A stretch of 64,000 nucleotides of DNA from Mariniblastus sp. Its GTDB lineage: Bacteria; Planctomycetota; Planctomycetia; Pirellulales; Pirellulaceae. This document shows, piece by piece, positions 1 through 64,000 of the stretch; position 1 is the stretch's first letter; every line of letters begins with the position of its first letter. The notes under the pieces are model-generated. The model searched no databases and was not told the DNA's origin. It worked only from the letters and a program-made list of their open reading frames with translations. The position numbers were made by a program, and so were the translations under genes. The DNA lies in the NCBI GenBank assembly GCA_028823415.1, contig JAPKBL010000019.1, forward strand, positions 1-64,000, written 5' to 3'.

Positions 1-33
1 ACTTAAAGTTTCTACTTAAAGTTTCTACTTAAA
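1..33. repeat. 13-bp tandem repeat, about 2.5 copies
   Basis: The unit acttaaagtttct occurs twice and is followed by a partial third copy, acttaaa. The array continues to the window edge, so its full length is unknown. It overlaps the stop codon of the minus-strand hydrolase gene at 25-27, so the duplication touches the last codons of that gene. Confidence 0.85.
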
Positions 34-1806
34 ACGTGCCTCCAACCAACCGCTCAACTCGCTTAACAACGAATCGTCAAGCGTTTGCTCAATGATAACG
101 TAATTACTCGGCGAACCCGTCTCAGATTTTTGGAAGAGGTGATTAAGGCCTGGCAACAGAACCTGAGTGAAATCTTGGTTCCCCGCCTCGTCCATCGCTG
201 TTTTAATGGCAGGCATGTTCAATTGGGGATCGACCTGAAGATCATTTCCACCGATCAAAGATAGTACGGGACAGTGCGTCTTACTTAGCGTTGTTGCCGG
301 ATCAAATTCAAGAAAATACCTCATCCATTTCGACTTAAACATAAGTATAGTTTTGGTTGCAACATCGTTGAGACCGTACTTCAACCGCTCTTCCTCACTT
401 AAATCACCGAAAACGTCGTTCAGCGAATCTGCAAAATCCTCGCCCATTGGAAGCCCCGCTTTCGATCTGGCAACAACAAGCCGTAACAACTTGTCTTGCA
501 AATTCAGGACTTTCTCTGGCAAGCCGGCAACAGCCGCAATTTCCCTCGTCTGGTTCAGCACGATCTCTCGCCCCGGCACGCCAGTTCCAGCCAAGAGAAC
601 GACGCCTGCAACATCGGCATTGCGACTCGCGACAATCGGCCCAATAATTCCTCCTTCACTATGCCCGGCTAGAACAATTTTCTTAGAATCAATCTTGGGG
701 TTCTTCTTTGCCCACTCAAAAACCGCTTCTAAGTCATCCGCGAGGTCAGCAGTAGTCGCGTCCTTAAAATCTCCCTTCGATTGTCCGACGCCGCGATCAT
801 CGTAACGAATGACCGCAAACCCTTTTTTCGTTAAATGATCCGCAATTACCAGAAAAGGACGATGTTCAAATATCGTTTCATCGCGATCCTGCGGTCCGGA
901 ACCACTCGTCAAAATAACTGCCGGAAAAGGGCCTTTGCCAGACGGCGTAGTGAGCGTGCCGGCCAGCACAACATCGTTTGAATATTTAGGATCAATTGCG
1001 GCAGCTTGTACCGTAAAATCTTCGGCCTCATAAGCGAACGGAGGCTTCGGCGTTTGCGGACGATTCAACTTAGGTGACTTCGTTTGCTCCATGGGGATTC
1101 GCTTCAGCACGAGCGGAATTTTTTCGCCCGACTGATTCCAAGTTCCGTCGATCACGTCACCTGAGGCATCAATCTTTCCAACTACTTTCGCAACGGTTGC
1201 TGGAATCGTCATTGTTACTCGATCTCCCTGCCGCTGGTAATCGCCGGGAAGTCCGGTCACTCCCTCCGTCAGACTATCTAATTGGATTGACTTCTTACCT
1301 TGTGAATCTGCGAAAACTCGAAATTGAAAATCGAAGTGCTTCGGCCCAGCCTCCATCGTGCCCACCCACGTCGCGACGTGCTTCGCCGGTTTCCAACCCT
1401 CAACTCGCTTAAATTCAATATTGAATTTTAATCCCTGAGTAAAAACTCCGGTCACCACGCTCTGATCAGCATTCATGTCGCCGGCAAACGAAACTCCCAG
1501 TTTTTTTATTTCAAAGGACAACTGCTTTGATGTTCGCTCGACGCTATCGAACGGAATGGGAGTCGCAACCTGATCAAGACTAACCATCGCTCCGCTAAAG
1601 GAACCATTTTTTTCAGGCTTCAACCTTAACTGGATGCGCAATTTCTGAGGCCCGGCTTTCAAAATCCCCATCCACGTTTCCGCCTTGCTTTCCTGACCCA
1701 AACAACGGTTATTGGGAGTCAGCAGTAAAATGGCAACCACACTGACGATTACCAAATGGAGGAGGCCTAACCGGCTTAAAAACGTTTTTCTGCGATAACG
1801 AGCCAT
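25..1806 (-). CDS. secreted alpha/beta hydrolase with duplicated N-terminal beta domain
   Basis: A 593-residue exported serine hydrolase, probably an esterase or peptidase. The start is ATG at 1806 because AAGGA lies 7 bases upstream; the longer frame begins with a TTG that includes this ribosome site. Residues 1-38 form a signal peptide with a long hydrophobic core. Two related modules follow, about 42-140 and 144-240, each opening with a TWxGxxxAGP-type motif, so this region arose by duplication. The hydrolase domain spans about 260-593. It has an oxyanion-type SGSGPQDRD segment, the nucleophile elbow GHSEGG at 381-386 (Ser383), and a late His in PGLNHLF. The substrate is unknown. The fold is confident, the specificity is not. 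Confidence 0.88.
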   Translation of the reverse strand: MARYRRKTFLSRLGLLHLVIVSVVAILLLTPNNRCLGQESKAETWMGILKAGPQKLRIQLRLKPEKNGSFSGAMVSLDQVATPIPFDSVERTSKQLSFEIKKLGVSFAGDMNADQSVVTGVFTQGLKFNIEFKRVEGWKPAKHVATWVGTMEAGPKHFDFQFRVFADSQGKKSIQLDSLTEGVTGLPGDYQRQGDRVTMTIPATVAKVVGKIDASGDVIDGTWNQSGEKIPLVLKRIPMEQTKSPKLNRPQTPKPPFAYEAEDFTVQAAAIDPKYSNDVVLAGTLTTPSGKGPFPAVILTSGSGPQDRDETIFEHRPFLVIADHLTKKGFAVIRYDDRGVGQSKGDFKDATTADLADDLEAVFEWAKKNPKIDSKKIVLAGHSEGGIIGPIVASRNADVAGVVLLAGTGVPGREIVLNQTREIAAVAGLPEKVLNLQDKLLRLVVARSKAGLPMGEDFADSLNDVFGDLSEEERLKYGLNDVATKTILMFKSKWMRYFLEFDPATTLSKTHCPVLSLIGGNDLQVDPQLNMPAIKTAMDEAGNQDFTQVLLPGLNHLFQKSETGSPSNYVIIEQTLDDSLLSELSGWLEARFK

Positions 1807-2131
1807 TCTGAGTTCCTTAATCAAAACACCTGAGCCAAATTCGCCTTTGTTATATCAAACAACACACGAGGCAAATTAATCCCAGACCCCAGCCTCAACC
1901 CAACTGGCGCTAAGGCCGTCAAAAATCCGCGAGACAGTGGCCTCTCTGAACCCTAAAGACGATTTTCACTAGATATTTCAGGGGTTTCGAGCGCCGATTG
2001 AAGGTTTCTTTCCCCGTCTAGAGGCCTGAATAAACGATTGATCCGGTCACGAAAGGGCTTCGGATTGAATTGAAACCGACGGAAAAAAACACAACGATCG
2101 TAGAAATTCTATGACTTTTCAGGATTCGCGG
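1807..2131. other. intergenic region between divergent genes
   Basis: About 325 bases between the minus-strand hydrolase and the cold-shock promoter. I see no convincing reading frame, RNA structure or strong promoter. A weak TATAAC box about 50 bases upstream of the hydrolase start has no well-spaced -35 partner. Confidence 0.5.
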
Positions 2132-2159
2132 TTGCGATATAGAGAAGATTGGATATCTT
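2132..2159 (+). promoter_or_regulatory. putative sigma-70 promoter of the cold-shock gene
   Basis: TTGCGA at 2132-2137 and TATCTT at 2154-2159 are separated by 16 bases. Transcription would start near 2166 and give a leader of about 67 nt, a plausible length for a regulated cold-shock leader. This is a motif match only. Confidence 0.45.
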
Positions 2160-2232
2160 ATTTAGCAGTGCGGCCTTAAGTAGATGTAGATTCTGGCAGG
2201 CACTGTTAGATTTCTTTTTAGGATTTTGAGTA

Positions 2233-2433
2233 ATGGCTGAAGGTACAATTAAGCGTTTGACTGACAAAGGTTTTGGATTCATTGACACTGGCACAAGCCA
2301 GGACATGTTTTTCCATTCATCAAACGTAGAAGGCGTCGGATTCGATGATCTTCGCGAAGGACAATCTGTAACTTATACCGAAGGTATGGGTCCAAAAGGT
2401 CCACGCGCTGAAAACGTGACGCCCGTCGATTAA
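2233..2433 (+). CDS. cold-shock domain protein (CspA family)
   Basis: A 66-residue single-domain protein that binds single-stranded nucleic acid and acts as an RNA chaperone in the cytoplasm. Both RNA-binding motifs are present: RNP1 as KGFGFID (residues 12-18) and RNP2 as MFFHSS (25-30). The length is standard for CspA-type proteins. The ATG at 2233 has AGGA at 2220-2223, 9 bases upstream. The gene stands alone, with a plausible promoter at 2132-2159 and a strong terminator 27 bases after the stop codon. Which Csp paralogue this is cannot be told from the sequence. Confidence 0.96.
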   Translation: MAEGTIKRLTDKGFGFIDTGTSQDMFFHSSNVEGVGFDDLREGQSVTYTEGMGPKGPRAENVTPVD

Positions 2434-2460
2434 GACTACATTCATTGAATGTTTTCAAGA

Positions 2461-2488
2461 AAAGCCGGCTTTTTAGCTGGCTTTTTTT
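2461..2488 (+). terminator. rho-independent terminator of the cold-shock gene
   Basis: AAAGCCGGC (2461-2469) pairs with GCTGGCTTT (2476-2484) with one G-U pair and a 6-base loop. The T run continues to about 2488. Confidence 0.9.
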
Positions 2489-2942
2489 ATTGGTCTTTCG
2501 TGTTTTCCAAAACCCAATAGCCGTTGATTTCTCCCATCAGGCGAAGCCCAAGACAGACCGCCTTCGCCCCTCGGATGCACGCCTCGAAGTCTTCCAGGAC
2601 TGCCGCAATCATGCCCGGTACTGGAACACAAACCGACTCGACTCCCGACCTGTGCCCCTGCAGGCTTGCCTAGTTAAGTGCTAGGAATCGCTAGCACTTC
2701 TTGCGGTGGTTGCCCGATATCATTCATCAGGATTGTGGTGAAAATTGTTTCTGTAACCCGATTTAGCCGTCTTAAAATAATTGGCGGAAGGAAAATCGTA
2801 CTGTCCCCCCGACCAACGGCCAGAAAATCTTTCCTAATCCTCAAAGTCACTCAAGCCGGGGGGTTATTTCGTCGATGACAGCAATATGTATCCGTGGGGG
2901 GCACCACTGTACAGGCGTGCGCGCAGATTGTGCACTGATTTC
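2489..2942. other. gap with no convincing gene
   Basis: About 450 bases between the cold-shock terminator and mlaE. Open frames on the plus strand have poor composition. A 41-codon minus-strand frame ending near 2489 reads somewhat like protein but has no ribosome site. The only clear structure is the inverted repeat at 2676-2699. Confidence 0.5.
2676..2699. repeat. perfect 9-bp inverted repeat
   Basis: AAGTGCTAG (2676-2684) and CTAGCACTT (2691-2699) are perfect complements around a 6-base spacer. It lies about 245 bases upstream of mlaE. No T tract follows, so it is more likely an operator or a leader hairpin than a terminator. Confidence 0.6.
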
Positions 2943-3809
2943 ATGTCGACCGTTGCCCCCAACAATTCGAATCATCGAGTATCCGCCCGAATCACAGGTT
3001 GGTTCACGGAATGGGTGTCGGACTGGGGCGAATTGGTAATCTCGAGCTGCATTGCCCTCGGCGACTTTTGCCTGTTTGTCTTCAGTACATTTCGCTGGAT
3101 GTTAAGTCGCATTCCCAAGGGCGAAACTCTTTGGCCCAATTTTTATCAAGTTGGCGTTTCAAGTTTGCCCGTTGTTGCCCTCACCGGTACGTTCATCGGC
3201 GTCGTCCTCGCATTGCAAAGCAGCTCGCAGCTGGGGCACTACGGGCTAACCAATCAACTGGGCGGTGTCATCAACTTGACCCTCGTCCGCGAGCTTGGGC
3301 CGGTCCTTGCAGCCACCATGCTGGCCGGTCGAGTCGGCAGCGCGATGGCAGCCGAACTTGGAACGATGCGAGTCACAGAACAAATCGACGCCCTATCGGC
3401 GATGGGGGCCGATCCAATTCACTACCTTGTCGTGCCGCGGTTTCTCGCTTGTCTCTTATTTATCCCGACGCTCACGATCATGGCTGATTTCATGGGTGTC
3501 GCCGGCGGCTACTTTTATTGCAACATTTGGTTGAATATCGATCAGCATTATTACTGGACAAACAGCGCAAAATTCGTCAACAACTTCGATTTGTTTACGG
3601 GCATTTTAAAAAGCCTGTTTTTTGGATCCGCCATCTCTCTGATTAGCTGTTACCAGGGGTTTAACTGCAAACCCGGTGCCGAGGGGGTCGGTAAAGCAGC
3701 AACGTCATCGTTTGTGTTTGCGTTTATCGTTATTTTAATTCTCGACTTAAGCCTTGGACTATCTCTGAAGGCAGTCTACGAGTCGTGGTACCCGGGAGGG
3801 ACCTATTGA
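2943..3809 (+). CDS. mlaE: MlaE-type lipid ABC transporter permease
   Basis: The permease of an Mla/MCE-type transporter that moves phospholipids between inner and outer membranes. It has the MlaE/YrbE pattern: an N-terminal amphipathic stretch, then about five or six hydrophobic segments, with the conserved LVRELGPVLAATMLAGRVGSA region and an EQIDALSAMGADP cytoplasmic loop. I prefer ATG 2943 (288 residues), since the 19 residues ahead of it in the longer frame are Arg-rich and unlike the family. The neighbours complete the core transporter: the ATPase starts 1 base after this stop, and MlaD follows. No MlaB, MlaC or MlaA gene is in the cluster. Confidence 0.92.
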   Translation: MSTVAPNNSNHRVSARITGWFTEWVSDWGELVISSCIALGDFCLFVFSTFRWMLSRIPKGETLWPNFYQVGVSSLPVVALTGTFIGVVLALQSSSQLGHYGLTNQLGGVINLTLVRELGPVLAATMLAGRVGSAMAAELGTMRVTEQIDALSAMGADPIHYLVVPRFLACLLFIPTLTIMADFMGVAGGYFYCNIWLNIDQHYYWTNSAKFVNNFDLFTGILKSLFFGSAISLISCYQGFNCKPGAEGVGKAATSSFVFAFIVILILDLSLGLSLKAVYESWYPGGTY

Positions 3810-3810
3810 A

Positions 3811-4644
3811 ATGATGATTGAACAACTACTCGATCAAGAGCAAGAATCGATTGTGGATGTCGAAAAACTATCTGTCACTTTTGGCAGCCAAGAGGTTCTT
3901 CAGGATATCACCCTTAGAATACCACCCGGCCAGACGCTCGCTTTGCTTGGCGAGAGCGGTTGTGGGAAAACCGTACTGATGAAGTCGATCATTGGGCTGG
4001 TTAAACCCACAAAAGGAAAAATCGAATTTGATGGCGGAGATATTAACCGACTTAATGAGCGTCAGCTGAGTCGAATGCGCCTCCGCTTTGGATTTATCTT
4101 CCAAAATGCCGCACTCTTTGACAGTATGACCATTGGGCAAAACGTCGCCTTTCCATTACGGCAACACGGGCGATTCTCGGACAATCAAATACGAGAAATG
4201 GTGTTATCCCGACTCTCCGAAGTTGGCCTACCGGACTCCGTCGTCTTCAAAAAACCGGCAGAGCTATCTGGAGGCATGCGCAAACGAGTGGGACTCGCAC
4301 GTGCGTTAATTATGAACCCAGAACTCATCATGTACGACGAACCGACTACCGGGCTCGACCCGATCATGAGTGATGTGATCAATGAACTGATCCTTCGAAC
4401 ACGTTCTCGCAACCCCGTTACCAGCATTGTCGTCACCCACGACATGCACACCGCTCGCAAGGTCGCAGATCGAATCGTCATGCTGATCCCCCGTCAACGA
4501 CTCGATCCGGGTGAAAACCAGATCATTTTCGATGGTTCCGTCAAAGAACTTGAAAATTGTCGCGACCGGCGGGTACAGCAATTCGTTAACGGCGAGGCAG
4601 GCGAACGATTGATGGAAATGCGATCCAACGGACACGACCAATAG
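3811..4644 (+). CDS. mlaF: MlaF-type ABC transporter ATPase
   Basis: A 277-residue ATP-binding subunit that powers the MlaE permease at the inner membrane. Walker A is GESGCGKT, the Q-loop region is FGFIFQNAALFDSM, the signature is LSGGMRKRVGLARAL, Walker B is LIMYDEPTTGLDP, and the switch His is in VVTHD. The FDSMT sequence after the Q-loop and the GGMRKRV signature are typical of the MlaF/Ttg2A branch. Translation starts at ATG 3811, one base after the mlaE stop, with GGGAGGGACC just upstream, so the two are co-translated. Confidence 0.95.
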   Translation: MMIEQLLDQEQESIVDVEKLSVTFGSQEVLQDITLRIPPGQTLALLGESGCGKTVLMKSIIGLVKPTKGKIEFDGGDINRLNERQLSRMRLRFGFIFQNAALFDSMTIGQNVAFPLRQHGRFSDNQIREMVLSRLSEVGLPDSVVFKKPAELSGGMRKRVGLARALIMNPELIMYDEPTTGLDPIMSDVINELILRTRSRNPVTSIVVTHDMHTARKVADRIVMLIPRQRLDPGENQIIFDGSVKELENCRDRRVQQFVNGEAGERLMEMRSNGHDQ

Positions 4645-4710
4645 TATATTTTTCCAACCGATTTTATAGACAACCAGAATCGAAAACTTCGGCTCTCGAA
4701 GGTGAACAAC

Positions 4711-5958
4711 ATGGATGAAAGAATCTTAAAATTTCGAGTCGGCATTTTTGTCGTCATCTCGATGCTGATTTTAGGGATCTTGATCCTCACCATCAGCGGT
4801 AAGCCATTCTTTGGAAGTTCATACGAAATCTCCGGAGAGACTAAAAATGCATCCGGTATCTCCAGTGGAACACCGATCAAAAAATATGGTTTGCCTATCG
4901 GTCGCGTCACCAAGGTCGCTCCATCGCCCGATGGCGAAGGCGTTACCGTCTGGATGAGCATTCAGGAAACAGATAACAACGGATTGAAGCAAACCATTGA
5001 TACTTCTACTGAAAAAGCAGTAATCGGCTCCGAATCTATTCTTGGTGACGTCGTGATCAACATTGAACCTACTAAAACCAACGAGGCTGGAAGTTCGACT
5101 GAGTCAACAATCAAAATCACGAAAAGTAATCCGATCGAAGCAGTACTCGGAGAACAAGGCTCGAGTTTAATGTCAGGCTTGGATAATTTATTAAACCCAG
5201 ATTCTGACGTGAAAACAAATCTTGGAAGCGCCCTAGCCAAAATTGGACCGGCCGCTGACGCAATCACCAACATGTTTGAGATCCCCCAATCTGACAAAAA
5301 ACAAAATCTCGCCAACGCGATTAAGAGCTTTCGAACGACCTCCGATTCGATCAATGTAATGTTTAAAAAAGAAAAAAATCAAATAAATCTCGCCGAGGCG
5401 CTTGATAGCCTTGATGATACATCCCAGACGTTCCGTGATATGTTTCAAAAAGACGACTCAAAACTGGATTTCGCCAGTGCACTTCAGAGTATCGTGAACA
5501 CATCTGAGAGTATCAAAGACACATCTGACATAGCGGGGATGACGTTCAGAGCTTACGAAGCTATCCCCGGCAAATGGGATGGTGAAGTGAAAGACAAAGT
5601 TATTGAGCTAATAAATAATGCAAGCCAGACCGTGATAGACTTTCAACTCAAGCCAGGTTCACTTCTAAAAGAAGCTCTCTCGAATAAGGAAATTGGAACA
5701 AACTTTAAAACACTAAATGAGAACATTGCCGGACTCGCTCGTAAGGTAGAGAGGGTCTCGAGCAGCGTGAACGAAGATGAAATTGAAAGCATCAAAGCAA
5801 AGCTCACCCTGTTTGTTGACGACTTACGATTCTTTGGCGATTCCATTGCCAGGAATCCCGGGTCCATTGTGAGAGGTGCTTTGAGGCCTCGGAATGACAA
5901 CGGCCCCAAAAGTTCTCCCACTGCCAGCTGGAACGAGGACAGATACTTTCAAGAATGA
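4711..5958 (+). CDS. mlaD: MlaD-type MCE domain lipid-binding protein
   Basis: The substrate-binding component of the Mla transporter, anchored in the inner membrane and facing the periplasm. I take ATG 4711 as the start: AAGGTG lies at an appropriate distance, and the frame from GTG 4702 adds only three residues. Residues about 7-28 form a membrane anchor. A single MCE domain follows at about 35-125, including the KYGLPIGRVTKV segment. The remaining 290 residues are hydrophilic and helical, with repeated SLD/TS-type blocks (for example ALDSLDDTSQTFRDMF), as in longer MlaD homologues that form a channel. The last 4 bases overlap the MOSC gene (ATGA). Confidence 0.93.
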   Translation: MDERILKFRVGIFVVISMLILGILILTISGKPFFGSSYEISGETKNASGISSGTPIKKYGLPIGRVTKVAPSPDGEGVTVWMSIQETDNNGLKQTIDTSTEKAVIGSESILGDVVINIEPTKTNEAGSSTESTIKITKSNPIEAVLGEQGSSLMSGLDNLLNPDSDVKTNLGSALAKIGPAADAITNMFEIPQSDKKQNLANAIKSFRTTSDSINVMFKKEKNQINLAEALDSLDDTSQTFRDMFQKDDSKLDFASALQSIVNTSESIKDTSDIAGMTFRAYEAIPGKWDGEVKDKVIELINNASQTVIDFQLKPGSLLKEALSNKEIGTNFKTLNENIAGLARKVERVSSSVNEDEIESIKAKLTLFVDDLRFFGDSIARNPGSIVRGALRPRNDNGPKSSPTASWNEDRYFQE

Positions 5959-6629
5959 AGCCAAACTCTCGTTCCCAACTCGACAGTATTCAAATTGGCA
6001 AGCCCCGGAGCTATTCCCAATCCAATCCTCGTTCAAATAAAATTGAGGATTGGACGACCTCGTTTCACAAGACTCCCGTCAAGCAATGGGTTAACGTGAC
6101 CGCCGATGGAATTGCCGGTGATGAACAAGCCGATAAAAAGAACCATGGCGGTGTCGACAAAGCGGTGCTGGCGTACTCGGCCGATCATTTTAAATATTGG
6201 CAAAATCAACTTGGCGTCCCCCCGATCGCTGCAGGGGCGTTTGGAGAAAACCTCACTGTCTCAGGATTGGACGAATCCAACGTATGCCTTGGCGACCGGT
6301 TTTCAATCAACGATGTCTTGCTCGAAGTCTCTCAACCTCGACAACCCTGCTGGAAGCTCGCCAGACATTGGCACCTCCAAGAACTTCCCAAACTTGTCGT
6401 CAAAACCGGTTACTGCGGATGGTATTGCCGGGTAATCAAAAACGGTCGATTCAAACTTGAGACTCCAATCGTGCGCGTGACCAACCCCCATCCCCAATGG
6501 TCGGTCAGGCGTGCTCATCAAGTTTTCCACCAATCCCCAGTGAACACTGACGAATTGAATGAACTCTTGAGCCTGGCGGTTTTATCGGCTGCCTGGAAGA
6601 CGTCCGCCAACTTCGATAGCGACACCTGA
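5955..6629 (+). CDS. MOSC domain protein (YiiM-like)
   Basis: A 224-residue member of the MOSC family, which is associated with molybdenum-cofactor and sulfur-carrier chemistry. The family pattern is visible: DGIAGDEQADKKNHGGVDKAVLAYS, then GAFGENLTVSGLDE, and the conserved cysteine in QPRQPCWKLA with an Arg nearby. The layout is closest to YiiM, a molybdenum-dependent reductase involved in detoxifying N-hydroxylated bases, but that specific role is inferred. The ATG at 5955 overlaps the mlaD stop in an ATGA, so the gene is translationally coupled to a lipid-transport operon with which it has no known functional tie. Confidence 0.9.
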   Translation: MKPNSRSQLDSIQIGKPRSYSQSNPRSNKIEDWTTSFHKTPVKQWVNVTADGIAGDEQADKKNHGGVDKAVLAYSADHFKYWQNQLGVPPIAAGAFGENLTVSGLDESNVCLGDRFSINDVLLEVSQPRQPCWKLARHWHLQELPKLVVKTGYCGWYCRVIKNGRFKLETPIVRVTNPHPQWSVRRAHQVFHQSPVNTDELNELLSLAVLSAAWKTSANFDSDT

Positions 6630-6688
6630 GATACCGCAAGAGATTACTGGAAGAGCAGATCGAACCAAGGTAATTTGGTTGGCCAAAT

Positions 6689-7132
6689 TTAGCGTACGGG
6701 ACTCGTAACCGTCCCCCGCTGCACGTTCATCCGCAGATCGTTCGCACGATCCAACAGCATGTCTCCCTGCACTTGAGTCTTCGGTTCCATTTGAAATTCC
6801 ATGACTCGCTCATCACGTATTTCGCGTGGCCAAAAATTCTCGGTCACGAAACTCGCTGGAAAGGTCTCGTACCATCGGGGTTTAACCCGCTGTTGCACCT
6901 TGATCGTCTTATATCCATCCTTTTCAAGCTGAACTTCCCGCGTCCCGTTGTAGGTAAAAGGAACCGAAAGGGGAGTCAAACCAATTGACTGTCGATCAAT
7001 CGTAACCAAGGCTCCCTCGGGTTGACTCCGTACGATAAACCTTCGCTGGACACAGCCTGTGAGACTGGCCAAGGTCAAACCGGAGACAACCAGCAAAGCC
7101 ATGAAACCGTTTTCATTCTTTTTCAAACTCAT
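6689..7132 (-). CDS. PEGA domain lipoprotein
   Basis: A 147-residue predicted lipoprotein. An N-terminal hydrophobic stretch ends in the lipobox LTGC (Cys27), after which the mature protein starts. Residues about 30-85 form a PEGA-type beta domain with the features RSQPEGALVTID, GLTPLSVPF and a YNGTREVQLEKDGYKTI strand. PEGA domains are usually cell-surface or peptidoglycan-associated modules. The tail is polar. The gene lies convergent with the MOSC gene. A short reading frame ends 17 bases upstream on the same strand. Function unknown. Confidence 0.9.
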   Translation of the reverse strand: MSLKKNENGFMALLVVSGLTLASLTGCVQRRFIVRSQPEGALVTIDRQSIGLTPLSVPFTYNGTREVQLEKDGYKTIKVQQRVKPRWYETFPASFVTENFWPREIRDERVMEFQMEPKTQVQGDMLLDRANDLRMNVQRGTVTSPVR

Positions 7133-7148
7133 ATCCGAAATTCGTAAA

Positions 7149-7316
7149 TTAGTTCATGTGAGTTGGTAAACGGTCAGCATCGCTTCTAAAATCTCCACTT
7201 TCAAGCTCATCCATCTGGCCAATCGAACCGTCGACCGGCCGGGAGATCGCTCGCGCGGCGGCGAAGTCTACAAATCGAGTGCCTCTTCGAACAGACCAAT
7301 TCGTTAAATAGCCCAA
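7149..7316 (-). CDS. possible small protein upstream of the PEGA lipoprotein
   Basis: A 55-codon frame from TTG 7314-7316 to TAA, ending 17 bases before the lipoprotein start. The frame is open back to about 7324. The composition looks coding, with purines, mainly G, at first codon positions, and the translation is unlike random sequence: it includes TRFVDFAAARAISRPVDG and MDELESGD. There is no recognisable ribosome site before the TTG, and I do not recognise the family. It could be a small gene with an unusual start, the remnant of a longer gene, or chance. Confidence 0.3.
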   Translation of the reverse strand: MGYLTNWSVRRGTRFVDFAAARAISRPVDGSIGQMDELESGDFRSDADRLPTHMN

Positions 7317-7490
7317 GTACCGTCATTGCCGAATAAAACAAATGAGCGTTTTGCAACGAAAATGAGTTGCGATGATTGCACTAGAAATGGCAATTTGGGT
7401 GGTCAAATCTTAATAATCCCCGTTTTTAGAAAAGTGATTGCACGATAAGATGGTACACTTGCAAGCATTCGACAAACGGTCCGGAAACAT

Positions 7491-8795
7491 ATGAGTGAAA
7501 GCCTTTTAAACTGGGATGACTATATCCAAGTCGCTTCGCTCAGCGATGTTGGTATGCGTCGCGCAACCAATCAGGACAATCTATCGGTGTCCTTGGCCAG
7601 CAGTATGGAGCAATGGCAAAGAAAAGGCCATGTTTTTATTGTTGCCGATGGCATGGGCGCTCACGCCGCAGGGGAACTCGCCAGCAAACTGGCCATTGAC
7701 CACATTCCTCATCTCTACGCCAAATACAACGACAGTTCGGCTCCAGAGGAAATGCGAAAAGCAGTCGAAGGGGCTAACAATGAAATTCACCGACGTGGGC
7801 AAGCCAACGAAGAATTTCACAACATGGGAACGACCTGTAGTGTCCTCACCATTCTTCCCGAAGGCGCCGTCTGTGCGCACATTGGCGACAGCCGCGTTTA
7901 TCGACTGACGCAAAACAGAATTGAACAGCTTACGTTTGATCACTCCCTCGTTTGGGAAATGAAATTCGCTGGACAATTGTCGGAAGAAGAAGAGCGGCTT
8001 GGGAAAATTCCAAAAAACGTCATTACACGATCCCTTGGCCCTTACGCCGAGTGCAAAGTGGATCTCGAAGGGCCATTTCCAATTCAGGTTGGCGATACCT
8101 TTTTACTTTGTAGCGACGGACTCACTGGGGTTATTTCAGATACAGAAATTGGCTCCATTCTTGCCAACATGTCCCCCGATGAGGCGGTCAAGGTCTTAAT
8201 TGATCTGGCTAATCTACGCGGGGGACCGGATAACATTACAGCCGTCATCGTCAAAGTAGGACACCCAAAACTCGCGACCTCCGGAAATGGTGCGTCCGGG
8301 AAATCTACTCGCGGTTCGTCTTCCGACAAACCATTAGTTCCAGCGACTTTTTGGGGAGTGTTGATTGGCTCGATTGTCGTTTCGATACTCCTGTATTTCT
8401 TGGGCTATTGGCAGATTGCGATATTTACTGGGCTGATCTCTGTAGCAGCCGTTGGATACCTAATTTCGCGGCTAATCAAGAGTTCCTTTCAAGGTAAACA
8501 CAGCAGTAGTGGACAAGTTTTTGGGAAAGGCCCCTACGTCCGACTGGGCTGTGCTTCGAGTGGGCAATTTGCCAAGCAATTAGCCGATATGCTTCGCAAA
8601 CTACAAGAAGGTGCTTTGCGAGAAAACTGGAAAGTTGACTGGCCCCAACTCAAATCGTTGACGAATAAGGCCGAGCAGGCAACCAGCCAAGAGGATCATT
8701 CGACTGCGATCACAAACTACGGCAGAGCAGTAAGCTTCCTAATGGATCAATTGAGAAACCAAGAGGATGCCAGCAGTTCCTCAATTGAGCTCTAA
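7491..8795 (+). CDS. membrane-anchored PP2C-type protein phosphatase
   Basis: A 434-residue serine/threonine phosphatase with Stp1/PrpC-like catalytic motifs at residues 12-257: TNQDN, the metal-binding DGMG (53-56), GDSRVYRL, a DHS motif, SDGLTGV (Asp209) and GPDNITAV (Asp247). A Ser/Gly linker (262-280) precedes two membrane segments, about 286-307 and 309-328. A cytoplasmic tail of about 100 residues is predicted to be helical. Such enzymes reverse Hanks-type kinase phosphorylation, but no kinase gene is near. The 358-base gap upstream holds a candidate small frame on the other strand and no clear promoter. Confidence 0.94.
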   Translation: MSESLLNWDDYIQVASLSDVGMRRATNQDNLSVSLASSMEQWQRKGHVFIVADGMGAHAAGELASKLAIDHIPHLYAKYNDSSAPEEMRKAVEGANNEIHRRGQANEEFHNMGTTCSVLTILPEGAVCAHIGDSRVYRLTQNRIEQLTFDHSLVWEMKFAGQLSEEEERLGKIPKNVITRSLGPYAECKVDLEGPFPIQVGDTFLLCSDGLTGVISDTEIGSILANMSPDEAVKVLIDLANLRGGPDNITAVIVKVGHPKLATSGNGASGKSTRGSSSDKPLVPATFWGVLIGSIVVSILLYFLGYWQIAIFTGLISVAAVGYLISRLIKSSFQGKHSSSGQVFGKGPYVRLGCASSGQFAKQLADMLRKLQEGALRENWKVDWPQLKSLTNKAEQATSQEDHSTAITNYGRAVSFLMDQLRNQEDASSSSIEL

Positions 8796-9122
8796 GCCAG
8801 CTTCTATCTAAGTTCGTTTTCAAATCCGTGGGCAAATGCATTTCAATGCGCCTACTTTCTCAGTTTCGGGATAATCGATCTCTTCGGCTGTTCCAACTTC
8901 TCAGGCCGCCTCTGCGGTTGCCAGCCCGCAAGACACCCACCCCCATTTCAGTTATTCCGCCCAAATTCGCAAAAATTGAATTTGCCAGCAAATAGGATCG
9001 TAACTGACATTGCCTGCGATCCCGCGTCCCTGTAATTTTCCGAACCCCGACATATCAGCTCGGAAACCTTAATCAAATTCAAAGAATTTAACCGTTGGCT
9101 GTTTTAAATTCTGGAGATCGTT
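8796..9122. other. intergenic region before the two-component genes
   Basis: About 327 bases. GGAG at 9113-9116 is the ribosome site of the kinase gene. I see no terminator with a T tract, no RNA fold and no credible small gene. Confidence 0.5.
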
Positions 9123-10754
9123 TTGTTTGCTCTAAGGCGAATTCGTTATCAAATGTATTTTGGTGTGACCACATTGCTGGTCATTATCACATTGCTATCG
9201 ATTGTCAGCCTTCAAGGCGCTTCAAAATACCGCAACTTGACTAAGAGCATCAATCAGCGATCGACCGAGATTCCGCTTGCGATTGAGCTTGGAATCGCCG
9301 TCAGTGACATGCGATCTCAGCTGTGGGAAGCGCATCGGAAGCAGCAAGAAATCCAAGAATATTGGATAAATATCGAGCCCAAGGTTGGGGAACGGAATTC
9401 GTTATGGCAAATCAATCTTCAGGCAAAAATTAAACGAACCGAAGAGGCCTTCAAAAACTACCAGAACAAACTCAATAACGGCAGGGAGTTCGATCAAGGC
9501 ATCACGACAACACAAGAAGAAAAAAACAACCTCGACAAATTCAAGAAAAAGCTCGACATCGTCAAGGACAATGTCAATAGCCACAACGACGTATTCGAAT
9601 CCTCCAACAACTTTGACTTGATTGAAACAAACCTCACCGAGTTACAGGATCTCTACATTCAATTCCCCGGCAGCATGCAGCAGAGAATGGAGTCATTTTC
9701 AGAGGACGCCCGCACCGAGTATCGAGCCTGGATGACGATCAGTGGGCTCGCTGGCTTAGCAGCGTTTGGGATGACAGGATTCTTGATCGAGCGATTTCAA
9801 CGTCGAATCATCCAGCCTTTAGAACTGTTGGTTGAAGGCTCGCGACAAGTCACCGCAGGAAATTACGATTTTAGAATTCAACTCAAAACCAATGACGAAG
9901 TTGCTGAACTGGCCGAGGCGATGAACGCTACAACCGAGAGTTTTCAATCTATTAAATCAGACCTGAATCAACAGGTCAACGAACGAACTCGAGAAGTGGT
10001 CCGCAGTGAGAAAATGGCCAGTGTCGGTTTTCTCGCGGCCGGTGTTGCCCATGAGATCAACAATCCTCTCGCTTCGATCGCCTGGTCTGCTGAATCACTG
10101 GAGACAAGAATCCAAGACATTCTGAATCCCGCCGACGAATCCAATCGGGCCGATATCGATTCCGAAATCGAGGACATGAAGAAATACCTTCGCCGCATTC
10201 AGGACGAGGCATTTCGTTGCAAAGGAATTACTGCAGGACTTCTCGATTTTTCGAGGATGGGGGATGCACAAAAATCCGATGTGAATCTTTCTCAAATCAT
10301 TCATTCGGTTGTCAACATCGTGAAACCGCTAAGCAAGTACCGAAATCGAAAAATCGAAGTCGACGCCGACGTCTCCATTTTTGCAATTGGAAACGAACAG
10401 GAAATAAAACAAGTAGCGCTGAATTTAATCACCAACGCGCTCAGCTGTGTAGAAGAAAATGGAAAAGTGCAAATCGAGTTGAAGCAGGAAGATGGCTTCG
10501 CCGAATTGGTCGTGACCGACGATGGATGCGGAATGACGTCCGAAGTCCAGAAACACCTTTTTGAACCCTTCTTTACGCGACGCCGAAATGGACAGGGCAC
10601 GGGGCTTGGCCTTTCCATTACCTACCAAATCATTGAAGAGCATGGTGGTAAAATCACTGCTCACAGCGATGGTCCGGGCTTCGGTTCGGAGTTCAGAGTC
10701 TGCTTGCCACTAGCAATCCCAGACCCTGCGATACATGAAAAAACTGCAGCTTGA
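9123..10754 (+). CDS. transmembrane sensor histidine kinase
   Basis: A 543-residue sensor kinase. The start is TTG 9123, chosen because GGAG sits 6 bases upstream. A first membrane segment (about 12-30) and a second (about 204-222) bracket an extracytoplasmic helical sensor of about 170 residues rich in Asn, Lys and Glu. A HAMP linker (about 223-276) follows. HisKA has the phospho-acceptor His310 in AAGVAHEINNPLA, in a class typical of NtrB/ZraS-like kinases. The ATPase domain carries an N-box (LNLITNAL), DDGCGM and GTGLGLSI. The stop overlaps the regulator's TTG start by 4 bases, so the pair is co-translated. The signal sensed is unknown. Confidence 0.94.
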   Translation: MFALRRIRYQMYFGVTTLLVIITLLSIVSLQGASKYRNLTKSINQRSTEIPLAIELGIAVSDMRSQLWEAHRKQQEIQEYWINIEPKVGERNSLWQINLQAKIKRTEEAFKNYQNKLNNGREFDQGITTTQEEKNNLDKFKKKLDIVKDNVNSHNDVFESSNNFDLIETNLTELQDLYIQFPGSMQQRMESFSEDARTEYRAWMTISGLAGLAAFGMTGFLIERFQRRIIQPLELLVEGSRQVTAGNYDFRIQLKTNDEVAELAEAMNATTESFQSIKSDLNQQVNERTREVVRSEKMASVGFLAAGVAHEINNPLASIAWSAESLETRIQDILNPADESNRADIDSEIEDMKKYLRRIQDEAFRCKGITAGLLDFSRMGDAQKSDVNLSQIIHSVVNIVKPLSKYRNRKIEVDADVSIFAIGNEQEIKQVALNLITNALSCVEENGKVQIELKQEDGFAELVVTDDGCGMTSEVQKHLFEPFFTRRRNGQGTGLGLSITYQIIEEHGGKITAHSDGPGFGSEFRVCLPLAIPDPAIHEKTAA

Positions 10755-12151
10755 TAACATTGAGAAAAACCTTGGCCAATCAAAAATCACTAAAAATATT
10801 ATTCGCCGACGACGAAATCCACCTTCAGGAATTAATCGCCGCGGAACTCCCGCGAATGGGACATAGCGTCACCGTGTGCCCCGATGGGATAACGGCTGTC
10901 AGCGCACTCGAAAAAGACACCTTCGATTGCGTGATCGTCGATCTTGATATGCCCGGACTCAATGGAATCGAGGTGATCCGTCGCACCAAAGAACTCTCGC
11001 CCACAACCGAGGCGATTGTACTCACGGGAAAGGGATCGACTGAGTCGGCGGTGGATGCACTTCGACTGGGGACGTTTGAATACCTTCAAAAACCCTGCAA
11101 ACTGGTCGATTTGAAATCGATGCTCCAGCAAGTTGCTCTGCGGCGCGAATTGAATAACAAAATCTACTCACTCCAATTACGGCTCGAACGCGTCGAGGGT
11201 GAGCCGAAAATGATTGGCAACCACCGGTCTATGCAACGCGTCCGAGCACTAATTGAAAAAGTGGCTCCAACCGAATCGACAGTTCTCGTCGTTGGCGAGA
11301 CTGGGACTGGGAAAGAACTCGCGGCTCGGGCGGTACACGACCAAAGTGACCGAAGTGAATACCCATTCGTCGCGATCAATTGCGGAGCCCTCCCAGAAAA
11401 TTTGATTGAAAGTGAGCTGTTCGGCCATCGCAAAGGCGCCTTTACCGGCGCTGACGAACAAAGGAAAGGCCTTTTCGAAGTCGCAAACGGTGGAACGCTA
11501 TTCCTCGATGAAATCGGCGAACTCCCTAAAGCAACTCAATCGACGTTGCTACGGGTCCTTGAATGCGGTGAAATCAGACGCGTCGGCGACAGCGAGACCT
11601 TCCAGGTCGATGTGCGGATCGTTTGTGCGACCCACCGCAATTTGCACAAAATGGTAGCCGACGGTGAGTTCAGGCAGGACTTGATGTATCGCATCAACAC
11701 ATTCGAAGTCCAACTCCCCGCTTTACGAGATCGCGTCGAAGACATTCCTGAACTCGCGCATCACCTGCTCGGTCGTCATCGACCGGAGGCCTCGCCACAA
11801 AATCGCCCACTTCTCCAAGCGTTCCAACCGGCCGCCTTGAAAATCCTTCAATCCCATCAATGGCCCGGAAATATTCGGGAACTTGCAAACGTCGTAGAAC
11901 ATGCCTCAATTCTTTGCGATGGCTTACCGGTCAAGGCGGACGATCTGCCAAAATATTTCTCCCATTCTCCCTCGACCTCATTCTCCATCGCAGCGACAGG
12001 GAAATCACTAAGAGAACTCGAAATGGCGACAATCCACGCTACGCTTGATTCGTTTAACGGAAATAAAACAGCTGCCGCGCAACAACTCGGCATTAGCTTG
12101 AAAACACTTTACAACAAACTTAATAGCGAAGTCATCAACCGGGTCGCCTAA
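10751..12151 (+). CDS. NtrC-family sigma-54-dependent response regulator
   Basis: A 466-residue regulator partnered with the kinase upstream. The receiver domain (about 14-127) has the acidic pair DD (20-21), phospho-acceptor Asp64 in VDLDMPG, and the T/K switch residues. The AAA+ domain (about 155-385) has Walker A GETGTGKE, the sigma-54 contact loop ELFGHRKGAFTGA, and Walker B TLFLDEIGE. A Fis-type helix-turn-helix closes the protein (GNKTAAAQQLGISLKTLYNKL). It therefore activates sigma-54 promoters. Translation begins at TTG 10751, or possibly at the TTG three codons later. Targets cannot be seen from this window. Confidence 0.95.
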   Translation: MITLRKTLANQKSLKILFADDEIHLQELIAAELPRMGHSVTVCPDGITAVSALEKDTFDCVIVDLDMPGLNGIEVIRRTKELSPTTEAIVLTGKGSTESAVDALRLGTFEYLQKPCKLVDLKSMLQQVALRRELNNKIYSLQLRLERVEGEPKMIGNHRSMQRVRALIEKVAPTESTVLVVGETGTGKELAARAVHDQSDRSEYPFVAINCGALPENLIESELFGHRKGAFTGADEQRKGLFEVANGGTLFLDEIGELPKATQSTLLRVLECGEIRRVGDSETFQVDVRIVCATHRNLHKMVADGEFRQDLMYRINTFEVQLPALRDRVEDIPELAHHLLGRHRPEASPQNRPLLQAFQPAALKILQSHQWPGNIRELANVVEHASILCDGLPVKADDLPKYFSHSPSTSFSIAATGKSLRELEMATIHATLDSFNGNKTAAAQQLGISLKTLYNKLNSEVINRVA

Positions 12152-12194
12152 TCAAAGTGCACTTGCCAAACCAAGCGGGGGAAGGGGACACCAA

Positions 12195-13328
12195 TTAAAT
12201 CGTGATCATCCGATCGCGTCCGGCAATTCCCCAACGGTCGACGGCTCTTCCGTCGACGATCACGTCCGCAAACTGGTACACAGCCGATACGGGGCAGGCA
12301 TGCCGCGGTATCGCAATCAGATGATCCCCGATCTTAAATTGACTCGCGTCGGGTGTCTTGATGACCAAGTGCTCTTCGGAGTGCATCAACTCAGTCACCG
12401 AACTCAATTCCGGAAACGCCAATCGCCGACCGGCTGGCTGGTCAGCCGCACACGCCTTATGGCCGACGTCGAGCGTCAGTTCATTGGCTCGGTTGCAACT
12501 GATTACGCGGGTGAGAATGGCCAATGCCGGTTGAAATTGCATTTCCGGAAAACGGGTCGCCATATCATCATCATGGAATACAGTTGTCCCGGGGCTCAAT
12601 TCTAAATTGGGTTCCCCATGATCGGCAAGGATTGGAAAGGAACCGGTGCCAGCCGCCACGATTCGTGGGACCGGCAGTCCGCTTAGTAATAATTGATCTC
12701 GAAATCGGATGAGCTGATCCCATCCCGCGTTGACGATACCTGTGCGCTCAATCAAGTCGCACTGCCGATTTTGTCCATCGTACCAATGCAACCCACCAAT
12801 ATTTAACACATCCGAACTGAAGATCATCTCAACCAGTTCTATCGCCCGCGGTCCAATTGAAATCCCAGTGCGGTTCATTCCAGAATTTAAGTCCACCCAC
12901 AAGTCGATTGAAATGGTGGAATCGCCGGACTCCTGAATTGCCCGAGACAATTCGGTCACCGCGCGCGGGTGATCCGCGAGAGCCGAAAATTCGACGTCCG
13001 GATATTTCTGGGCGAGCTGCACGACGCGTTGAAGGTTTGGGCCTACCAACTGATAGGCAATTAGGATGTCTCGCACTCCTGCGTCGGCAAGCATTTCAGC
13101 TTCTGCAATCGTGGCGCATTTGTGACGCGTAATCCCAAGTCGCAACGCGATTTCAGTGATCTCCCGCGTCTTGTGCGTCTTACAATGCGGACGGAGGCGG
13201 TCAGCACCTCCAGCAATCCGAATCATCTCCGCGAGGTTTTTCTCAACCAAGTCACGAAAAATTAAAAGGCCGGGCGAAAATATCGAATCGGCATTTTCGA
13301 TTCTGTAAAGTTCGGGCTTCCAATACAT
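12195..13328 (-). CDS. PLP-dependent D-threonine aldolase / D-serine deaminase-like enzyme
   Basis: A fold-type III PLP enzyme of the alanine-racemase N-terminal family acting on D-amino acids. The PLP lysine lies in RPHCKTHK near the N-terminus, as in D-threonine aldolase and eukaryotic-type D-serine dehydratase. The C-terminal metal-binding motif HACP is also present, supporting that branch over racemases. I start at ATG 13328 (377 residues), because GAGGA lies 5 bases upstream; the longer frame from 13361 adds 11 residues without support. It is convergent with the response regulator and divergent from metG. The exact substrate is not determined. Confidence 0.88.
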   Translation of the reverse strand: MYWKPELYRIENADSIFSPGLLIFRDLVEKNLAEMIRIAGGADRLRPHCKTHKTREITEIALRLGITRHKCATIAEAEMLADAGVRDILIAYQLVGPNLQRVVQLAQKYPDVEFSALADHPRAVTELSRAIQESGDSTISIDLWVDLNSGMNRTGISIGPRAIELVEMIFSSDVLNIGGLHWYDGQNRQCDLIERTGIVNAGWDQLIRFRDQLLLSGLPVPRIVAAGTGSFPILADHGEPNLELSPGTTVFHDDDMATRFPEMQFQPALAILTRVISCNRANELTLDVGHKACAADQPAGRRLAFPELSSVTELMHSEEHLVIKTPDASQFKIGDHLIAIPRHACPVSAVYQFADVIVDGRAVDRWGIAGRDRMITI

Positions 13329-13389
13329 ACTATTCCTCGTCAGATGACAGTAGAAAACCAATCCTACACGGTTAATACCCCGTCTCCCC

Positions 13390-13417
13390 TTTGTGATACG
13401 AGAGAATGAGCTAAAAT
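13390..13417 (+). promoter_or_regulatory. putative metG promoter
   Basis: TTTGTG at 13390-13395 and TAAAAT at 13412-13417 are spaced by 16 bases, ahead of the metG start at 13481. Match to consensus is moderate. Confidence 0.4.
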
Positions 13418-13480
13418 TGGCGCTTCCACAACATTTTGAGCAAACGCACCATCAGCGAATGCTACCTACGGAACACTATT

Positions 13481-15556
13481 ATGAACCAACGAAAGATTCT
13501 CGTCACGGCGGCTTTGCCTTATGCCAACGGCCCCATCCACCTTGGTCATCTTGTTGAGTATATCCAAACTGACATCTGGGTGCGTTATCAAAAACTCAGA
13601 GGCCACCAGTGCCTCTTCATGTGGGCCGACGATACTCACGGAACGGCGATTATGATTCGTGCCCGCAAAGAAGGGCGGAGCGAGGAAGAGGTAATTGCCG
13701 AAGCAAACGCAGAACACCAACGTGATTTCGCTGGGTTTCAAATCCAGTACGACAACTACGGCAGCACGCACAGCGACGAAAACAAGAAACTTTGCGGTGA
13801 AGTCTGGCAATCGATTCGAGACGCCGGACTCGTCAAAGAAAAGGATGTTGATCAGCTATTTGATACCGAGCAAGGCACATTTTTAGCCGATCGCTTCGTT
13901 CGCGGAACATGTCCAGAATGCAAGGCCGAAGATCAACCTGGTGACAATTGCAGCAAATGCGGGAACACCCACTCGCCAGCCGAATTAATTGACCCGGTGA
14001 GCACACTTTCGGGGAGCACTCCTGAAATAAGAACAGCGAAACATCTTTTCATCGAATTAGAACAACTTCACGAATTCCTCGAGGACTGGACTCAAACTGG
14101 CGATCACCTTCAACCAGAAGTTGCCAATTATTTAAGGGGACATTTTCTTGGTGATCCAGAGAGCACCGAAGGAGCCAAACCGCTTCGAGACTGGGACATT
14201 TCGCGACCCTCGCCGTATTTCGGTTTTGAAATCCCAGACTGTCCCGGAAATTTTTGGTACGTCTGGTTCGACGCGCCGATTGGCTACCTCGCCTCAACGC
14301 AGCAATGGTGCGATCGCAATGGTGATACGCTCGATAACTGGTGGCGAAACGATGCTGCGGAAATCCACCATTTCATCGGAAAGGATATTACTTATTTCCA
14401 TACCCTATTCTGGCCCGGCATGCTGAAGTCTGCCGGATACAGCCTGCCCACGAAAGTGCATATTCACGGTTTCCTGACAGTCAACGGTGAAAAAATGTCG
14501 AAGAGTGTCGGCACCGCTTTTAAAGCAAGCACCTACCTCGATCATTTACCGCCCGCAGCACTGAGATATTACTACGCTTCCAAACTCGGGTCGCGACTTG
14601 ATGACATCGATCTTAATTTCGATGAATTTATTTCCAAAGTCAATTCTGACCTCGTAGGTAAAGTCGTCAACCTTGCTTCAAGAAGTGCCAAATTCGTAAA
14701 AGAGACAGGGCTCTCCTCGAGTTACCCGGACGACGGGGGTTTATTCGAATCCGCGGCGAGCGCGGGCAATGAAATCGCCCGTGCTTATGAAAATTGCGAT
14801 TACAATAAAGCAATGCGGTTAATTCTTGAACTCGCCGACAAAGCGAATCCATTTGTCGAAAATGCCGAACCGTGGAATCTCAAGAAAGACCCCGCGAAAA
14901 CTCAAGAACTACAGGACGTTTGTACGATAGCCCTTAATCTTTTTCGCCAATTGGTGATCTACCTCTCCCCGGTTCTCCCGGACCTTGTGGAAAAAACGGG
15001 CGAACTATTAAACGAACCCCTGACCCACTGGGATCAATCACAAACACCGTTGACGGGTAGTCCAGTCGCTAAATTTAAACACATGATGAAACGAATCGAA
15101 GAGAAAGACGTAAGAGCAATGGAAGAAGCAAGTAAAATCGAAGCTGAGCAAGAGTCCGCACTGGTCGAAAACAACTCCGATCAATTCTCGGACAGCGAAC
15201 AACCGATGATCGACGAGCCAATGACCGATGAATGCACGATCGAAGATTTCATGAAAGTTGATCTTCGAGTTGCCAGAATCGTCAATGCTGAACACGTCGA
15301 AGGGGCGCGAAAGCTTTTGAAATTGACATTGAGCCTGGGAGGCGAACACCGTAAACAGGTTTTCGCCGGTATCAAAGCAGCCTACGAACCGGACCAATTG
15401 GTCGGTCGTCTGGTCGTGATGGTTGCCAACCTGAAACCACGACAAATGAAATTTGGACTCAGCGAAGGAATGGTTTGCGCCTCAGGTCCTGGCGGGGAAG
15501 AGGTGTTCCTCCTCACCCCAGATGAAGGTTCCAAACCGGGCCAACGAGTCCACTAA
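13481..15556 (+). CDS. metG: methionyl-tRNA synthetase
   Basis: A 691-residue class I synthetase that charges tRNA-Met. I start at ATG 13481, where the N-terminus [17 protein letters not shown] matches the family; the TTG at 13436 adds 15 unlike residues. HLGH (residues 20-23) is the HIGH motif. The zinc insert has four cysteines (CPEC and CSKC), and the catalytic KMSKS loop is in [10 protein letters not shown]. An anticodon-binding helical domain follows, then an acidic linker. The C-terminal Trbp111/EMAP-type tRNA-binding domain (about 590-691) supports dimerisation. This is the long MetG form. All expected catalytic elements are present. Confidence 0.98.
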
Positions 15557-15628
15557 GTCCAGACCCCATCTCGGTCTAATCAGATTAAGTGAGTGTAAAT
15601 CCGTCCGTGTAACCAAGGATTGGCATTG

Positions 15629-16435
15629 ATGAATTTGCTTCAGAAAATAGCCGACCGTTTAGTTCTCCAAGCGTCGACAAATCCCCTCGACGCGGGAGAT
15701 TTACACCGCCAAGTCATCGAAACGCCATCGGGAAGTGTCGACATCTGGGCTGGGTTCCCTGAAAACGATCCTAGCCTCACGACCAACACATTGATTCTCA
15801 AATTCCCTGGAGCCGGAGGAAGAGCAGAACGAAGCAGTTCCCACCCCTGCGAGGTTTGGGGAGACCTCAAATGTGCATCGTGGACCATCAACCATCGTGG
15901 GTACGGGCAAAGCGACGGGCCTTCATCGCTCCAAAATTTCACAGAAACGTGCGAGTCAGTTTGGTCGGCCGCCTTGCGGCTATTCCCAGATCATCGAATT
16001 GTCCTTTATGGTAGCAGCCTCGGATGCCTCTCCGCCCTTTATCTTTCGTCGCGGCACCCCGCATGCGGACTTTACCTGCGAAATCCGCCACCCTTAAAAG
16101 AAATGATTTCGAGACGATTAAGATACAATTGGTGGAACTTTGGCATGGCGAGACTCATTGCCAAACAGATTCCAGACTATCTCGATCCCATCACCAATGC
16201 CCAACGGAGTCACTGCCCGGCTCTCTTGGTTCAATCAGAATGCGATGGTTTGGTTCCTCCGCGATTTCAGAATTTAATTGCCAATTCTCATCCGGGCAAA
16301 CTAAGGAAAATAGTGTTAAACGGGGCAGATCATGGATCCCCCGTACCCGAACACCAATTCGAAGAATATATTGAAGCAGTGGAGTGGCTTGGGCAACAGG
16401 TGGCAACCTATCAACCGCCTCTGAAAAACACCTAA
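15629..16435 (+). CDS. alpha/beta hydrolase
   Basis: A 268-residue cytoplasmic alpha/beta hydrolase without a signal peptide. The start is ATG 15629, since AAGGA at 15615-15619 is suitably spaced; a TTG three codons earlier overlaps it. The nucleophile elbow is YGSSLGC, preceded by NHRGYGQSDG, a typical strand-turn of the fold. A late acid appears in VQSECDGLVPP and a His in GADHGSP, completing the triad. It follows metG by about 70 bases and may be co-transcribed. The substrate is unknown. Confidence 0.87.
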   Translation: MNLLQKIADRLVLQASTNPLDAGDLHRQVIETPSGSVDIWAGFPENDPSLTTNTLILKFPGAGGRAERSSSHPCEVWGDLKCASWTINHRGYGQSDGPSSLQNFTETCESVWSAALRLFPDHRIVLYGSSLGCLSALYLSSRHPACGLYLRNPPPLKEMISRRLRYNWWNFGMARLIAKQIPDYLDPITNAQRSHCPALLVQSECDGLVPPRFQNLIANSHPGKLRKIVLNGADHGSPVPEHQFEEYIEAVEWLGQQVATYQPPLKNT

Positions 16436-16537
16436 GCCAAACCACGACTCACCACCCTTGGGAAACTTGCACTCTCCCTTATCGAAAAAGTAATCCGCGT
16501 TTATTGCGAATCCGTCGTTAACAGAATCGAGATTAAA

Positions 16538-17476
16538 ATGTTCATAAAGCTTTTTTCGTTTTCTTTGATAATTGCGACCGCGGTCACCGCCGTTGCCAAC
16601 GAAACCGGTTCCCTCGAAGAAACGAAACATTCCTTCATTGGGTTTGGCAAAGCAACTGGAATCGTGATTGTTAGCGAAACTGGAACGGTTGAGTGGGAAA
16701 TGAAACTCCCGGCAAGCGATGGCTGGATGCTGGATTCGGGTAACATCATCGCCGCCATTTATCCCTGTCAGAAATTCCCCAATGGGGGAGTGGCCGAAAT
16801 CAATCGGCAGACAAAAAAAATCATCTGGGAGTATCAGGGACAACAAAAAGAAATTAGTACCGTTGAACCCATTGGGGAGAACCGTTATCTAGTTACCGAA
16901 CTCGGGAACACACCGAGAGCAATCGTAATCAACCAACAAGGGGACCTGCTCAAAACGACACCGCTTGACTGTCAAAAGGCCAACGCGCACATGCAGACAC
17001 GAATGCTACGCATGCTGCCTAACGGAAACTATATTGCCCCGCACTTGCTGGATTTTGCGGTCAAAGAGTACGAGCCTGAGAGTGGAAAAGTCGTTCGGGT
17101 TTTCAAGACAGACGATCGGGGTCGAGATAAACGCGATTGGCCTTTTACCGCAATTCGTCTCGAAAATGGAAATACCGTAATTGGGTGCACCAATGGCAAC
17201 CGGGTAATTGAAGTTAATCCGGATGGGAAAATAGTATGGAGCGTTGACAACACAGATATCGGCGAATCCTTGATCTCAGATGCTTGTGGAGTCCAAAGAT
17301 TACCTAATGGAAACACCGTAATTACCAGTTATTACGCCAAGGGAGACCAGGTCAAATTGACGGAGGTTACCCCGGACAAGAAAGTGGTATGGCGGTTTAA
17401 CGCACTACCGACAAGCTTCCATCACTTTCAAATTTTGACCACCAATGGAAAACCACTGTCCAAAGCGCAGAGATAA
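16538..17476 (+). CDS. secreted PQQ-like beta-propeller protein
   Basis: A 312-residue exported protein. Residues 1-20 are a signal peptide ending near AVAN. The rest is made of repeated four-strand blades with recurring units such as GNTVIG, NPDGKIVWSV, LPNGNTVITSY and TPDKKVVWRF. This is the PQQ-like or arylsulfotransferase-like propeller pattern found in many planctomycete secreted proteins. There is no visible enzyme motif, so a binding or structural role is as likely as catalysis. It lies about 100 bases after the hydrolase gene on the same strand. Confidence 0.85.
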   Translation: MFIKLFSFSLIIATAVTAVANETGSLEETKHSFIGFGKATGIVIVSETGTVEWEMKLPASDGWMLDSGNIIAAIYPCQKFPNGGVAEINRQTKKIIWEYQGQQKEISTVEPIGENRYLVTELGNTPRAIVINQQGDLLKTTPLDCQKANAHMQTRMLRMLPNGNYIAPHLLDFAVKEYEPESGKVVRVFKTDDRGRDKRDWPFTAIRLENGNTVIGCTNGNRVIEVNPDGKIVWSVDNTDIGESLISDACGVQRLPNGNTVITSYYAKGDQVKLTEVTPDKKVVWRFNALPTSFHHFQILTTNGKPLSKAQR

Positions 17477-17503
17477 TAACGATCCCCCTGTCCCCTTGGT
17501 AAA

Positions 17504-19147
17504 CTAAAAACAGGCAAGTCGTTTCAATTCATCCATGAGGGACGCGTCAAACAAACAAAAGCTGAACTCTCGGGATGAGAGAATTTCGCTTGCACGTTTT
17601 TTTTCCGCACGATCAACTCGCCGTTTTTCAATCGATGCCACACTTGGACTAGCATAGACCGCTAATTGGCGGTTTAACCTCTTGATTGCGACATGTCGTT
17701 CCCGAGTCCTCTGGGAAGCCGCCGCACCACACGCCCAAGATTTTTTCTGAGAGATTAAATCCGCTACCGCCTCCGACGGATCGTGGATAAACCGCTCTGG
17801 ATGAAATTTCAACTCGCGAAGTTCTCGAGCCAACCCAATTAATTCAGTTCGACTCACCAAATCAAACGAACTGGGTAGTTGCATGGTTGCTGTCAGCGTC
17901 AGATAACTTGGCAGTTTTTGTTCAAAAAATCGCTGAGCAATCATATCGGTCAGCTGATCGTATTTGGCACCACCCATACCGTGCAGGAAAAGGTCGCTTA
18001 AAACAAGCCGTGAGAATAGGGTGGTCGTCAACGCCCGAGGCCGAATTAAAACACCTAATTTCTTTAATACACTTAAATGCCCGCCAACGGCAGCCAAGGA
18101 AGAAGGGCACTCCCAACCCGACAGGTCGGATAAAACCACTTGATCCCCCCGCAAGCGCACATGCAATCGCCGACGTCGACGCTCAGCATGACTCCAGACC
18201 CAAAATGGAACTTCAATCCATCCGTCATGTGTTGCCAATTTCGGCACAGGATGAGACTCACTGCGAATCCGATGAACGCCTCGATACTCATCAAGAACTG
18301 CGTTATGAATCAACCGAAATTCGTCAGCAGCAGAGATAATTGACTTAAAAAAACAAGCGAAGGCAGATGTCTCCGCCAAATGGCCAATCGGCAACTCGAG
18401 AGTCTGCAAACCGTATTCACTTTCTAAGCGATGTCGCCCGGCAGCGACCAAATGGCCTAGGCAAGGAGTCGCTTGCCCTTTCATCCGAGCCGTCGCAACG
18501 TTGACGTGATTCCATAAACGCTCGGCAAGGGAACGCGGCTCCTCTCTGGAAAGGCGTTGGCTTAACCGTGCACCAAAACTCTCGAACAGTTTCCAATCAA
18601 TGACCGGACGGGCCTCGTAAGGGACCTCTTCTCCAATGGCATCCATAGCCACACTCTCAAGTCGAGTCTCCTTCCAGCCTGGCTCGCTGCCGGCATTATT
18701 GGGGAAGCTCACTGATGGCTGGGAACAGAGATCGCTGTCGACCACCAGATTCACTGCCAACGCATTCTGACGCATCGCTAGTTCTGACAAGACAAAATTT
18801 TTGTACCAAACGCCCGGATGGAACAGCTCCGGCTGGTGGCCCGACATGATAATGTTTCTGCTCGAAACCAACGGTACACCATCTAGATACTCGCCACTGT
18901 ACTTGAGCGCGCTCGAGATTAACTCAGATCGCCCCAATGTTTGCAACTCGTTCAGCGGCCGATCAAATCGAGTAGAGCTACCGCAAGCAATCCGACCGAG
19001 GTTCTCCTGCCACAACTCCCCCACTTTCGAAAGCAGAGGAATTTGAAGGGTCTCACCGTTCAACGACGGCGTTCGAAGTTTTTGGTAAACAACCCTTCCG
19101 AGATTCGGCGGTTCTTCAGATCCCTTATCTTGAATCAACGGATTCAC
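17504..19147 (-). CDS. conserved protein, possibly distantly related to BshC
   Basis: A 547-residue cytoplasmic protein. The longest frame begins at 19210 inside the glycosyltransferase gene. I place the start at GTG 19147, 10 bases after that gene's stop, with AAGGGG just upstream, which removes the overlap. The segment MSGHQPELFHPGVWYKNFVL followed by VVDSD resembles the BshC (putative cysteine ligase) pattern of a GQQ-type motif followed by a VDxED-type motif. A Lys/Arg-rich helical region lies near the C-terminus. The resemblance is loose and I would not assert bacillithiol synthesis. It is co-directional with the glycosyltransferase, and the two probably form an operon. Confidence 0.75.
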   Translation of the reverse strand: MNPLIQDKGSEEPPNLGRVVYQKLRTPSLNGETLQIPLLSKVGELWQENLGRIACGSSTRFDRPLNELQTLGRSELISSALKYSGEYLDGVPLVSSRNIIMSGHQPELFHPGVWYKNFVLSELAMRQNALAVNLVVDSDLCSQPSVSFPNNAGSEPGWKETRLESVAMDAIGEEVPYEARPVIDWKLFESFGARLSQRLSREEPRSLAERLWNHVNVATARMKGQATPCLGHLVAAGRHRLESEYGLQTLELPIGHLAETSAFACFFKSIISAADEFRLIHNAVLDEYRGVHRIRSESHPVPKLATHDGWIEVPFWVWSHAERRRRRLHVRLRGDQVVLSDLSGWECPSSLAAVGGHLSVLKKLGVLIRPRALTTTLFSRLVLSDLFLHGMGGAKYDQLTDMIAQRFFEQKLPSYLTLTATMQLPSSFDLVSRTELIGLARELRELKFHPERFIHDPSEAVADLISQKKSWACGAAASQRTRERHVAIKRLNRQLAVYASPSVASIEKRRVDRAEKKRASEILSSREFSFCLFDASLMDELKRLACF

Positions 19148-19157
19148 TCCGGTCCCC

Positions 19158-19928
19158 TTATCCAATCCGCATACTCCTAAGTCGCTCACAGTCACTAGGC
19201 AATGATGCAAACGCCCTATTCATGACATCGTAATAGTAATTCAAACGCGTTACGGGGTCATCGAGCAAATCGCCGAACGAGCGGTTCTCATCCAAGTAGA
19301 TCCTCGGAACTGCAATTTCCACGACCGACAACTGATGACAGGCTGCCTGAACCCATAGTTCCAATGGCATTGCGTAGCCATTTTCGGACAGTCGAATATC
19401 ACGCAGTGATTCTACGCGATACGCTTTGAATCCACAAAAAGCATCGGTCAGCTTAAATCCCATCCGCTGATTCAAGATTTTGGTGACCTGATGATTTATC
19501 AGTCTACGTTGCTCAGGCGGTGGGGAGTCCTCGCCAAAGGAACGAAGGTACCGACTCCCAGAGACGATATCGACACCCGTTTCGACACAAGCTTCAACGA
19601 ATTTAAGAATACGTTGAGGCTCGTGCTGCCCATCGCAATCGATCGTGACCAGAATGTCGAATTCGTGATCAGCAGCATATTGAAAAGCAGTTTGGAGCGC
19701 GGCTCCGTAGCCTCGATTGACAGAATGGGACACCACGACGACATCGTCGCGAGCGGATAAAATTTCCGCAGTTCCGTCGTAGGATCCATCGTCGATGACT
19801 AATGTTTTATCGCAGTACCGCGAAACCTCATCCAAAACACTCGCTACTGTCGACGCCTCGTTATAGACAGGTAAAGCCGTGAGAAACTTGCATTTACGCA
19901 AAATCCGTTCGTTATCCGTAAGTTCCAT
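19158..19928 (-). CDS. family 2 glycosyltransferase (DPM1-like)
   Basis: A 256-residue GT-A fold glycosyltransferase using a nucleotide sugar. The family 2 hallmarks are LPVYNEASTVASVL at the N-terminus, VIDDGSYDGT, and the DxD-containing DCDGQHEP. GSRYLRSFGE and the later GFKAYR segment match the dolichyl-phosphate mannosyltransferase-like group, which often makes polyprenyl-phosphate sugars. There is no C-terminal membrane segment, so it is probably soluble or peripheral. Its stop lies 10 bases before the next minus-strand gene. Confidence 0.92.
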   Translation of the reverse strand: MELTDNERILRKCKFLTALPVYNEASTVASVLDEVSRYCDKTLVIDDGSYDGTAEILSARDDVVVVSHSVNRGYGAALQTAFQYAADHEFDILVTIDCDGQHEPQRILKFVEACVETGVDIVSGSRYLRSFGEDSPPPEQRRLINHQVTKILNQRMGFKLTDAFCGFKAYRVESLRDIRLSENGYAMPLELWVQAACHQLSVVEIAVPRIYLDENRSFGDLLDDPVTRLNYYYDVMNRAFASLPSDCERLRSMRIG

Positions 19929-20135
19929 TTCCGTCCATTTCTCAAGATTTCATTATCCCAGAGCCGTATTCTAGGCGTACCGCAAAAACGGTCAACGCAA
20001 TTCGCAGTTACAGCAAGATTCAACGGTTTTTTAACAGTTTATTTCCCAATTAGCTCGATCGCGGCAATTAGACAGTACTAACTTACACAGTAAAAATCAT
20101 CAGACCGCGGGGGAAGGATGAACTACATTGACAGC

Positions 20136-20927
20136 TCACATCCAACTCAATGGATCCCGTTCAGTTGTGCTGGCCCATATCTCTGTCGACCCGAATGACT
20201 TCCCAAGCAACTCCGCTAGACTTTCTATCGCGAAGCGTTCGCTGGCAAAGTGCCCCAGTAAAACCATAGACATCCCGCTAGCCTCCGCCTCCAGACACGT
20301 ATGAAACGTTGCCTCGCCAGTCACAAAAGTATCGCAACCGCGGGCCTTTGCTTTCCCAAGAAACGATCCCCCACTGCCACAGGCAATCGCAACTCGTTCA
20401 ACAGGACTGCCGTTTGCGTTAACAACTTGAACCGATTCAATCGACAAATTCAATTTGAGAGCGCTGACAAACTCATCCAACGTCTGCGGTGCTGGCAATC
20501 GACCCAAACGCCCTGCGCCATTATTTTGCACTCCATCCTCATTGGGAATTAAAGATTCTAATTCCTCCAATCCAAGGCGAAGTCCAAGATTTTGATTGAT
20601 GCCATTTTCCGCCGAATCAAAACCGGTGTGAGGGCTGTAAACGGAAATACCAGCTCGTGCAAGTTGCCAGACAATGCCTTCGGCAATCGTATCGGTTGTC
20701 AGTCGTTTCATCGGCCGAAAAGGCATCGGATGGTGGGTCACGATCAAATCAACTCGCCGTTGGATAGCTTCGGAAACTGTTTCAGGCGTCACCGTTAGGC
20801 ACGTCATGACGCGCTCGACAGACAAGGTTCGATCACCAACGAGAAGCCCCACATTGTCCCAGTCCTCCGCCAGTTGCGTGGGCGCAAATTTTTCCATGAA
20901 CTGGCAAATATCATTAATCGTGGCCAC
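20136..20927 (-). CDS. Nif3-like dinuclear metal-centre protein (DUF34)
   Basis: A 263-residue member of the DUF34/NIF3 family (YbgI in E. coli), which forms toroidal hexamers with a di-metal site. Metal ligands are visible in DLIVTHHP (two His), in SPHTGFDSAENG, and near the C-terminus in VLLGHFASERF. The start is GTG 20927, giving MATINDICQFMEKFAP followed by the family's AEDWDNVGLLVG. The biochemical role of the family is still debated; proposals include GTP cyclohydrolase-like activity and metal chaperoning. It is divergent from the TIM-barrel gene at 21059. Confidence 0.95.
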   Translation of the reverse strand: MATINDICQFMEKFAPTQLAEDWDNVGLLVGDRTLSVERVMTCLTVTPETVSEAIQRRVDLIVTHHPMPFRPMKRLTTDTIAEGIVWQLARAGISVYSPHTGFDSAENGINQNLGLRLGLEELESLIPNEDGVQNNGAGRLGRLPAPQTLDEFVSALKLNLSIESVQVVNANGSPVERVAIACGSGGSFLGKAKARGCDTFVTGEATFHTCLEAEASGMSMVLLGHFASERFAIESLAELLGKSFGSTEIWASTTERDPLSWM

Positions 20928-21058
20928 TTGATATCTTTCGCTCTAGAGCTGTGTCCTTAAAACCGCCAAACAGTAGAATAGCAGGCATGCGATAGTGTGA
21001 AAACAAACCCACACGCTGTTTCAGCCTTTTGAGTATCATCCTTAGATTGCAACGCTCC

Positions 21059-21847
21059 ATGTTAAAGTTAAAAAAATCAATTCGTCTCGAAAGCCTCCGA
21101 CTTCCCTTTAAAAAGGCACTACTTACTGCTTCTAGTTTAGGGGCCGAGGGAGTCGAAATTAACGGACGAACTGAAATCCGGTCCTCGGAGATGTCGCGAA
21201 CCGCGATTCGCCATTTAAAAAAACTACTTGCCGATTCAAATCTCCAAGTGTCCGCCATTCATTTCCCGACCCGGAGAGGCTTTGGCATTTCCGACGACCT
21301 CGACCGTAGAATAGAGGCTACTAAATCAGCGATGACCCTCGCCTACGAACTAGGATGTAATCTCGTTGTGAATCAAATTGGACGAATCCCAGAGGATCCC
21401 GAGCACCCAGAGTGGGATGTTTTGGTTCAGGCGCTTTCGGACATCGGCAACTACAGTCAAAAATCAGGAGCGTGGTTAGCCGCCCGGACAGGCTCTGAGC
21501 CAGGTTCCACAATGAAAAACTTGATCGATGCTCTACCGGTTCACTCGCTAGTCGTAGATTTCGATCCTGGCGATTTTTTGATCAATGGTTTTTCCGCCAC
21601 GGAAGCAATGCAAACACTCGGAACCCATGTCAGAAGCTTTCGCGCTCGCGACGCCGTGCAAGATCTTTCATTGGGCCGAAGCGTCGAAGTTGGACTGGGC
21701 CAAGGGAGCGTCGACTGGCCAATGCTGCTTGGCACGCTTGAGGAACATAATTACTCAGGCTTCCTGACGATCGAAAAAGACGCAGGCGAAAATTCCATCG
21801 AAGCGGTCGGCCAGGCAATGGATTACTTAACCCAACTATTTCGCTAA
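21059..21847 (+). CDS. TIM-barrel sugar phosphate isomerase/epimerase family protein
   Basis: A 262-residue protein of the xylose-isomerase-like TIM-barrel superfamily. I prefer ATG 21059; the frame extends back to TTG 21029. It has the expected strand-ending patterns: GAEGVEINGR, SAIHFPTRRGFG, GCNLVVNQIG, LVVDFDPG and SFRARDAV, with GLGQGSVDWP before the last strand. These usually line a divalent metal site, although one typical Glu is not obvious. The substrate cannot be assigned. It is divergent from the DUF34 gene and convergent with epmB. Confidence 0.85.
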   Translation: MLKLKKSIRLESLRLPFKKALLTASSLGAEGVEINGRTEIRSSEMSRTAIRHLKKLLADSNLQVSAIHFPTRRGFGISDDLDRRIEATKSAMTLAYELGCNLVVNQIGRIPEDPEHPEWDVLVQALSDIGNYSQKSGAWLAARTGSEPGSTMKNLIDALPVHSLVVDFDPGDFLINGFSATEAMQTLGTHVRSFRARDAVQDLSLGRSVEVGLGQGSVDWPMLLGTLEEHNYSGFLTIEKDAGENSIEAVGQAMDYLTQLFR

Positions 21848-21906
21848 CAGGGCCACTCTGTAACTTAATACCACACCGTTCATCAGAGCCATCGCCACTC
21901 ACCGAA

Positions 21907-22923
21907 TTAAGCCAAAACAGTTTTGTTGGGCTCGCCGCGCAACTCCTGGACGTACCGAGGAACTGCATACCCCGGCAGACGTGAACGCAGCTCGGCGATC
22001 AGTTGCCGCCCCTTTTCAATATCAACCTCGAAATGCGCAGCACCGGCAACTGGGTCGAGCTGGTGAAGATAGTACGGGATCACCCGACAACTTAGTAATC
22101 GTTCGCTCAATTCCTCCAACGCCTCCGAACAATCGTTGACGCCCCGTAACAAAACAGACTGGTTGAGTAAAATCGCTCCTGAGTTGGCAATCTTTAATAA
22201 CGATTGCTCTACCGAAAAATCGAGTTCGTTGGCGTGATTGGCGTGAATCACCACAATCATCTGCGATCGCGCACTGGCCAAAATACCAAGAAATGCATCG
22301 GTGACTCGCTGGGGAATCATAATTGGCAATCGCGTATGAAAACGCACTCGCTTAACATGCGCTATTTCATCGATTCTCGAAATCAAATTTTTCAACGAAT
22401 GATCGACAATCGTCAGCGGATCCCCCCCGCTTAGAATCACCTCGTCGATCGAGTCATCAGCGGCAATCTTGGCGAGGGTCGGCTCCCATTGAGCCATTGA
22501 TTTTGGGGACTGCTCGTAAGGAAAATGCCTTCGAAAACAATATCGGCAATGAATAGCACACGCCCCGGTGGTCACCAACAGTACCCGACCTTGGTATTTC
22601 TGGAGCATCCCCGATGACGTCGTGGCGTCAGATTCTCCAAGCGGATCAGTTGAAAAATGTCCCGGAGATTCCATCTCCTGCCCGCTCGGCCACACTTGCC
22701 TGAGCAGAGGATCCCCTAACTCACCTGGATTAATTCGAGCTAAGTACGGCAAAGGTACAAAAACTGGAAATTCAGCCTCTGCGGCAAGCTGTGAGACGCC
22801 CTGATCAGCTAAACCAAGTGCATCTCGTAGTCCCCGCAGGTCTCGAATTGCCCATTTCATCTGATCTTGCCAAGTGCCGGAACCGGCGCGGACAGGATCG
22901 GTTTTATTCGCTAAAATTGTCAT
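21907..22923 (-). CDS. epmB: EF-P-modifying L-lysine 2,3-aminomutase-like radical SAM enzyme
   Basis: A 338-residue radical SAM enzyme of the KamA/EpmB family. EpmB converts L-alpha-lysine to (R)-beta-lysine, which EpmA then attaches to EF-P. The cluster motif is CAIHCRYC (Cys122, 126 and 129). A GGDPL motif follows and RVRFHTRLP is conserved. The length fits EpmB better than true lysine 2,3-aminomutases, which are about 80 residues longer. I start at ATG 22923 (MTILANKT); the longer frame begins at a TTG. The gene is divergent from efp with only about 98 bases between starts, which supports the assignment. No EpmA gene is in the window. Confidence 0.92.
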   Translation of the reverse strand: MTILANKTDPVRAGSGTWQDQMKWAIRDLRGLRDALGLADQGVSQLAAEAEFPVFVPLPYLARINPGELGDPLLRQVWPSGQEMESPGHFSTDPLGESDATTSSGMLQKYQGRVLLVTTGACAIHCRYCFRRHFPYEQSPKSMAQWEPTLAKIAADDSIDEVILSGGDPLTIVDHSLKNLISRIDEIAHVKRVRFHTRLPIMIPQRVTDAFLGILASARSQMIVVIHANHANELDFSVEQSLLKIANSGAILLNQSVLLRGVNDCSEALEELSERLLSCRVIPYYLHQLDPVAGAAHFEVDIEKGRQLIAELRSRLPGYAVPRYVQELRGEPNKTVLA

Positions 22924-23021
22924 GAGTAAAGGATAACTGTTTCGCCTGCCTGTTCCAGTAGCCAGTGCCAAGCACTCCCGATGTCAAACCGATTTTTCGC
23001 CGAATAATTCAGGATTCAGCC

Positions 23022-23588
23022 GTGGCTTACAAAACAAGTGATTTTCGAAAAGGTCTCCGTGTTCAGATTAACGGCGAGCCGTACATCATGACGAGCATGG
23101 AATTTAAAAAACCCGGAAAAGGGAGTGCGCTGTATATCTGCAAGCTCAAGAACTTGCTCCGTGGCACCTCACTTGACCGAACCTACAAGGGCGGCGATTC
23201 TTTAGAGGAAGCCGACATTCTTGAGACAGATGTTCAGTACCTGTACAAGCAGGGGACTTCGTACGTCTTCATGGACAAAGCTAACTACGAGCAGCACGAG
23301 TTATCGGCTGAGCAGGTTGGCGAAGACTGGCGTTATCTGAAAGACAATATGGATTGTCAGATGACATTTTTCAGTGGCAATCCAATTATCATGACTCCGC
23401 CCAATCACGTTGAATTACGGGTTGACTATTGCGAACCGGGCGCCAAGGGAGACACATCGACTAATGTCCGAAAACCGGTCAAAGTTGAAACAGGTGGAGA
23501 ATTCCACACTCCTATTTTCGTGAATGAAGGCGATGTCATCAAAATCGACACGCGGACCGGCGAGTACGTCGAACGCGTTAAGCACTAG
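23022..23588 (+). CDS. efp: translation elongation factor P
   Basis: A 188-residue EF-P, which relieves ribosome stalling at consecutive prolines. The start is GTG 23022, with AGGA at 23011-23014; this gives exactly the canonical 188 residues and the usual MAYKTSDFRKG opening. The frame upstream to 22965 has no support. The three beta-barrel domains are intact. The modified loop is KKPGKGSA, with Lys33 at the position of E. coli Lys34, so a beta-lysyl modification is expected given the divergent epmB gene. Confidence 0.97.
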   Translation: MAYKTSDFRKGLRVQINGEPYIMTSMEFKKPGKGSALYICKLKNLLRGTSLDRTYKGGDSLEEADILETDVQYLYKQGTSYVFMDKANYEQHELSAEQVGEDWRYLKDNMDCQMTFFSGNPIIMTPPNHVELRVDYCEPGAKGDTSTNVRKPVKVETGGEFHTPIFVNEGDVIKIDTRTGEYVERVKH

Positions 23589-23877
23589 AGACAGACCGCG
23601 TCACATTCCCAACGGCTAGCCAGCCCTCGCCAACGGGCACTCGATGGATCACTGCACGTCACCCTTCAAAAGACGTGTATGTATCCAATGGGTAGGACGC
23701 TGGAAATATTATCTAAACCCAACTCCCATTGGCTGACGGTCGGACGTGATTAGGTTACCCTAGGAGGGTGTCTCGGCCAATGAAATGCAACCGGATGCGG
23801 TAGCAATCTAGCTGGCGACCCAATCTCTTAGACGTCAAACCTGAAATACCAACTCCTCTTTTCGCGCAGGCGGGGCT

Positions 23878-25296
23878 ATGAAAGTTCAATTTTGGGGTGC
23901 GGCTCAAACAGTAACCGGATCAATGCACCTGATCCACCACGACGGTAAAAAGATCCTGCTCGATTGCGGGCTCTACCAAGGCAGACGCAAAATTGCCTTT
24001 GATAAAAATCGGAAATTGCCGTTCGACGCAAAAGAGATTGACATCGTCATTCTCTCACACGCGCACATCGACCACAGCGGAAATCTTCCCTCTTTGGTGA
24101 AATCGGGCTTTACGGGTCCAATCTATACAACGTCCGCGAGCCGAGATTTGGCCGCCATCATGCTGCTCGACAGTGCCAAGATTCAGACCAACGACGTCAA
24201 ATACGTCAACAAAAAAAGAAAAAAGAAAAATCAAACCTTATTTCATCCGCTCTATGAAACACTCGATGCGGTGCAGACGCTGAGACAATTTAGAACGGTT
24301 GAATATGACCAGTCGTTTTACCCGTTGCCCGGGGTTGAAGTTCGTTTTCATGTCGCCGGTCACATGCTTGGAGCAGCGATCGTAGAAGTCAACCTCGACG
24401 CGGAACACCCGGATTCTCCACCGACTCGCTTGGTATTTAGCGGCGACATTGGTCGTCCCAATATGCCAATCTTGAAAAACCCGGTTTCCGTCCCGGGCGT
24501 CGATTATCTGATCATGGAAGCCACCTATGGCAACCGTAATCATCCAGCCGGTGGCGATGCTAGAAAGACGTTACTCGATGCCGCCCAGTCGGTTTACGAA
24601 TCCAAAGGGAAACTGATCATTCCGGCGTTCTCTGTAGGACGAACCCAAGAGATTGTCTACCGACTAAACCTCCTCGCCGAAGCGGGGGAGTTGCCACCAA
24701 TAAAAGTACATGTCGACAGCCCTCTGGCCGTAAACACCACGGATATCTTCCGAGAGCACGTGGAATGCTTTGACGATGAAATGATCAACGCAATACTTAC
24801 AGAGGAAGACGAAGACCCGTTAGACTTCGGTAACCTGCACTATATTCGAAGCGTAAAAGAATCAAAAGCGCTCAACGAATCCAACGAACCCTGTATTATC
24901 ATCAGCGCGTCAGGAATGTGTGAAGGCGGAAGAATCCTGCATCATCTAAAAAACAATATTGAAAAAAGTAACACTTTGATCTTATTTGCTGGTTATCAGG
25001 CACCACACACACTCGGCAGAATTCTGCTCGATCGTTCGCTCGATAAAGTTAAAATTTATGGCCAGGAATACAGTGTAAATGCTCAGGTGTGCAAACTTCA
25101 GGGAAGTAGCGGACACGCGGATCAACAGGAACTCCTCGACTGGGCCGAGCAAACGGGACGTGATGGCAATTTGAAAAAAATTGCGCTCGTTCACTGCGAA
25201 CTCGACAGCGCAACCGAATTCAAGGCCAAGCTTGAACAAAAGAAACTTGGCCCCGTTATCATTCCAGCACCCGGCGAAGAAATGATTATGCAATAG
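23878..25296 (+). CDS. metallo-beta-lactamase/beta-CASP RNase-like protein
   Basis: A 472-residue member of the CPSF73-like family of zinc-dependent nucleases. Motif 2 is SHAHIDHSG, with further ligands in HVAGHMLGAA, VFSGDIG and the later SSGHADQQELLDW. The beta-CASP domain is visible as PAFSVGRTQEIVYRL and ISASGMCEGGR. The C-terminal RMMBL region is present (KIYGQEYSVNAQVCKLQGSSGHAD). Bacterial homologues are presumed RNA-processing exo/endonucleases; the target is unknown. The 289 bases upstream hold no other gene that I can see. Confidence 0.93.
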   Translation: MKVQFWGAAQTVTGSMHLIHHDGKKILLDCGLYQGRRKIAFDKNRKLPFDAKEIDIVILSHAHIDHSGNLPSLVKSGFTGPIYTTSASRDLAAIMLLDSAKIQTNDVKYVNKKRKKKNQTLFHPLYETLDAVQTLRQFRTVEYDQSFYPLPGVEVRFHVAGHMLGAAIVEVNLDAEHPDSPPTRLVFSGDIGRPNMPILKNPVSVPGVDYLIMEATYGNRNHPAGGDARKTLLDAAQSVYESKGKLIIPAFSVGRTQEIVYRLNLLAEAGELPPIKVHVDSPLAVNTTDIFREHVECFDDEMINAILTEEDEDPLDFGNLHYIRSVKESKALNESNEPCIIISASGMCEGGRILHHLKNNIEKSNTLILFAGYQAPHTLGRILLDRSLDKVKIYGQEYSVNAQVCKLQGSSGHADQQELLDWAEQTGRDGNLKKIALVHCELDSATEFKAKLEQKKLGPVIIPAPGEEMIMQ

Positions 25297-25384
25297 GAAA
25301 GATCCTTCTTGCATCCTACAGACTGTCGAACACGATCAACGTCGGATTGATCTCCCATTACTGCCATTTTAATTGGTCAAAATA

Positions 25385-26755
25385 ATGAAATTATTAATTT
25401 CCACCTCGGTACTCGCGATCACCCTGACGGGGTTAATTCTCGGCAACGGCGCCATCGCTTCGGGACAGGAAAAACCCAACGTCGTAATGATCATTTCCGA
25501 CGATCAAGCATGGACTGATTACTCATTCATGGGCCATGAATCGATCAAAACCCCCCACCTTGATCAACTTGCAAGACAGAGCGTTGTGTTTCGTAGAGGT
25601 TACGTTCCCACCGCTCTTTGCAGACCCTCCCTCATGACAATGATTACCGGGCACTATGCGCATCATCACGGCATTACGGGTAACGATCCATCACCAAAGT
25701 ATGCCGCTCCCCAAACCGAACTCAACCATACTCGGCGCGGTCAACTGATTGCCAATGTAGACCAGCACTCCACACTTCCTCGCCGACTTGCCGATGCTGG
25801 CTATCTTTGCCACCAATCGGGAAAATGGTGGGAAGGTAGTTTTCAACGGGGCGGTTTTACTCACGGGATGACCCGGGGATTCCCCGAAAAGGGAGGACGA
25901 CATGGCGACGACGGTTTGAAAATTGGGCGAGAGGGGTTAGCGGCCGTCACTGATTTCATCGATATGTCGATCGAAGAAAAGAAACCTTTTTTCATATGGT
26001 ATGCCCCTTTCCTGCCACACACACCGCACAATCCGCCAAAACGCCTTCTTGCTAAGTACTCAGTCGACGGGAGGCCAATCACCATCGCAAAATATTACGC
26101 CATGTGTGATTGGTTCGACGAAACTTGCGGGCAACTCATTGAACATCTCGACAAAACCAACGTACGCGACAACACCCTCATCGTTTACGCATGTGACAAT
26201 GGATGGATCCAAAGTCCCGACTCCCGCCGTTATGCACCTCGATCCAAACAAACTCCTTACGAAGGCGGTATCCGAACGCCAATTATGTTCTCGTGGCCAA
26301 CCAAAATTAAGCCCGCCATGCGAACAGAACTATGCAGTACAATCGACTTGGCGCCCACCATTCTAGCGGCTACCCAACTCCCCCAAGACAACACCTTACC
26401 CGGATTGAACTTGCTTCCGAACTTGATGTCTGCCTCGCCCATTGAGCGAAAGACTATTTTTGGGGAATCCTTTGCTCATGACATTGCCGACATTAACAAT
26501 CCGGAAGCATCCCTGATATTTAGATGGTGCATCACGGGCAAATGGAAACTACTGCTAACCTACGATGGCGAAGTTAATCGTTACCAATCGACTCATCCGC
26601 GAACCGAAAAACGCCCACAACTGTTTGACCTAAATGCGGACCCCACAGAATTAAAGAACGTTGCTGCAGATCATCCGGAACTCGTCGCTTCTATGGCAGC
26701 AGAAATCAAAAACTGGTACCCGTTAACCGAACGAAAAACAATCACCGAATTTTAA
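25385..26755 (+). CDS. secreted sulfatase (alkaline phosphatase superfamily)
   Basis: A 456-residue exported arylsulfatase-type hydrolase. ATG 25385 is preferred over the TTG four codons earlier. The signal peptide ends around residue 27 (IASGQ). Metal-site residues appear in ISDDQAW and in YACDNGW. The formylglycine site is CRPSL (Cys79-Leu83): the Cys and Pro are conserved, but Leu replaces the Arg of classic C-x-P-x-R. I recall this variant from other planctomycete sulfatases, so activity is plausible. Substrates are likely sulfated polysaccharides, but no carbohydrate genes are nearby. It shares a terminator with the convergent giant gene. Confidence 0.92.
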   Translation: MKLLISTSVLAITLTGLILGNGAIASGQEKPNVVMIISDDQAWTDYSFMGHESIKTPHLDQLARQSVVFRRGYVPTALCRPSLMTMITGHYAHHHGITGNDPSPKYAAPQTELNHTRRGQLIANVDQHSTLPRRLADAGYLCHQSGKWWEGSFQRGGFTHGMTRGFPEKGGRHGDDGLKIGREGLAAVTDFIDMSIEEKKPFFIWYAPFLPHTPHNPPKRLLAKYSVDGRPITIAKYYAMCDWFDETCGQLIEHLDKTNVRDNTLIVYACDNGWIQSPDSRRYAPRSKQTPYEGGIRTPIMFSWPTKIKPAMRTELCSTIDLAPTILAATQLPQDNTLPGLNLLPNLMSASPIERKTIFGESFAHDIADINNPEASLIFRWCITGKWKLLLTYDGEVNRYQSTHPRTEKRPQLFDLNADPTELKNVAADHPELVASMAAEIKNWYPLTERKTITEF

Positions 26756-26867
26756 AAAGTGATTTCTGAGAACGAGCATTGGGTCTCCGAAATATTCCAC
26801 AGCAGACATACTCCAAAACAGACTGAACGATTGGCGCATTAGACTGCTTTAATTCATCCGCACGAAA

Positions 26868-26901
26868 AAAACCCTAAGCACTCATTGAGCGCTTAGGGTT
26901 T
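26868..26901. terminator. bidirectional terminator between sulfatase and giant gene
   Basis: AAACCCTAAGC and GCTTAGGGTTT form a 10- to 11-bp perfect stem around a short loop. A or T runs lie on both sides, so it can serve the plus-strand sulfatase and the minus-strand giant gene. Confidence 0.9.
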
Positions 26902-26926
26902 CTTTGCAACTGGAAAAACCAGGTTT

Positions 26927-29900
26927 TTATTCTATCGGAGGCAACGCTTGTCGAATAACAGCTCCCTGGTTCTCACTCATCATGAGGATTGAGAACTTAA
27001 CGATTCCATCGAGGCTCGTGTTGCTCTGAGAAACGTAATCGAATCGACCACGCAGATCGGTGTATCCATCTTTATGAAAGACGACCTTGCCATCTGCCAA
27101 CTTTGCGTAAACCTTCACATAGGTCTTTGCAACTGGCTTTGCCGAGGACGCCTCGCTAACCTTAAGCTGACCAAACTTCTCAACCACTTGAATATCAAGT
27201 GAGTGAGCAAAGTAAGGGATTGAACGGGTTTGATCACCGCCCACTAATTCAACCAAGACATTTTTGTTCTGCATTTCAGCCGGCAATTCAAATTCATGCA
27301 TTCTCTTAACGCCGTCAATCTGAGTTTCCGCATTGTCAGTCTCTTTATTTAACGCAACTTGTTGGGAGAAATTCGGCCGTATCAAGGAAAATCCGTCCAA
27401 GTTATCTTGAGCAAAAGGACTTCGACTGAATAGTAATTCGACGTCCATCTCGTACAAATTCACGGTCAGCTCGTCGAGATTCTGGAAGTTGATTTTGGCA
27501 ACTCCACTTTCAACTTTAAAATCAAAACTGGCCGCCCGTGCGGCCATCTCAGTTTGCGCTCCGGCATTATCTTTAGGGTCGACCGTTTTTGTTGACGCAC
27601 CATTGATTTCATCAACCTGCGCGAGGATCTGCTTAAATCGATTCGCCCATCTTGGGACGGGATGATCCGCCCAAACGGCAGCCTTTTCGGCCGCTGACTT
27701 GGGGTCGGAGCGATACAAGTCGAGATAAGCGTCGCAGTAGTCATACTGAAGCTTCGAATCCAAATTCGCCCGAGAGACTTTTTCAAAATGCTGCATCGCG
27801 GCCTCAATACGATCTTGCAGTAACAAATAATAGGCAATGACCAGTTGATCATCATCCGTCAATTTCCGACGATTTGACAGTACGTCTAGCAAGCGATTGT
27901 ATTGGCCCGCAAATTCCGGATTCAATATTTTGCGAGTCGCACCCAACTGATGTGCACGTGCATTGACCAAAGGAGAATATTCTTTGTGGGCATACCAGTT
28001 TCGTTCTACCGGATCAATCGAGAGCAAATCCGATTGGAAATAAGTGCCGCACTGACTAATTAGCTTTTCCGCATGTGACAAAAATTCATTGATGGCAACC
28101 GGGTCATCATGCTTGACGGCATAAGACCATAAGACGTTGTCATAGGCACACCGACTCCGAAGGGTTTCAATAGCCCGAGTGAAAAAGGCCTTGTCCTTCA
28201 TCCTGAATGCGATGGCATCCAGTTTGAGTCGCAGGATATTTTCACGATTTAAAAAATCAATGACATCATCATTAGTCCCATCTTGAGAAACAAACTCCCA
28301 AGAGGCTTTATCGACTTCCGCAGGACGATCAACCACCTTGAACGTCACCGGATCTGCAACCGCAATCACCCTTTCTTTGGCTGCGACATGAGCGGGATAG
28401 TGCTCAAAATCGCCTTCCTCGGGGAAATAGAACGCGTATTCAAACGTGGCGGTACTGAATGCCTCAAGACTCATTAAAACCGTCCTGGTTTCTCTCGATC
28501 CGCTGGACGTCATTGAACCGCTAGGGATCTGCATTAGTAATTCGACACTCATTGGCGTCGACGTTGGGTTAGTTAACACAATCTGAGATCCATAAAGCGT
28601 ATGGGCGAGAAAATCACCATTTACAAATTTGTCAAAACGAACGCCGTTCTCATATCGATAGCGATCATTCTTCTGAAAGAAGTTCTCGCTAACGAGAACC
28701 GTCGAGTTTCCTCGCTCAAAAATGGCATCTTTCACTTGTTGGTGCAAAACGATTGTTGGCCCAGCAGCTTTGAAAGTCATCGTATTATCAGCAAACTCAA
28801 ACTCCTGTTCGGGCTCTTCGAAGGGTAAATCGAGAACGGCTAGAGCCAACATCATCTCGGTAAAACTCCGACTTGACTCCGCAAAATAGGGCGAAAGAAA
28901 CGCACCCTGACGATGGCGTGCGTAGTCCCGCCAAAACCGATTGCTCGTAATCAATGCTGAGTTTTGTGCCTGCGGAAGCAACTGATAATAGTTATTCTCC
29001 ATCCACTCCATCGTCGGCGCGACTCGCGTGTATAGCCTTGCCAAATTTTCTCGAGCCTCTTTAAGTTTTTCTGGGTTAGCGAAATACAACTTATCCACTT
29101 GCCCTTCCTCAAGCTGCCGACTTTTCTCAACCGACGTGCGCTGCTTTTTCTTAGATTCCTTCCGCGAACCGAAGCCCTGTCCTCGACCTACCTCACCGTC
29201 AGCCACATCAGCCAGCACACCGTTAATGGACTCCATCGCCTCGGTCGCCATTTTCCCTTCCGATCCCGTTCTGCCAAGGAGACTGCGTTGACGACCGTCC
29301 ATGCTTTTATTAAATCCACCACCGCCCATTGCCCCGGCACCGCGACTTTGGGGTACTGGGGCTGACGCGTTATTTACCTCATCTTTTCTAGATCTTCCAA
29401 ATTTGGCCGCATTAATCTTCGGTGACTCATCCATGCCACGACTGCGAATTGAGCTATCGAACAGTCGATCTAGTTCCGAAAGCGGAGTTGGGTTTAAGAA
29501 ATAGGTTTCATCAATATTGCGAGCGATTTCATCCCGCCGTTGTTCTAGCCGCTGCGAGAGCAAGATTTTCTCAAATGCATTGAGCCGCGAATACTCCCAA
29601 GGTTGAGCAAATCGGTTCAGATCCTCCTTAAGAAACCAGCGATCCATAAACGTTCGATCTCGTTTGTTTTTGAGAAACGGCAATACGACAGATTCGAAAA
29701 ATTCATAATCTTTTTTCATCAAGAAAAAATTCAGCTCATGGCATGCAAACTCGGAGTAAAGACTTCGCTTTTCGGCCGAGGTCTTGTCTTTCCAAGTCAA
29801 AATAAATTCAAACTTGGAAAGCGAAGAAGAAGGGTTCAGTGCGAGCATCAGCTGGAATGCATCTCCCAGATCATCAAACTGCTGAAATTTAGCCGAAACT

Positions 29901-32900
29901 AAGTCCTCAATGACGAGTGAATCACCAGCCGAGAGATATTCCATCTGCTTCGATTGTGAAAAATGCTTGGCTGGGTCCAGTGCTCTCACTAACCGTGCAT
30001 CGCGCGGCGCCAACTCACGAGCAGGAAAGTCTGCGTTCCGCTGGATCGTTTCAAAAGCATTCACTGCAACAAACCGCAGATGCTGATTTGGGCCAAGCTT
30101 ATCACGATCAATCGCAATAACACCATTCTCCGACGGCTTCAAGTTAGCCATTAGAATCGAATCGTTGCCGAGATAGTCAAGGTTTGAAAAGTCAGCGTCA
30201 GTCCCGGATTTCGCACCTTTGCGAGCTGAGCGAGCCCCCGACGCGTCTGCCTCCATTCCAGACTCGTTAAAATCCATGCCCATCCCAGCCACTTGATTAT
30301 TATTGTCTGTACCTTTGACCTCCCATGGATTAAGTATCAAAGATGGTCGATCCAACATATTTCCGGGAAACTTCATCGCGTATTTTCGATCTAGAATGTA
30401 CTGGTATTCATCGCCAATAATTCTCCCCTCCCGATAAACAGACCTGCGATCCGCAAGCTGGCTACCCCATGGCTCTATGTCACCGACTTTTGAAAACTCG
30501 TCAAACGCATTGAACGCGGCATGATAACGATTGGCGAACACGTGAACCCGCGTGTCCTTGTCTGCATTTTCCAGCTGAATCCGAATCTTGTCCTGATTCG
30601 CGCTAATCCTGGAAATCTGCAGGGCAGGGAAGGTACGTGATTCGAGGTGGCGTTTTTTACCAACGATCATATTGCCAGCTTGAGTGCCCTTGGCTACGCG
30701 GATTTTGATCAGTTGAAAATTTTGGGAGGCACGCTGACGCGGATAAGTTAATCGCAAATCATAATCGCCTCGTGGTAAATTAGAAATTTTGATTAGACCG
30801 TTTTCAACCGTCACCAAATCAAAATAATCTTTTACGAAAGAATTACGTCGCGTTTCCATTAGCGAGATAAAATTCCGGTCAGCTTTTAATACGCCGGCAG
30901 GGGCGGGTAAACCGACCTCATCGCCTGCTTGGACATGCATCGTTCGAACGTAAGCCTGGTCTTGAGTTGCAAGCGTCCAGAGTTTTCTTCTATTGCCATT
31001 CCTGTTCTCGACTGCCAGTTCAACAACCTCCGTTAGCGGCCCAAGCCCGACGAGACCATCGGCATCCGATTGAAGATCCGCCACGATCGCATTCTTAAAC
31101 TCGCTTTTCATTATCTTGATACGCACAGGTTGTTGGGGGCGAGGTTCACCATTTTTCCCGAGAACCTCCAAGAAATACCCAGCCTTTGTTGGTAACAAGT
31201 GGATATCCTCAATCGTGTCTGATTTATCGATTTCGTTAAACTGATAGTTCCGGACAGCAGTCATCCGCTGGGTTTTATTCTCACTAACAACTTTTAAATC
31301 TGCCGAAAGCTCAAACGCGACGGAACTCAAACGTGGCGGCACAACGAATTCGCAAATAGTTTCCATTGCCTCACTTAACTTCAGCCCGTTGATCACCTTC
31401 TTGGTCGCAATCCCATCCAGATCTGTTGCTGTGACAACCAACTTTGGCGACTCGAGCATTGCGACCGGAACAGGGTTACCACCCACAATTTTCAGCGAGG
31501 GGCGAATTAAGACCTTGGCTTTATTGCTTCGTGTCAAATTTTCTCTGTCTAAATAAATCGCAGCTTCAAATTGATACTTTTCTTGAATGTGGTTAAAAGG
31601 TCGAAGGGAACTGAATTCTCCTTGAGTCACCACCCCCGTTACGTATCCTGGGCGGGTCGAGAATGGAACGGTGATCTTCCCATTCTCATCGTGTTCATAA
31701 AGTGAGCCAGCCACCCACAAATCAGCGTCTTTAACAACATCCCCCCCCTCATCCATTACCGTGAATTGCTGCCCCAGTGGCGTTACCGATGCAGAGAGAT
31801 GCAAACGTCCCTTGCGAATTAAAGCCCGACTGCTTTTTCCCTGCGCGATAAAATCGACCACATAGACCCCGCGTTTCTGCATTTGCGGAAACTTGAATTC
31901 ATGTCGCTTACGGAGAGCAGGCGGTGATTGATAAGTAAATGTTTCTTCAAAATTTGGAACCAATCCGTCAAGATTAATGTCGGTATCCACTTCCTTCCCG
32001 CGCGTCCGGTAGTAATTGCCCGTATTGATTTCAAAAATTTTAACGATCAAGTTCGGAACGTTTTTTAGATTCAATGATAAGGAAACATCGTCATCGACAG
32101 AAAAGTGAGTTCTATTATCGGCTGCGAACTCAATATCAACGCGGTCGAGAACCTGCTTGTACTGATCTGGCGAAAGCTTGGACGCCCACTGCTCCGAGTC
32201 CCCAATTCCATTAAGAATTTTCACAATGGCAAATTGATGCCCAAGGTAAGTCTCACGTATGTACGGTGTAAATTGGGAAACCCCGTCCGCATTGCGCAGA
32301 AAATGATGCAGGTAATCCTTCACCAAAAGCTGATCGTCGGAGACTGGAGGTAACATGATTCGATCAGAATAATTGGCTTGCAAGTTTGCAATAGACTGGC
32401 TCTTCTTATTTTTCAAAAGAACTGGATTGATATAAACAACGCTTTTTGGAAGCTTGAGGTACTCCACAAACAAATCCAAATCGTAAGCCCCCTGACTTCG
32501 ATCAAGCTCAAGTAACCGATACAACACGCAAGCTTTGAGCGAGTTGAAATTAGCATTAAGGGGCGTTACAAATTTCCGCAGCCGCTCTAAATACTTTCGA
32601 TGCTCGGCCTGATCGGTGGTCCATTCCACATCCTCGGAGGGATAGAGTTTTTTCAAGTAGATGTCGACAAAACGATCCAATGTTTTAGATTTTGGATACT
32701 GCTTTGCAAGTTCATCCATTTGCTCCAGCGTCAACATCTGGTGGATTTTCATCGCGCCAAAGCCCTTGCTATTCCGATCAAGCAGATCCGCAGCAATTAG
32801 CTCGACTAAATTTGGGAAATCCGGATGCTGCAAACGACTCAGCAAATCCCGCCGCTTGGCAGCGTCCAATTGATTGGGAGACAACAACCTTAGACCGCGC

Positions 32901-33397
32901 TCAGTAAAACCGCCAGTTAATTTGGATGATTTCAATGCCTGCTCAATCAACCGATCATTGGAGATTAAATTTTGATCAAACTCAGTCGGCAAATCCCGCT
33001 CTGCTTGAGGAATTTTTTGCCGGTGCGCGAAATAGAGATTCAGTTCTTTGATTAGAAAATCCAGCGTCTCTTGGGGATTGCTGTTGTATCTCAGAAGAGC
33101 CTGACGATTACGAATAACCCGGTAATTTTCTTGCTCTCCAAGACGCTTTTTCCATTTGCCCAGAATCTCGTCAACCTTCTCGTACTGCTCAAGATTTTGA
33201 TAATGAAGCGCGTTGAAATAATAGTAATTACTTGTGCCGGGAACCATTTTCTTAAGGACCGATTCCCGATCCGAAGAAAGCACGAATTCTTCCAGAACAC
33301 CAATTTCTTGCCCGGACAATTGCTTGCCATCTGAAATCTGCAAGAAGCCAAGGATCACGGATAAAATCAACGCGCCATTAGTTAACCATCGCCACAT
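26927..33397 (-). CDS. giant secreted protein with macroglobulin-like domains
   Basis: A 2156-residue exported protein and the largest gene in the window. The start is ATG 33397, since GGGAG lies about 7 bases upstream. Residues 1-25 form a signal peptide. The first 400 or so residues are helical and repeat-like. Beta-rich blocks follow, including a conserved-looking element near residue 520 (RGVYVVDFIAQGKSSRALIRKG), similar to bacterial alpha-2-macroglobulin MG domains. A Gly/Ser/Arg/Lys-rich linker lies at about 1350-1435. The C-terminal third alternates helical repeats and beta domains. I find no thioester motif of the CxEQ type. Function is unknown. It has its own promoter and terminator. 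Confidence 0.85.
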   Translation of the reverse strand: MWRWLTNGALILSVILGFLQISDGKQLSGQEIGVLEEFVLSSDRESVLKKMVPGTSNYYYFNALHYQNLEQYEKVDEILGKWKKRLGEQENYRVIRNRQALLRYNSNPQETLDFLIKELNLYFAHRQKIPQAERDLPTEFDQNLISNDRLIEQALKSSKLTGGFTERGLRLLSPNQLDAAKRRDLLSRLQHPDFPNLVELIAADLLDRNSKGFGAMKIHQMLTLEQMDELAKQYPKSKTLDRFVDIYLKKLYPSEDVEWTTDQAEHRKYLERLRKFVTPLNANFNSLKACVLYRLLELDRSQGAYDLDLFVEYLKLPKSVVYINPVLLKNKKSQSIANLQANYSDRIMLPPVSDDQLLVKDYLHHFLRNADGVSQFTPYIRETYLGHQFAIVKILNGIGDSEQWASKLSPDQYKQVLDRVDIEFAADNRTHFSVDDDVSLSLNLKNVPNLIVKIFEINTGNYYRTRGKEVDTDINLDGLVPNFEETFTYQSPPALRKRHEFKFPQMQKRGVYVVDFIAQGKSSRALIRKGRLHLSASVTPLGQQFTVMDEGGDVVKDADLWVAGSLYEHDENGKITVPFSTRPGYVTGVVTQGEFSSLRPFNHIQEKYQFEAAIYLDRENLTRSNKAKVLIRPSLKIVGGNPVPVAMLESPKLVVTATDLDGIATKKVINGLKLSEAMETICEFVVPPRLSSVAFELSADLKVVSENKTQRMTAVRNYQFNEIDKSDTIEDIHLLPTKAGYFLEVLGKNGEPRPQQPVRIKIMKSEFKNAIVADLQSDADGLVGLGPLTEVVELAVENRNGNRRKLWTLATQDQAYVRTMHVQAGDEVGLPAPAGVLKADRNFISLMETRRNSFVKDYFDLVTVENGLIKISNLPRGDYDLRLTYPRQRASQNFQLIKIRVAKGTQAGNMIVGKKRHLESRTFPALQISRISANQDKIRIQLENADKDTRVHVFANRYHAAFNAFDEFSKVGDIEPWGSQLADRRSVYREGRIIGDEYQYILDRKYAMKFPGNMLDRPSLILNPWEVKGTDNNNQVAGMGMDFNESGMEADASGARSARKGAKSGTDADFSNLDYLGNDSILMANLKPSENGVIAIDRDKLGPNQHLRFVAVNAFETIQRNADFPARELAPRDARLVRALDPAKHFSQSKQMEYLSAGDSLVIEDLVSAKFQQFDDLGDAFQLMLALNPSSSLSKFEFILTWKDKTSAEKRSLYSEFACHELNFFLMKKDYEFFESVVLPFLKNKRDRTFMDRWFLKEDLNRFAQPWEYSRLNAFEKILLSQRLEQRRDEIARNIDETYFLNPTPLSELDRLFDSSIRSRGMDESPKINAAKFGRSRKDEVNNASAPVPQSRGAGAMGGGGFNKSMDGRQRSLLGRTGSEGKMATEAMESINGVLADVADGEVGRGQGFGSRKESKKKQRTSVEKSRQLEEGQVDKLYFANPEKLKEARENLARLYTRVAPTMEWMENNYYQLLPQAQNSALITSNRFWRDYARHRQGAFLSPYFAESSRSFTEMMLALAVLDLPFEEPEQEFEFADNTMTFKAAGPTIVLHQQVKDAIFERGNSTVLVSENFFQKNDRYRYENGVRFDKFVNGDFLAHTLYGSQIVLTNPTSTPMSVELLMQIPSGSMTSSGSRETRTVLMSLEAFSTATFEYAFYFPEEGDFEHYPAHVAAKERVIAVADPVTFKVVDRPAEVDKASWEFVSQDGTNDDVIDFLNRENILRLKLDAIAFRMKDKAFFTRAIETLRSRCAYDNVLWSYAVKHDDPVAINEFLSHAEKLISQCGTYFQSDLLSIDPVERNWYAHKEYSPLVNARAHQLGATRKILNPEFAGQYNRLLDVLSNRRKLTDDDQLVIAYYLLLQDRIEAAMQHFEKVSRANLDSKLQYDYCDAYLDLYRSDPKSAAEKAAVWADHPVPRWANRFKQILAQVDEINGASTKTVDPKDNAGAQTEMAARAASFDFKVESGVAKINFQNLDELTVNLYEMDVELLFSRSPFAQDNLDGFSLIRPNFSQQVALNKETDNAETQIDGVKRMHEFELPAEMQNKNVLVELVGGDQTRSIPYFAHSLDIQVVEKFGQLKVSEASSAKPVAKTYVKVYAKLADGKVVFHKDGYTDLRGRFDYVSQSNTSLDGIVKFSILMMSENQGAVIRQALPPIE

Positions 33398-33481
33398 GCT
33401 GAACTCCCACATTTGGTACTCTTGAATTTGCCAAACTCAGGCCGATTGTCAGGCCATCAAAACATTGCTTGGTATAACGGT

Positions 33482-33511
33482 TTAATACGCACAAAAACTG
33501 TAGATCGTCAA
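33482..33511 (-). promoter_or_regulatory. putative sigma-70 promoter of the giant gene
   Basis: On the minus strand TTGACG (33506-33511) and TATTAA (33482-33487) are separated by 18 bases. Transcription would start near 33475, giving a leader of about 78 nt before ATG 33397. Confidence 0.6.
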
Positions 33512-33671
33512 AAAACGTACATCCTTAAACGACCGATTCAACCTTTGACTCCGAGTTTCACGGATGTATCCCAATTTTGTTAGGATATTTATTGATTTTT
33601 CATCTAAAACCGCTAAATCTCCTTAAAAACCAAAGTAATTCCCCACTATCCACACAGCCAACGAGAACCCT

Positions 33672-34166
33672 ATGCTCCTTCGCAACCTAAACAACACAGA
33701 CGCATCGGCCGCCTCTTGGGAGGATCTTGCCTATGGAGCACCAACAATTATTGGTTTTGCAGAACTGTGCCGGCAGAGAATCTCATCGCCATTGAGTCAC
33801 ATCGCTGCAGAATTCGATCTGAATCATGAGCTTTCAATGGAGGCGAAGACTATCCTTGCCGCCGCTGCGGATCGCGGCACAATCGACATCCGTGCCAACC
33901 GAGATTCATTTAATTCGGCAGAGCGATTCCTAGCAGTATGCGTAGAATATGAATTGGAAAAACGACTACTCTTTCTTCAAAAAGAAAACCCAGAGCAAAC
34001 CGTCAAGTTTCTCGAGGGGTTTCGGCAGCTCTGCCTGCATGGACTGGTACTACACCATCTCCAGCGAGATTTCTCTCTGTCGGCTTCAGGCTTTGTGTTT
34101 GCCGGCTCCCTTAATAAAGATGACTTCGCGGCAAGCCTCAGCTTTGCATCCGAAATTGACCACTGA
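33672..34166 (+). CDS. conserved hypothetical protein
   Basis: A 164-residue soluble protein, predicted mostly helical, with no signal peptide or membrane segment and no catalytic motif I recognise. It has a Leu-rich helix pair near residues 95-140 (LFLQKENPEQTVKFLEGF, then LCLHGLVLHHLQRDF). The stop codon at 34164-34166 lies inside the first copy of a 22-bp tandem repeat, so the C-terminus abuts a region of recent duplication. The next genes on the other side run convergently. Probably a real gene, but its function is unknown. Confidence 0.7.
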   Translation: MLLRNLNNTDASAASWEDLAYGAPTIIGFAELCRQRISSPLSHIAAEFDLNHELSMEAKTILAAAADRGTIDIRANRDSFNSAERFLAVCVEYELEKRLLFLQKENPEQTVKFLEGFRQLCLHGLVLHHLQRDFSLSASGFVFAGSLNKDDFAASLSFASEIDH

Positions 34167-34237
34167 ACCGTTCAATCAAGACTGCTGAACCGTTCAATCA
34201 AGACTGCTGAACCGTTCAATCAAGACTGCTGAACCGT
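34164..34237. repeat. 22-bp tandem repeat, 3.4 copies
   Basis: Three perfect copies lie at 34164-34185, 34186-34207 and 34208-34229, followed by 8 bases of a fourth. Each unit begins TGAACCGTTC. The stop codon of the upstream gene is the first three bases of copy one, so the array sits entirely at and after the gene end. Perfect identity suggests recent expansion. Confidence 0.95.
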
Positions 34238-34249
34238 CAGTTGCAGCGC

Positions 34250-34280
34250 AAAAAAAGCCCGCTGTATCTCGACAGCGGGC
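34250..34280 (-). terminator. terminator of the ribosomal protein/rpoA operon
   Basis: GCCCGCTGT (34257-34265) pairs perfectly with ACAGCGGGC (34272-34280) around a 6-base loop. On the minus strand the stem is followed by a T run (the A run at 34250-34256), so it ends transcription coming from rplQ. Confidence 0.93.
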
Positions 34281-34302
34281 CTTGAGATTACTCTCGCTTA
34301 TT

Positions 34303-35004
34303 TTACTCTTCTTCGCTCGTTGGAGATTCAGCTTCACCGCCCTCATCAACCGCTTCGGTTTCCGCTACGGCAGGCACTTCAGCTTCCGACAGTGTTTCAT
34401 CTTCGCCTTCGTCGACAAATGCCGGTTTCTGACTCACTTGAGAAACGCGATCATGCACGCCCACGAATTCAAGAATCGCTTGGATTCCCGCATCCCCTAG
34501 CCGCGGTTCGGCGAGCCTGAGAATACGCGTGTAGCCGCCTGGGCGATCCACAAAACGATGGGCGACGTCATCAAACAGTATTTCAACTGCTTCTTTGTCA
34601 CGGAGCATTGCAAATACGCGACGCCGAGCGGTAACCGCTGGCCCCTTCGCAGCAACCCATTTTTTCCAGTTTTCACTTTCGCGCCACTGCTTCCAAGCTT
34701 CAGTGTTTCGCTCTGCATCAGTCGCAAATTCTTCGGCTGCCTCTTCGTGAGGAATCGAATTTTTTGCAATAGTAATGCACTTCTCTACAAGCGGTTTGAC
34801 CTCTTTCGCTTTTTGGATCGTCGTTACGACTCGCCCCTTAAAACGCGGAGGATTCACAACCGATTTTCCATCAGCCATGGTCAAACCTTCGTAATACGAC
34901 TCGTCTCGTTCGGTTAAAAACAAGCCAGTCGCGAGGTTTCGCAGCATTGCTTTGCGATGACTGGAAGATCGACCCAATCGTCTTCCTTTTTTCTTATGTC
35001 TCAT
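34303..35004 (-). CDS. rplQ: 50S ribosomal protein L17 with long insertion and acidic tail
   Basis: A 233-residue L17, almost twice the usual length of about 120. The N-terminus MRHKKKGRRLGRSSSHRKAM is canonical, and the family's GGYTRIL segment followed by R-L-G-D-A appears at about residues 155-175. Between them is an insertion of about 35 residues rich in Glu, Lys and Trp (about 85-125). A C-terminal tail of about 45 residues is strongly acidic (EGEDE, then EAEVPAVAETEA). Both are extensions relative to E. coli L17. It is the last gene of the operon and ends just before the terminator. Confidence 0.97.
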   Translation of the reverse strand: MRHKKKGRRLGRSSSHRKAMLRNLATGLFLTERDESYYEGLTMADGKSVVNPPRFKGRVVTTIQKAKEVKPLVEKCITIAKNSIPHEEAAEEFATDAERNTEAWKQWRESENWKKWVAAKGPAVTARRRVFAMLRDKEAVEILFDDVAHRFVDRPGGYTRILRLAEPRLGDAGIQAILEFVGVHDRVSQVSQKPAFVDEGEDETLSEAEVPAVAETEAVDEGGEAESPTSEEE

Positions 35005-35123
35005 TGGTACACCAAAAGTACTGTTATTTAGTTTTTCTATTATTGCTTTTCAGCCAGAAACTACATCTATTCCCCGGCTCCAAACGTAGCTCGTCAAACT
35101 GCGACGAACCCTTCAAATATCGC

Positions 35124-36113
35124 TTATGAAATCTGTGGTGCCGGAGGAACTTTCATTCCTAAATGAAGCCCCAACTCACTCAACAACTGACGGACTTCCA
35201 CCAAAGTTGTTTCACCAAAATTTCGTATTTCCATTAACTGATCTTCGTTTCGTTGCACCAAATCTCGCACGACACCGATGCCGGCGTACTCAAGACAGTT
35301 GCTGGCTCGAACTGAAAATCTCAGCTCTGCAATCGGCATGTTCAATTTTGCTTCCAACGCCGCATCAATGCCACCCTTACTCCGTGGTTGAGAATGCACT
35401 TGAGCACCCAACTCAGAGTATTGAACAAACGGGTTTAGATGCTTACGCGTAATCTTAGCAGCCTCAACAACAGCCATCTCAGGATGAATCGATCCGTTGG
35501 TCCAAACTTCCAATGTCAGTTTGTCGTAGTTAGTTTTTTGACCAACCCGAGTCTCTTCAACATCGTAGCGAACACGAGTCACTGGACTGTAAACCGCGTC
35601 AATTGGAATGATTCCAACTTCGTGATCTCGGCCGCTGTGCTCTGTCGCAGGAATATAACCACGACCGTTCTCAACCACCATTTCCATCATAAACGGAACA
35701 TCATCAGTGAGAGTCACCAAAGTGTGATCGAAGTTAATAATTTCAACGTCACCACCGGTCTGAATATCAGCTCCCGTGATCGGACCAGCCGTGCTCTTTT
35801 CGATCGTGATGACCTTCATCTGATCGGTATGATTCTTGACAATCAACGACTTTACGTTCAGCACGATATCCGTAACGTCCTCGAGAACGCCAGGAATTGA
35901 AGAAAACTCGTGGTTCGCTCCTCGGATCTTCAACTGCGTAATTGCACTGCCTTCGAGACTCGAGAGCAATACGCGGCGAAGACTGTTTCCGATCGTCGTC
36001 CCAAAGCCCCGCTCGAAAGGTTCAGCCATGAACTTTCCGTATGTGTTTGTAAGAGTCTTACGATCGCAATCTACAACGCTTGGTAATTCCAAACCGCGCC
36101 AACGAACGTGCAT
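35124..36113 (-). CDS. rpoA: RNA polymerase alpha subunit
   Basis: A 329-residue RNA polymerase alpha subunit of standard length and two-domain layout. The N-terminal assembly domain includes [29 protein letters not shown], followed by the beta-strand core. The C-terminal domain (about 255-315), which contacts UP elements and activators, shows SVRASNCL, then the helix-hairpin-helix-like segment [17 protein letters not shown] 36113 is supported by GGAG about 7 bases upstream. In most bacteria rpsD precedes rpoA; here the gap to rpsK is 184 bases and holds a tandem duplication instead. Confidence 0.98.
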
Positions 36114-36128
36114 TGAGGATCTCCGTTA

Positions 36129-36162
36129 AAGGTCAATCTTGAATCAAGGTCAATCTTGAATC
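36129..36162. repeat. 17-bp tandem duplication upstream of rpoA
   Basis: The unit aaggtcaatcttgaatc occurs twice back to back, at 36129-36145 and 36146-36162. It lies 16 bases upstream of the rpoA start codon on the minus strand, in the intergenic space where rpsD would usually be. Confidence 0.93.
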
Positions 36163-36297
36163 ACTCGCATTCGAGATTGTAATTTTTGTGAATTGAAAAT
36201 TCTGAAAGTTTGTTTACCCAAGCCTCAATGCCCGCCAATCGCGCAACACCCAAGCCCAGGCATTCGTCGGCTATAAACGCCAACGAGATCGGCCAGA

Positions 36298-36678
36298 TTA
36301 TACGCGTCTCTTCTTCCGTGGACGGCAACCGTTGTGAGGAATTGGTGTGCAATCCTCAATCGATTTGATGTTCAGGCCAGCAGCCTGTAGCGATGTGATC
36401 GCACTCTCTCGCCCACTTCCTGGGCCCTTCACACGAACATCGACTTCCTTCACCCCAAATTTCAAGGCTTTGTCAGCAGCCTGCTGAGCAGCACTCTGCC
36501 CAGCAAACGGAGTGCTTTTTCGGCTACCCTTGAAACCACATGTTCCAGCACTGGCCCAACAAAGTGTCTCGCCCTTGGTGTCCGTGATTGTGACGGTGGT
36601 GTTGTTAAATGTCGCTTGAATGTGAGCAATACCGTACGTAACGTTACGGCGAACTCGACGTTTTTTAGTCTTTGCCAC
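36298..36678 (-). CDS. rpsK: 30S ribosomal protein S11
   Basis: A 126-residue S11 of normal length. Characteristic segments are [32 protein letters not shown]-like [22 protein letters not shown], and the basic C-terminus [10 protein letters not shown] that lines the mRNA exit region of the small subunit. Translation starts at GTG 36678 with a GGAGAAAG ribosome site about 10 bases upstream. It lies between rpsM and rpoA in the operon, with 120 bases separating it from rpsM. Confidence 0.98.
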
Positions 36679-36798
36679 TGCTTGCTTTCTCCGCTTTCCT
36701 GCCGCGTCAGATGACGCGTTTTCTTATATTGAATTGAATAGTTGTGATGAAACCAATGAGCTCGAGGCTACCAATCCCATCAACCGTGCAACCAAGGA

Positions 36799-37182
36799 TT
36801 ACTTGAGATCCTTGACGCCCTTCTTACCCGCAACCGTTTTCTTGGGACCTTTTCTCGTTCGAGCATTCGTCTTGGTGCGTTGCCCACGAACCGGCAATCC
36901 AACTCGATGGCGAATCCCTCGGTAACATCGAATATCACGAAGTCGACCAATGTTTTGCTGAACTAAACGTCGTAACGGTCCCTCAACCGTGTAATCACGC
37001 TCGAGAATTGTTGCAATTCGACCGATCTCTTCGTCGGTTAAATCACGCGCACGTTTATCCTGATCAATTCCCGCTTTGTGACATAAATCACGAGCAGTCT
37101 GATTGCCAACACCGTACAAATAGGTAAGCGAAATAACAGCTTTTCTGTCATTCGGAATGTCAACACCCAACAAACGCGGCAT
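36799..37182 (-). CDS. rpsM: 30S ribosomal protein S13
   Basis: A 127-residue S13, which contacts the head of the small subunit and the 50S bridge. The helix-two-turns-helix region ([20 protein letters not shown]) and the [25 protein letters not shown] block are canonical. The basic C-terminus is [14 protein letters not shown] 37182 has GGAG about 8 bases upstream. The leader between rpmJ and this gene is 270 bases long and structured, which is unusual inside a ribosomal operon. Confidence 0.98.
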
Positions 37183-37338
37183 ACGATTTCTCCAACGGAC
37201 CTGAACGCAGGTCGACTACATAAATGTTCGATTTAATAAATCTTACTGTCTTGTGCTCTCCCAAGTGACCACCACATCTGTATGCAATAACTCACCCTCT
37301 CGACTAGAAGTTCTCTCCTAATCGATCTCTACCTCTTC

Positions 37339-37440
37339 GTTGCCCAACAAAGCGCAACCGAGGCTAAATTTTCAATCCATTGAGTAAGAGTTCCATCCAT
37401 TGGAACCCTTTCTGCTCTTGCAACCAATCGTGTTGGTTGC
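37339..37440 (-). promoter_or_regulatory. structured leader between rpmJ and rpsM
   Basis: Three potential hairpins lie in this intergenic stretch: GTTGCCC/GCGCAAC-type at 37339-37358, GTTCCA/TGGAAC at 37390-37406, and a perfect 8-bp stem GCAACCAA/TTGGTTGC at 37420-37440. None is followed by a T tract on the minus strand. They may be a ribosomal-protein binding site used for autoregulation, or RNA-processing sites. This rests on base pairing only. Confidence 0.45.
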
Positions 37441-37452
37441 GTTGCAAAAAAT

Positions 37453-37566
37453 CTAACCCTGACGCTGCTTATGGCGTGGGTTAGTGCAGATTACGTATAC
37501 TCGGCCTTTACGCCGAACAACCTTACAATTCTCGCAAATTCGCTTCACGCTAGCGCGGACTTTCAT
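37453..37566 (-). CDS. rpmJ: 50S ribosomal protein L36
   Basis: A 37-residue L36, identified by hand because of its size. The start ATG is at 37564-37566 and the stop TAG at 37453-37455. The zinc ribbon has Cys11, Cys14, Cys27 and His32 (CENC, CTNPRH), the family's standard ligand set, and the N-terminus [19 protein letters not shown] is canonical. It is the first gene of the rpmJ-rpsM-rpsK-rpoA-rplQ operon, 43 bases downstream of a promoter. Confidence 0.97.
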
Positions 37567-37608
37567 CGAAGTTCTACTCGCTCTTATTCATCTTGTTTAA
37601 AGCCCACC

Positions 37609-37638
37609 AGTATAGGAATTTAGTGGCAATTTTCACAA
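37609..37638 (-). promoter_or_regulatory. putative promoter of the rpmJ-rplQ operon
   Basis: On the minus strand TTGTGA (37633-37638) and TATACT (37609-37614) are separated by 18 bases. Transcription would begin near 37602, about 35 bases before rpmJ. Confidence 0.6.
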
Positions 37639-37678
37639 GGGCCAATCTGCCCCTAATTCGTTATTTTCCTAGGTCACA

Positions 37679-37846
37679 TCAATTTATCGCCTCGAATGTG
37701 AGTCTAGCTTCAATCGGATCCTGTAAACCAACAACCAATTCAACGCTTTTCCCCGTAAAAATTCGATCCTGACGCCAAAACATCTCCATTCCGACAGTTT
37801 TAGCCTCTTGGACCAGTTTTTGATCTTTTGATTGTTTCGGTGACAA
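37679..37846 (-). CDS. possible 55-residue protein or gene remnant
   Basis: A 55-codon frame from TTG 37846 to TGA 37679, in what is otherwise a 380-base gap. It is open upstream to about 37860 without another start codon. The translation looks like a folded protein end: LVQEAKTVGMEMFWRQDR, then GKSVELVVGLQDPIEARLTF. I do not recognise the family. The ribosome site is weak (GGGA only a few bases before TTG). It may be a real small gene, or the 3' end of a decayed longer gene. The rpmJ promoter lies just downstream. Confidence 0.35.
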   Translation of the reverse strand: MSPKQSKDQKLVQEAKTVGMEMFWRQDRIFTGKSVELVVGLQDPIEARLTFEAIN

Positions 37847-38020
37847 AATATCCCGCTTCGCGACCTAATTCCGATTACCTAGCCCCGTGCTCGCCCAGAA
37901 AACAGCCCATTTCCCCATTTCCCACCAATCCACCAATCCACCAAACAGCTTGCCAACTTCCCACAACGAGAGAAACCCAATCTTAATACCCCAACATGGC
38001 CTCGGATCTCTCGCCAGCCC

Positions 38021-38656
38021 TTACTCTTCTTCAAGATCTAAACTCTGCCACAAATACCAACACGCAACGGTCGCGTAAGGACGCCACGGGGCGGCGATTT
38101 CAAGCATTATCGATTTCTCCGGAAGGTCGCCAAGCTGGTAATGAAGGCAAATCGCCTTCTTTATTCCCAAATCATCATAAGGGAAAATGTCCAATCTCCC
38201 CAAAGAGAACATCAAAAACATCTGCGCTGTCCAAAGGCCAATCCCTTTCACTTGAATCAATGTTTCAATCACAACATCGTCAGTCTGCCTTGGCAAGGCA
38301 TCGAGCTGAACCGCTCCAGAACGAACTTTCTCGGCGAGATCTCGGACATAAGAGGCCTTTTGACGGGAAACTCCCAATTCTCGCAAACCTTCAATATCGA
38401 ATTTCAAAATCCCCTCGGGCATTAACTTCGGACTCCCCCCCAACTCGCGAGTGGCCTCCAGCAAGCGGGCATTGATCGTTCTCGCCGCCGCAACCGAAAT
38501 TTGCTGGGAAATAATTGAGTTTACAAGTGTTCCGAAGCGATCGCGCTTCGTTTTCGCATGAAACGGACCAACCAATTTAATGACTCGCTTCATGACCGGA
38601 TCATTTTTCTGAAGATGGAGGCGGGCCGCTTTAATATGCTGCGCGTAAAATGGCAT
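38021..38656 (-). CDS. HhH-GPD DNA glycosylase (3-methyladenine DNA glycosylase II type)
   Basis: A 211-residue base-excision repair glycosylase that removes alkylated purines. The helix-hairpin-helix is VKGIGLWTAQMF, followed by FSLGRLDIFPYDDLGI, where the Asp pair includes the catalytic aspartate of the AlkA family. The upstream SIISQQISVAAARTI helix is also typical. It lacks the N-terminal AlkA domain, as in the short bacterial/yeast Mag1 type, and has no iron-sulfur cysteines. The divergent gene at 38827 is unrelated in function. Confidence 0.94.
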   Translation of the reverse strand: MPFYAQHIKAARLHLQKNDPVMKRVIKLVGPFHAKTKRDRFGTLVNSIISQQISVAAARTINARLLEATRELGGSPKLMPEGILKFDIEGLRELGVSRQKASYVRDLAEKVRSGAVQLDALPRQTDDVVIETLIQVKGIGLWTAQMFLMFSLGRLDIFPYDDLGIKKAICLHYQLGDLPEKSIMLEIAAPWRPYATVACWYLWQSLDLEEE

Positions 38657-38826
38657 AAATTTCCAATCTTCCGTTCAAAAAATCCAGTTCGGCTCACCGC
38701 GTCCTAAGCCGGTGTAGACGAAAGTCAGTGTAACTCTTTCGCACAGCCAATCTACCGTCAATGTGGGAATCAGCATTTTCAGATCGCCCGATTTACGCTG
38801 GTCCCCGCCGCGCTTATCATTTTTAC

Positions 38827-40116
38827 ATGTCCAAAATCGACTATCAACGAACGACCCACTCCCAACGCCGGGAAATAGAATCCTTGCATCGCGACCAACT
38901 GAAAAACTATCAGCTGGAACGTTTGAACCAAGTACTTCAAGCCATTCTCCCAACTAACCGTTTTTATCAATCCAAGTTTCAAGCAATCGATTTGCCCCTC
39001 GCTTCGATTGACGACCTCCGTCAATTTCCGTTCACGCTCAAAGAAGAACTTCTCGATCCCGAAAACGAAGCAGGTTTCGCCGCTAACTTAACTTTCCCAA
39101 TTGACCAATACTGCCGATTCCATCGGACTTCCGGCACTCGCGGTCGCCCACTGATTGTCTTGGACACTGCCAACGATTGGGACTGGTGGATGGAAACATG
39201 GCAGTACGTTCTCGATTCGGCGGATATGAATGCCGATGATCGCGTGGTGATGGCCTTTAGTTTCGGACCCTTTATAGGATTCTGGAGCGCGTTCGATGCG
39301 GCGGTGGAGCGAGGGGCGATGGTCGCCCCGACAGGCTCGCTGTCAACGATTGCGAGAATCGAACTGATTCGCTCAATCGACGCAACGATTATTTTTTGCA
39401 CCCCCAGCTATGCGCTCCACATGGCGGAGGCCGCTCAGCAACATCAAATTGATTTAACCTCATCATCGGTCAAGAAAATCATCGTTGCGGGTGAACCAGG
39501 AGGATCCATTCCAAGTATTCGCCAACAAATCGAATCGTCATGGAATGCTAAAGTGATTGACCATAGCGGCGCCAGCGAAGTCGGACCGTGGGGCTATGCC
39601 AATGCGGCAGGTAGCGGAATCTACATTAACGAAGCCGAGTTTTCGGCAGAATTCATCTCATTGGAAACCGGTAACCCCGCGACCCAAGGCGAACTCTCGG
39701 AATTAGTTTTGACGTGCCTCGGACGAATCGGAAGCCCGGTAATCCGATACCGAACCGGTGACTTGGTCCGTCCACAATGGAATACCTCGCCACCTTCCAA
39801 CTTCGTCTTGCTCGAGGGAGGCGTTTTAGGACGCACCGATGACATGATGATCATCCGAGGCGTGAATGTTTTCCCAACATCAATCGAGCAGATTCTGAGA
39901 GGATTTCCTGAGATCGTCGAGTATCGACTCACCGCGTTTAAAATAGAATCGATGGATCAGTTAAAAATTGAAATAGAAGACCAACTCGAATCCCCGGAAC
40001 GAGTCCGCGCTGAATTACAAATCCAACTTGGATTGCGAGTTGAAGTTAAATGCGTTCCAGCAGGATCGCTACCCCGTTTCGAAGCTAAAGGTAAAAGGTT
40101 TATAGACCAAAGATGA
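38827..40116 (+). CDS. phenylacetate-CoA ligase-like adenylate-forming enzyme
   Basis: A 429-residue member of the PaaK branch of the acyl-adenylate superfamily. I start at ATG 38827 (MSKIDYQ); the frame extends back to 38761 without support. The P-loop-like motif is FHRTSGTRGRP, then HSGASEVGPWG and the conserved YRTGDLV and GRTDDMMIIRGVNVFP signatures. The C-terminal lysine is in AKGKRF. It should activate an aromatic or other carboxylic acid with ATP and CoA, but no phenylacetate catabolic genes are adjacent. Its stop overlaps the next gene by 4 bases, so the two are translationally coupled. Confidence 0.92.
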   Translation: MSKIDYQRTTHSQRREIESLHRDQLKNYQLERLNQVLQAILPTNRFYQSKFQAIDLPLASIDDLRQFPFTLKEELLDPENEAGFAANLTFPIDQYCRFHRTSGTRGRPLIVLDTANDWDWWMETWQYVLDSADMNADDRVVMAFSFGPFIGFWSAFDAAVERGAMVAPTGSLSTIARIELIRSIDATIIFCTPSYALHMAEAAQQHQIDLTSSSVKKIIVAGEPGGSIPSIRQQIESSWNAKVIDHSGASEVGPWGYANAAGSGIYINEAEFSAEFISLETGNPATQGELSELVLTCLGRIGSPVIRYRTGDLVRPQWNTSPPSNFVLLEGGVLGRTDDMMIIRGVNVFPTSIEQILRGFPEIVEYRLTAFKIESMDQLKIEIEDQLESPERVRAELQIQLGLRVEVKCVPAGSLPRFEAKGKRFIDQR

Positions 40117-41384
40117 AATTTGACTCTCAATTAGTCGACGCCTGTCGAGCACAATTCCCCGCACTTCGCCGCGAACAAAACGACCAATCCGTAATTTATT
40201 TTGACGGTCCAGCGGGAACTCAAGTTCCTCAGTGTGTTGCCGACGCGATGTCCCATTACCTGCTTCACTGCAACGCGAATCACGGCGGGCACTTTACAAC
40301 GAGTATTCAAAGCGATGAATTGCTCCACAACTGCCATCAGGCTCATGCCGAATTCGTGGGCGCGACCGACGGTGATGAAGTCGCATTTGGACAAAACATG
40401 ACGTCTCTCACGTTTTCGTTCTCGCGAGCTCTAGCCAAGACCTGGAGCGCCGGCGATGAAATCATTGTCACCGCCCTCGACCACGACGCAAATATTTCCC
40501 CCTGGGTTCTCGCGGCCAAGGAAGCTGGAGCCAAGGTCCATTTTGTCGGTTTTGACCCTCAGGATTATACGCTCGACATGGATGACCTGGCCAATAAACT
40601 CAACGAGAAAACTCAGCTAGTCGCCGTTGGCTGTGCCTCCAATGCAACCGGCGGAATCAACCCAGTCAAACGGGTGGCGGAAATGGCACATCAAGTTGAT
40701 GCCAAAGTTTATCTCGATGCGGTTCATTACGGCCCGCATGGTTTAATCGACGTGGCTGACTGGGATTGCGACTTCCTCGCATGCTCTGACTATAAATTTT
40801 TCGGCCCCCATCTCGGCATGCTGTGGGGACGACGTGAATTACTTGAAGAGCTACAGCCATTCAAAGTCCGCCCGTCCGACAATCGCCTGCCCACGCGATG
40901 GATGACAGGCACACAGTCCCATGAATCAATCGCCGCCGGAATGGCGTGCATCGACTACATTGCCGGAATTGGAACAAAAACCGGTGCGGCTGAGGGCGTA
41001 AGTCGACGCGGCGCACTGAAGGCCGCATTTGCCGCAATTGTCGAGTATGAACAGACCCTTTCGCGGAAATTGATCGAGGGCCTCTCGGAAATTGAAGAGA
41101 TCGAAATTTACGGCATTACCGATCTGACTCGACTGAATGATCGGTTTCCGACGTTTTCCATCAGACACCGTAATATTCCTCCAGCAGAACTCGCGACCCA
41201 GCTTAGCCAACACGGAATTTTTGTTTGGAATGGAAATTATTACGCGCTAGAATTCAGCGAGAGAATGGGCTTTGAGCCAGAGGGCATGGTTCGAATCGGG
41301 CTGGTTCACTACAACACCACTGATGAAATAGACCGACTCATCAGCGTCATCAAGCAACTCTCCCACACATCCGCAACGGCTTAA
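40113..41384 (+). CDS. cysteine-desulfurase-like class V aminotransferase (VC1184 subfamily)
   Basis: A 423-residue fold-type I PLP enzyme. It matches the cysteine-desulfurase-like group often called the VC1184 subfamily: YFDGPAGTQVPQ at the start, HDANISPW, VAVGCASNATGGINPV, and the PLP lysine in CSDYKFFGPHLGMLWGR. The mobile-loop cysteine of true IscS/SufS desulfurases is not recognisable, so activity as a desulfurase is uncertain; a lyase or aminotransferase role is possible. The ATG overlaps the stop of the PaaK-like gene in an ATGA, and the DUF971 gene follows 37 bases later. Confidence 0.92.
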   Translation: MKFDSQLVDACRAQFPALRREQNDQSVIYFDGPAGTQVPQCVADAMSHYLLHCNANHGGHFTTSIQSDELLHNCHQAHAEFVGATDGDEVAFGQNMTSLTFSFSRALAKTWSAGDEIIVTALDHDANISPWVLAAKEAGAKVHFVGFDPQDYTLDMDDLANKLNEKTQLVAVGCASNATGGINPVKRVAEMAHQVDAKVYLDAVHYGPHGLIDVADWDCDFLACSDYKFFGPHLGMLWGRRELLEELQPFKVRPSDNRLPTRWMTGTQSHESIAAGMACIDYIAGIGTKTGAAEGVSRRGALKAAFAAIVEYEQTLSRKLIEGLSEIEEIEIYGITDLTRLNDRFPTFSIRHRNIPPAELATQLSQHGIFVWNGNYYALEFSERMGFEPEGMVRIGLVHYNTTDEIDRLISVIKQLSHTSATA

Positions 41385-41421
41385 GCGATCCAATTGCAAA
41401 CTTAAATTCAGCGACGTTAAT

Positions 41422-41772
41422 ATGGCACCTCAAACTCCTGACGAACCAGTACCGGTTCGACTTGAAAAAACCGAAAATGGCGAACTGTTTATTCAATGGA
41501 GCGATTCGACCGAGCAAACGATTTCATTCCGGAAACTCCGAGACAATTGTCGCTGCGCTAACTGCATCGAAAAACGAATGGAACCGGCTAAAGAATCGAT
41601 CTCCGGCGAAAAGAAACTGAGCAATATCCTGCCAGTCCTTTCGCTACAAGAAACCATGCCACTGGACATCGTCGCGATGAGCCCAGTCGGAAACTACGCC
41701 TACAGTATCCGATTTTCAGACGGCCATAGCGCCGGCATTTTCCCTTACGAGCTTTTAAAATCGATCGATTAA
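41422..41772 (+). CDS. DUF971 domain protein
   Basis: A 116-residue protein that is almost entirely a DUF971 domain, the fold found at the N-terminus of gamma-butyrobetaine hydroxylase. The family core FRKLRDNCRCANC is present, with the CxxC metal or cluster-binding pair, followed by VAMSPVGNYAYSIRFSDGHSAGIFPYELL. Free-standing DUF971 proteins are often linked to iron-sulfur proteins. Its position after a cysteine-desulfurase-like gene agrees with that link, but this is inference. It is the last gene of the three-gene operon. Confidence 0.93.
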   Translation: MAPQTPDEPVPVRLEKTENGELFIQWSDSTEQTISFRKLRDNCRCANCIEKRMEPAKESISGEKKLSNILPVLSLQETMPLDIVAMSPVGNYAYSIRFSDGHSAGIFPYELLKSID

Positions 41773-41813
41773 GCTTGATTCCATCAAGCATTTAACCTCG
41801 ACAAACGAATCGG

Positions 41814-42605
41814 TTAATCCCATCGAGGATCCCGCTTCTCCAAGAACGCCTCAATTCCTTCGGTCGCGGCAGGCGTGGTACGCGCCGCTGCCATATTCGC
41901 CGCACCAATACTCAGTTGCGTGAATAGATTCTCGCCAATGGTCTCGTTGAGCAGTTGCTTGGTCATTTGATGCGACTCGCGAGCACCTGCGGCACAAGCA
42001 CCGGCAATCTCAAAACCTCTTGCCCACACCAAAGAATCCTCGACCACTTCTTGATACAGACCCAGCTGCAATGCCTCTTCAGCCGCAACACGCACACCCG
42101 TATAAAGCACTTTCGACGATGCCGCCGTCCCGATGCGGAAACTCATTAACGGCGTCGTAATTCCGGGGTTGAGACCGCGCAAAGCCTCCGGCATACACAA
42201 ACGAGAACTGGTTCCACCAACAACAATGTCAGAAGCCAACATCAAGGAAACACCGCTGCCGAGAACCCAACCATTGACGGACGCAATAATGGGCTTGGGA
42301 AAGCGAAGCATCTTTTCAATCAACTCGAGGAATTCCAAGGAATCCCGGTGCCAAATTTCTAACGCATTCTTAGAATCCGCGGCTTCCTTCAGCTGATGGA
42401 GGTCGGTTCCCGCACAAAAGGAATCCCCACTTCCCGTCAGAATTACCGCCCGCACCGAACGCTCACCATGAAAATCTTCTAACGCTTCACCGAGCTGCTG
42501 AACGGTTTCTCTGGACAGAGCATTCTTTCGCTCCGGCCGATTAAGCACGATTGTTCCACAAGAACCGTCTCGGCGGGTGTTGATCAAATCTGAAGTTGCA
42601 ATCAT
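41814..42605 (-). CDS. enoyl-CoA hydratase/isomerase family protein
   Basis: A 263-residue crotonase-fold protein. The oxyanion-hole segments are visible as SFCAGTDLHQL and VNGWVLGSGVSLMLASDI, and the N-terminus has VLNRPERKNALS. The catalytic Glu of true hydratases is not clearly placed, and the acid after PEALRGLNPG suggests an isomerase or other crotonase activity. It is convergent with the DUF971 gene, with about 40 bases between, and may act on a CoA ester made by the PaaK-like ligase, though that is conjecture. Confidence 0.9.
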   Translation of the reverse strand: MIATSDLINTRRDGSCGTIVLNRPERKNALSRETVQQLGEALEDFHGERSVRAVILTGSGDSFCAGTDLHQLKEAADSKNALEIWHRDSLEFLELIEKMLRFPKPIIASVNGWVLGSGVSLMLASDIVVGGTSSRLCMPEALRGLNPGITTPLMSFRIGTAASSKVLYTGVRVAAEEALQLGLYQEVVEDSLVWARGFEIAGACAAGARESHQMTKQLLNETIGENLFTQLSIGAANMAAARTTPAATEGIEAFLEKRDPRWD

Positions 42606-42722
42606 TCACTTGGCTTTACTAAACAGAAATTCGGCACAACATGGCACTGCATCCTATTATCAGGATTTTGACAGAGAAAGAAATACAGCTTCCTTTTGTT
42701 CCTCACTCAATTGTCTCTTAAC

Positions 42723-42757
42723 AAAAAAGCGGCAAGTAGTTTCGTCTACCTGCCGCT
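42723..42757 (-). terminator. terminator of the minus-strand isomerase gene
   Basis: AGCGGCAAGTAG and CTACCTGCCGCT pair with a single mismatch around a 6-base loop. On the minus strand a T run follows (the A run at 42723-42728). It ends transcription of the gene at 42832-43872. Confidence 0.88.
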
Positions 42758-42792
42758 GTTAGTTTTCAAGGGTTTAATTCGATTCTTCCACC

Positions 42793-42816
42793 CATTGCAA
42801 ACTTCATTGCAAACTT
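42793..42816. repeat. 12-bp tandem duplication
   Basis: cattgcaaactt occurs twice back to back at 42793-42804 and 42805-42816, just after the stop codon of the minus-strand isomerase gene. Confidence 0.85.
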
Positions 42817-42831
42817 CATTGGTTGAATTGC

Positions 42832-43872
42832 CTAGGCGCCCATTGCGTCTTCGAACGAGCCTTCGGCAACCGGGAAACAGAGGTTATCACGAACCCATGC
42901 GATTCCGTCCGCACTCGTTGAGTCGCCGTCGCGGTAGTTACTTTCAGCTTCGACAACCAAAGGAGCTGTTTCGGTCCCCATGACTTCACAGTAACGCTTC
43001 GCATATCCAATCCGAAGCATGACCTCTGCATAACGCGTCATATTCAAATCACCCGTTGCTAGATCTGTAAATTGCATCGCCCGATTATGCCAGTCAGATT
43101 CCATCTTCCTCAGCGGCACGCCTTTGTGAATCGTGTAGTTCTTAACATGGCATCCGTAAACCCGAGGTCCAACTTTGAGAAATCTCGATTCCCAATCTTC
43201 CCCTTCCCAACAATGTGAAGGGTCCGCGTTAACTCCGAGACATTGATCACCGTCACAAATATTCACGAGCATGTTGAATTCATCCGCACACATCGCGGCC
43301 GTACCAGGATGGATTTCATGCGCAAGATAGATTCCGAGGCTATTAGCGTGGGCTCGTAATTTCGCCGTCTTATTAACAAACCTCTCTTTACCTGCCTCAA
43401 CTAAATCAAATCCCGGACCAGCCCAAAACCCCCAAGGGTAACCGGTTGCCAATTCCCATCCAAAGGCAACGCCCCAAAACATCGGCAAAATCTTGACACC
43501 AAGTTCAGCGCACAGGTCCATTAATTTAAGGCAGTAAGTTTCATACCAAACTTCCAACTCATCCGGAGACAAATTCTGATTGGGACCGTGTATGAATGGA
43601 TGCCCGGATTTAGTCCCCGTCCATGCGCTGGTGTGGACCCAAAACGGGCAATGAGCAGAAATGCCATCGATTTTCAGACCATTTTTTTCAAAGGCGTCTC
43701 TAATCTCTTGAGCCGTTTTAAAACTAGTCCCGTCCTCAGACGCTTCGAGCATGTAATTAGAGGGTTGAGCTCCCGCAGCACCTGACTCTTTTGCAAATGC
43801 AAGAAAATCATCAAGTCCCTTGGGGCCGTGCTGAGCACCTTCAATACTAGAGTGGAAAGCTGGATTTGCCAT
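42832..43872 (-). CDS. TIM-barrel sugar phosphate isomerase/epimerase
   Basis: A 346-residue xylose-isomerase-like TIM-barrel protein without a signal peptide. Strand-end motifs carry potential divalent-metal ligands: AHEIHPGT (Glu and His), LGVNADPSHCWEGED (Asp and His), YGCHVKNYT (His) and VVEAESNYRDGDS (Glu). This is the set seen in family members that act as isomerases or dehydratases on sugars. The N-terminus MANPAFHSSIEGA lies close to an Asn-Pro region. A good terminator follows. The substrate is unknown; Planctomycetes carry many paralogues. Confidence 0.9.
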   Translation of the reverse strand: MANPAFHSSIEGAQHGPKGLDDFLAFAKESGAAGAQPSNYMLEASEDGTSFKTAQEIRDAFEKNGLKIDGISAHCPFWVHTSAWTGTKSGHPFIHGPNQNLSPDELEVWYETYCLKLMDLCAELGVKILPMFWGVAFGWELATGYPWGFWAGPGFDLVEAGKERFVNKTAKLRAHANSLGIYLAHEIHPGTAAMCADEFNMLVNICDGDQCLGVNADPSHCWEGEDWESRFLKVGPRVYGCHVKNYTIHKGVPLRKMESDWHNRAMQFTDLATGDLNMTRYAEVMLRIGYAKRYCEVMGTETAPLVVEAESNYRDGDSTSADGIAWVRDNLCFPVAEGSFEDAMGA

Positions 43873-44132
43873 AGTTTATTGTCTTTGAAATGAATGAATC
43901 GAATAGGTTCAATTAAGAGTTGCAGGGATCCAGAACCGGACCAGCCATTGCAACGAGCGAAAGATGTTTGTCTACCATCGGCCGCCCCTGTATTGTGCCA
44001 AACAAATCGGACGTTGCAACCATTTCCGTCGCGGAAAAGTAGGAGATTACATCTTCGAAACTTTATTCCGCGATTTCAACAACAATCGATGTTCACCGAG
44101 AGCAATTTCGACCGCAATTATACCGATGGAAA

Positions 44133-45206
44133 TTAAAACGTAATTTTAAATATCTGCGGTGGGAAACAAAGAAACGGGATCGTCAGCGAAGCGAGACCTA
44201 GGCCATATCGAAACGGCCCGATTGCGACCTTGTCATCACGGGTGGGCGGATGGTTCGGCCCCATCAACAACAGCAACACCACCATTAAGATCAGCATAAA
44301 ATTGTTATGGTAAACCATATATGAAATCGCAAACACAATCGTGGCCTGAGCAATCAAGTGTGCCTTCTTGCCAAACAGGGTGTAGGTGATGTGCCCACCA
44401 TCCAATTGCCCAATCGGCATCATATTGAGCCCCGTGATTAACATGCCTACCCAACCGGCCACAAAGAGTGGGTTCAATTGACTCATCCACACGACATCCC
44501 CCGTCTCGTAACCGGGAACTTCTGTCGCCTTTGCGAACCAATCGAGGAGTAACGGCAATCGAAAACCGAACCCACCGTAAGGTTGAGTCGTCAAATCAAG
44601 CTGGCTCACACCAAAATAAGCAATCGGTACCGCTACCACCAAGCCCGCTAACGGTCCCGCGATTCCAATATCAAATATCTGCTTTCGATCTGCCAGAGCA
44701 CCCTGCATTCCAATCACGGCTCCGAGTGTTCCAATCGGATTAGCCGGAAACGGAAGAAAAAATGGATAGGACGCCGGCACCCGATAAATCAAAGTCGCAA
44801 TAAAATGCCCCATTTCATGCATCAATAAAATCAGCATGACACACAGCATATAAATCAGTCCCGTGTCCCAATTGGCCAGCAACATCTGGCGGATTTCCAG
44901 AAGACTGCCTTCTTGAGTGCCCGAATTCGAGATAACCCGATAAAACGGCTCAAAAAAATTCGGATTCCAGAGCGATACTCCAACCCAAAACGTCGATAAA
45001 CAAGTCGCAAAAAACAAACAAATCGGCAGAACTGTTTTTCGTTTAACCGAATATTTCCCGACGGGCCCGGGAATCGGCAGGTAGGTCAAATCTCCGTTCG
45101 ATGCCGGCGCAACATCTCTAGACTGCAAAATTTCTGTTACAGTTTGCTCATCTTTTGAACCACCCCAGGCGGAGCCTTCGGAGGGATTTTCACCGGTTTC
45201 CTTCAT
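44133..45206 (-). CDS. site-2-protease-like M50 membrane metalloprotease
   Basis: A 357-residue intramembrane protease of the M50 family. Zinc ligands are in LLMHEMGHFIATL (HEMGH), and the third ligand is the Asp of GQLDGGHI. There are about seven membrane segments, and a cytoplasmic Ser/Glu-rich N-terminus. I chose ATG 45206; a GTG at 45248 preceded by GAGG is an alternative that adds 14 residues. No PDZ domain is seen, so it resembles the YwhC/SpoIVFB-like or plant EGY-type group. The cleaved substrate is unknown. The 29-codon gene upstream on the same strand is 253 bases away. Confidence 0.9.
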   Translation of the reverse strand: MKETGENPSEGSAWGGSKDEQTVTEILQSRDVAPASNGDLTYLPIPGPVGKYSVKRKTVLPICLFFATCLSTFWVGVSLWNPNFFEPFYRVISNSGTQEGSLLEIRQMLLANWDTGLIYMLCVMLILLMHEMGHFIATLIYRVPASYPFFLPFPANPIGTLGAVIGMQGALADRKQIFDIGIAGPLAGLVVAVPIAYFGVSQLDLTTQPYGGFGFRLPLLLDWFAKATEVPGYETGDVVWMSQLNPLFVAGWVGMLITGLNMMPIGQLDGGHITYTLFGKKAHLIAQATIVFAISYMVYHNNFMLILMVVLLLLMGPNHPPTRDDKVAIGPFRYGLGLASLTIPFLCFPPQIFKITF

Positions 45207-45458
45207 GCTTTCAGGATACACCAACCCTTGACCGCCGACTATGGGCACCCCACCTCAATCAATTTTTAAACAAACTAAAAAATGAAGATAGTGTGAATTG
45301 CACTGCCTTCATATTTTTCACAAGTTCAAGATCGAGAACGGAGAAAACTACAGCGACTGATCGCGCACCCTCAGACGATTCGCTAGGCGCAACTAGCGAT
45401 CAAGAGACCTAAGCAAAGATGAAACTAACTGATTCGCAGGCGTCGCTTCGCGGTGCGG

Positions 45459-45548
45459 TTAACTCTTGATGAATGAAAACTGTCCGACCATCAGCCAGAC
45501 GGTAAAAAAACCAAGAGCGATAACCGTATTTAAGCTTTCGAGTGACAT
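45459..45548 (-). CDS. 29-residue single-pass membrane microprotein
   Basis: An open frame from ATG 45546-45548 to TAA 45459-45461, below the length cutoff of most annotators. The ribosome site is excellent: GAGGAG lies 6 bases before the ATG. The protein starts MSLESLNT, then has one hydrophobic helix (residues 9-22, VIALGFFTVWLMVG), and ends in SFIKS. This is the layout of small accessory subunits of membrane complexes. No family is recognised and no obvious partner complex is adjacent; the nearest same-strand gene is the M50 protease. The spacing and composition make chance unlikely. Confidence 0.65.
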   Translation of the reverse strand: MSLESLNTVIALGFFTVWLMVGQFSFIKS

Positions 45549-45888
45549 GGATCTCTCCTCAACAGGGTAAATAAAGATCCCTCCATGAGTTCCTACACAC
45601 CATCCATGTGTATCAAAGGTATCGGAATTTCAGCGAAAGAAAAATTAAAGAAAATCCTGGGTGCGTTAGCTCTTTCGCAATCCTCACCAACGAAAAATCC
45701 TGATAGGTTTAGTTAACCCGCACGCTTTCCCATGTTCGTCCAAGGCATGCCCACAACGGCTTGTTTCGAGACTTTATTACTCGATCAACTCACCTCAATC
45801 GGATTAAGCTGGCTTGGCTGGCCAAGCTTGGCCGATCAAAATAACGAGAAGATACCTCAAGCCCATAAATTTGTGCGGAAATATCTTG
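45549..45888. other. intergenic region between the microprotein and an Hsp70 gene
   Basis: About 340 bases. It contains the perfect inverted repeat GCTTGGC (45812-45818) / GCCAAGC (45821-45827), 62 bases upstream of the Hsp70 start, which could be an operator. A CIRCE element is not present. No other gene is seen. Confidence 0.45.
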
Positions 45889-47430
45889 ATGAATGACACA
45901 CCAATTAAACCCGCCATTGGTATCGATCTTGGCACCACCTTTAGCGTCATCGCTCACGTAAACGATGTCGGGCGGCCTGAGACAATCCCCAACGCCGAAG
46001 GCGACCTCCTAACGCCCAGTGTGATTCTCTTTGACGAGGACGAAGTGATCGTCGGCAGGGAAGCGGCCAAAGCAAAGGCAAGCGAATTAGAGAAAATTGC
46101 CGATTGCCCGAAACGCCAAATTGGAAATCAAGTCTACGACAAAGTTTTTGGAGATCGACGCTATCCCCCAGAGGCACTTCAAGGCTGGATCCTCAACAAA
46201 TTGAAACGCGATGCAGCGCGCGTCGCCGGAGAATTTGAAGAAGCCGTCATCACGGTCCCGGCCTACTTCGATGAAGTTCGCCGAAAATCGACACAAGATT
46301 CTGGCTTCATCGGAGGACTCAAAGTTCTTGATATTATCAACGAGCCTACCGCGGCTGCCGTTGCCTATGGTTACCAAGCCGGCTGGATTGATCTTTCCGG
46401 TAAAGTCGCAGAACCCATCAATGTTCTGGTTTACGATCTCGGCGGAGGTACGTTCGACGTGACGGTAATGGAAGTCGGGGTCAATCGATTTCGTACCATC
46501 GCAACTGACGGAGACATGCGTCTTGGAGGTCATGATTGGGATCAGCGTTTGATTGACCATGTTGCCAAAAATTTCAAAGACAACTACGGCATCGATCCGA
46601 CCGAAGACTCGACCGCACTTGGCAAACTACTTCGGGACTGCAAAGACGCCAAGGAAACACTATCCTCCCGAGCAAAAGCCAGCGTCGAGTGCGTTTTCGG
46701 AAGCTCATCAGTCAAAACGGAAATTTCCCGAGGGATGTTCGAAGAACTGACTCAGGATCTGCTCGACCGAACTGATTTTACGGTTCGACAAACGCTGAAC
46801 GCAGCAAAATTGGCATGGGCGGATATAGATAAAGTCATCCTCGTAGGGGGATCCACGCGAATGCCAGCCGTTCGCGAAATGCTTGCCGCACTCTCTGGCC
46901 AACAACCTGACACCACCCTCTCACCCGATGAAGCCGTAGCCCATGGAGCAGCGTTGAGGGCCGCAATGCTGTCCAATCACCATTCAAGTGCTTTCGCCGC
47001 CAGCGAAATCAAAAATGTAAACTCTCACACCCTCGGAGTCGTCGCGAAGGAAGTCGAGACCGGCATCGCTAAAGTCGTTCCGCTGATCCCCCGCAACACC
47101 CCGCTACCGGTCGTCGCCCGTCGCGTTTTCAAAACGCATCGCAAAAATCAGGAATCCATCCTGGTGCAAATTGTGGAAGGGGAAAACAGCACTCCAGAAG
47201 ATTGCTCCCAATTGGGTCGCTGCGCAATCTGGGATCTTCCAGAGACTCTCGATGTTGGCACGTTGATTGAAGTCCGATTTGCCTACGAAGAAAACGGACG
47301 ATTGAAAATTAAAGTTAAAGTGGGCGGTTCCACCCAAAAGGCATTCCGCTACGAAATCCAACGCCCCAACAGCCTCACCGATGAACAACTCGAAAGCTGG
47401 CGAGATTACATCTGTGAAAGCAACGAATAG
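45889..47430 (+). CDS. Hsp70/DnaK-like chaperone lacking the C-terminal lid
   Basis: A 513-residue Hsp70-family ATPase. ATG 45889 gives the family N-terminus (IGIDLGTTFSVIA); the earlier frame adds 25 unlike residues. The ATPase domain has the phosphate and adenosine motifs: VITVPAYFDEVRRKSTQDSG, NEPTAAAVAYG, YDLGGGTFDVTVMEVG, LVGGSTRMPAVREML. The substrate-binding beta domain is recognisable (VNSHTLGVVAKE, then LIPRNTPLPV). It ends about 100 residues earlier than canonical DnaK (about 640), so the helical lid is missing. It is not a housekeeping DnaK; no GrpE or DnaJ is adjacent. Confidence 0.94.
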   Translation: MNDTPIKPAIGIDLGTTFSVIAHVNDVGRPETIPNAEGDLLTPSVILFDEDEVIVGREAAKAKASELEKIADCPKRQIGNQVYDKVFGDRRYPPEALQGWILNKLKRDAARVAGEFEEAVITVPAYFDEVRRKSTQDSGFIGGLKVLDIINEPTAAAVAYGYQAGWIDLSGKVAEPINVLVYDLGGGTFDVTVMEVGVNRFRTIATDGDMRLGGHDWDQRLIDHVAKNFKDNYGIDPTEDSTALGKLLRDCKDAKETLSSRAKASVECVFGSSSVKTEISRGMFEELTQDLLDRTDFTVRQTLNAAKLAWADIDKVILVGGSTRMPAVREMLAALSGQQPDTTLSPDEAVAHGAALRAAMLSNHHSSAFAASEIKNVNSHTLGVVAKEVETGIAKVVPLIPRNTPLPVVARRVFKTHRKNQESILVQIVEGENSTPEDCSQLGRCAIWDLPETLDVGTLIEVRFAYEENGRLKIKVKVGGSTQKAFRYEIQRPNSLTDEQLESWRDYICESNE

Positions 47431-47479
47431 CAAGTGAAGCGACCGATTCGGGCCGCATCAAATCTGCAATTCACTTGCT
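47429..47479. repeat. 10-bp inverted repeat between convergent genes
   Basis: AGCAAGTGAA (47429-47438) and TTCACTTGCT (47470-47479) are perfect complements around a 31-base loop. The left arm begins in the Hsp70 stop codon. A folded RNA end for both convergent transcripts is possible, but there is no T tract. Confidence 0.55.
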
Positions 47480-47492
47480 CACAACAAACCAA

Positions 47493-49274
47493 TTAGTGGT
47501 TTGCCGAACCGGCGTCTCGCGGCAGGCGGATTTCCTCCACCATCCTCACGACCGAAGCCGGCGGAGGCGGGGTGACCGAAGAAACCAGCGCTGCAACTGA
47601 AAAATTCACCAACATTCCAATGAACCCAATTCCCTCCGGCGAAATCCCGAACCAATAGTTTTGATGGTCGGCGATGAACTGAAAATAGACGATATACCCC
47701 AACGTCAATCCAATTCCCGCGATCATACCGGCAATCGCCCCTTCCCGATTAACCCGCTTGGAAAACACTCCCATTAATATCGTTGGAAAGAACGAAGACG
47801 CGGCTAAACCGAAGGCAAACGCCACCGTTTTTGCAACAAACTCAGCCGGTGGGTTGATCCCAAAATACGCCGCAACTACTAAGAAACCAAACGACGCAGA
47901 TCGAGCCCAAATCACTTCGTGAGAATCGCTCATACCTGGGCTTACAATCTTCTTCATCAAGTCGTGGGAAATCGACGTTGATAAAACAAGCAGTAACCCC
48001 GCTGCCGTTGAAAGCGCTGCGGCTACACATCCAGCCATCACTAACGCGATTACCCACATCGGCAAATTAGCCATTTCCGGATTGGCCATCACGAGAATGT
48101 CTCGATCATAATAAATCTCATTTGGATTTTCGCTCAATTCATTGGTAGTCCGCCGAGGCTCATTAGCAACTCTTTCGCCTGCATCCGCGTATTTTGGCTT
48201 GTCGTTCTTGCCGACAAACACACCGCCAGCGGTATGCTGCATGACGCCATCGCCATTTTTATCTGCCCAAGCAATGAGACCCCGGTTCTCCCAACTCTTA
48301 AACCAATCCGGCGCTGCCGCGTAAGTTTTCCCTTGGACTTCTAAAATTAGATTCGTTCGCGCAAACGCTCCGATCGCCGGTGCAGTGAGATAAATCACAG
48401 CAATAAATAACAATGTCCAACAAGCCGATTTTCGCACGGCCTTCACTGACTTGACCGTAAAAAATCTGACGATCACATGTGGCAAACCCGCCGTTCCGCA
48501 CATCAACGCTGCCGTGATACAGAACATATCCAATGTCTCTAACTTCCCGACCGTATACTTAGGGAAACCTAGGTCGGCATTCAGTTGATTTAGCTTTGAC
48601 AACAAAGGAACCGTCTCCCCGCTGACTTCTGTAAAATTACCAATCAATCCAAACTGAGGGATCACGTTCCCAGTCATTGCCATCGAAATGAAAACCGCTG
48701 GGATGGTATAGGCAAATACCATAACGCAATATTGAGCCACTTGCGTATAAGTAATCCCTTTCATTCCACCGAGACCCGCGTAGAAGAATACAATACTCGC
48801 ACCGATGAGGACGCCAGTCCAAATTTCAATGTCAAACAGCCTTGAAAAGACAAGCCCGACACCCCGCATTTGCCCCATGATATAGGTCATACAAATAAAC
48901 ACCGCGCAGACGACCCCGACCGCCCTCGCAACATTCGAATAGAACCGGTCCCCTAAAAAATCAGTTACCGTAAACTTGTTGAACTTTCGAAGATAAGGCA
49001 CGATCAATGTCGTCAACAGAACGAATCCACCAGTCCAACCCATTAGGAAACGGGAAGCATCGTAACCGCTTGCCGCAATGATTCCTGCCATCGAAATAAA
49101 CGTCGCCGCGGACATCCAATCTGCCGCCGTCGCCATTCCATTTGCGAACGGAGAAACACCACCACTAGCGACATAATACTCCTTGGTTGTCGCCGCTCGT
49201 GAGCGAATCGCGATACCAATATAAAGGGCGAAAGAACCGCCAATGAAAATATAATTCCATAAATCCTGACTCAT
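47493..49274 (-). CDS. sodium:solute symporter (cation/acetate type)
   Basis: A 593-residue transporter of the SSS family, with 13 or 14 membrane segments. The N-terminus carries [19 protein letters not shown], typical of ActP-like symporters, and the sodium-site region includes [17 protein letters not shown] hydrophilic loop of about 60 residues (about 315-380, [14 protein letters not shown]) interrupts the core and contains a DxNGDG element like a calcium loop. The gene overlaps the DUF4212 gene by 4 bases with a strong ribosome site, so the two are co-translated. Substrate: a small monocarboxylate such as acetate is likely but unproven. Confidence 0.92.
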
Positions 49275-49570
49275 TCTTCACCCTCCTGGTCAAAACCGGA
49301 GTTGCGATCCAGAGAGTTCATCAAGATCATGTAGAGAAACAGTAATGCCAAAAATCCAATGATTGCGCCTTGCTGTGCCATCCAAAAACCAAACGGCGCA
49401 CCTCCCATCGCCGGAAAAGAAGCGTCAAGGCTCTCTCGAAACAAAACACCGCAACCAAGAGAAATCACAAACCAGATGGCGAGTATAAACATCACAATTT
49501 GAAGATTTTTCGTCCAATAAACGTTCTGCCTGCCATCATCGGGAGGGGATCCGTCGGGCTGGGAATTCAT
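49271..49570 (-). CDS. DUF4212 small symporter subunit
   Basis: A 99-residue membrane protein with two segments (about 26-47 and 68-90). The first carries [22 protein letters not shown], typical of the DUF4212 family. Its genes are almost always found directly upstream of a solute:sodium symporter, as here, and the product is thought to be a small accessory subunit. The stop overlaps the symporter ATG (ATGA), and AGGAGG lies just upstream of the overlap to drive the next start. Confidence 0.92.
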
Positions 49571-49676
49571 GGTGGTGGCTTCAATTCAAAGAGTTGTGAA
49601 AATAGGAATTACAAACAAGTTCGCACGCGGTTTAATTTGGCATAGCTTCACGTATAACGAGAGCGGAGTCAAATCA

Positions 49677-51023
49677 TCATGGCTGATCAAGCAAAACTTG
49701 CGAAGGCAAATCAAGAATCTTCGATAATTCCTCCATCGCAACCCAGGTCTCATCTATCAAATTGGGATCTCGGAGATCCTCCTGCGACAGACTTTCGCGG
49801 TAATGGCGACGAACCCATGCGGTCAATTTCACATAAAGAGAATCCGTCAGAATCACCCCCGCGTGCATCGCTGCCCGCTGCCGAGCGTCGAGGACGACTC
49901 TCAATCGCAGACAGGCCGGACCTCCGCCGTTGTTCATTGATTGTCGCAAATCGAGAAAGATAACCTCGTCGATGCGATTTTCGCCGTCCAAAATTTTTGC
50001 AATGCACTCATTCGCCGCCTGATTCCCATCGCACTCAATGGGGCAGATCAAACTCATCCCGCCATCTTTCCTGGTAACGATCTGGCTATTGAATAAATAA
50101 CTCGAAACCGCATCCCGCAGGGATAATTCCGTTTCGGAGAATTCAATAATTCGAAGTGGGTTGCCGGTTAGATTTTCAAATTGCTGGCTCAATCCACCAA
50201 GCACTTGCGACTGATTGAGAAACGCCTGGCTGTGGCACAACAGCACATCTTCATGTCCCACCGCGATTACGTCGTTGTGGAAAACACCGGCATCGATCAC
50301 CCGTGGGTTTTGCTGAGCAAAAAAGACCCGCTCCGGTTCCAATTGATGTCGGCGAGCTACTGTTTCGCTCGCCATTTGTGTTTGCCGGGCAGGAAATTTC
50401 TGAGGGGCTGCGCCAGTGCCATCCGACCGAATGCCAAACACAAAAAACTCCAGCCCTGCAGCCTGTCCAGCGGCAACAAAACGAGTGTGATTCGCGGCAC
50501 CTTCATCAGCAAACCAGGTTTGGGCAGGCAAGGGCGGGTGGACGCAAAACAAATCCTCCGAATCAAAAATTGACCTCAAATTACGAGTCGTCGAATGAGC
50601 TTCTATGGAACGATGGAGCGTGCTATGCAAATTAGCAGGAGTGAAATGAAGCCTTCCGTCACCACAATCCCCCGACGGCGATACCGTCGCCGCATTGGCG
50701 GTCCACATGCTTGAGGCCGAATAACAAATCGCCAACAATTCCGGGCGATAATCAAATGCCCGATCAATCACCTCAGCATCGGTTCCCCTGAAACCAAGCG
50801 ATCTAAGCAATTCCAGGCGCGGGCGGCGAAGCGGCGGAAGCAGGCACTGCCGACCCGTCAAACCAGCGACCCGTTTCATTTTCGCAAGACCCTGTAGGGC
50901 AGCCGCCTGAGGGTTAGCCACTTCTTGGCCATGCAACTCAGAGGCGACATTTCCAAACGAAAGGCCAGCATAGTTATGCGTCGGACCAATCAAACCATCA
51001 AAACAAAACTCCTCATTACTCAT
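49677..51023 (-). CDS. astB: N-succinylarginine dihydrolase
   Basis: A 448-residue member of the amidinotransferase-fold AstB family, which hydrolyses N2-succinylarginine to succinylornithine, ammonia and CO2 in the AST arginine-degradation pathway. The N-terminus FDGLIGPTHNYAGLSFGNVAS is canonical. The catalytic Cys is in NNGGGPACLRLRVVL, and the catalytic His is likely in FHNDVIAVGHEDV. The ATG at 51023 lies within the DUF502 stop region (ATGAGTAA). No astA, astC, astD or astE is near, so the other AST steps are elsewhere or the enzyme is used differently. Confidence 0.94.
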   Translation of the reverse strand: MSNEEFCFDGLIGPTHNYAGLSFGNVASELHGQEVANPQAAALQGLAKMKRVAGLTGRQCLLPPLRRPRLELLRSLGFRGTDAEVIDRAFDYRPELLAICYSASSMWTANAATVSPSGDCGDGRLHFTPANLHSTLHRSIEAHSTTRNLRSIFDSEDLFCVHPPLPAQTWFADEGAANHTRFVAAGQAAGLEFFVFGIRSDGTGAAPQKFPARQTQMASETVARRHQLEPERVFFAQQNPRVIDAGVFHNDVIAVGHEDVLLCHSQAFLNQSQVLGGLSQQFENLTGNPLRIIEFSETELSLRDAVSSYLFNSQIVTRKDGGMSLICPIECDGNQAANECIAKILDGENRIDEVIFLDLRQSMNNGGGPACLRLRVVLDARQRAAMHAGVILTDSLYVKLTAWVRRHYRESLSQEDLRDPNLIDETWVAMEELSKILDLPSQVLLDQP

Positions 51024-51708
51024 CCGACATGTCCGATTCAATTTCGTTGGAAGCCGCTTGTTTTTTCATTTCGGGTTGGTAGGTCACGGTCTCGGGAACC
51101 GTAATTCCACCGGACACAATCGCCTGAAGCGTCTCTTCTAGATCCCAATTGAGTTCAATCACATCCTCTTGCTCAACCATCAACATATATCCTGACGTTG
51201 GCACGGGCGTGGTCGGCACATAAACACACAAGATGGTGCGTCCCGTGCTAACATCAACGCTTTCCCCGGTTACGAACGCAGGCGCTTTCATTCCTGGATG
51301 CGGGAACGGAACCAAGACGACTCGCTTGAATTTCTCAGAGTTGTTTTGCGAACTTGAAATCGCTTGGAAAACATTATTTACCGCTGAGTAAATAGTACTC
51401 ACTCCGGGGACGTTGAGCAAAACCCAATCAATCGAACTATGAATGCGGGATCGAAAGAACATTCCCGCGACAAACAAGATGGCAAGAATCAAAACAAATG
51501 CGGCTAAGGAAAACAGAGAATCGAGGAGAAACGATAGCTCATCCTCGTTGGGTAACCAGCGAGATTTCAAGTAGCTCGAAATCGGACCCAGCGCAATTGA
51601 GTACAGTGTGTCGTACAGCCATTTGATAATCGCAAACGTAATAAATAGCGGCATTAAAACAAACAACCCGGCGATAATTTGATTTCGAATTGTTCGAATG
51701 TCACCCAT
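51016..51708 (-). CDS. DUF502 membrane protein
   Basis: A 230-residue inner-membrane protein of the DUF502 family. Two membrane segments (about 13-35 and 62-85) are followed by a soluble beta-rich domain with VPGVSTIYSAVNNVFQAI, VVLVPFPHPGMKAPAFVTGE and VYVPTTPVPTSGYM, all family hallmarks. The domain resembles a permease-associated protein, and homologues are found beside very different genes. Its last codons overlap astB by 8 bases. The C-terminal 25 residues are acidic and Lys-rich. Function unknown. Confidence 0.92.
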   Translation of the reverse strand: MGDIRTIRNQIIAGLFVLMPLFITFAIIKWLYDTLYSIALGPISSYLKSRWLPNEDELSFLLDSLFSLAAFVLILAILFVAGMFFRSRIHSSIDWVLLNVPGVSTIYSAVNNVFQAISSSQNNSEKFKRVVLVPFPHPGMKAPAFVTGESVDVSTGRTILCVYVPTTPVPTSGYMLMVEQEDVIELNWDLEETLQAIVSGGITVPETVTYQPEMKKQAASNEIESDMSDE

Positions 51709-51729
51709 CCAAAGTCCTTTCCAAAAAGC

Positions 51730-51888
51730 CTAAGGCAATTTTGTTTCGCTTAAATTTAAAAGCATCCGCCCATCTTTATTCGCTCCGAACGCCTGCATTA
51801 GACTCAAACACGCCGATCGCGAGGATACCGATTTACAGATTTTTCCTTCCAGATTGACTCCCGTTTGGGCAAAAGAAGCCTCCTGCAC
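51730..51888 (-). CDS. possible small protein upstream of DUF502
   Basis: A 52-codon frame from GTG 51886-51888 to TAG 51730-51732, ending 21 bases before the DUF502 start on the same strand. The frame is open upstream to 51956 with protein-like translation (DSRFPALGGESIEFASLK). It has several candidate starts but none with a ribosome site. An ATG at 51960 lies one base out of frame with this stretch, so a frameshifted longer gene is possible. Not recognised. Confidence 0.3.
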   Translation of the reverse strand: MQEASFAQTGVNLEGKICKSVSSRSACLSLMQAFGANKDGRMLLNLSETKLP

Positions 51889-52040
51889 CCGCTTTAAAGA
51901 AGCAAACTCAATCGACTCACCGCCTAAAGCCGGAAACCGAGAATCGCGTCAGGGGTTCATCCTCACTGACATTTCATAGAAAACTCAGCCTATTTCCTTC
52001 AGCTCAACATAACTCCCACGATAAAGTGCTCGGCTTTGGT

Positions 52041-52068
52041 TTGAATCTAAAATTTTTGAGTTTATAAT
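52041..52068 (+). promoter_or_regulatory. strong sigma-70 promoter of the second Hsp70 gene
   Basis: TTGAAT (52041-52046) and the perfect -10 TATAAT (52063-52068) have a 16-base spacer. Transcription would start near 52075, about 39 bases before ATG 52114. No CIRCE element is present. Confidence 0.7.
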
Positions 52069-52113
52069 GGGCAACGAATTTAGATCCCTCAACCCTTCGT
52101 TAGACAAGCATTC

Positions 52114-53973
52114 ATGGAAAACTCTGAAGTATCCGTCGGGATCGACCTCGGGACAACATTTTCAGCAGTCGCCCACCTTGATAATGAAGGCAGACCACTC
52201 ACGATTATTAACAGCGAAGGGGAACTAACCACACCAAGCGCTGTATTTTTTGACCACGATGCCGTGATTGTTGGCACCGAAGCGACGCTTGCCGGTGAAA
52301 GCGATACAGATCGTCTCGCCAAAAATGCTAAACGAGATATGGGAGACGCTCGCTATCGGAAAAAAATCCGGGATTGCTTTCTTCCACCTGAGGTCATTCA
52401 ATCCCTAATATTAAAACGACTCAAAAGTGACGCTGAATTGAAGTTGGGCAAATTTCAAAAAGCGGTGATCACCGTGCCAGCCTACTTTAATGAACCTCGC
52501 CGCAAGGCCACTCAGGATGCTGGCGAACTTGCTGGGATTGATGTGATTGACATCATTAATGAACCGACCGCCGCCGCGCTTGCCTATGGTGTGCAACAGG
52601 GTTTTCTTAATGATCAAGGTGCCGCGAAAGAACTCGAAAGAGTACTTGTCTACGATCTTGGTGGGGGAACGTTTGATGTCACGTTAATGGAAATCAAAAA
52701 CTCTCACTTCAGAACCATTGGCACAGCTGGAGACGTCTACCTTGGTGGAATCGACTGGGACCATCGAATTTTCGACTTTGCGATGAAAGAATTCGAAACG
52801 AAGCATGAAATTTGTTTTGAAAACGACAACTCGCTTAAAGAAAAATTGATGAACCAATGCATCAGGGCCAAAGCGTCACTATCGGCTCGCTCTCAAACGA
52901 TCATAAGACTTGAGCAACAAGGGGAAAGGCACAAAATTGAATTGACACGGGCGAGCTTTGAAGACCTTACCAAAGACCTGCTCGAACGAACCAAACTCAC
53001 CACCGAGCGATTGCTTCGCGATGCAAAAACCGAGTGGTCAACTGTGACGAAACTCTTACTCGTAGGAGGTTCGACCCGAATGCCAATGGTCGGAAAAATG
53101 CTCGAGAAGATTTCCGGGCTCAAGGTCGATCGCACACTTTCTCCGGATGAATGCGTTGCCCATGGCGCGGCCATTTACGCGGATATTCTTCTGAAACATG
53201 GACAGGACGCGGGCGCTGGCATTTCAATTAAAAATGTCAATTCCCACGATCTTGGCGTTTTGGGAATTGACTCTAAAACCAAAACCAAACGAAGAAAAAT
53301 AGTTATTCCGCGGAATCATAACCTCCCGACAAAAGCCTCCCGAAAATTCCAAACTGCAAAAGACGGTCAAACGCAAATCATCGTGCAAGTCATTGAGGGG
53401 GGGACCGATACGGGACAAGGGGCGACGATGATCGGCAAGTGCATCGTCCAGGACTTGCCTGCCAACATCAAAAAGGGAACCGAAGTCGTGGTCTCTTTTA
53501 ACTACCTTAGCTCCGGAAGAATCCATGTCGTCGCTGAAATACCTGAACTCAACATCAGCGCGGACACGGCTATCAACCGTGCCGATGGCATGACCCGCGC
53601 GGACATCCTCTCGTGGAAAGAAAAGCTCGACTCTGATGCTGACTTACTCGATTCCAACGAAACCTCTAAGATGGAACCTCAAATAGCAGTGCCGCCACAA
53701 CTCAAAAACCAGAAACCACTACTGCCCGCGATTACTCCTGCAATTCGCCTTTCTGATCAAAAGAAACCCAACGTCCCAGAAATAAAAATTGCAAAACAAA
53801 AACCCAACCGCAAAATCGACATTCCTTCGGAAGAGGAAATGTTTGTATTCGAAGACACTTCATCAACCTCCACTCCCGGCGACTCGGCACTTGATTTCCT
53901 TAATGACACCAACAAATCCTCCGCCGGCGATTCCGAGCTAGATGACTTCCTTTCCGACTTGAACGTCGACTAA
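52114..53973 (+). CDS. Hsp70/DnaK-like chaperone with acidic C-terminal extension
   Basis: A 619-residue Hsp70-family protein. The ATPase domain (1-370) has GIDLGTTFSAVA, VPAYFNEPRRKATQDAG, NEPTAAALAYG, YDLGGGTFDVTLME and LVGGSTRMPMVGKML. The substrate-binding beta domain follows (VNSHDLGVLG to about 510). The canonical helical lid is absent. Instead there is a Pro/Lys-rich linker and an acidic tail of about 45 residues rich in Asp, Ser and Glu (EEEMFVFEDTSSTS, then DFLSDLNVD). It is followed 70 bases later by the J-like membrane protein, suggesting a dedicated pair. Expressed from a strong promoter. Confidence 0.94.
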   Translation: MENSEVSVGIDLGTTFSAVAHLDNEGRPLTIINSEGELTTPSAVFFDHDAVIVGTEATLAGESDTDRLAKNAKRDMGDARYRKKIRDCFLPPEVIQSLILKRLKSDAELKLGKFQKAVITVPAYFNEPRRKATQDAGELAGIDVIDIINEPTAAALAYGVQQGFLNDQGAAKELERVLVYDLGGGTFDVTLMEIKNSHFRTIGTAGDVYLGGIDWDHRIFDFAMKEFETKHEICFENDNSLKEKLMNQCIRAKASLSARSQTIIRLEQQGERHKIELTRASFEDLTKDLLERTKLTTERLLRDAKTEWSTVTKLLLVGGSTRMPMVGKMLEKISGLKVDRTLSPDECVAHGAAIYADILLKHGQDAGAGISIKNVNSHDLGVLGIDSKTKTKRRKIVIPRNHNLPTKASRKFQTAKDGQTQIIVQVIEGGTDTGQGATMIGKCIVQDLPANIKKGTEVVVSFNYLSSGRIHVVAEIPELNISADTAINRADGMTRADILSWKEKLDSDADLLDSNETSKMEPQIAVPPQLKNQKPLLPAITPAIRLSDQKKPNVPEIKIAKQKPNRKIDIPSEEEMFVFEDTSSTSTPGDSALDFLNDTNKSSAGDSELDDFLSDLNVD

Positions 53974-54043
53974 TGACGACCCTCAAACTTTGGGGGCTCG
54001 AAACACTTCGCCTGCCTCAGACAAATAATCAGACAAATACTAA

Positions 54044-55489
54044 ATGCCAATTGAATTTGATCCCTACTTCACGTGGCTGGGTATTCAGAATACTGAACGA
54101 CCATTGGATCACTATGCACTTCTTGGATTGACCCGCTTCGAAAGTTCCGAGAAGCTCATTGACCAGCATTCCGTCCAACGTATCGAATTACTTCAGGACA
54201 TTGCGACCGGCAGCGAGCAGGTCGAATTATCGCAGCAAATCTTGAATGAAATTTCAGCTGCCAGGATTTGTTTACTTGATCAGCGGAAGCGAGCCAAATA
54301 CGATCTTCGGCTCAAAAAACAAATTGCCGGCTTCGATTCCGCAGTCAGTCGTATTGAACGCCTGTCCGCCTCCGAAGAGGTCTCAAAGAAAAAAGAGTTA
54401 CCAGGGCCAACGGTAGCCCCAATTCGACTGACTATTTCCACGGATTTAGAATCAAAAAAACGAAAGTCCGGTGAAAACCCGATCCCTCGAATTAGCAAAA
54501 AGAAAAAGCCATGGGTTTTCCCCTTGGTAACGATGATCATCCCTCTCCTGATGGGAATCGGCGTGCTGATCGGGGTCTATATTTTTGTGACACCAGAACT
54601 ACGCAAGGATTTAGACAAACTCTACTACGGTCGAGGTGACGCGATTGAGACCATCCACAACGACCCACCGCTTGGGGATCCATTAAACCTCAATGAAACT
54701 AAATCACAGAAATCGAAAGAGAATCAAACTCGCAAAAAAATCGAACCTCAAAATCTCAGCCCAGCACCGACTCGTGGTACCGTCATCGCCAGCTATTTCG
54801 CTGACCCAGCAATGGTAGCTGCCAATCGCCCACATCGGTCCGCGGCAATCAGTCCAGAAAAACAAAACTGGAATCGCGAGGGGATAAGAAACCTTCACGC
54901 CTCCGACATCAGTCGACCCGCCGAAAACTCTGAACTGATCGCCTGGCAAACAGGAGATAAAGAATGTGACGGAATCGATTTCCGCATGGCGATTAACGAG
55001 AGTGAATTCGATAAACTACACAATATAGGATGGCAATTGACGGTCATCGCGCGATTAATTCATGGTCCATATCGATTTCAACTGAGTCCTTCTCAAGACT
55101 CAGATTACTGGAAACGTGACCATCCTGCCAAACCCTACGGTTATTTTTCAATTCAATTAAAAAAACTGGGAAATCAGACAATAATCTCTGTCTCAGGAAA
55201 TCAGAAATCATCCACTACCCTCAACGATGGATTCGCGAAGTTCGTACTTGAGGGGGCTCCCAAACAAGACAACTGCACCCTCAAGGTTTATTCAGTCGAC
55301 AATGGCCAGGAACCTGCAAAACTGATCCATGAATTGAAAGATCTTAAACCAAGCTTCCAGGCAAAGCGATCTTCTCAGATTTCGATGTCCACGATGGGAC
55401 CAAGAAAAAACAATTCACAGGGAGCAAAACCGAGAACTTCGCCAAGTGAAATCTTGATTCACAAAGTCGAACTCAAGACGCTGAAGTAA
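54044..55489 (+). CDS. J-like domain membrane protein next to Hsp70
   Basis: A 481-residue protein. Residues 1-95 look like a divergent J-domain (DHYALLGLTRFESSEKLID, then RAKYDLRLKKQI), a form I recall from planctomycete proteins that open with an FDPYxxWLGI motif. The HPD tripeptide needed for stimulating Hsp70 ATPase is missing; the equivalent place reads QHSVQR. A membrane segment lies at about 157-181 (WVFPLVTMIIPLLMGIGVL). The extracytoplasmic C-terminal domain (about 230-481) is beta-rich, possibly a lectin-like fold. It probably works with the Hsp70 upstream, but this is inference. Confidence 0.8.
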   Translation: MPIEFDPYFTWLGIQNTERPLDHYALLGLTRFESSEKLIDQHSVQRIELLQDIATGSEQVELSQQILNEISAARICLLDQRKRAKYDLRLKKQIAGFDSAVSRIERLSASEEVSKKKELPGPTVAPIRLTISTDLESKKRKSGENPIPRISKKKKPWVFPLVTMIIPLLMGIGVLIGVYIFVTPELRKDLDKLYYGRGDAIETIHNDPPLGDPLNLNETKSQKSKENQTRKKIEPQNLSPAPTRGTVIASYFADPAMVAANRPHRSAAISPEKQNWNREGIRNLHASDISRPAENSELIAWQTGDKECDGIDFRMAINESEFDKLHNIGWQLTVIARLIHGPYRFQLSPSQDSDYWKRDHPAKPYGYFSIQLKKLGNQTIISVSGNQKSSTTLNDGFAKFVLEGAPKQDNCTLKVYSVDNGQEPAKLIHELKDLKPSFQAKRSSQISMSTMGPRKNNSQGAKPRTSPSEILIHKVELKTLK

Positions 55490-55560
55490 TCCTTGTTTCT
55501 TCAACCTGCCGATCTCTCTATCCGCTTCTGTTCCGCAATCAGCGTTGAAACCAAGGCGGG

Positions 55561-55968
55561 TCAAGGCACAATCACTCCCGTCAACAGCTCCCTTATTCCC
55601 CCTTCGATTGGAACTGAATCGCCGTTGTCTCGATTAATCAAAACGAAATGAAAGAGAGATTTCAGGGCTACTTTTGATTCACCATTCTTGTACATCAGTT
55701 GCTCGACTTCACCGCTGGCGGAACCAAGCGTTTTCAGACATGTCGTCACTTTTACCTGGTCACCTTCAAAAACAGGAATTCGAAACCGGATTCGCAAATC
55801 CACAATGATAAACCCCAGATTCCGTTCGGCGAGCATCGTGACCAGCCCAATCGACTCCGCGTATTGCCAACGGGCTTCTTCGAGCAATTCCAGATGCCGA
55901 CTGTTATTAACGTGGCCAAACGCGTCAGTGTGAAAGGTACGAATTGAGTAATTGGTTTCATGGATCAT
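55561..55968 (-). CDS. acyl-CoA thioesterase (YbgC/4HBT-like)
   Basis: A 135-residue hot-dog-fold thioesterase. The catalytic region is FHTDAFGHVNNSRHLELLEEARW, with Asp (residue 15) at the position of the YbgC nucleophile and the downstream Glu and Arg of the active site. The rest of the fold is present (GFIIVDLRIRFRIPVFEGDQVKVTT). It hydrolyses acyl-CoA thioesters; chain length is not evident. It is convergent with the J-like gene. The region upstream on the opposite strand holds a structured RNA. Confidence 0.92.
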   Translation of the reverse strand: MIHETNYSIRTFHTDAFGHVNNSRHLELLEEARWQYAESIGLVTMLAERNLGFIIVDLRIRFRIPVFEGDQVKVTTCLKTLGSASGEVEQLMYKNGESKVALKSLFHFVLINRDNGDSVPIEGGIRELLTGVIVP

Positions 55969-56122
55969 GATGCAAGTCTAACAAAACCGTGCTCCTTCCC
56001 CAATATCTAGCGAGACGACTAACTGGAACCCAAATTTGCGGAAGGCTCAACAACCGCTCTTTGATTCACCCCGTCAATCTGAGGCTCGTTTTACAAATCC
56101 AACAAACTAAAAATATTTGGTG

Positions 56123-56150
56123 TTGACCACTGAGACTTTACCCGTAAACT
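56123..56150 (+). promoter_or_regulatory. sigma-70 promoter upstream of a structured RNA
   Basis: TTGACC (56123-56128) and TAAACT (56145-56150) are separated by 16 bases. Transcription would start near 56157, just before the RNA structure described next. Confidence 0.55.
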
Positions 56151-56156
56151 GTGCAC

Positions 56157-56383
56157 GTCATGAGCATACAAAGGTCCCACAGATCGAAACTTTTTCTTGA
56201 CTTAAAGAGCGGCCAAAACCGCTTCCAAGTGGAGACCTACCGCGCGCACATGCTCCATGTAAGTCAGTCCATCTGTGACATTCCGTGGATTAGACGGAAT
56301 CAACAATTCATCAGCGCGCAGCGTTAGCGATCGACATAATCGAACGATTCTAAAGCCCGTGCTCACCAGCACGGGCTTTTTTT
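56157..56383 (+). ncRNA. putative structured RNA, about 225 nt, upstream of marC
   Basis: A nested fold can be drawn by eye. The outer stem is CACAGAT (56178-56184) with ATCTGTG (56271-56277). The inner stem is TGACTTA (56198-56204) with TAAGTCA (56260-56266). Inside it are hairpins AGCGG/CCGCT (56208-56223) and TGGAG/CTCCA (56230-56257). A 7-bp hairpin ATTCCGT/ACGGAAT follows at 56280-56300. GCGCGC in a loop (56242-56247) could pair with GCGCGC at 56314-56319 as a pseudoknot. A promoter and a strong terminator bracket it, and no protein gene precedes it on this strand. It does not match tmRNA, SRP RNA or RNase P RNA. It could be a small RNA (6S-like) or an attenuating leader of marC. Confidence 0.6.
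56352..56383 (+). terminator. strong rho-independent terminator after the structured RNA
   Basis: AAAGCCCGTGCT (56352-56363) pairs perfectly with AGCACGGGCTTT (56368-56379) around a 4-base loop, with a T run to 56383. It lies 42 bases before the marC start codon. Confidence 0.95.
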
Positions 56384-56424
56384 ATAGGCCGGCATTCTAT
56401 TGCCTTTTTGCAGATTTAAGAACC

Positions 56425-56994
56425 ATGTTCAAAGATATACTCCCAGTTTCACTCGTTTTGTTTTCCGTCATCGACATCTTCGGCTCACTCCCTGTCATCG
56501 TCGATATCAAAAATCGAGCCGGCAACTTACAGGCCATCAAAACAACACTCGCCGCCGGTTTGCTAATGTTGCTGTTCCTGTTCATTGGGGACTCGATCCT
56601 CCATCTACTTGGAACGGACGTGAATTCTTTTGCGATCGCCGGAGCGATCGTGATTCTCTTGATTGGACTCGAGATGGTGCTCGGGATTCACTTGTTTAAG
56701 CAAAATCCCGACGAGACAGATACCACATCCATCGTGCCTCTTGCATTTCCCTTGATCGCTGGGGCTGGCACCCTTACGACGATTCTCTCCCTGAAATCCG
56801 AATTCAGTCAGTCGAGCATTATGGCAGGCGTCGTTATCAATTTAGCAATCGTATATGGCGTTCTAAAATCCTGCGGTTGGATCGAGCGGCGATTGGGGCG
56901 CGGCGGACTCTCAGTCTTAAGGAAAGTCTTTGGCATTGTTTTGCTCTCGATCGCCGTCAGGCTTCTCCGCACCAACTTGTTAGAACAAATCTAG
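56425..56994 (+). CDS. MarC family integral membrane protein
   Basis: A 189-residue polytopic membrane protein of the MarC/UPF0056 family. I start at ATG 56425 (MFKDILPVSLVLFSVIDIFG); the long frame from 56275 crosses the terminator and is not credible. About six membrane segments are present, with the family motif VPLAFPLIAGAGTLTTIL. MarC proteins were once thought to export antibiotics, but their function remains unknown. No ribosome site is evident. The terminator 42 bases upstream means it is either controlled by attenuation or has another promoter within that gap. Confidence 0.9.
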   Translation: MFKDILPVSLVLFSVIDIFGSLPVIVDIKNRAGNLQAIKTTLAAGLLMLLFLFIGDSILHLLGTDVNSFAIAGAIVILLIGLEMVLGIHLFKQNPDETDTTSIVPLAFPLIAGAGTLTTILSLKSEFSQSSIMAGVVINLAIVYGVLKSCGWIERRLGRGGLSVLRKVFGIVLLSIAVRLLRTNLLEQI

Positions 56995-57036
56995 ATTCTG
57001 CCCGGTGGCACCTGTAACAACCGCAATTTTGAACGT

Positions 57037-58452
57037 TTACTTTTGAGGTGTTGGCGGTTTGACTTTCAACAAATCACCAATCGCACTTGCCGGGTTCGAG
57101 GGGCTCAATGACGCAAGATCAAGCTCTGGACGAACGCCGTTGATCACCGACTCGGGCACCACATAAACCCACTCTGCTCGTAAACGGTTAAACGCGGAAG
57201 CGCGAAGGGTGGCAGCCTTGAGTTTGTTTGTGCGATCCTCAAATTTTTTGAGGAAGTCCTTGTTGGCTTGTGCATCTACCTCGGAATCACCGTCGCCCTT
57301 CGGCTTCTGAGGCATTGGAAAGACCGATGCCTCAACCTCCGCACTGAACAACACGTAATAACTTAGTTGCAAATCCTCATCCGAAGATCGGTCAGAAAGG
57401 CCGCCAATGTACATCGTCACCTTGAGGCCATCTTTCGTCGTTACTGATACCTCGCCACCGGACGACTTGAATCGATAAACGCCATTGGCAAATCCAATTT
57501 TGTAAAACCCAAAATTCTCGAGTGACTTCAGGACTGTCGTATCCGAATCCGCCGAAGGATTTTCGAACAGTTTTTGCATTTTATCATTTTTTCGCAGGAC
57601 GTCAGAAAACCTGATATTGAGTAACTGACGGAATAAGGACTGAACTTGCTGCTGCATCTTCGTGGAAATCTGACTGGGCTGCCACTCTTTCCCTTTCGCA
57701 ACGTCGAGCTTCAACAGGTTAACTCCAGTCTGCCCAACATTTAACTTTGCTCGGTAATTTAGAGTTTCAGACGCGACACCTTCGGACGGTGTCAACCGAT
57801 AATCTGTCACCTGTATTTCGTCAACCGGAATATTGTTGAGCAACTCAAACAGGTTAGGATCTACCCACTTTTCAAAATCCGTAGCCAGTGCGTTCGGATT
57901 AAAATCAACAACGTAAACACTCGGCTGCCCTGGTACTCGCACGAACCGCTTCTTCCCATTTGGATCATTCTTGAGGGCCGCGCCAACAATCAATTTCCCA
58001 AGCGGCTTTCCATTACGGTCTTCCAAAACGATTTTAGTACCAAGTCCAGAACGGTTGGGTTGCGTCAGGTGATCCTCAGGATCGACGACCCCGTATTCGA
58101 AATGGTCCTGCTGATCCTCGGTCTTTTCCTCCAAAACGACAATTCCCGTTAATGAATTTGCGGCTGCTGAAACCTGCTCTGCGTTGGACGCGACGTATTT
58201 TCGATTTTGAAGTAAAACCCATTTTTCACCATCTCGCTCAAGCTGGATTTTCTCAATCTCATTTTTATCGGTATTAAACTCTTGAATTTCGATCGCCCGA
58301 ACGGCGGTTGTGTCGTAAGCGTCGAACAATGGATTTCCAACCATTTCGCTCTCGATCACCTGTTCGGGCCAAGGATAAAAGGACGCCGCGATGGCTGAGG
58401 AGACAACCGCGAGCAGAACCATAAATAGCGTTTTGAAAGTGGGATTGTTCAT
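57037..58452 (-). CDS. DUF4340 protein partner of the GldFG transporter
   Basis: A 471-residue membrane-anchored protein with a DUF4340 domain. I start at ATG 58452 (MNNPTFKTLFMVLLAVV), which gives an N-terminal membrane anchor of about 20 residues; the longer frame from 58584 overlaps the upstream gene. The extracytoplasmic part has repeated beta domains typical of the family: KIQLERDGEKWVL, GLGTKIVLEDRNGKPLGKL and YVVDFNPNALATDFEKWVD. DUF4340 genes usually follow GldG-type proteins, as here. It is the last gene of a minus-strand ABC operon. Confidence 0.9.
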   Translation of the reverse strand: MNNPTFKTLFMVLLAVVSSAIAASFYPWPEQVIESEMVGNPLFDAYDTTAVRAIEIQEFNTDKNEIEKIQLERDGEKWVLLQNRKYVASNAEQVSAAANSLTGIVVLEEKTEDQQDHFEYGVVDPEDHLTQPNRSGLGTKIVLEDRNGKPLGKLIVGAALKNDPNGKKRFVRVPGQPSVYVVDFNPNALATDFEKWVDPNLFELLNNIPVDEIQVTDYRLTPSEGVASETLNYRAKLNVGQTGVNLLKLDVAKGKEWQPSQISTKMQQQVQSLFRQLLNIRFSDVLRKNDKMQKLFENPSADSDTTVLKSLENFGFYKIGFANGVYRFKSSGGEVSVTTKDGLKVTMYIGGLSDRSSDEDLQLSYYVLFSAEVEASVFPMPQKPKGDGDSEVDAQANKDFLKKFEDRTNKLKAATLRASAFNRLRAEWVYVVPESVINGVRPELDLASLSPSNPASAIGDLLKVKPPTPQK

Positions 58453-58519
58453 GGGAAAAATTCGGATTGAAGCTCTATACAAAAAATCTAAATATGAATT
58501 TGCCAAACAACAGCAGGAA

Positions 58520-61465
58520 CTACTTGAGACGGCGGGCTTTGGAAATACCTTCTCGCTCTCGAAGCCGGCGACGGGTAAACACAATCAAACCAACTAGCAT
58601 GGGCGGTATCGGTGGGAGGATCACGGCCGCCAATTTAAATTGCCGTTGAATTTCTTGAATTTCCAGCTCGGCATCAAGATCGATTCGACGTTTCTTGTCA
58701 CTTCTTTCATTCTCAAATTCCAACTGTTTACTCTTGTATTTTTCTTGCAAATCACGAACCTGTTGCTCGAGAAGTCGCTGTTTTGCAGCCAATTTGGCCG
58801 CGTCATAATATTGATTGTTATTCTTTTTCCGCAGCTCTTTCTGAATTTCATCTTCCGTCGGCTTTAGCTTCGCCCGAATATCATTCTGTGCTTTCGTGAT
58901 GTTCGTCGTGAGCTCAATTTGCAATTGCTGATCCAAATCAAAAACACGTTGCATCGATGCTTCGTAGGTTTTCTCCACAACCGCGAGAGTAACATGATCA
59001 ACTTTTCGATTCCGCAGCCCAAGATAAATCCCTTCACCTGCCAAGGCATCAATCACATTCAAGACGAAACTCATATTCTGATAGCGATATTCAACGCCAT
59101 CTACGATCGGCGTTTCCCGCATGGAAACATAAAAGTCGCTGAGCGTATCAATATCGGCAACATAGATTACATCCGTTTTCTGTTTCGAGATTACACCAGC
59201 CGCCTCTTTGGTCGGCACCCCTTTATCAACTTCATTTCCGTGGATATAGGCTGCTAATGTGAACTGGCGATTCGCAGAACCACTTTGATCATCTCGCCGT
59301 TCCATCACATTGGAAACAGCAATTTTCCCTGCCATATTAGTTTCAACCAGTTTTTCAAATTCTAATTTGGCTCCCTGAGTTGGCTGGATATACCCGCAAT
59401 ACTGAAAATAAAGTTCATTGACCCCACTAGTTGCCGGATGCTCTGGTGAAAAATACCCCTGTCCATCAGAAACGATCAGCCGTTCTCTTTGATTGAGAAC
59501 ACTATTTCGTGGATAGGGATTATTAGAAGACATCTGCCAAACGATAAAGGCATCTTTATCCGCCACTCTTTGATTGGGATTAACTGTTGACGGTTTGGCT
59601 AATTGCTTGCGATCAACATCGAGATCAATTGCATCCCACAGCTCTTGAATCACTGCTTTTTCGCTGCCGTTACGAGCAAACAGTCGCGGCATGTAGGTGG
59701 GTGGAATGTAATTAAAGTTCTCGGGCGAGGGCAGGGGATCTTCAAAGATCGCAGTTGGCTGCCCGAGTTGGATTGCATTGATAATGTTACCCATTTCTGC
59801 CGGCGTTGTCTGCGATGGTTGAACAACGAGCAGGACATCGTAGCGCCGTTTTATTGGACTCCCGTTCTCATCTTCAATCCACATCGAAATCGGTGTCGAC
59901 GCGTCAACTTGTTCCACATTGTATTGCTTCTCAATTTCGGTAAGCAATCGCAACCGGGGAATACGGGATAACTCCTGACCGTTGTTGACCGTTGCGCCCA
60001 TGATCATCGCATCGGTCTGAACAATCCCGATCGTTTTTCGTTCGGTCTGCGAAACGGTGTTAATCGAACGCATCAGTTCGTATTCAACGGGAATACCATA
60101 TGGCATAAAAGGAAGCACAATTCGCTCTAGTCCACTGGAAAAGGCCACGCCAAGAATCACGTCCTCTTCTCGCAATGCCCCCCTCGATTGACTCATGACT
60201 TTGACCGGACGAATGCCGTATTTTTTTTCCGCCAAAATCGCTTCTTCGCTAAATGGCTCAACCCCTTGATGCAAATTAACTTGAATGCGGCTTCCACCAA
60301 GAACATCAAATTCACGCAACAAATTCACAAGGTCGTATTTTATTTTCACATACTCACTAGGCACTTTAGCACCGACGTAAGCCTCAATTTTGATTGGAGG
60401 TTTATCCTCGCTTCCCTCCGCCGACAACGCCTCAAGAAGCTCCGTGGTGACGGGCGCAAGCGTACTTACCTGGGCATCAGAAATGTCAATCCGAAGCCGG
60501 TTAAGCGGACTGTATTGGACAATCAATACGGCTGCGACCACCATGACCACCAGACAAGCCGCCCGCACGAGATAGTGCCACAAATACGACGTACCGTCCC
60601 GACCGCCCAGCCAGTGTCGCCTTCCGATTAAAATCAAACTGAGGTAAACACCAACGACAATAATGCCAATGAAATAACAGATCGACGGAGCACTAATTAA
60701 CCCGCGTCCAAAGGGTTCAAACCGCTGTAGCAACGACCATTCAAACAAACGCTGAATCCAAGTTGAGTTCGAAAAAATCACATCGGCATTGGAAAAGAAA
60801 GCCAAGGGTGCATTAAGTGCAGCGCCAAAAATAAACCCAACGGTTAGGTTACTGGTTAAAAACGAGGCCACCATGCCAAGGGCAATCATCGACACGCCCA
60901 TGAACCAGTATCCGAGGTAGGTTGAGAACAACAACAGGTTGTCCAACTGCCCTCCGGTCATAGCCAACAACACTGCGTAATTCGATAATTGAGAAAACAG
61001 CAGGGATACCGTAAACACTAGCACAGCGGCAAAGTATTTCCCGATCACAATATCGAAGTCTTTCGCAGGCAGCGTCAAAAGCAACTCATCGGTTCCATGA
61101 CGTTTTTCTTCCGCCCAAATACTCATCGTAATCGCCGGGATAAATATCAACATGATGTAGGGCAAGTACGTATTCAGTTGATCGAAATTGGCCAAATTGG
61201 TCGTGAAAAATTCGTGTGGCCAGAATGCCGCAAATGAAGTCAACAGGACGAACAGACACAAGAAAACGTATCCGGTGGGATTGCTAAAATACCCAATAAA
61301 ATTCCGCTTCATAACGGCAAAGGCTGCCTGACGCCAAATCCCTAACGGCAACATCAAAAGCACCAAAGCAACAAGAAACATCATGTCGACGATTAACATG
61401 AATACAAACTCAGTCACCTGAGTTAACTGAAGGCTCGTCTGAGCGAGATGAAGGCTCGTGTCCAT
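58520..61465 (-). CDS. fused ABC-2 permease and GldG-type extracytoplasmic protein
   Basis: A 981-residue fusion. The N-terminal part (about 1-290) is a GldF-like ABC-2 permease with six membrane segments and the conserved EEKRHGTDELLLTLP motif. After a further membrane segment (about 310-330), the C-terminal part is GldG-like: IDISDAQVSTLAP, IKIEAYVGAKVPSEYVKIKYDLVNLLREF, and the DVLLVVQPSQTTPAEM region. A coiled coil of about 100 residues (about 845-945) and a last membrane helix close the protein. In Bacteroidetes GldF and GldG are separate gliding subunits; in Planctomycetes the role is unknown. Confidence 0.93.
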   Translation of the reverse strand: MDTSLHLAQTSLQLTQVTEFVFMLIVDMMFLVALVLLMLPLGIWRQAAFAVMKRNFIGYFSNPTGYVFLCLFVLLTSFAAFWPHEFFTTNLANFDQLNTYLPYIMLIFIPAITMSIWAEEKRHGTDELLLTLPAKDFDIVIGKYFAAVLVFTVSLLFSQLSNYAVLLAMTGGQLDNLLLFSTYLGYWFMGVSMIALGMVASFLTSNLTVGFIFGAALNAPLAFFSNADVIFSNSTWIQRLFEWSLLQRFEPFGRGLISAPSICYFIGIIVVGVYLSLILIGRRHWLGGRDGTSYLWHYLVRAACLVVMVVAAVLIVQYSPLNRLRIDISDAQVSTLAPVTTELLEALSAEGSEDKPPIKIEAYVGAKVPSEYVKIKYDLVNLLREFDVLGGSRIQVNLHQGVEPFSEEAILAEKKYGIRPVKVMSQSRGALREEDVILGVAFSSGLERIVLPFMPYGIPVEYELMRSINTVSQTERKTIGIVQTDAMIMGATVNNGQELSRIPRLRLLTEIEKQYNVEQVDASTPISMWIEDENGSPIKRRYDVLLVVQPSQTTPAEMGNIINAIQLGQPTAIFEDPLPSPENFNYIPPTYMPRLFARNGSEKAVIQELWDAIDLDVDRKQLAKPSTVNPNQRVADKDAFIVWQMSSNNPYPRNSVLNQRERLIVSDGQGYFSPEHPATSGVNELYFQYCGYIQPTQGAKLEFEKLVETNMAGKIAVSNVMERRDDQSGSANRQFTLAAYIHGNEVDKGVPTKEAAGVISKQKTDVIYVADIDTLSDFYVSMRETPIVDGVEYRYQNMSFVLNVIDALAGEGIYLGLRNRKVDHVTLAVVEKTYEASMQRVFDLDQQLQIELTTNITKAQNDIRAKLKPTEDEIQKELRKKNNNQYYDAAKLAAKQRLLEQQVRDLQEKYKSKQLEFENERSDKKRRIDLDAELEIQEIQRQFKLAAVILPPIPPMLVGLIVFTRRRLREREGISKARRLK

Positions 61466-61528
61466 AAAAAATCCGCTATTTATATTTCGTCAATAGTTAA
61501 GTATCAAAACGTCAACGCGTTCCAAGTA

Positions 61529-62341
61529 TCAATCTTCATCATTCGTGTTGTCGAGTTTTACACCAGTCTCAGAATCATGACCGGTCAGATTCGCAAACAC
61601 GGCATCTAACCCTTGATGGGTTGGATCAATATCCTCTAATTTGCCATCATAGACTTTTCGCCCCTCGTTGATCATCACGACCCGATCGGCCATCGCCTCG
61701 ACCTCTTGAAGAATGTGAGTGGATAGCAAGATTGTCTTTTCTTGGCCAAGACGTTTCATCGTTTGCCGAACGCCCCGAATCTGATTCGGATCCAACCCGG
61801 AAGTCGGTTCATCAAGAATCAAAACGTCGGGTTCATGAATCAACGCTTGAGCCATCCCGACCCGTTGTCGAAAGCCCTTGGATAGTTTGCTAATCGGCTT
61901 ATAAATCACACTGCTAAGAGCACAGAGATCAACCACCTTTTCGATCCGATAGCGCTTGGTCGCCTTATTCATCCCGCGGGCTTCAGCAAAAAAATCAAGC
62001 AAGCTATAGGGCGTCATCTCTGGATACAAAGGGCCTGTCTCTGGCAAGTAACCTAGTCTTTGGGAACCAGCTAGACGATCCGTATTCATATCGAAACCAG
62101 CTATTCTGGCAACGCCTTGGGACGGCGACAAATACCCGGTCAAAATTTTCATAGTGGTGCTTTTCCCAGCACCATTAGGTCCCAAAAATGCGACCACCTC
62201 TCCTTTGAAAACTTTAAAAGAAACCTCACGGGTCGCAGCAAACATCCCGTAAAACTTTGACAACCCATCCGCTTCAATCATGGGTGTCTGCTGAGCGGAT
62301 TTTTGAGATTCTTCAACTATCGTCTCGGTTTCAGCTGACAT
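61529..62341 (-). CDS. ABC transporter ATP-binding protein (GldA-like)
   Basis: A 270-residue ATPase that energises the downstream GldFG fusion. Walker A is GPNGAGKST, the signature LSKGFRQRVGMAQAL, Walker B VLILDEPTSGLDP, and the switch His is in LSTHILQEVEAM. It closely fits the GldA/ABC-2 type. The acidic Ser/Thr-rich N-terminus and the Asp-rich C-terminus are short extensions. The stop is 63 bases before the GldFG gene. The 365-base gap upstream contains no credible gene. Confidence 0.95.
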   Translation of the reverse strand: MSAETETIVEESQKSAQQTPMIEADGLSKFYGMFAATREVSFKVFKGEVVAFLGPNGAGKSTTMKILTGYLSPSQGVARIAGFDMNTDRLAGSQRLGYLPETGPLYPEMTPYSLLDFFAEARGMNKATKRYRIEKVVDLCALSSVIYKPISKLSKGFRQRVGMAQALIHEPDVLILDEPTSGLDPNQIRGVRQTMKRLGQEKTILLSTHILQEVEAMADRVVMINEGRKVYDGKLEDIDPTHQGLDAVFANLTGHDSETGVKLDNTNDED

Positions 62342-62706
62342 CGTTTTGCTCTACTGTTTAATTCGCATGTTCTGGAAGTTCAGGCCGTAAAATAAAACAG
62401 CCCTGAGGCGATTTACCAACGCCCGCGTCGGCAGAGGCATGCCCCGCACCGAATCACCGCTTACCTTTTTCAATCGGCTATTTTGGTTCGAACAACCGAG
62501 CTTGTCGAGCGTCTCTGGACACTCTCGAAAAACCGTTGAATTCCTACCACGTTTCGGTGGGTTGTAGCGAACGTAACGCTCACAATTACTGCCCAAAAAG
62601 ACAGGAAACCACCCTGTTTGCTACGCGGTTGGTAAAAAAACGGTTCAAAATCAAAATTCTGGTCAAAACGCAAAAAATCAACAGTCCGGCACACTGATTC
62701 AGAGAA
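62342..62706. other. gap upstream of the gliding-type ABC operon
   Basis: 365 bases that should contain the operon promoter. Two frames of 74 and 81 codons exist on the minus strand, but both are Arg/Asn-rich, without ribosome sites, and look like chance. I see no strong promoter or RNA fold. Confidence 0.4.
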
Positions 62707-63375
62707 TCAGAGCTGATCCAACCATTGCCTTGTCAATCGCCCCATTTCATCAAAAACATCTTCATTAGTTTTACGAGATCGCTTCGACACGCGGTAACCA
62801 TGATCGACAGCATCCAAAGTCTGAATCGTTGCTGATTGGCGAATCTGCTGATAGACGGGTTGGAATAATGCAAACGTAAATAATGGATCCTTCGTTCCCG
62901 TGAAAAAAAGAAGCGGCGCCTTTATCTTTGGCAAGTGCTGAGCCCGCTCATTGGCTGGTTTCCCGCGAGGATGTAAAGGGAATGCAAAAAAAACGAAGCC
63001 TTTGACGTTACATAATCTGTTTTCTGATGCCGCAATGGAAGTCATCCTGCCACCGAAAGAATGCCCACCGGCAAACAAGGGTAATCGCGGTTCAAGCATT
63101 TTGGCTAGTCCCACGGCGCGTTCAACGGTTGACAACGAAACTTCCAGCGAATCGCGACCTCCACCTCGCTCCCCGAACGGAAACTGATATCGTAGTGTGG
63201 CAATCCGATTGCCGTGCATTACCTCTGCGATTCGCTGCATATTTCGATGGTACATTCCAGCACCCGCCCCGTGGGCCAAGACTAACAGAGCGGTTGCCCG
63301 GACGGGAACTTCCAGAATAGAAGAGACGTCCGGTTTGTTTGGGTGGGCTGAAAACAGCTGCTCTTTCGTTTTCAT
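62707..63375 (-). CDS. Tex30/KANL3-like alpha/beta hydrolase
   Basis: A 222-residue alpha/beta hydrolase. The family pattern is LVLAHGAGAGMYHRNM (oxyanion region), TLRYQFPFGERGGGRD, then the nucleophile elbow GGHSFGGRM (Ser), FTGTKDPLFTF (Asp) and DAVDHGYRVSKRSRK (His). This arrangement is that of the Tex30/KANL3 group, whose bacterial members are uncharacterised. It has no signal peptide. The gene is preceded by a low-complexity protein gene on the same strand, 98 bases away. Confidence 0.92.
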   Translation of the reverse strand: MKTKEQLFSAHPNKPDVSSILEVPVRATALLVLAHGAGAGMYHRNMQRIAEVMHGNRIATLRYQFPFGERGGGRDSLEVSLSTVERAVGLAKMLEPRLPLFAGGHSFGGRMTSIAASENRLCNVKGFVFFAFPLHPRGKPANERAQHLPKIKAPLLFFTGTKDPLFTFALFQPVYQQIRQSATIQTLDAVDHGYRVSKRSRKTNEDVFDEMGRLTRQWLDQL

Positions 63376-63473
63376 TCAACCCCATCCAAAATCAACCCGG
63401 TGGGTATCGACATTACAGGATCGCAAAAATGGAATAACTTCAATTTACAGAGTAAACAAGATTTTAGACCATA

Positions 63474-64000
63474 CTAATTGTCGTTGGCTCGATTAAGGTC
63501 TCGCATGAACGAGTTAAAATCGGGAACCCGCTCCGCAGGAGGACGATTAACGGCACTGTCTTGCCCAAGCCCTTCTGCGGATTCATCCACTGTCTTCGCT
63601 CTGCGGCTTTCACTTTTGGGTCGCAACCCAAGACTCCGAAGCGACTTTTCATACTTCTTCTGCGACTCGAGCGTGCCCACATCAGCCGCATCTTTCATTT
63701 CTTCCCATCGACGCAGAAAATTTTCCAAATCTGCTTTTGTCCAATTCATCTTGTCCAGTAATTCCGGATCTGGATCGTATCGCTGATCGGATAGCTTTTT
63801 CAGCACCATATCAGTCGCCTTTTTTGCATGGTCGAGATTTGTCTTGTCACGCTCAAGCATCTCGCCTTGAGGGGCTCCCCCTCCGGCCCCAGTACCCATC
63901 GCACTTGAATCCTGTGCACCGCCGGCAGACGTTGACTGACTAGACTCACCTGAAGGAGATCCTTCGGTTTGGCTGCTCGACGCTTCGCTTCCACTAGAAC
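63474..64000 (-). CDS. low-complexity protein with conserved C-terminal domain (5' truncated)
   Basis: The last 175 codons of a gene that enters from beyond the window edge; the frame stays open to base 64000. The visible N-terminal part is Ser, Gly, Gln and Glu-rich (SSGSEASSSQTEGSPSGE). The C-terminal 130 residues are predicted helical, with DPELLDKMNWTKADLENFLRRWEEMKD, a motif I recall from long planctomycete membrane-associated proteins. The ATG at 63899 is unlikely to be the true start. Function unknown. Confidence 0.8.
   Translation of the reverse strand, partial: SSGSEASSSQTEGSPSGESSQSTSAGGAQDSSAMGTGAGGGAPQGEMLERDKTNLDHAKKATDMVLKKLSDQRYDPDPELLDKMNWTKADLENFLRRWEEMKDAADVGTLESQKKYEKSLRSLGLRPKSESRRAKTVDESAEGLGQDSAVNRPPAERVPDFNSFMRDLNRANDN

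Follow-up and report, generated by a model that had tools for sequence, protein, structure and literature searches.

What occupies the DNA between a promoter and a strong terminator directly ahead of a MarC-family gene in a planctomycete? In the window analysed here (64,000 nt of Mariniblastus sp., contig JAPKBL010000019.1, positions 1 to 64,000 of the forward strand), these two signals bracket about 225 nt, in which the initial annotation saw no protein gene and which it took, by preference, for a free structured RNA. However, a 55-codon ORF running from ATG to TAG occupies positions 56160-56327 of the + strand, and was absent from the ORF list behind that annotation because the list was cut at 60 aa.

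We consider it probable, at roughly 0.6, that the peptide predicted from this leader ORF controls marC by ribosome-mediated transcription attenuation. This reading is based on the coding constraint and conservation of the ORF, its linkage to marC, the sequences of the promoter and the terminator, and computed pairings that are mutually exclusive. A riboswitch-like attenuator had already been suggested for the locus; the outcome was probably right, but the mechanism we favour is a translated leader ORF rather than a ligand-binding RNA.

The leader ORF and its promoter

A DNA search of 60 genomes returned the locus itself and seven relatives that match it over the full length with 79-85% identity, plus a short match at the terminator. 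The ORF is present at equal length and position in all eight full-length loci of the genus, and its third codon positions are variable at 31/55 sites, compared with 28/110 for first and second positions combined (Fisher p 1e-4). When alignment columns were shuffled, 31 variable third positions were never reached (0/2000), and a frame free of stops in all eight sequences was obtained once (1/2000). Mean pS and pN were 0.37 and 0.09 over the whole frame, 0.396 and 0.049 over the constrained part (codons 17-55), and 0.294 and 0.195 over codons 1-16. In the two other forward frames pS did not exceed pN. One reverse frame echoed the signal (pS 0.29, pN 0.12), as its third positions are the same sites as those of the leader ORF, yet it contains 3-4 stops per sequence. 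Judged by these substitution patterns, 56160-56327 is a protein-coding small gene under purifying selection; codon positions and pN/pS alike are those of coding DNA and not of the free non-coding RNA favoured earlier. The short translated ORF that an attenuator carries between promoter and structural gene is thus represented here by an ORF under coding constraint, whose translation is predicted.

Synonymous divergence in the leader was lower than in marC in 27/28 genome pairs (0.368 versus 0.551) and lower than in a neighbouring hotdog gene in 25/28 (0.517 for the hotdog gene), and no 39-codon window of marC had synonymous divergence as low as leader codons 17-55. Strong codon bias could be an alternative cause of this reduction.

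The conserved core of the peptide, Y27-(R/C)-A-H-M-L-H-V-S-Q-S-I-C39, is encoded at 56238-56276, the region where we propose that ribosomes would stall. Residues Y27, A29, H30, V34, Q36, I38 and C39 are invariant in the 11 leader peptides we identified (11/11), and the C-terminal part differs between genera. The leader ORF has no run of one regulatory codon. Such runs define the amino-acid-starvation subtype of attenuator, and not attenuators of the BmrB type; their absence makes it unlikely that the leader senses starvation for a single amino acid through a codon run, and the conservation of the core suggests a role for the peptide itself.

No match above cut-off to a described family was found for this peptide. 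Pfam, scanned with two of the eight genus peptides, gave only LytR_cpsA_psr for one of them, below cut-off (E 0.037). NCBIfam gave no family match; PHROGs gave nothing above cut-off, with phrog_14374 appearing for 3/8 members (best E 0.098). Among solved structures the best E was 0.14, no match was found in plasmids and phages with one relative's peptide as query, and viral contigs gave no match to the leader peptide.

Strong constraint on the peptide, conservation that follows the core and not codon runs, and a terminator behind the ORF would also suit a free-standing small-protein gene. The 55-aa product would then act in trans, for instance as a partner or regulator of MarC, with leaky read-through into marC and accidental pairing in the RNA. 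We regard this as a real possibility, though not a probable one: the reduced synonymous divergence of the leader and the difference in the C-terminal part between genera both speak against it. An AlphaFold model, which gives the peptide two helices with low confidence (mean pLDDT 62, pTM 0.32), is neutral on this point.

The promoter reported by the initial annotation at 56123-56150 proved to be real. Within TTTGGTGTTGACC (56116-56150), the -35 hexamer TTGACC (56123-56128) is separated by N16 from the -10 hexamer TAAACT (56145-56150). TTGACC is found with the same spacing in 8/8 genus loci, and the -10 hexamer reads TAAACT in six of these and TAGACT in two. Two more distant leaders, in genomes G101 and G100, are preceded by TTGACG-N16-TAGATT and TTGACG-N16-TAAAGT, respectively; ahead of a third, in G133, the promoter scan found no site. 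The distance from the -10 hexamer to the ATG is 9 nt in the eight genus loci and 10 nt in G100 and G101. With usual promoter geometry, this spacing places the transcript start so that the 5'UTR would be about 2-4 nt long, and the leader mRNA is predicted from it to be leaderless or nearly so. A survey of non-SD genes (PMC5397173) counts Planctomycetes, represented by one species, among the phyla in which leaderless mRNA and/or S1-dependent initiation is indicated.

A further feature of the promoter region is the sequence TTTGGTGTTGACSA (56116-56129), which occurs once each in 5/6 genomes searched, ahead of the leader ORF, and is absent from G133. It is common to two genera, exceeds what a plain -35 element needs and is possibly a regulator site.

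Distribution of the leader and marC

The proposed regulated gene, at 56425-56994, encodes a 189-aa protein of the MarC/NAAT transporter family (PF01914; 112 bits against a gathering cut-off of 23.9, E 3.3e-32). The promoter scan found no promoter-like site on the + strand between the terminator and the marC ATG, and ARAGORN found no tRNA or tmRNA.

Leader and marC occur together. Within the genus, a model of the peptide matched 8/28 genomes, the same eight that have marC at E<=1e-20. Across the family, marC was found at E<=1e-25 in 12/241 genomes, and in 11 of these 12 marC is immediately preceded by the leader ORF in the same orientation; in the twelfth, the contig ends inside marC. A functional partner of MarC encoded by a separate small gene would also be expected to adjoin marC in all 11 loci with upstream DNA. 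Three of the 11 leaders are divergent homologues from two other genera, each directly upstream of marC. The family peptide scan gave E-values of 6e-10 for G133, 0.0018 for G100 and 0.033 for G101; the last two, weak by E-value alone, are secured by their position before marC. All three have the core Y, A, H, V, Q, I and C in common with the genus leaders.

The family scan matched 111/241 genomes at E<=1, of which 11 were accepted; the core motif was absent on a motif check from the matches in G161, G217 and G013. The order and phylum samples were scored with at most 16 candidates per genome, so that divergent copies can be missed. In the order sample, 11/396 genomes matched at E<=0.02: five are genus members, one of them the genome of the window itself, and six are weak matches, none with the motif. 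In the phylum sample, the matches at E<=0.005 (2/392) were the window's own genome and G529, and we rejected the latter as a leader homologue, the inspected stretch having two internal TGA codons and no motif. Motif searches found no such leader at the MarC relatives outside the three genera (L055-L058 and L081), nor at the marC paralogues of G100 and G101 (L045 and L046), although a stray PQSIC occurs at L046. At L055, in genome G540, the marC is 51% identical to that of the window and lies behind a formyltransferase-like gene in AT-rich DNA (names by reading); the contig may be contamination from a different phylum.

The leader-marC pair is flanked in the eight genus loci by a hotdog thioesterase gene (Pfam 4HBT_2) and by a second gene that we label duf4340-like. 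Eight further loci of the genus have the hotdog gene without marC (L067-L074). In two of these (genomes G024 and G003) the hotdog gene stands beside the duf4340-like gene, as expected if leader and marC are gained and lost as one block; in the remaining six no duf4340-like neighbour was seen, two of these contigs breaking off beside the hotdog gene. When 55564-57037 is set against L067 and L072, leader and marC resemble a cassette. Further upstream in the window, at 52114-55489, lie a DnaK-like gene and, behind it, one that begins like DnaJ and has a transmembrane stretch, both named from reading the ORFs.

Pairing between the stop-codon region and the terminator

The intrinsic terminator (56352-56383) was confirmed as a 12-bp stem (56352-56363 with 56368-56379) followed by a T-run, with the marC ATG 42 bases further on. 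It is strong in 8/8 genus loci, where 94.7% of paired cells are kept, and in G133; in G100 and G101 it takes the form of bulged hairpins, which a simple terminator scan misses. The 24 nt between the stop codon and the terminator are also conserved.

The initial annotation saw no clear antiterminator, but folding shows one in 11/11 leaders. Its 5' strand, here called region 2 (56313-56333), comprises the final codons of the ORF, the stop codon and the next 6 nt; its 3' strand, region 3 (56345-56363), includes the terminator 5' arm (56352-56363). When the RNA of the eight genus leaders was folded up to the terminator 5' arm, the arm paired with the 3' end of the ORF around the stop codon. In a folding test that we devised only after noticing this pairing, with the Cys codon of QSIC masked by a ribosome, the arm paired with the stop-codon region in 11/11 leaders. 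Of 300 dinucleotide shuffles, the numbers reaching this pairing were 0 for G000 and G017, 2 for G006, G016 and G019, 3 for G007, 7 for G101 and G133, 8 for G100, 13 for G018 and 23 for G022. With the ribosome placed at the stop codon, a terminator-type hairpin was the fold in 11/11, bulged in G100 and G101. By computation, the leaders thus have an antiterminator that excludes the terminator and lies in the path of the ribosome, in 11/11 with the masked ribosome.

None of seven ordinary gene/terminator pairs behaved in this way (0/7). These controls are few, two coming from the window and five from two related genomes (L056/L057); between 0.01 and 0.52 of the arm was paired, the closest pair reaching 0.52, and the fraction of shuffles as good was 0.155-0.925.

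The partner sequences differ among the three lineages and their place is constant. In G133, the 8-mer GCAGGCTG, which takes in two stop-codon bases, is perfectly complementary to the terminator arm CAGCCTGC of that leader, an arm sequence that differs from the others. In G101, CACGGAATAAT, with the stop codon TAA, takes part in the pairing, and in G100 TTTAGAG, with the stop codon TAG, does so. Lineage-specific sequences that maintain one pairing, and its presence in 11/11 leaders against 0/7 controls, argue against a small-protein gene with accidental pairing. The G133 leader also carries the heptamer AGCCTGC at nt 59 and 225 and GCAGGCT at nt 184 and 245, an order that is the textbook 1-2-3-4 arrangement. 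As a general feature of these leaders, a trp-like 1:2 hairpin was rejected, G133 being the one leader in which an exact heptamer makes it clear.

Other tests of the antiterminator were more uneven. Within the genus 98.2% of cells pair, the columns hardly vary and no both-sided compensatory change was seen. For the antiterminator the alifold z was -1.5 to -1.6, which 19 and 16 of 200 column shuffles equalled or bettered; when the stretch was lengthened to begin at column 131, z was -0.26 (80/200 as good). A simple duplex test was significant for G133 (2 of 1000) and G101 (8 of 1000), and not significant for the eight genus loci (80-338) and G100 (590); Fisher combination gave 0.00023 for G000, G133 and G101, 0.0081 with G100 replacing G101, and 0.00014 with G017 replacing G000. 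Exact complements over the whole leader were matched in 26 of 2000 for G133, 263 for G101, 770 for G100, 1506 for G000 and 1495 for G017, and the last two counts mean that exact matches alone do not carry the case for the genus.

With the full terminator present, the antiterminator was the minimum-energy fold in 5/11 leaders (G007, G016, G022, G100 and G101) and the terminator in 6/11, so that kinetics must decide in those where the terminator is the more stable. Without a ribosome, at least 6 arm bases were still paired with the stop region in 9/11 leaders, the exceptions being G000 (3.6) and G022 (0.1). A trp-like rule in which lack of translation turns the gene off is therefore not generally supported, and untranslated RNA would tend toward read-through.

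A model for the control of marC

Our data are consistent with a model in which we infer the transcript start, translation of the leader, stalling, the signal for it and the regulatory outcome. Transcription from TTGACC-N16-TAAACT would begin a few bases before the ATG, giving a leaderless or nearly leaderless mRNA that opens with the 55-codon ORF. A ribosome reaching the stop codon would cover region 2, allowing the terminator hairpin (56352-56379) to form and transcription to stop before marC. A ribosome that halted earlier, most likely in the YxAH..V.QSIC core, would leave region 2 free to pair with region 3, which contains the terminator 5' arm, and the polymerase would continue into marC. 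For the signal, a sensible starting guess would be some neutral amino acid, or else a stress on translation.

The closest system is bmrB-bmrCD of Bacillus subtilis, in which, as here, a leader ORF precedes a membrane transporter gene (PMC4191407). That study (PMC4191407) describes constructs that run to nt 162, an ORF length similar to that of our leader, and a 3' part of the ORF that holds mutually exclusive antiterminator and terminator, with slowed ribosomes leading to read-through. The bmrB antiterminator, too, has the less favourable energy of the two folds (PMC4191407), as in the 6/11 leaders here whose terminator is more stable. By contrast, the bmrB terminator is located within the ORF and responds to antibiotics such as lincomycin (PMC4191407); here 24 nt separate stop codon and terminator, and the signal is a guess only. 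The mRNA of the marC leader also differs in being apparently leaderless or nearly so, and the transporter family is a different one.

Arrest peptides such as tnaC and SecM are conserved in amino-acid sequence and act through that sequence. The marC leader peptide is likewise conserved, and stalling on it is predicted. We suggest, speculatively, that the 55-aa peptide could be a new nascent-chain arrest peptide (YxAHxxxVxQxIC) encoded on a leaderless mRNA, which would sense a small molecule moved by MarC and induce marC, the gene being switched on through blocked progress of the ribosome. If true, the arrest peptide would be a natural sensor capable of revealing what is moved by a transporter family whose function is unsettled.

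MarC is a member of the NAAT family; threonine is taken up by a mutant MarC, and what MarC does physiologically is not established (PMC12003319). SnatA, of the same family, transports glycine, with Thr, Ser, Ala and Cys as inhibitors (PMC12003319). As the physiological role of MarC is unsettled, a switch ahead of marC would be informative: a leader turning the gene on and off would offer a direct way to what MarC responds to. Under the attenuation model, a familiar type of switch, the leader-peptide attenuator, would here occur in a new setting, a planctomycete, and its peptide matched no described family in our searches. In the open-licence PMC literature, nothing was found linking the MarC family with a leader peptide, and nothing on small proteins of Mariniblastus; the literature there on leader peptides and attenuation that touches Planctomycetes includes work on how far leader genes lie from their downstream genes.

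A second known system bears on what might happen after termination. The trpL of Sinorhizobium meliloti has its 5' end at the ATG of the leader ORF, as predicted here, and its attenuation releases a leader RNA (PMC7298713); its peptide, that of a trp attenuator, has 14 aa (PMC7298713), compared with 55 aa and no codon run in the marC leader. By likeness to rnTrpL/peTrpL, the marC leader might combine attenuation with a released RNA of about 225 nt and/or a peptide acting in trans. The predicted leaderless ORF ending in a strong terminator, and the conservation of the 3' part at the nucleotide level, would fit such a dual function, but nothing here separates it from plain attenuation and we consider it improbable.

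That the locus is solely a non-coding structured RNA, be it a 6S RNA, a riboswitch or another sRNA, is very improbable, since the fold strength in its favour (MFE z -3.7 for the fold with the terminator included) drops to -1.75 without the terminator (12/200 shuffles as good), and the coding signature, stems broken in relatives and the results from Rfam stand against it. The leader fold without the terminator is ordinary. The two 7-bp stems on which the earlier fold was built are exact complements in the window, but the proposed check by covariation did not support them: pair 60-157 is broken in 7/8 sequences and pair 81-145 in 4/8. In their favour, both-sided changes occurred at pair 63-154 in one sequence and at pair 81-145 in two, and the covariation score of the stems was reached by only 36/500 shuffles; however, their percentage paired was reached by 109/500, and the RNAalifold covariation term was unfavourable (+1.56), with both-sided changes in 3/70 predicted pairs. 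Permutation of synonymous codons gave z -2.5 for the window ORF and between -1.7 and 0.03 for the other seven. The GCGCGC match suggested as a pseudoknot (56242-56247 with 56314-56319) exists in the window, but its first copy is GCGCAC or GTGCAC in seven relatives.

No Rfam family matched at gathering score anywhere in the window. The divergent 6S RNA that had been proposed (RF00013) had no gathering-score match and was not among the 11 matches at E<=10, and no model of a known riboswitch family (Rfam 15) matched. The weak matches to Leu_leader and anti-hemB were set aside as resting mostly on the terminator. The first of these, an amino-acid operon attenuator (RF00512), covers 56285-56382 mainly through the terminator and scores 26 bits against a gathering score of 50, and our leader lacks a leucine codon run. 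For scans for structured RNA, the locus illustrates how small genes below an ORF-length cut-off can pass as folded RNAs.

Lastly, alignment of the relatives revealed a 14-nt palindrome in the gap between the terminator and marC (56391-56404, GGCATTCTATTGCC in the window, where it is imperfect). Some relatives have GGCAATTCATTGCC at this place and others GGCATTTCAATGCC, the two differing by an exchange of A-T for T-A; the palindrome could be an operator or a small hairpin.
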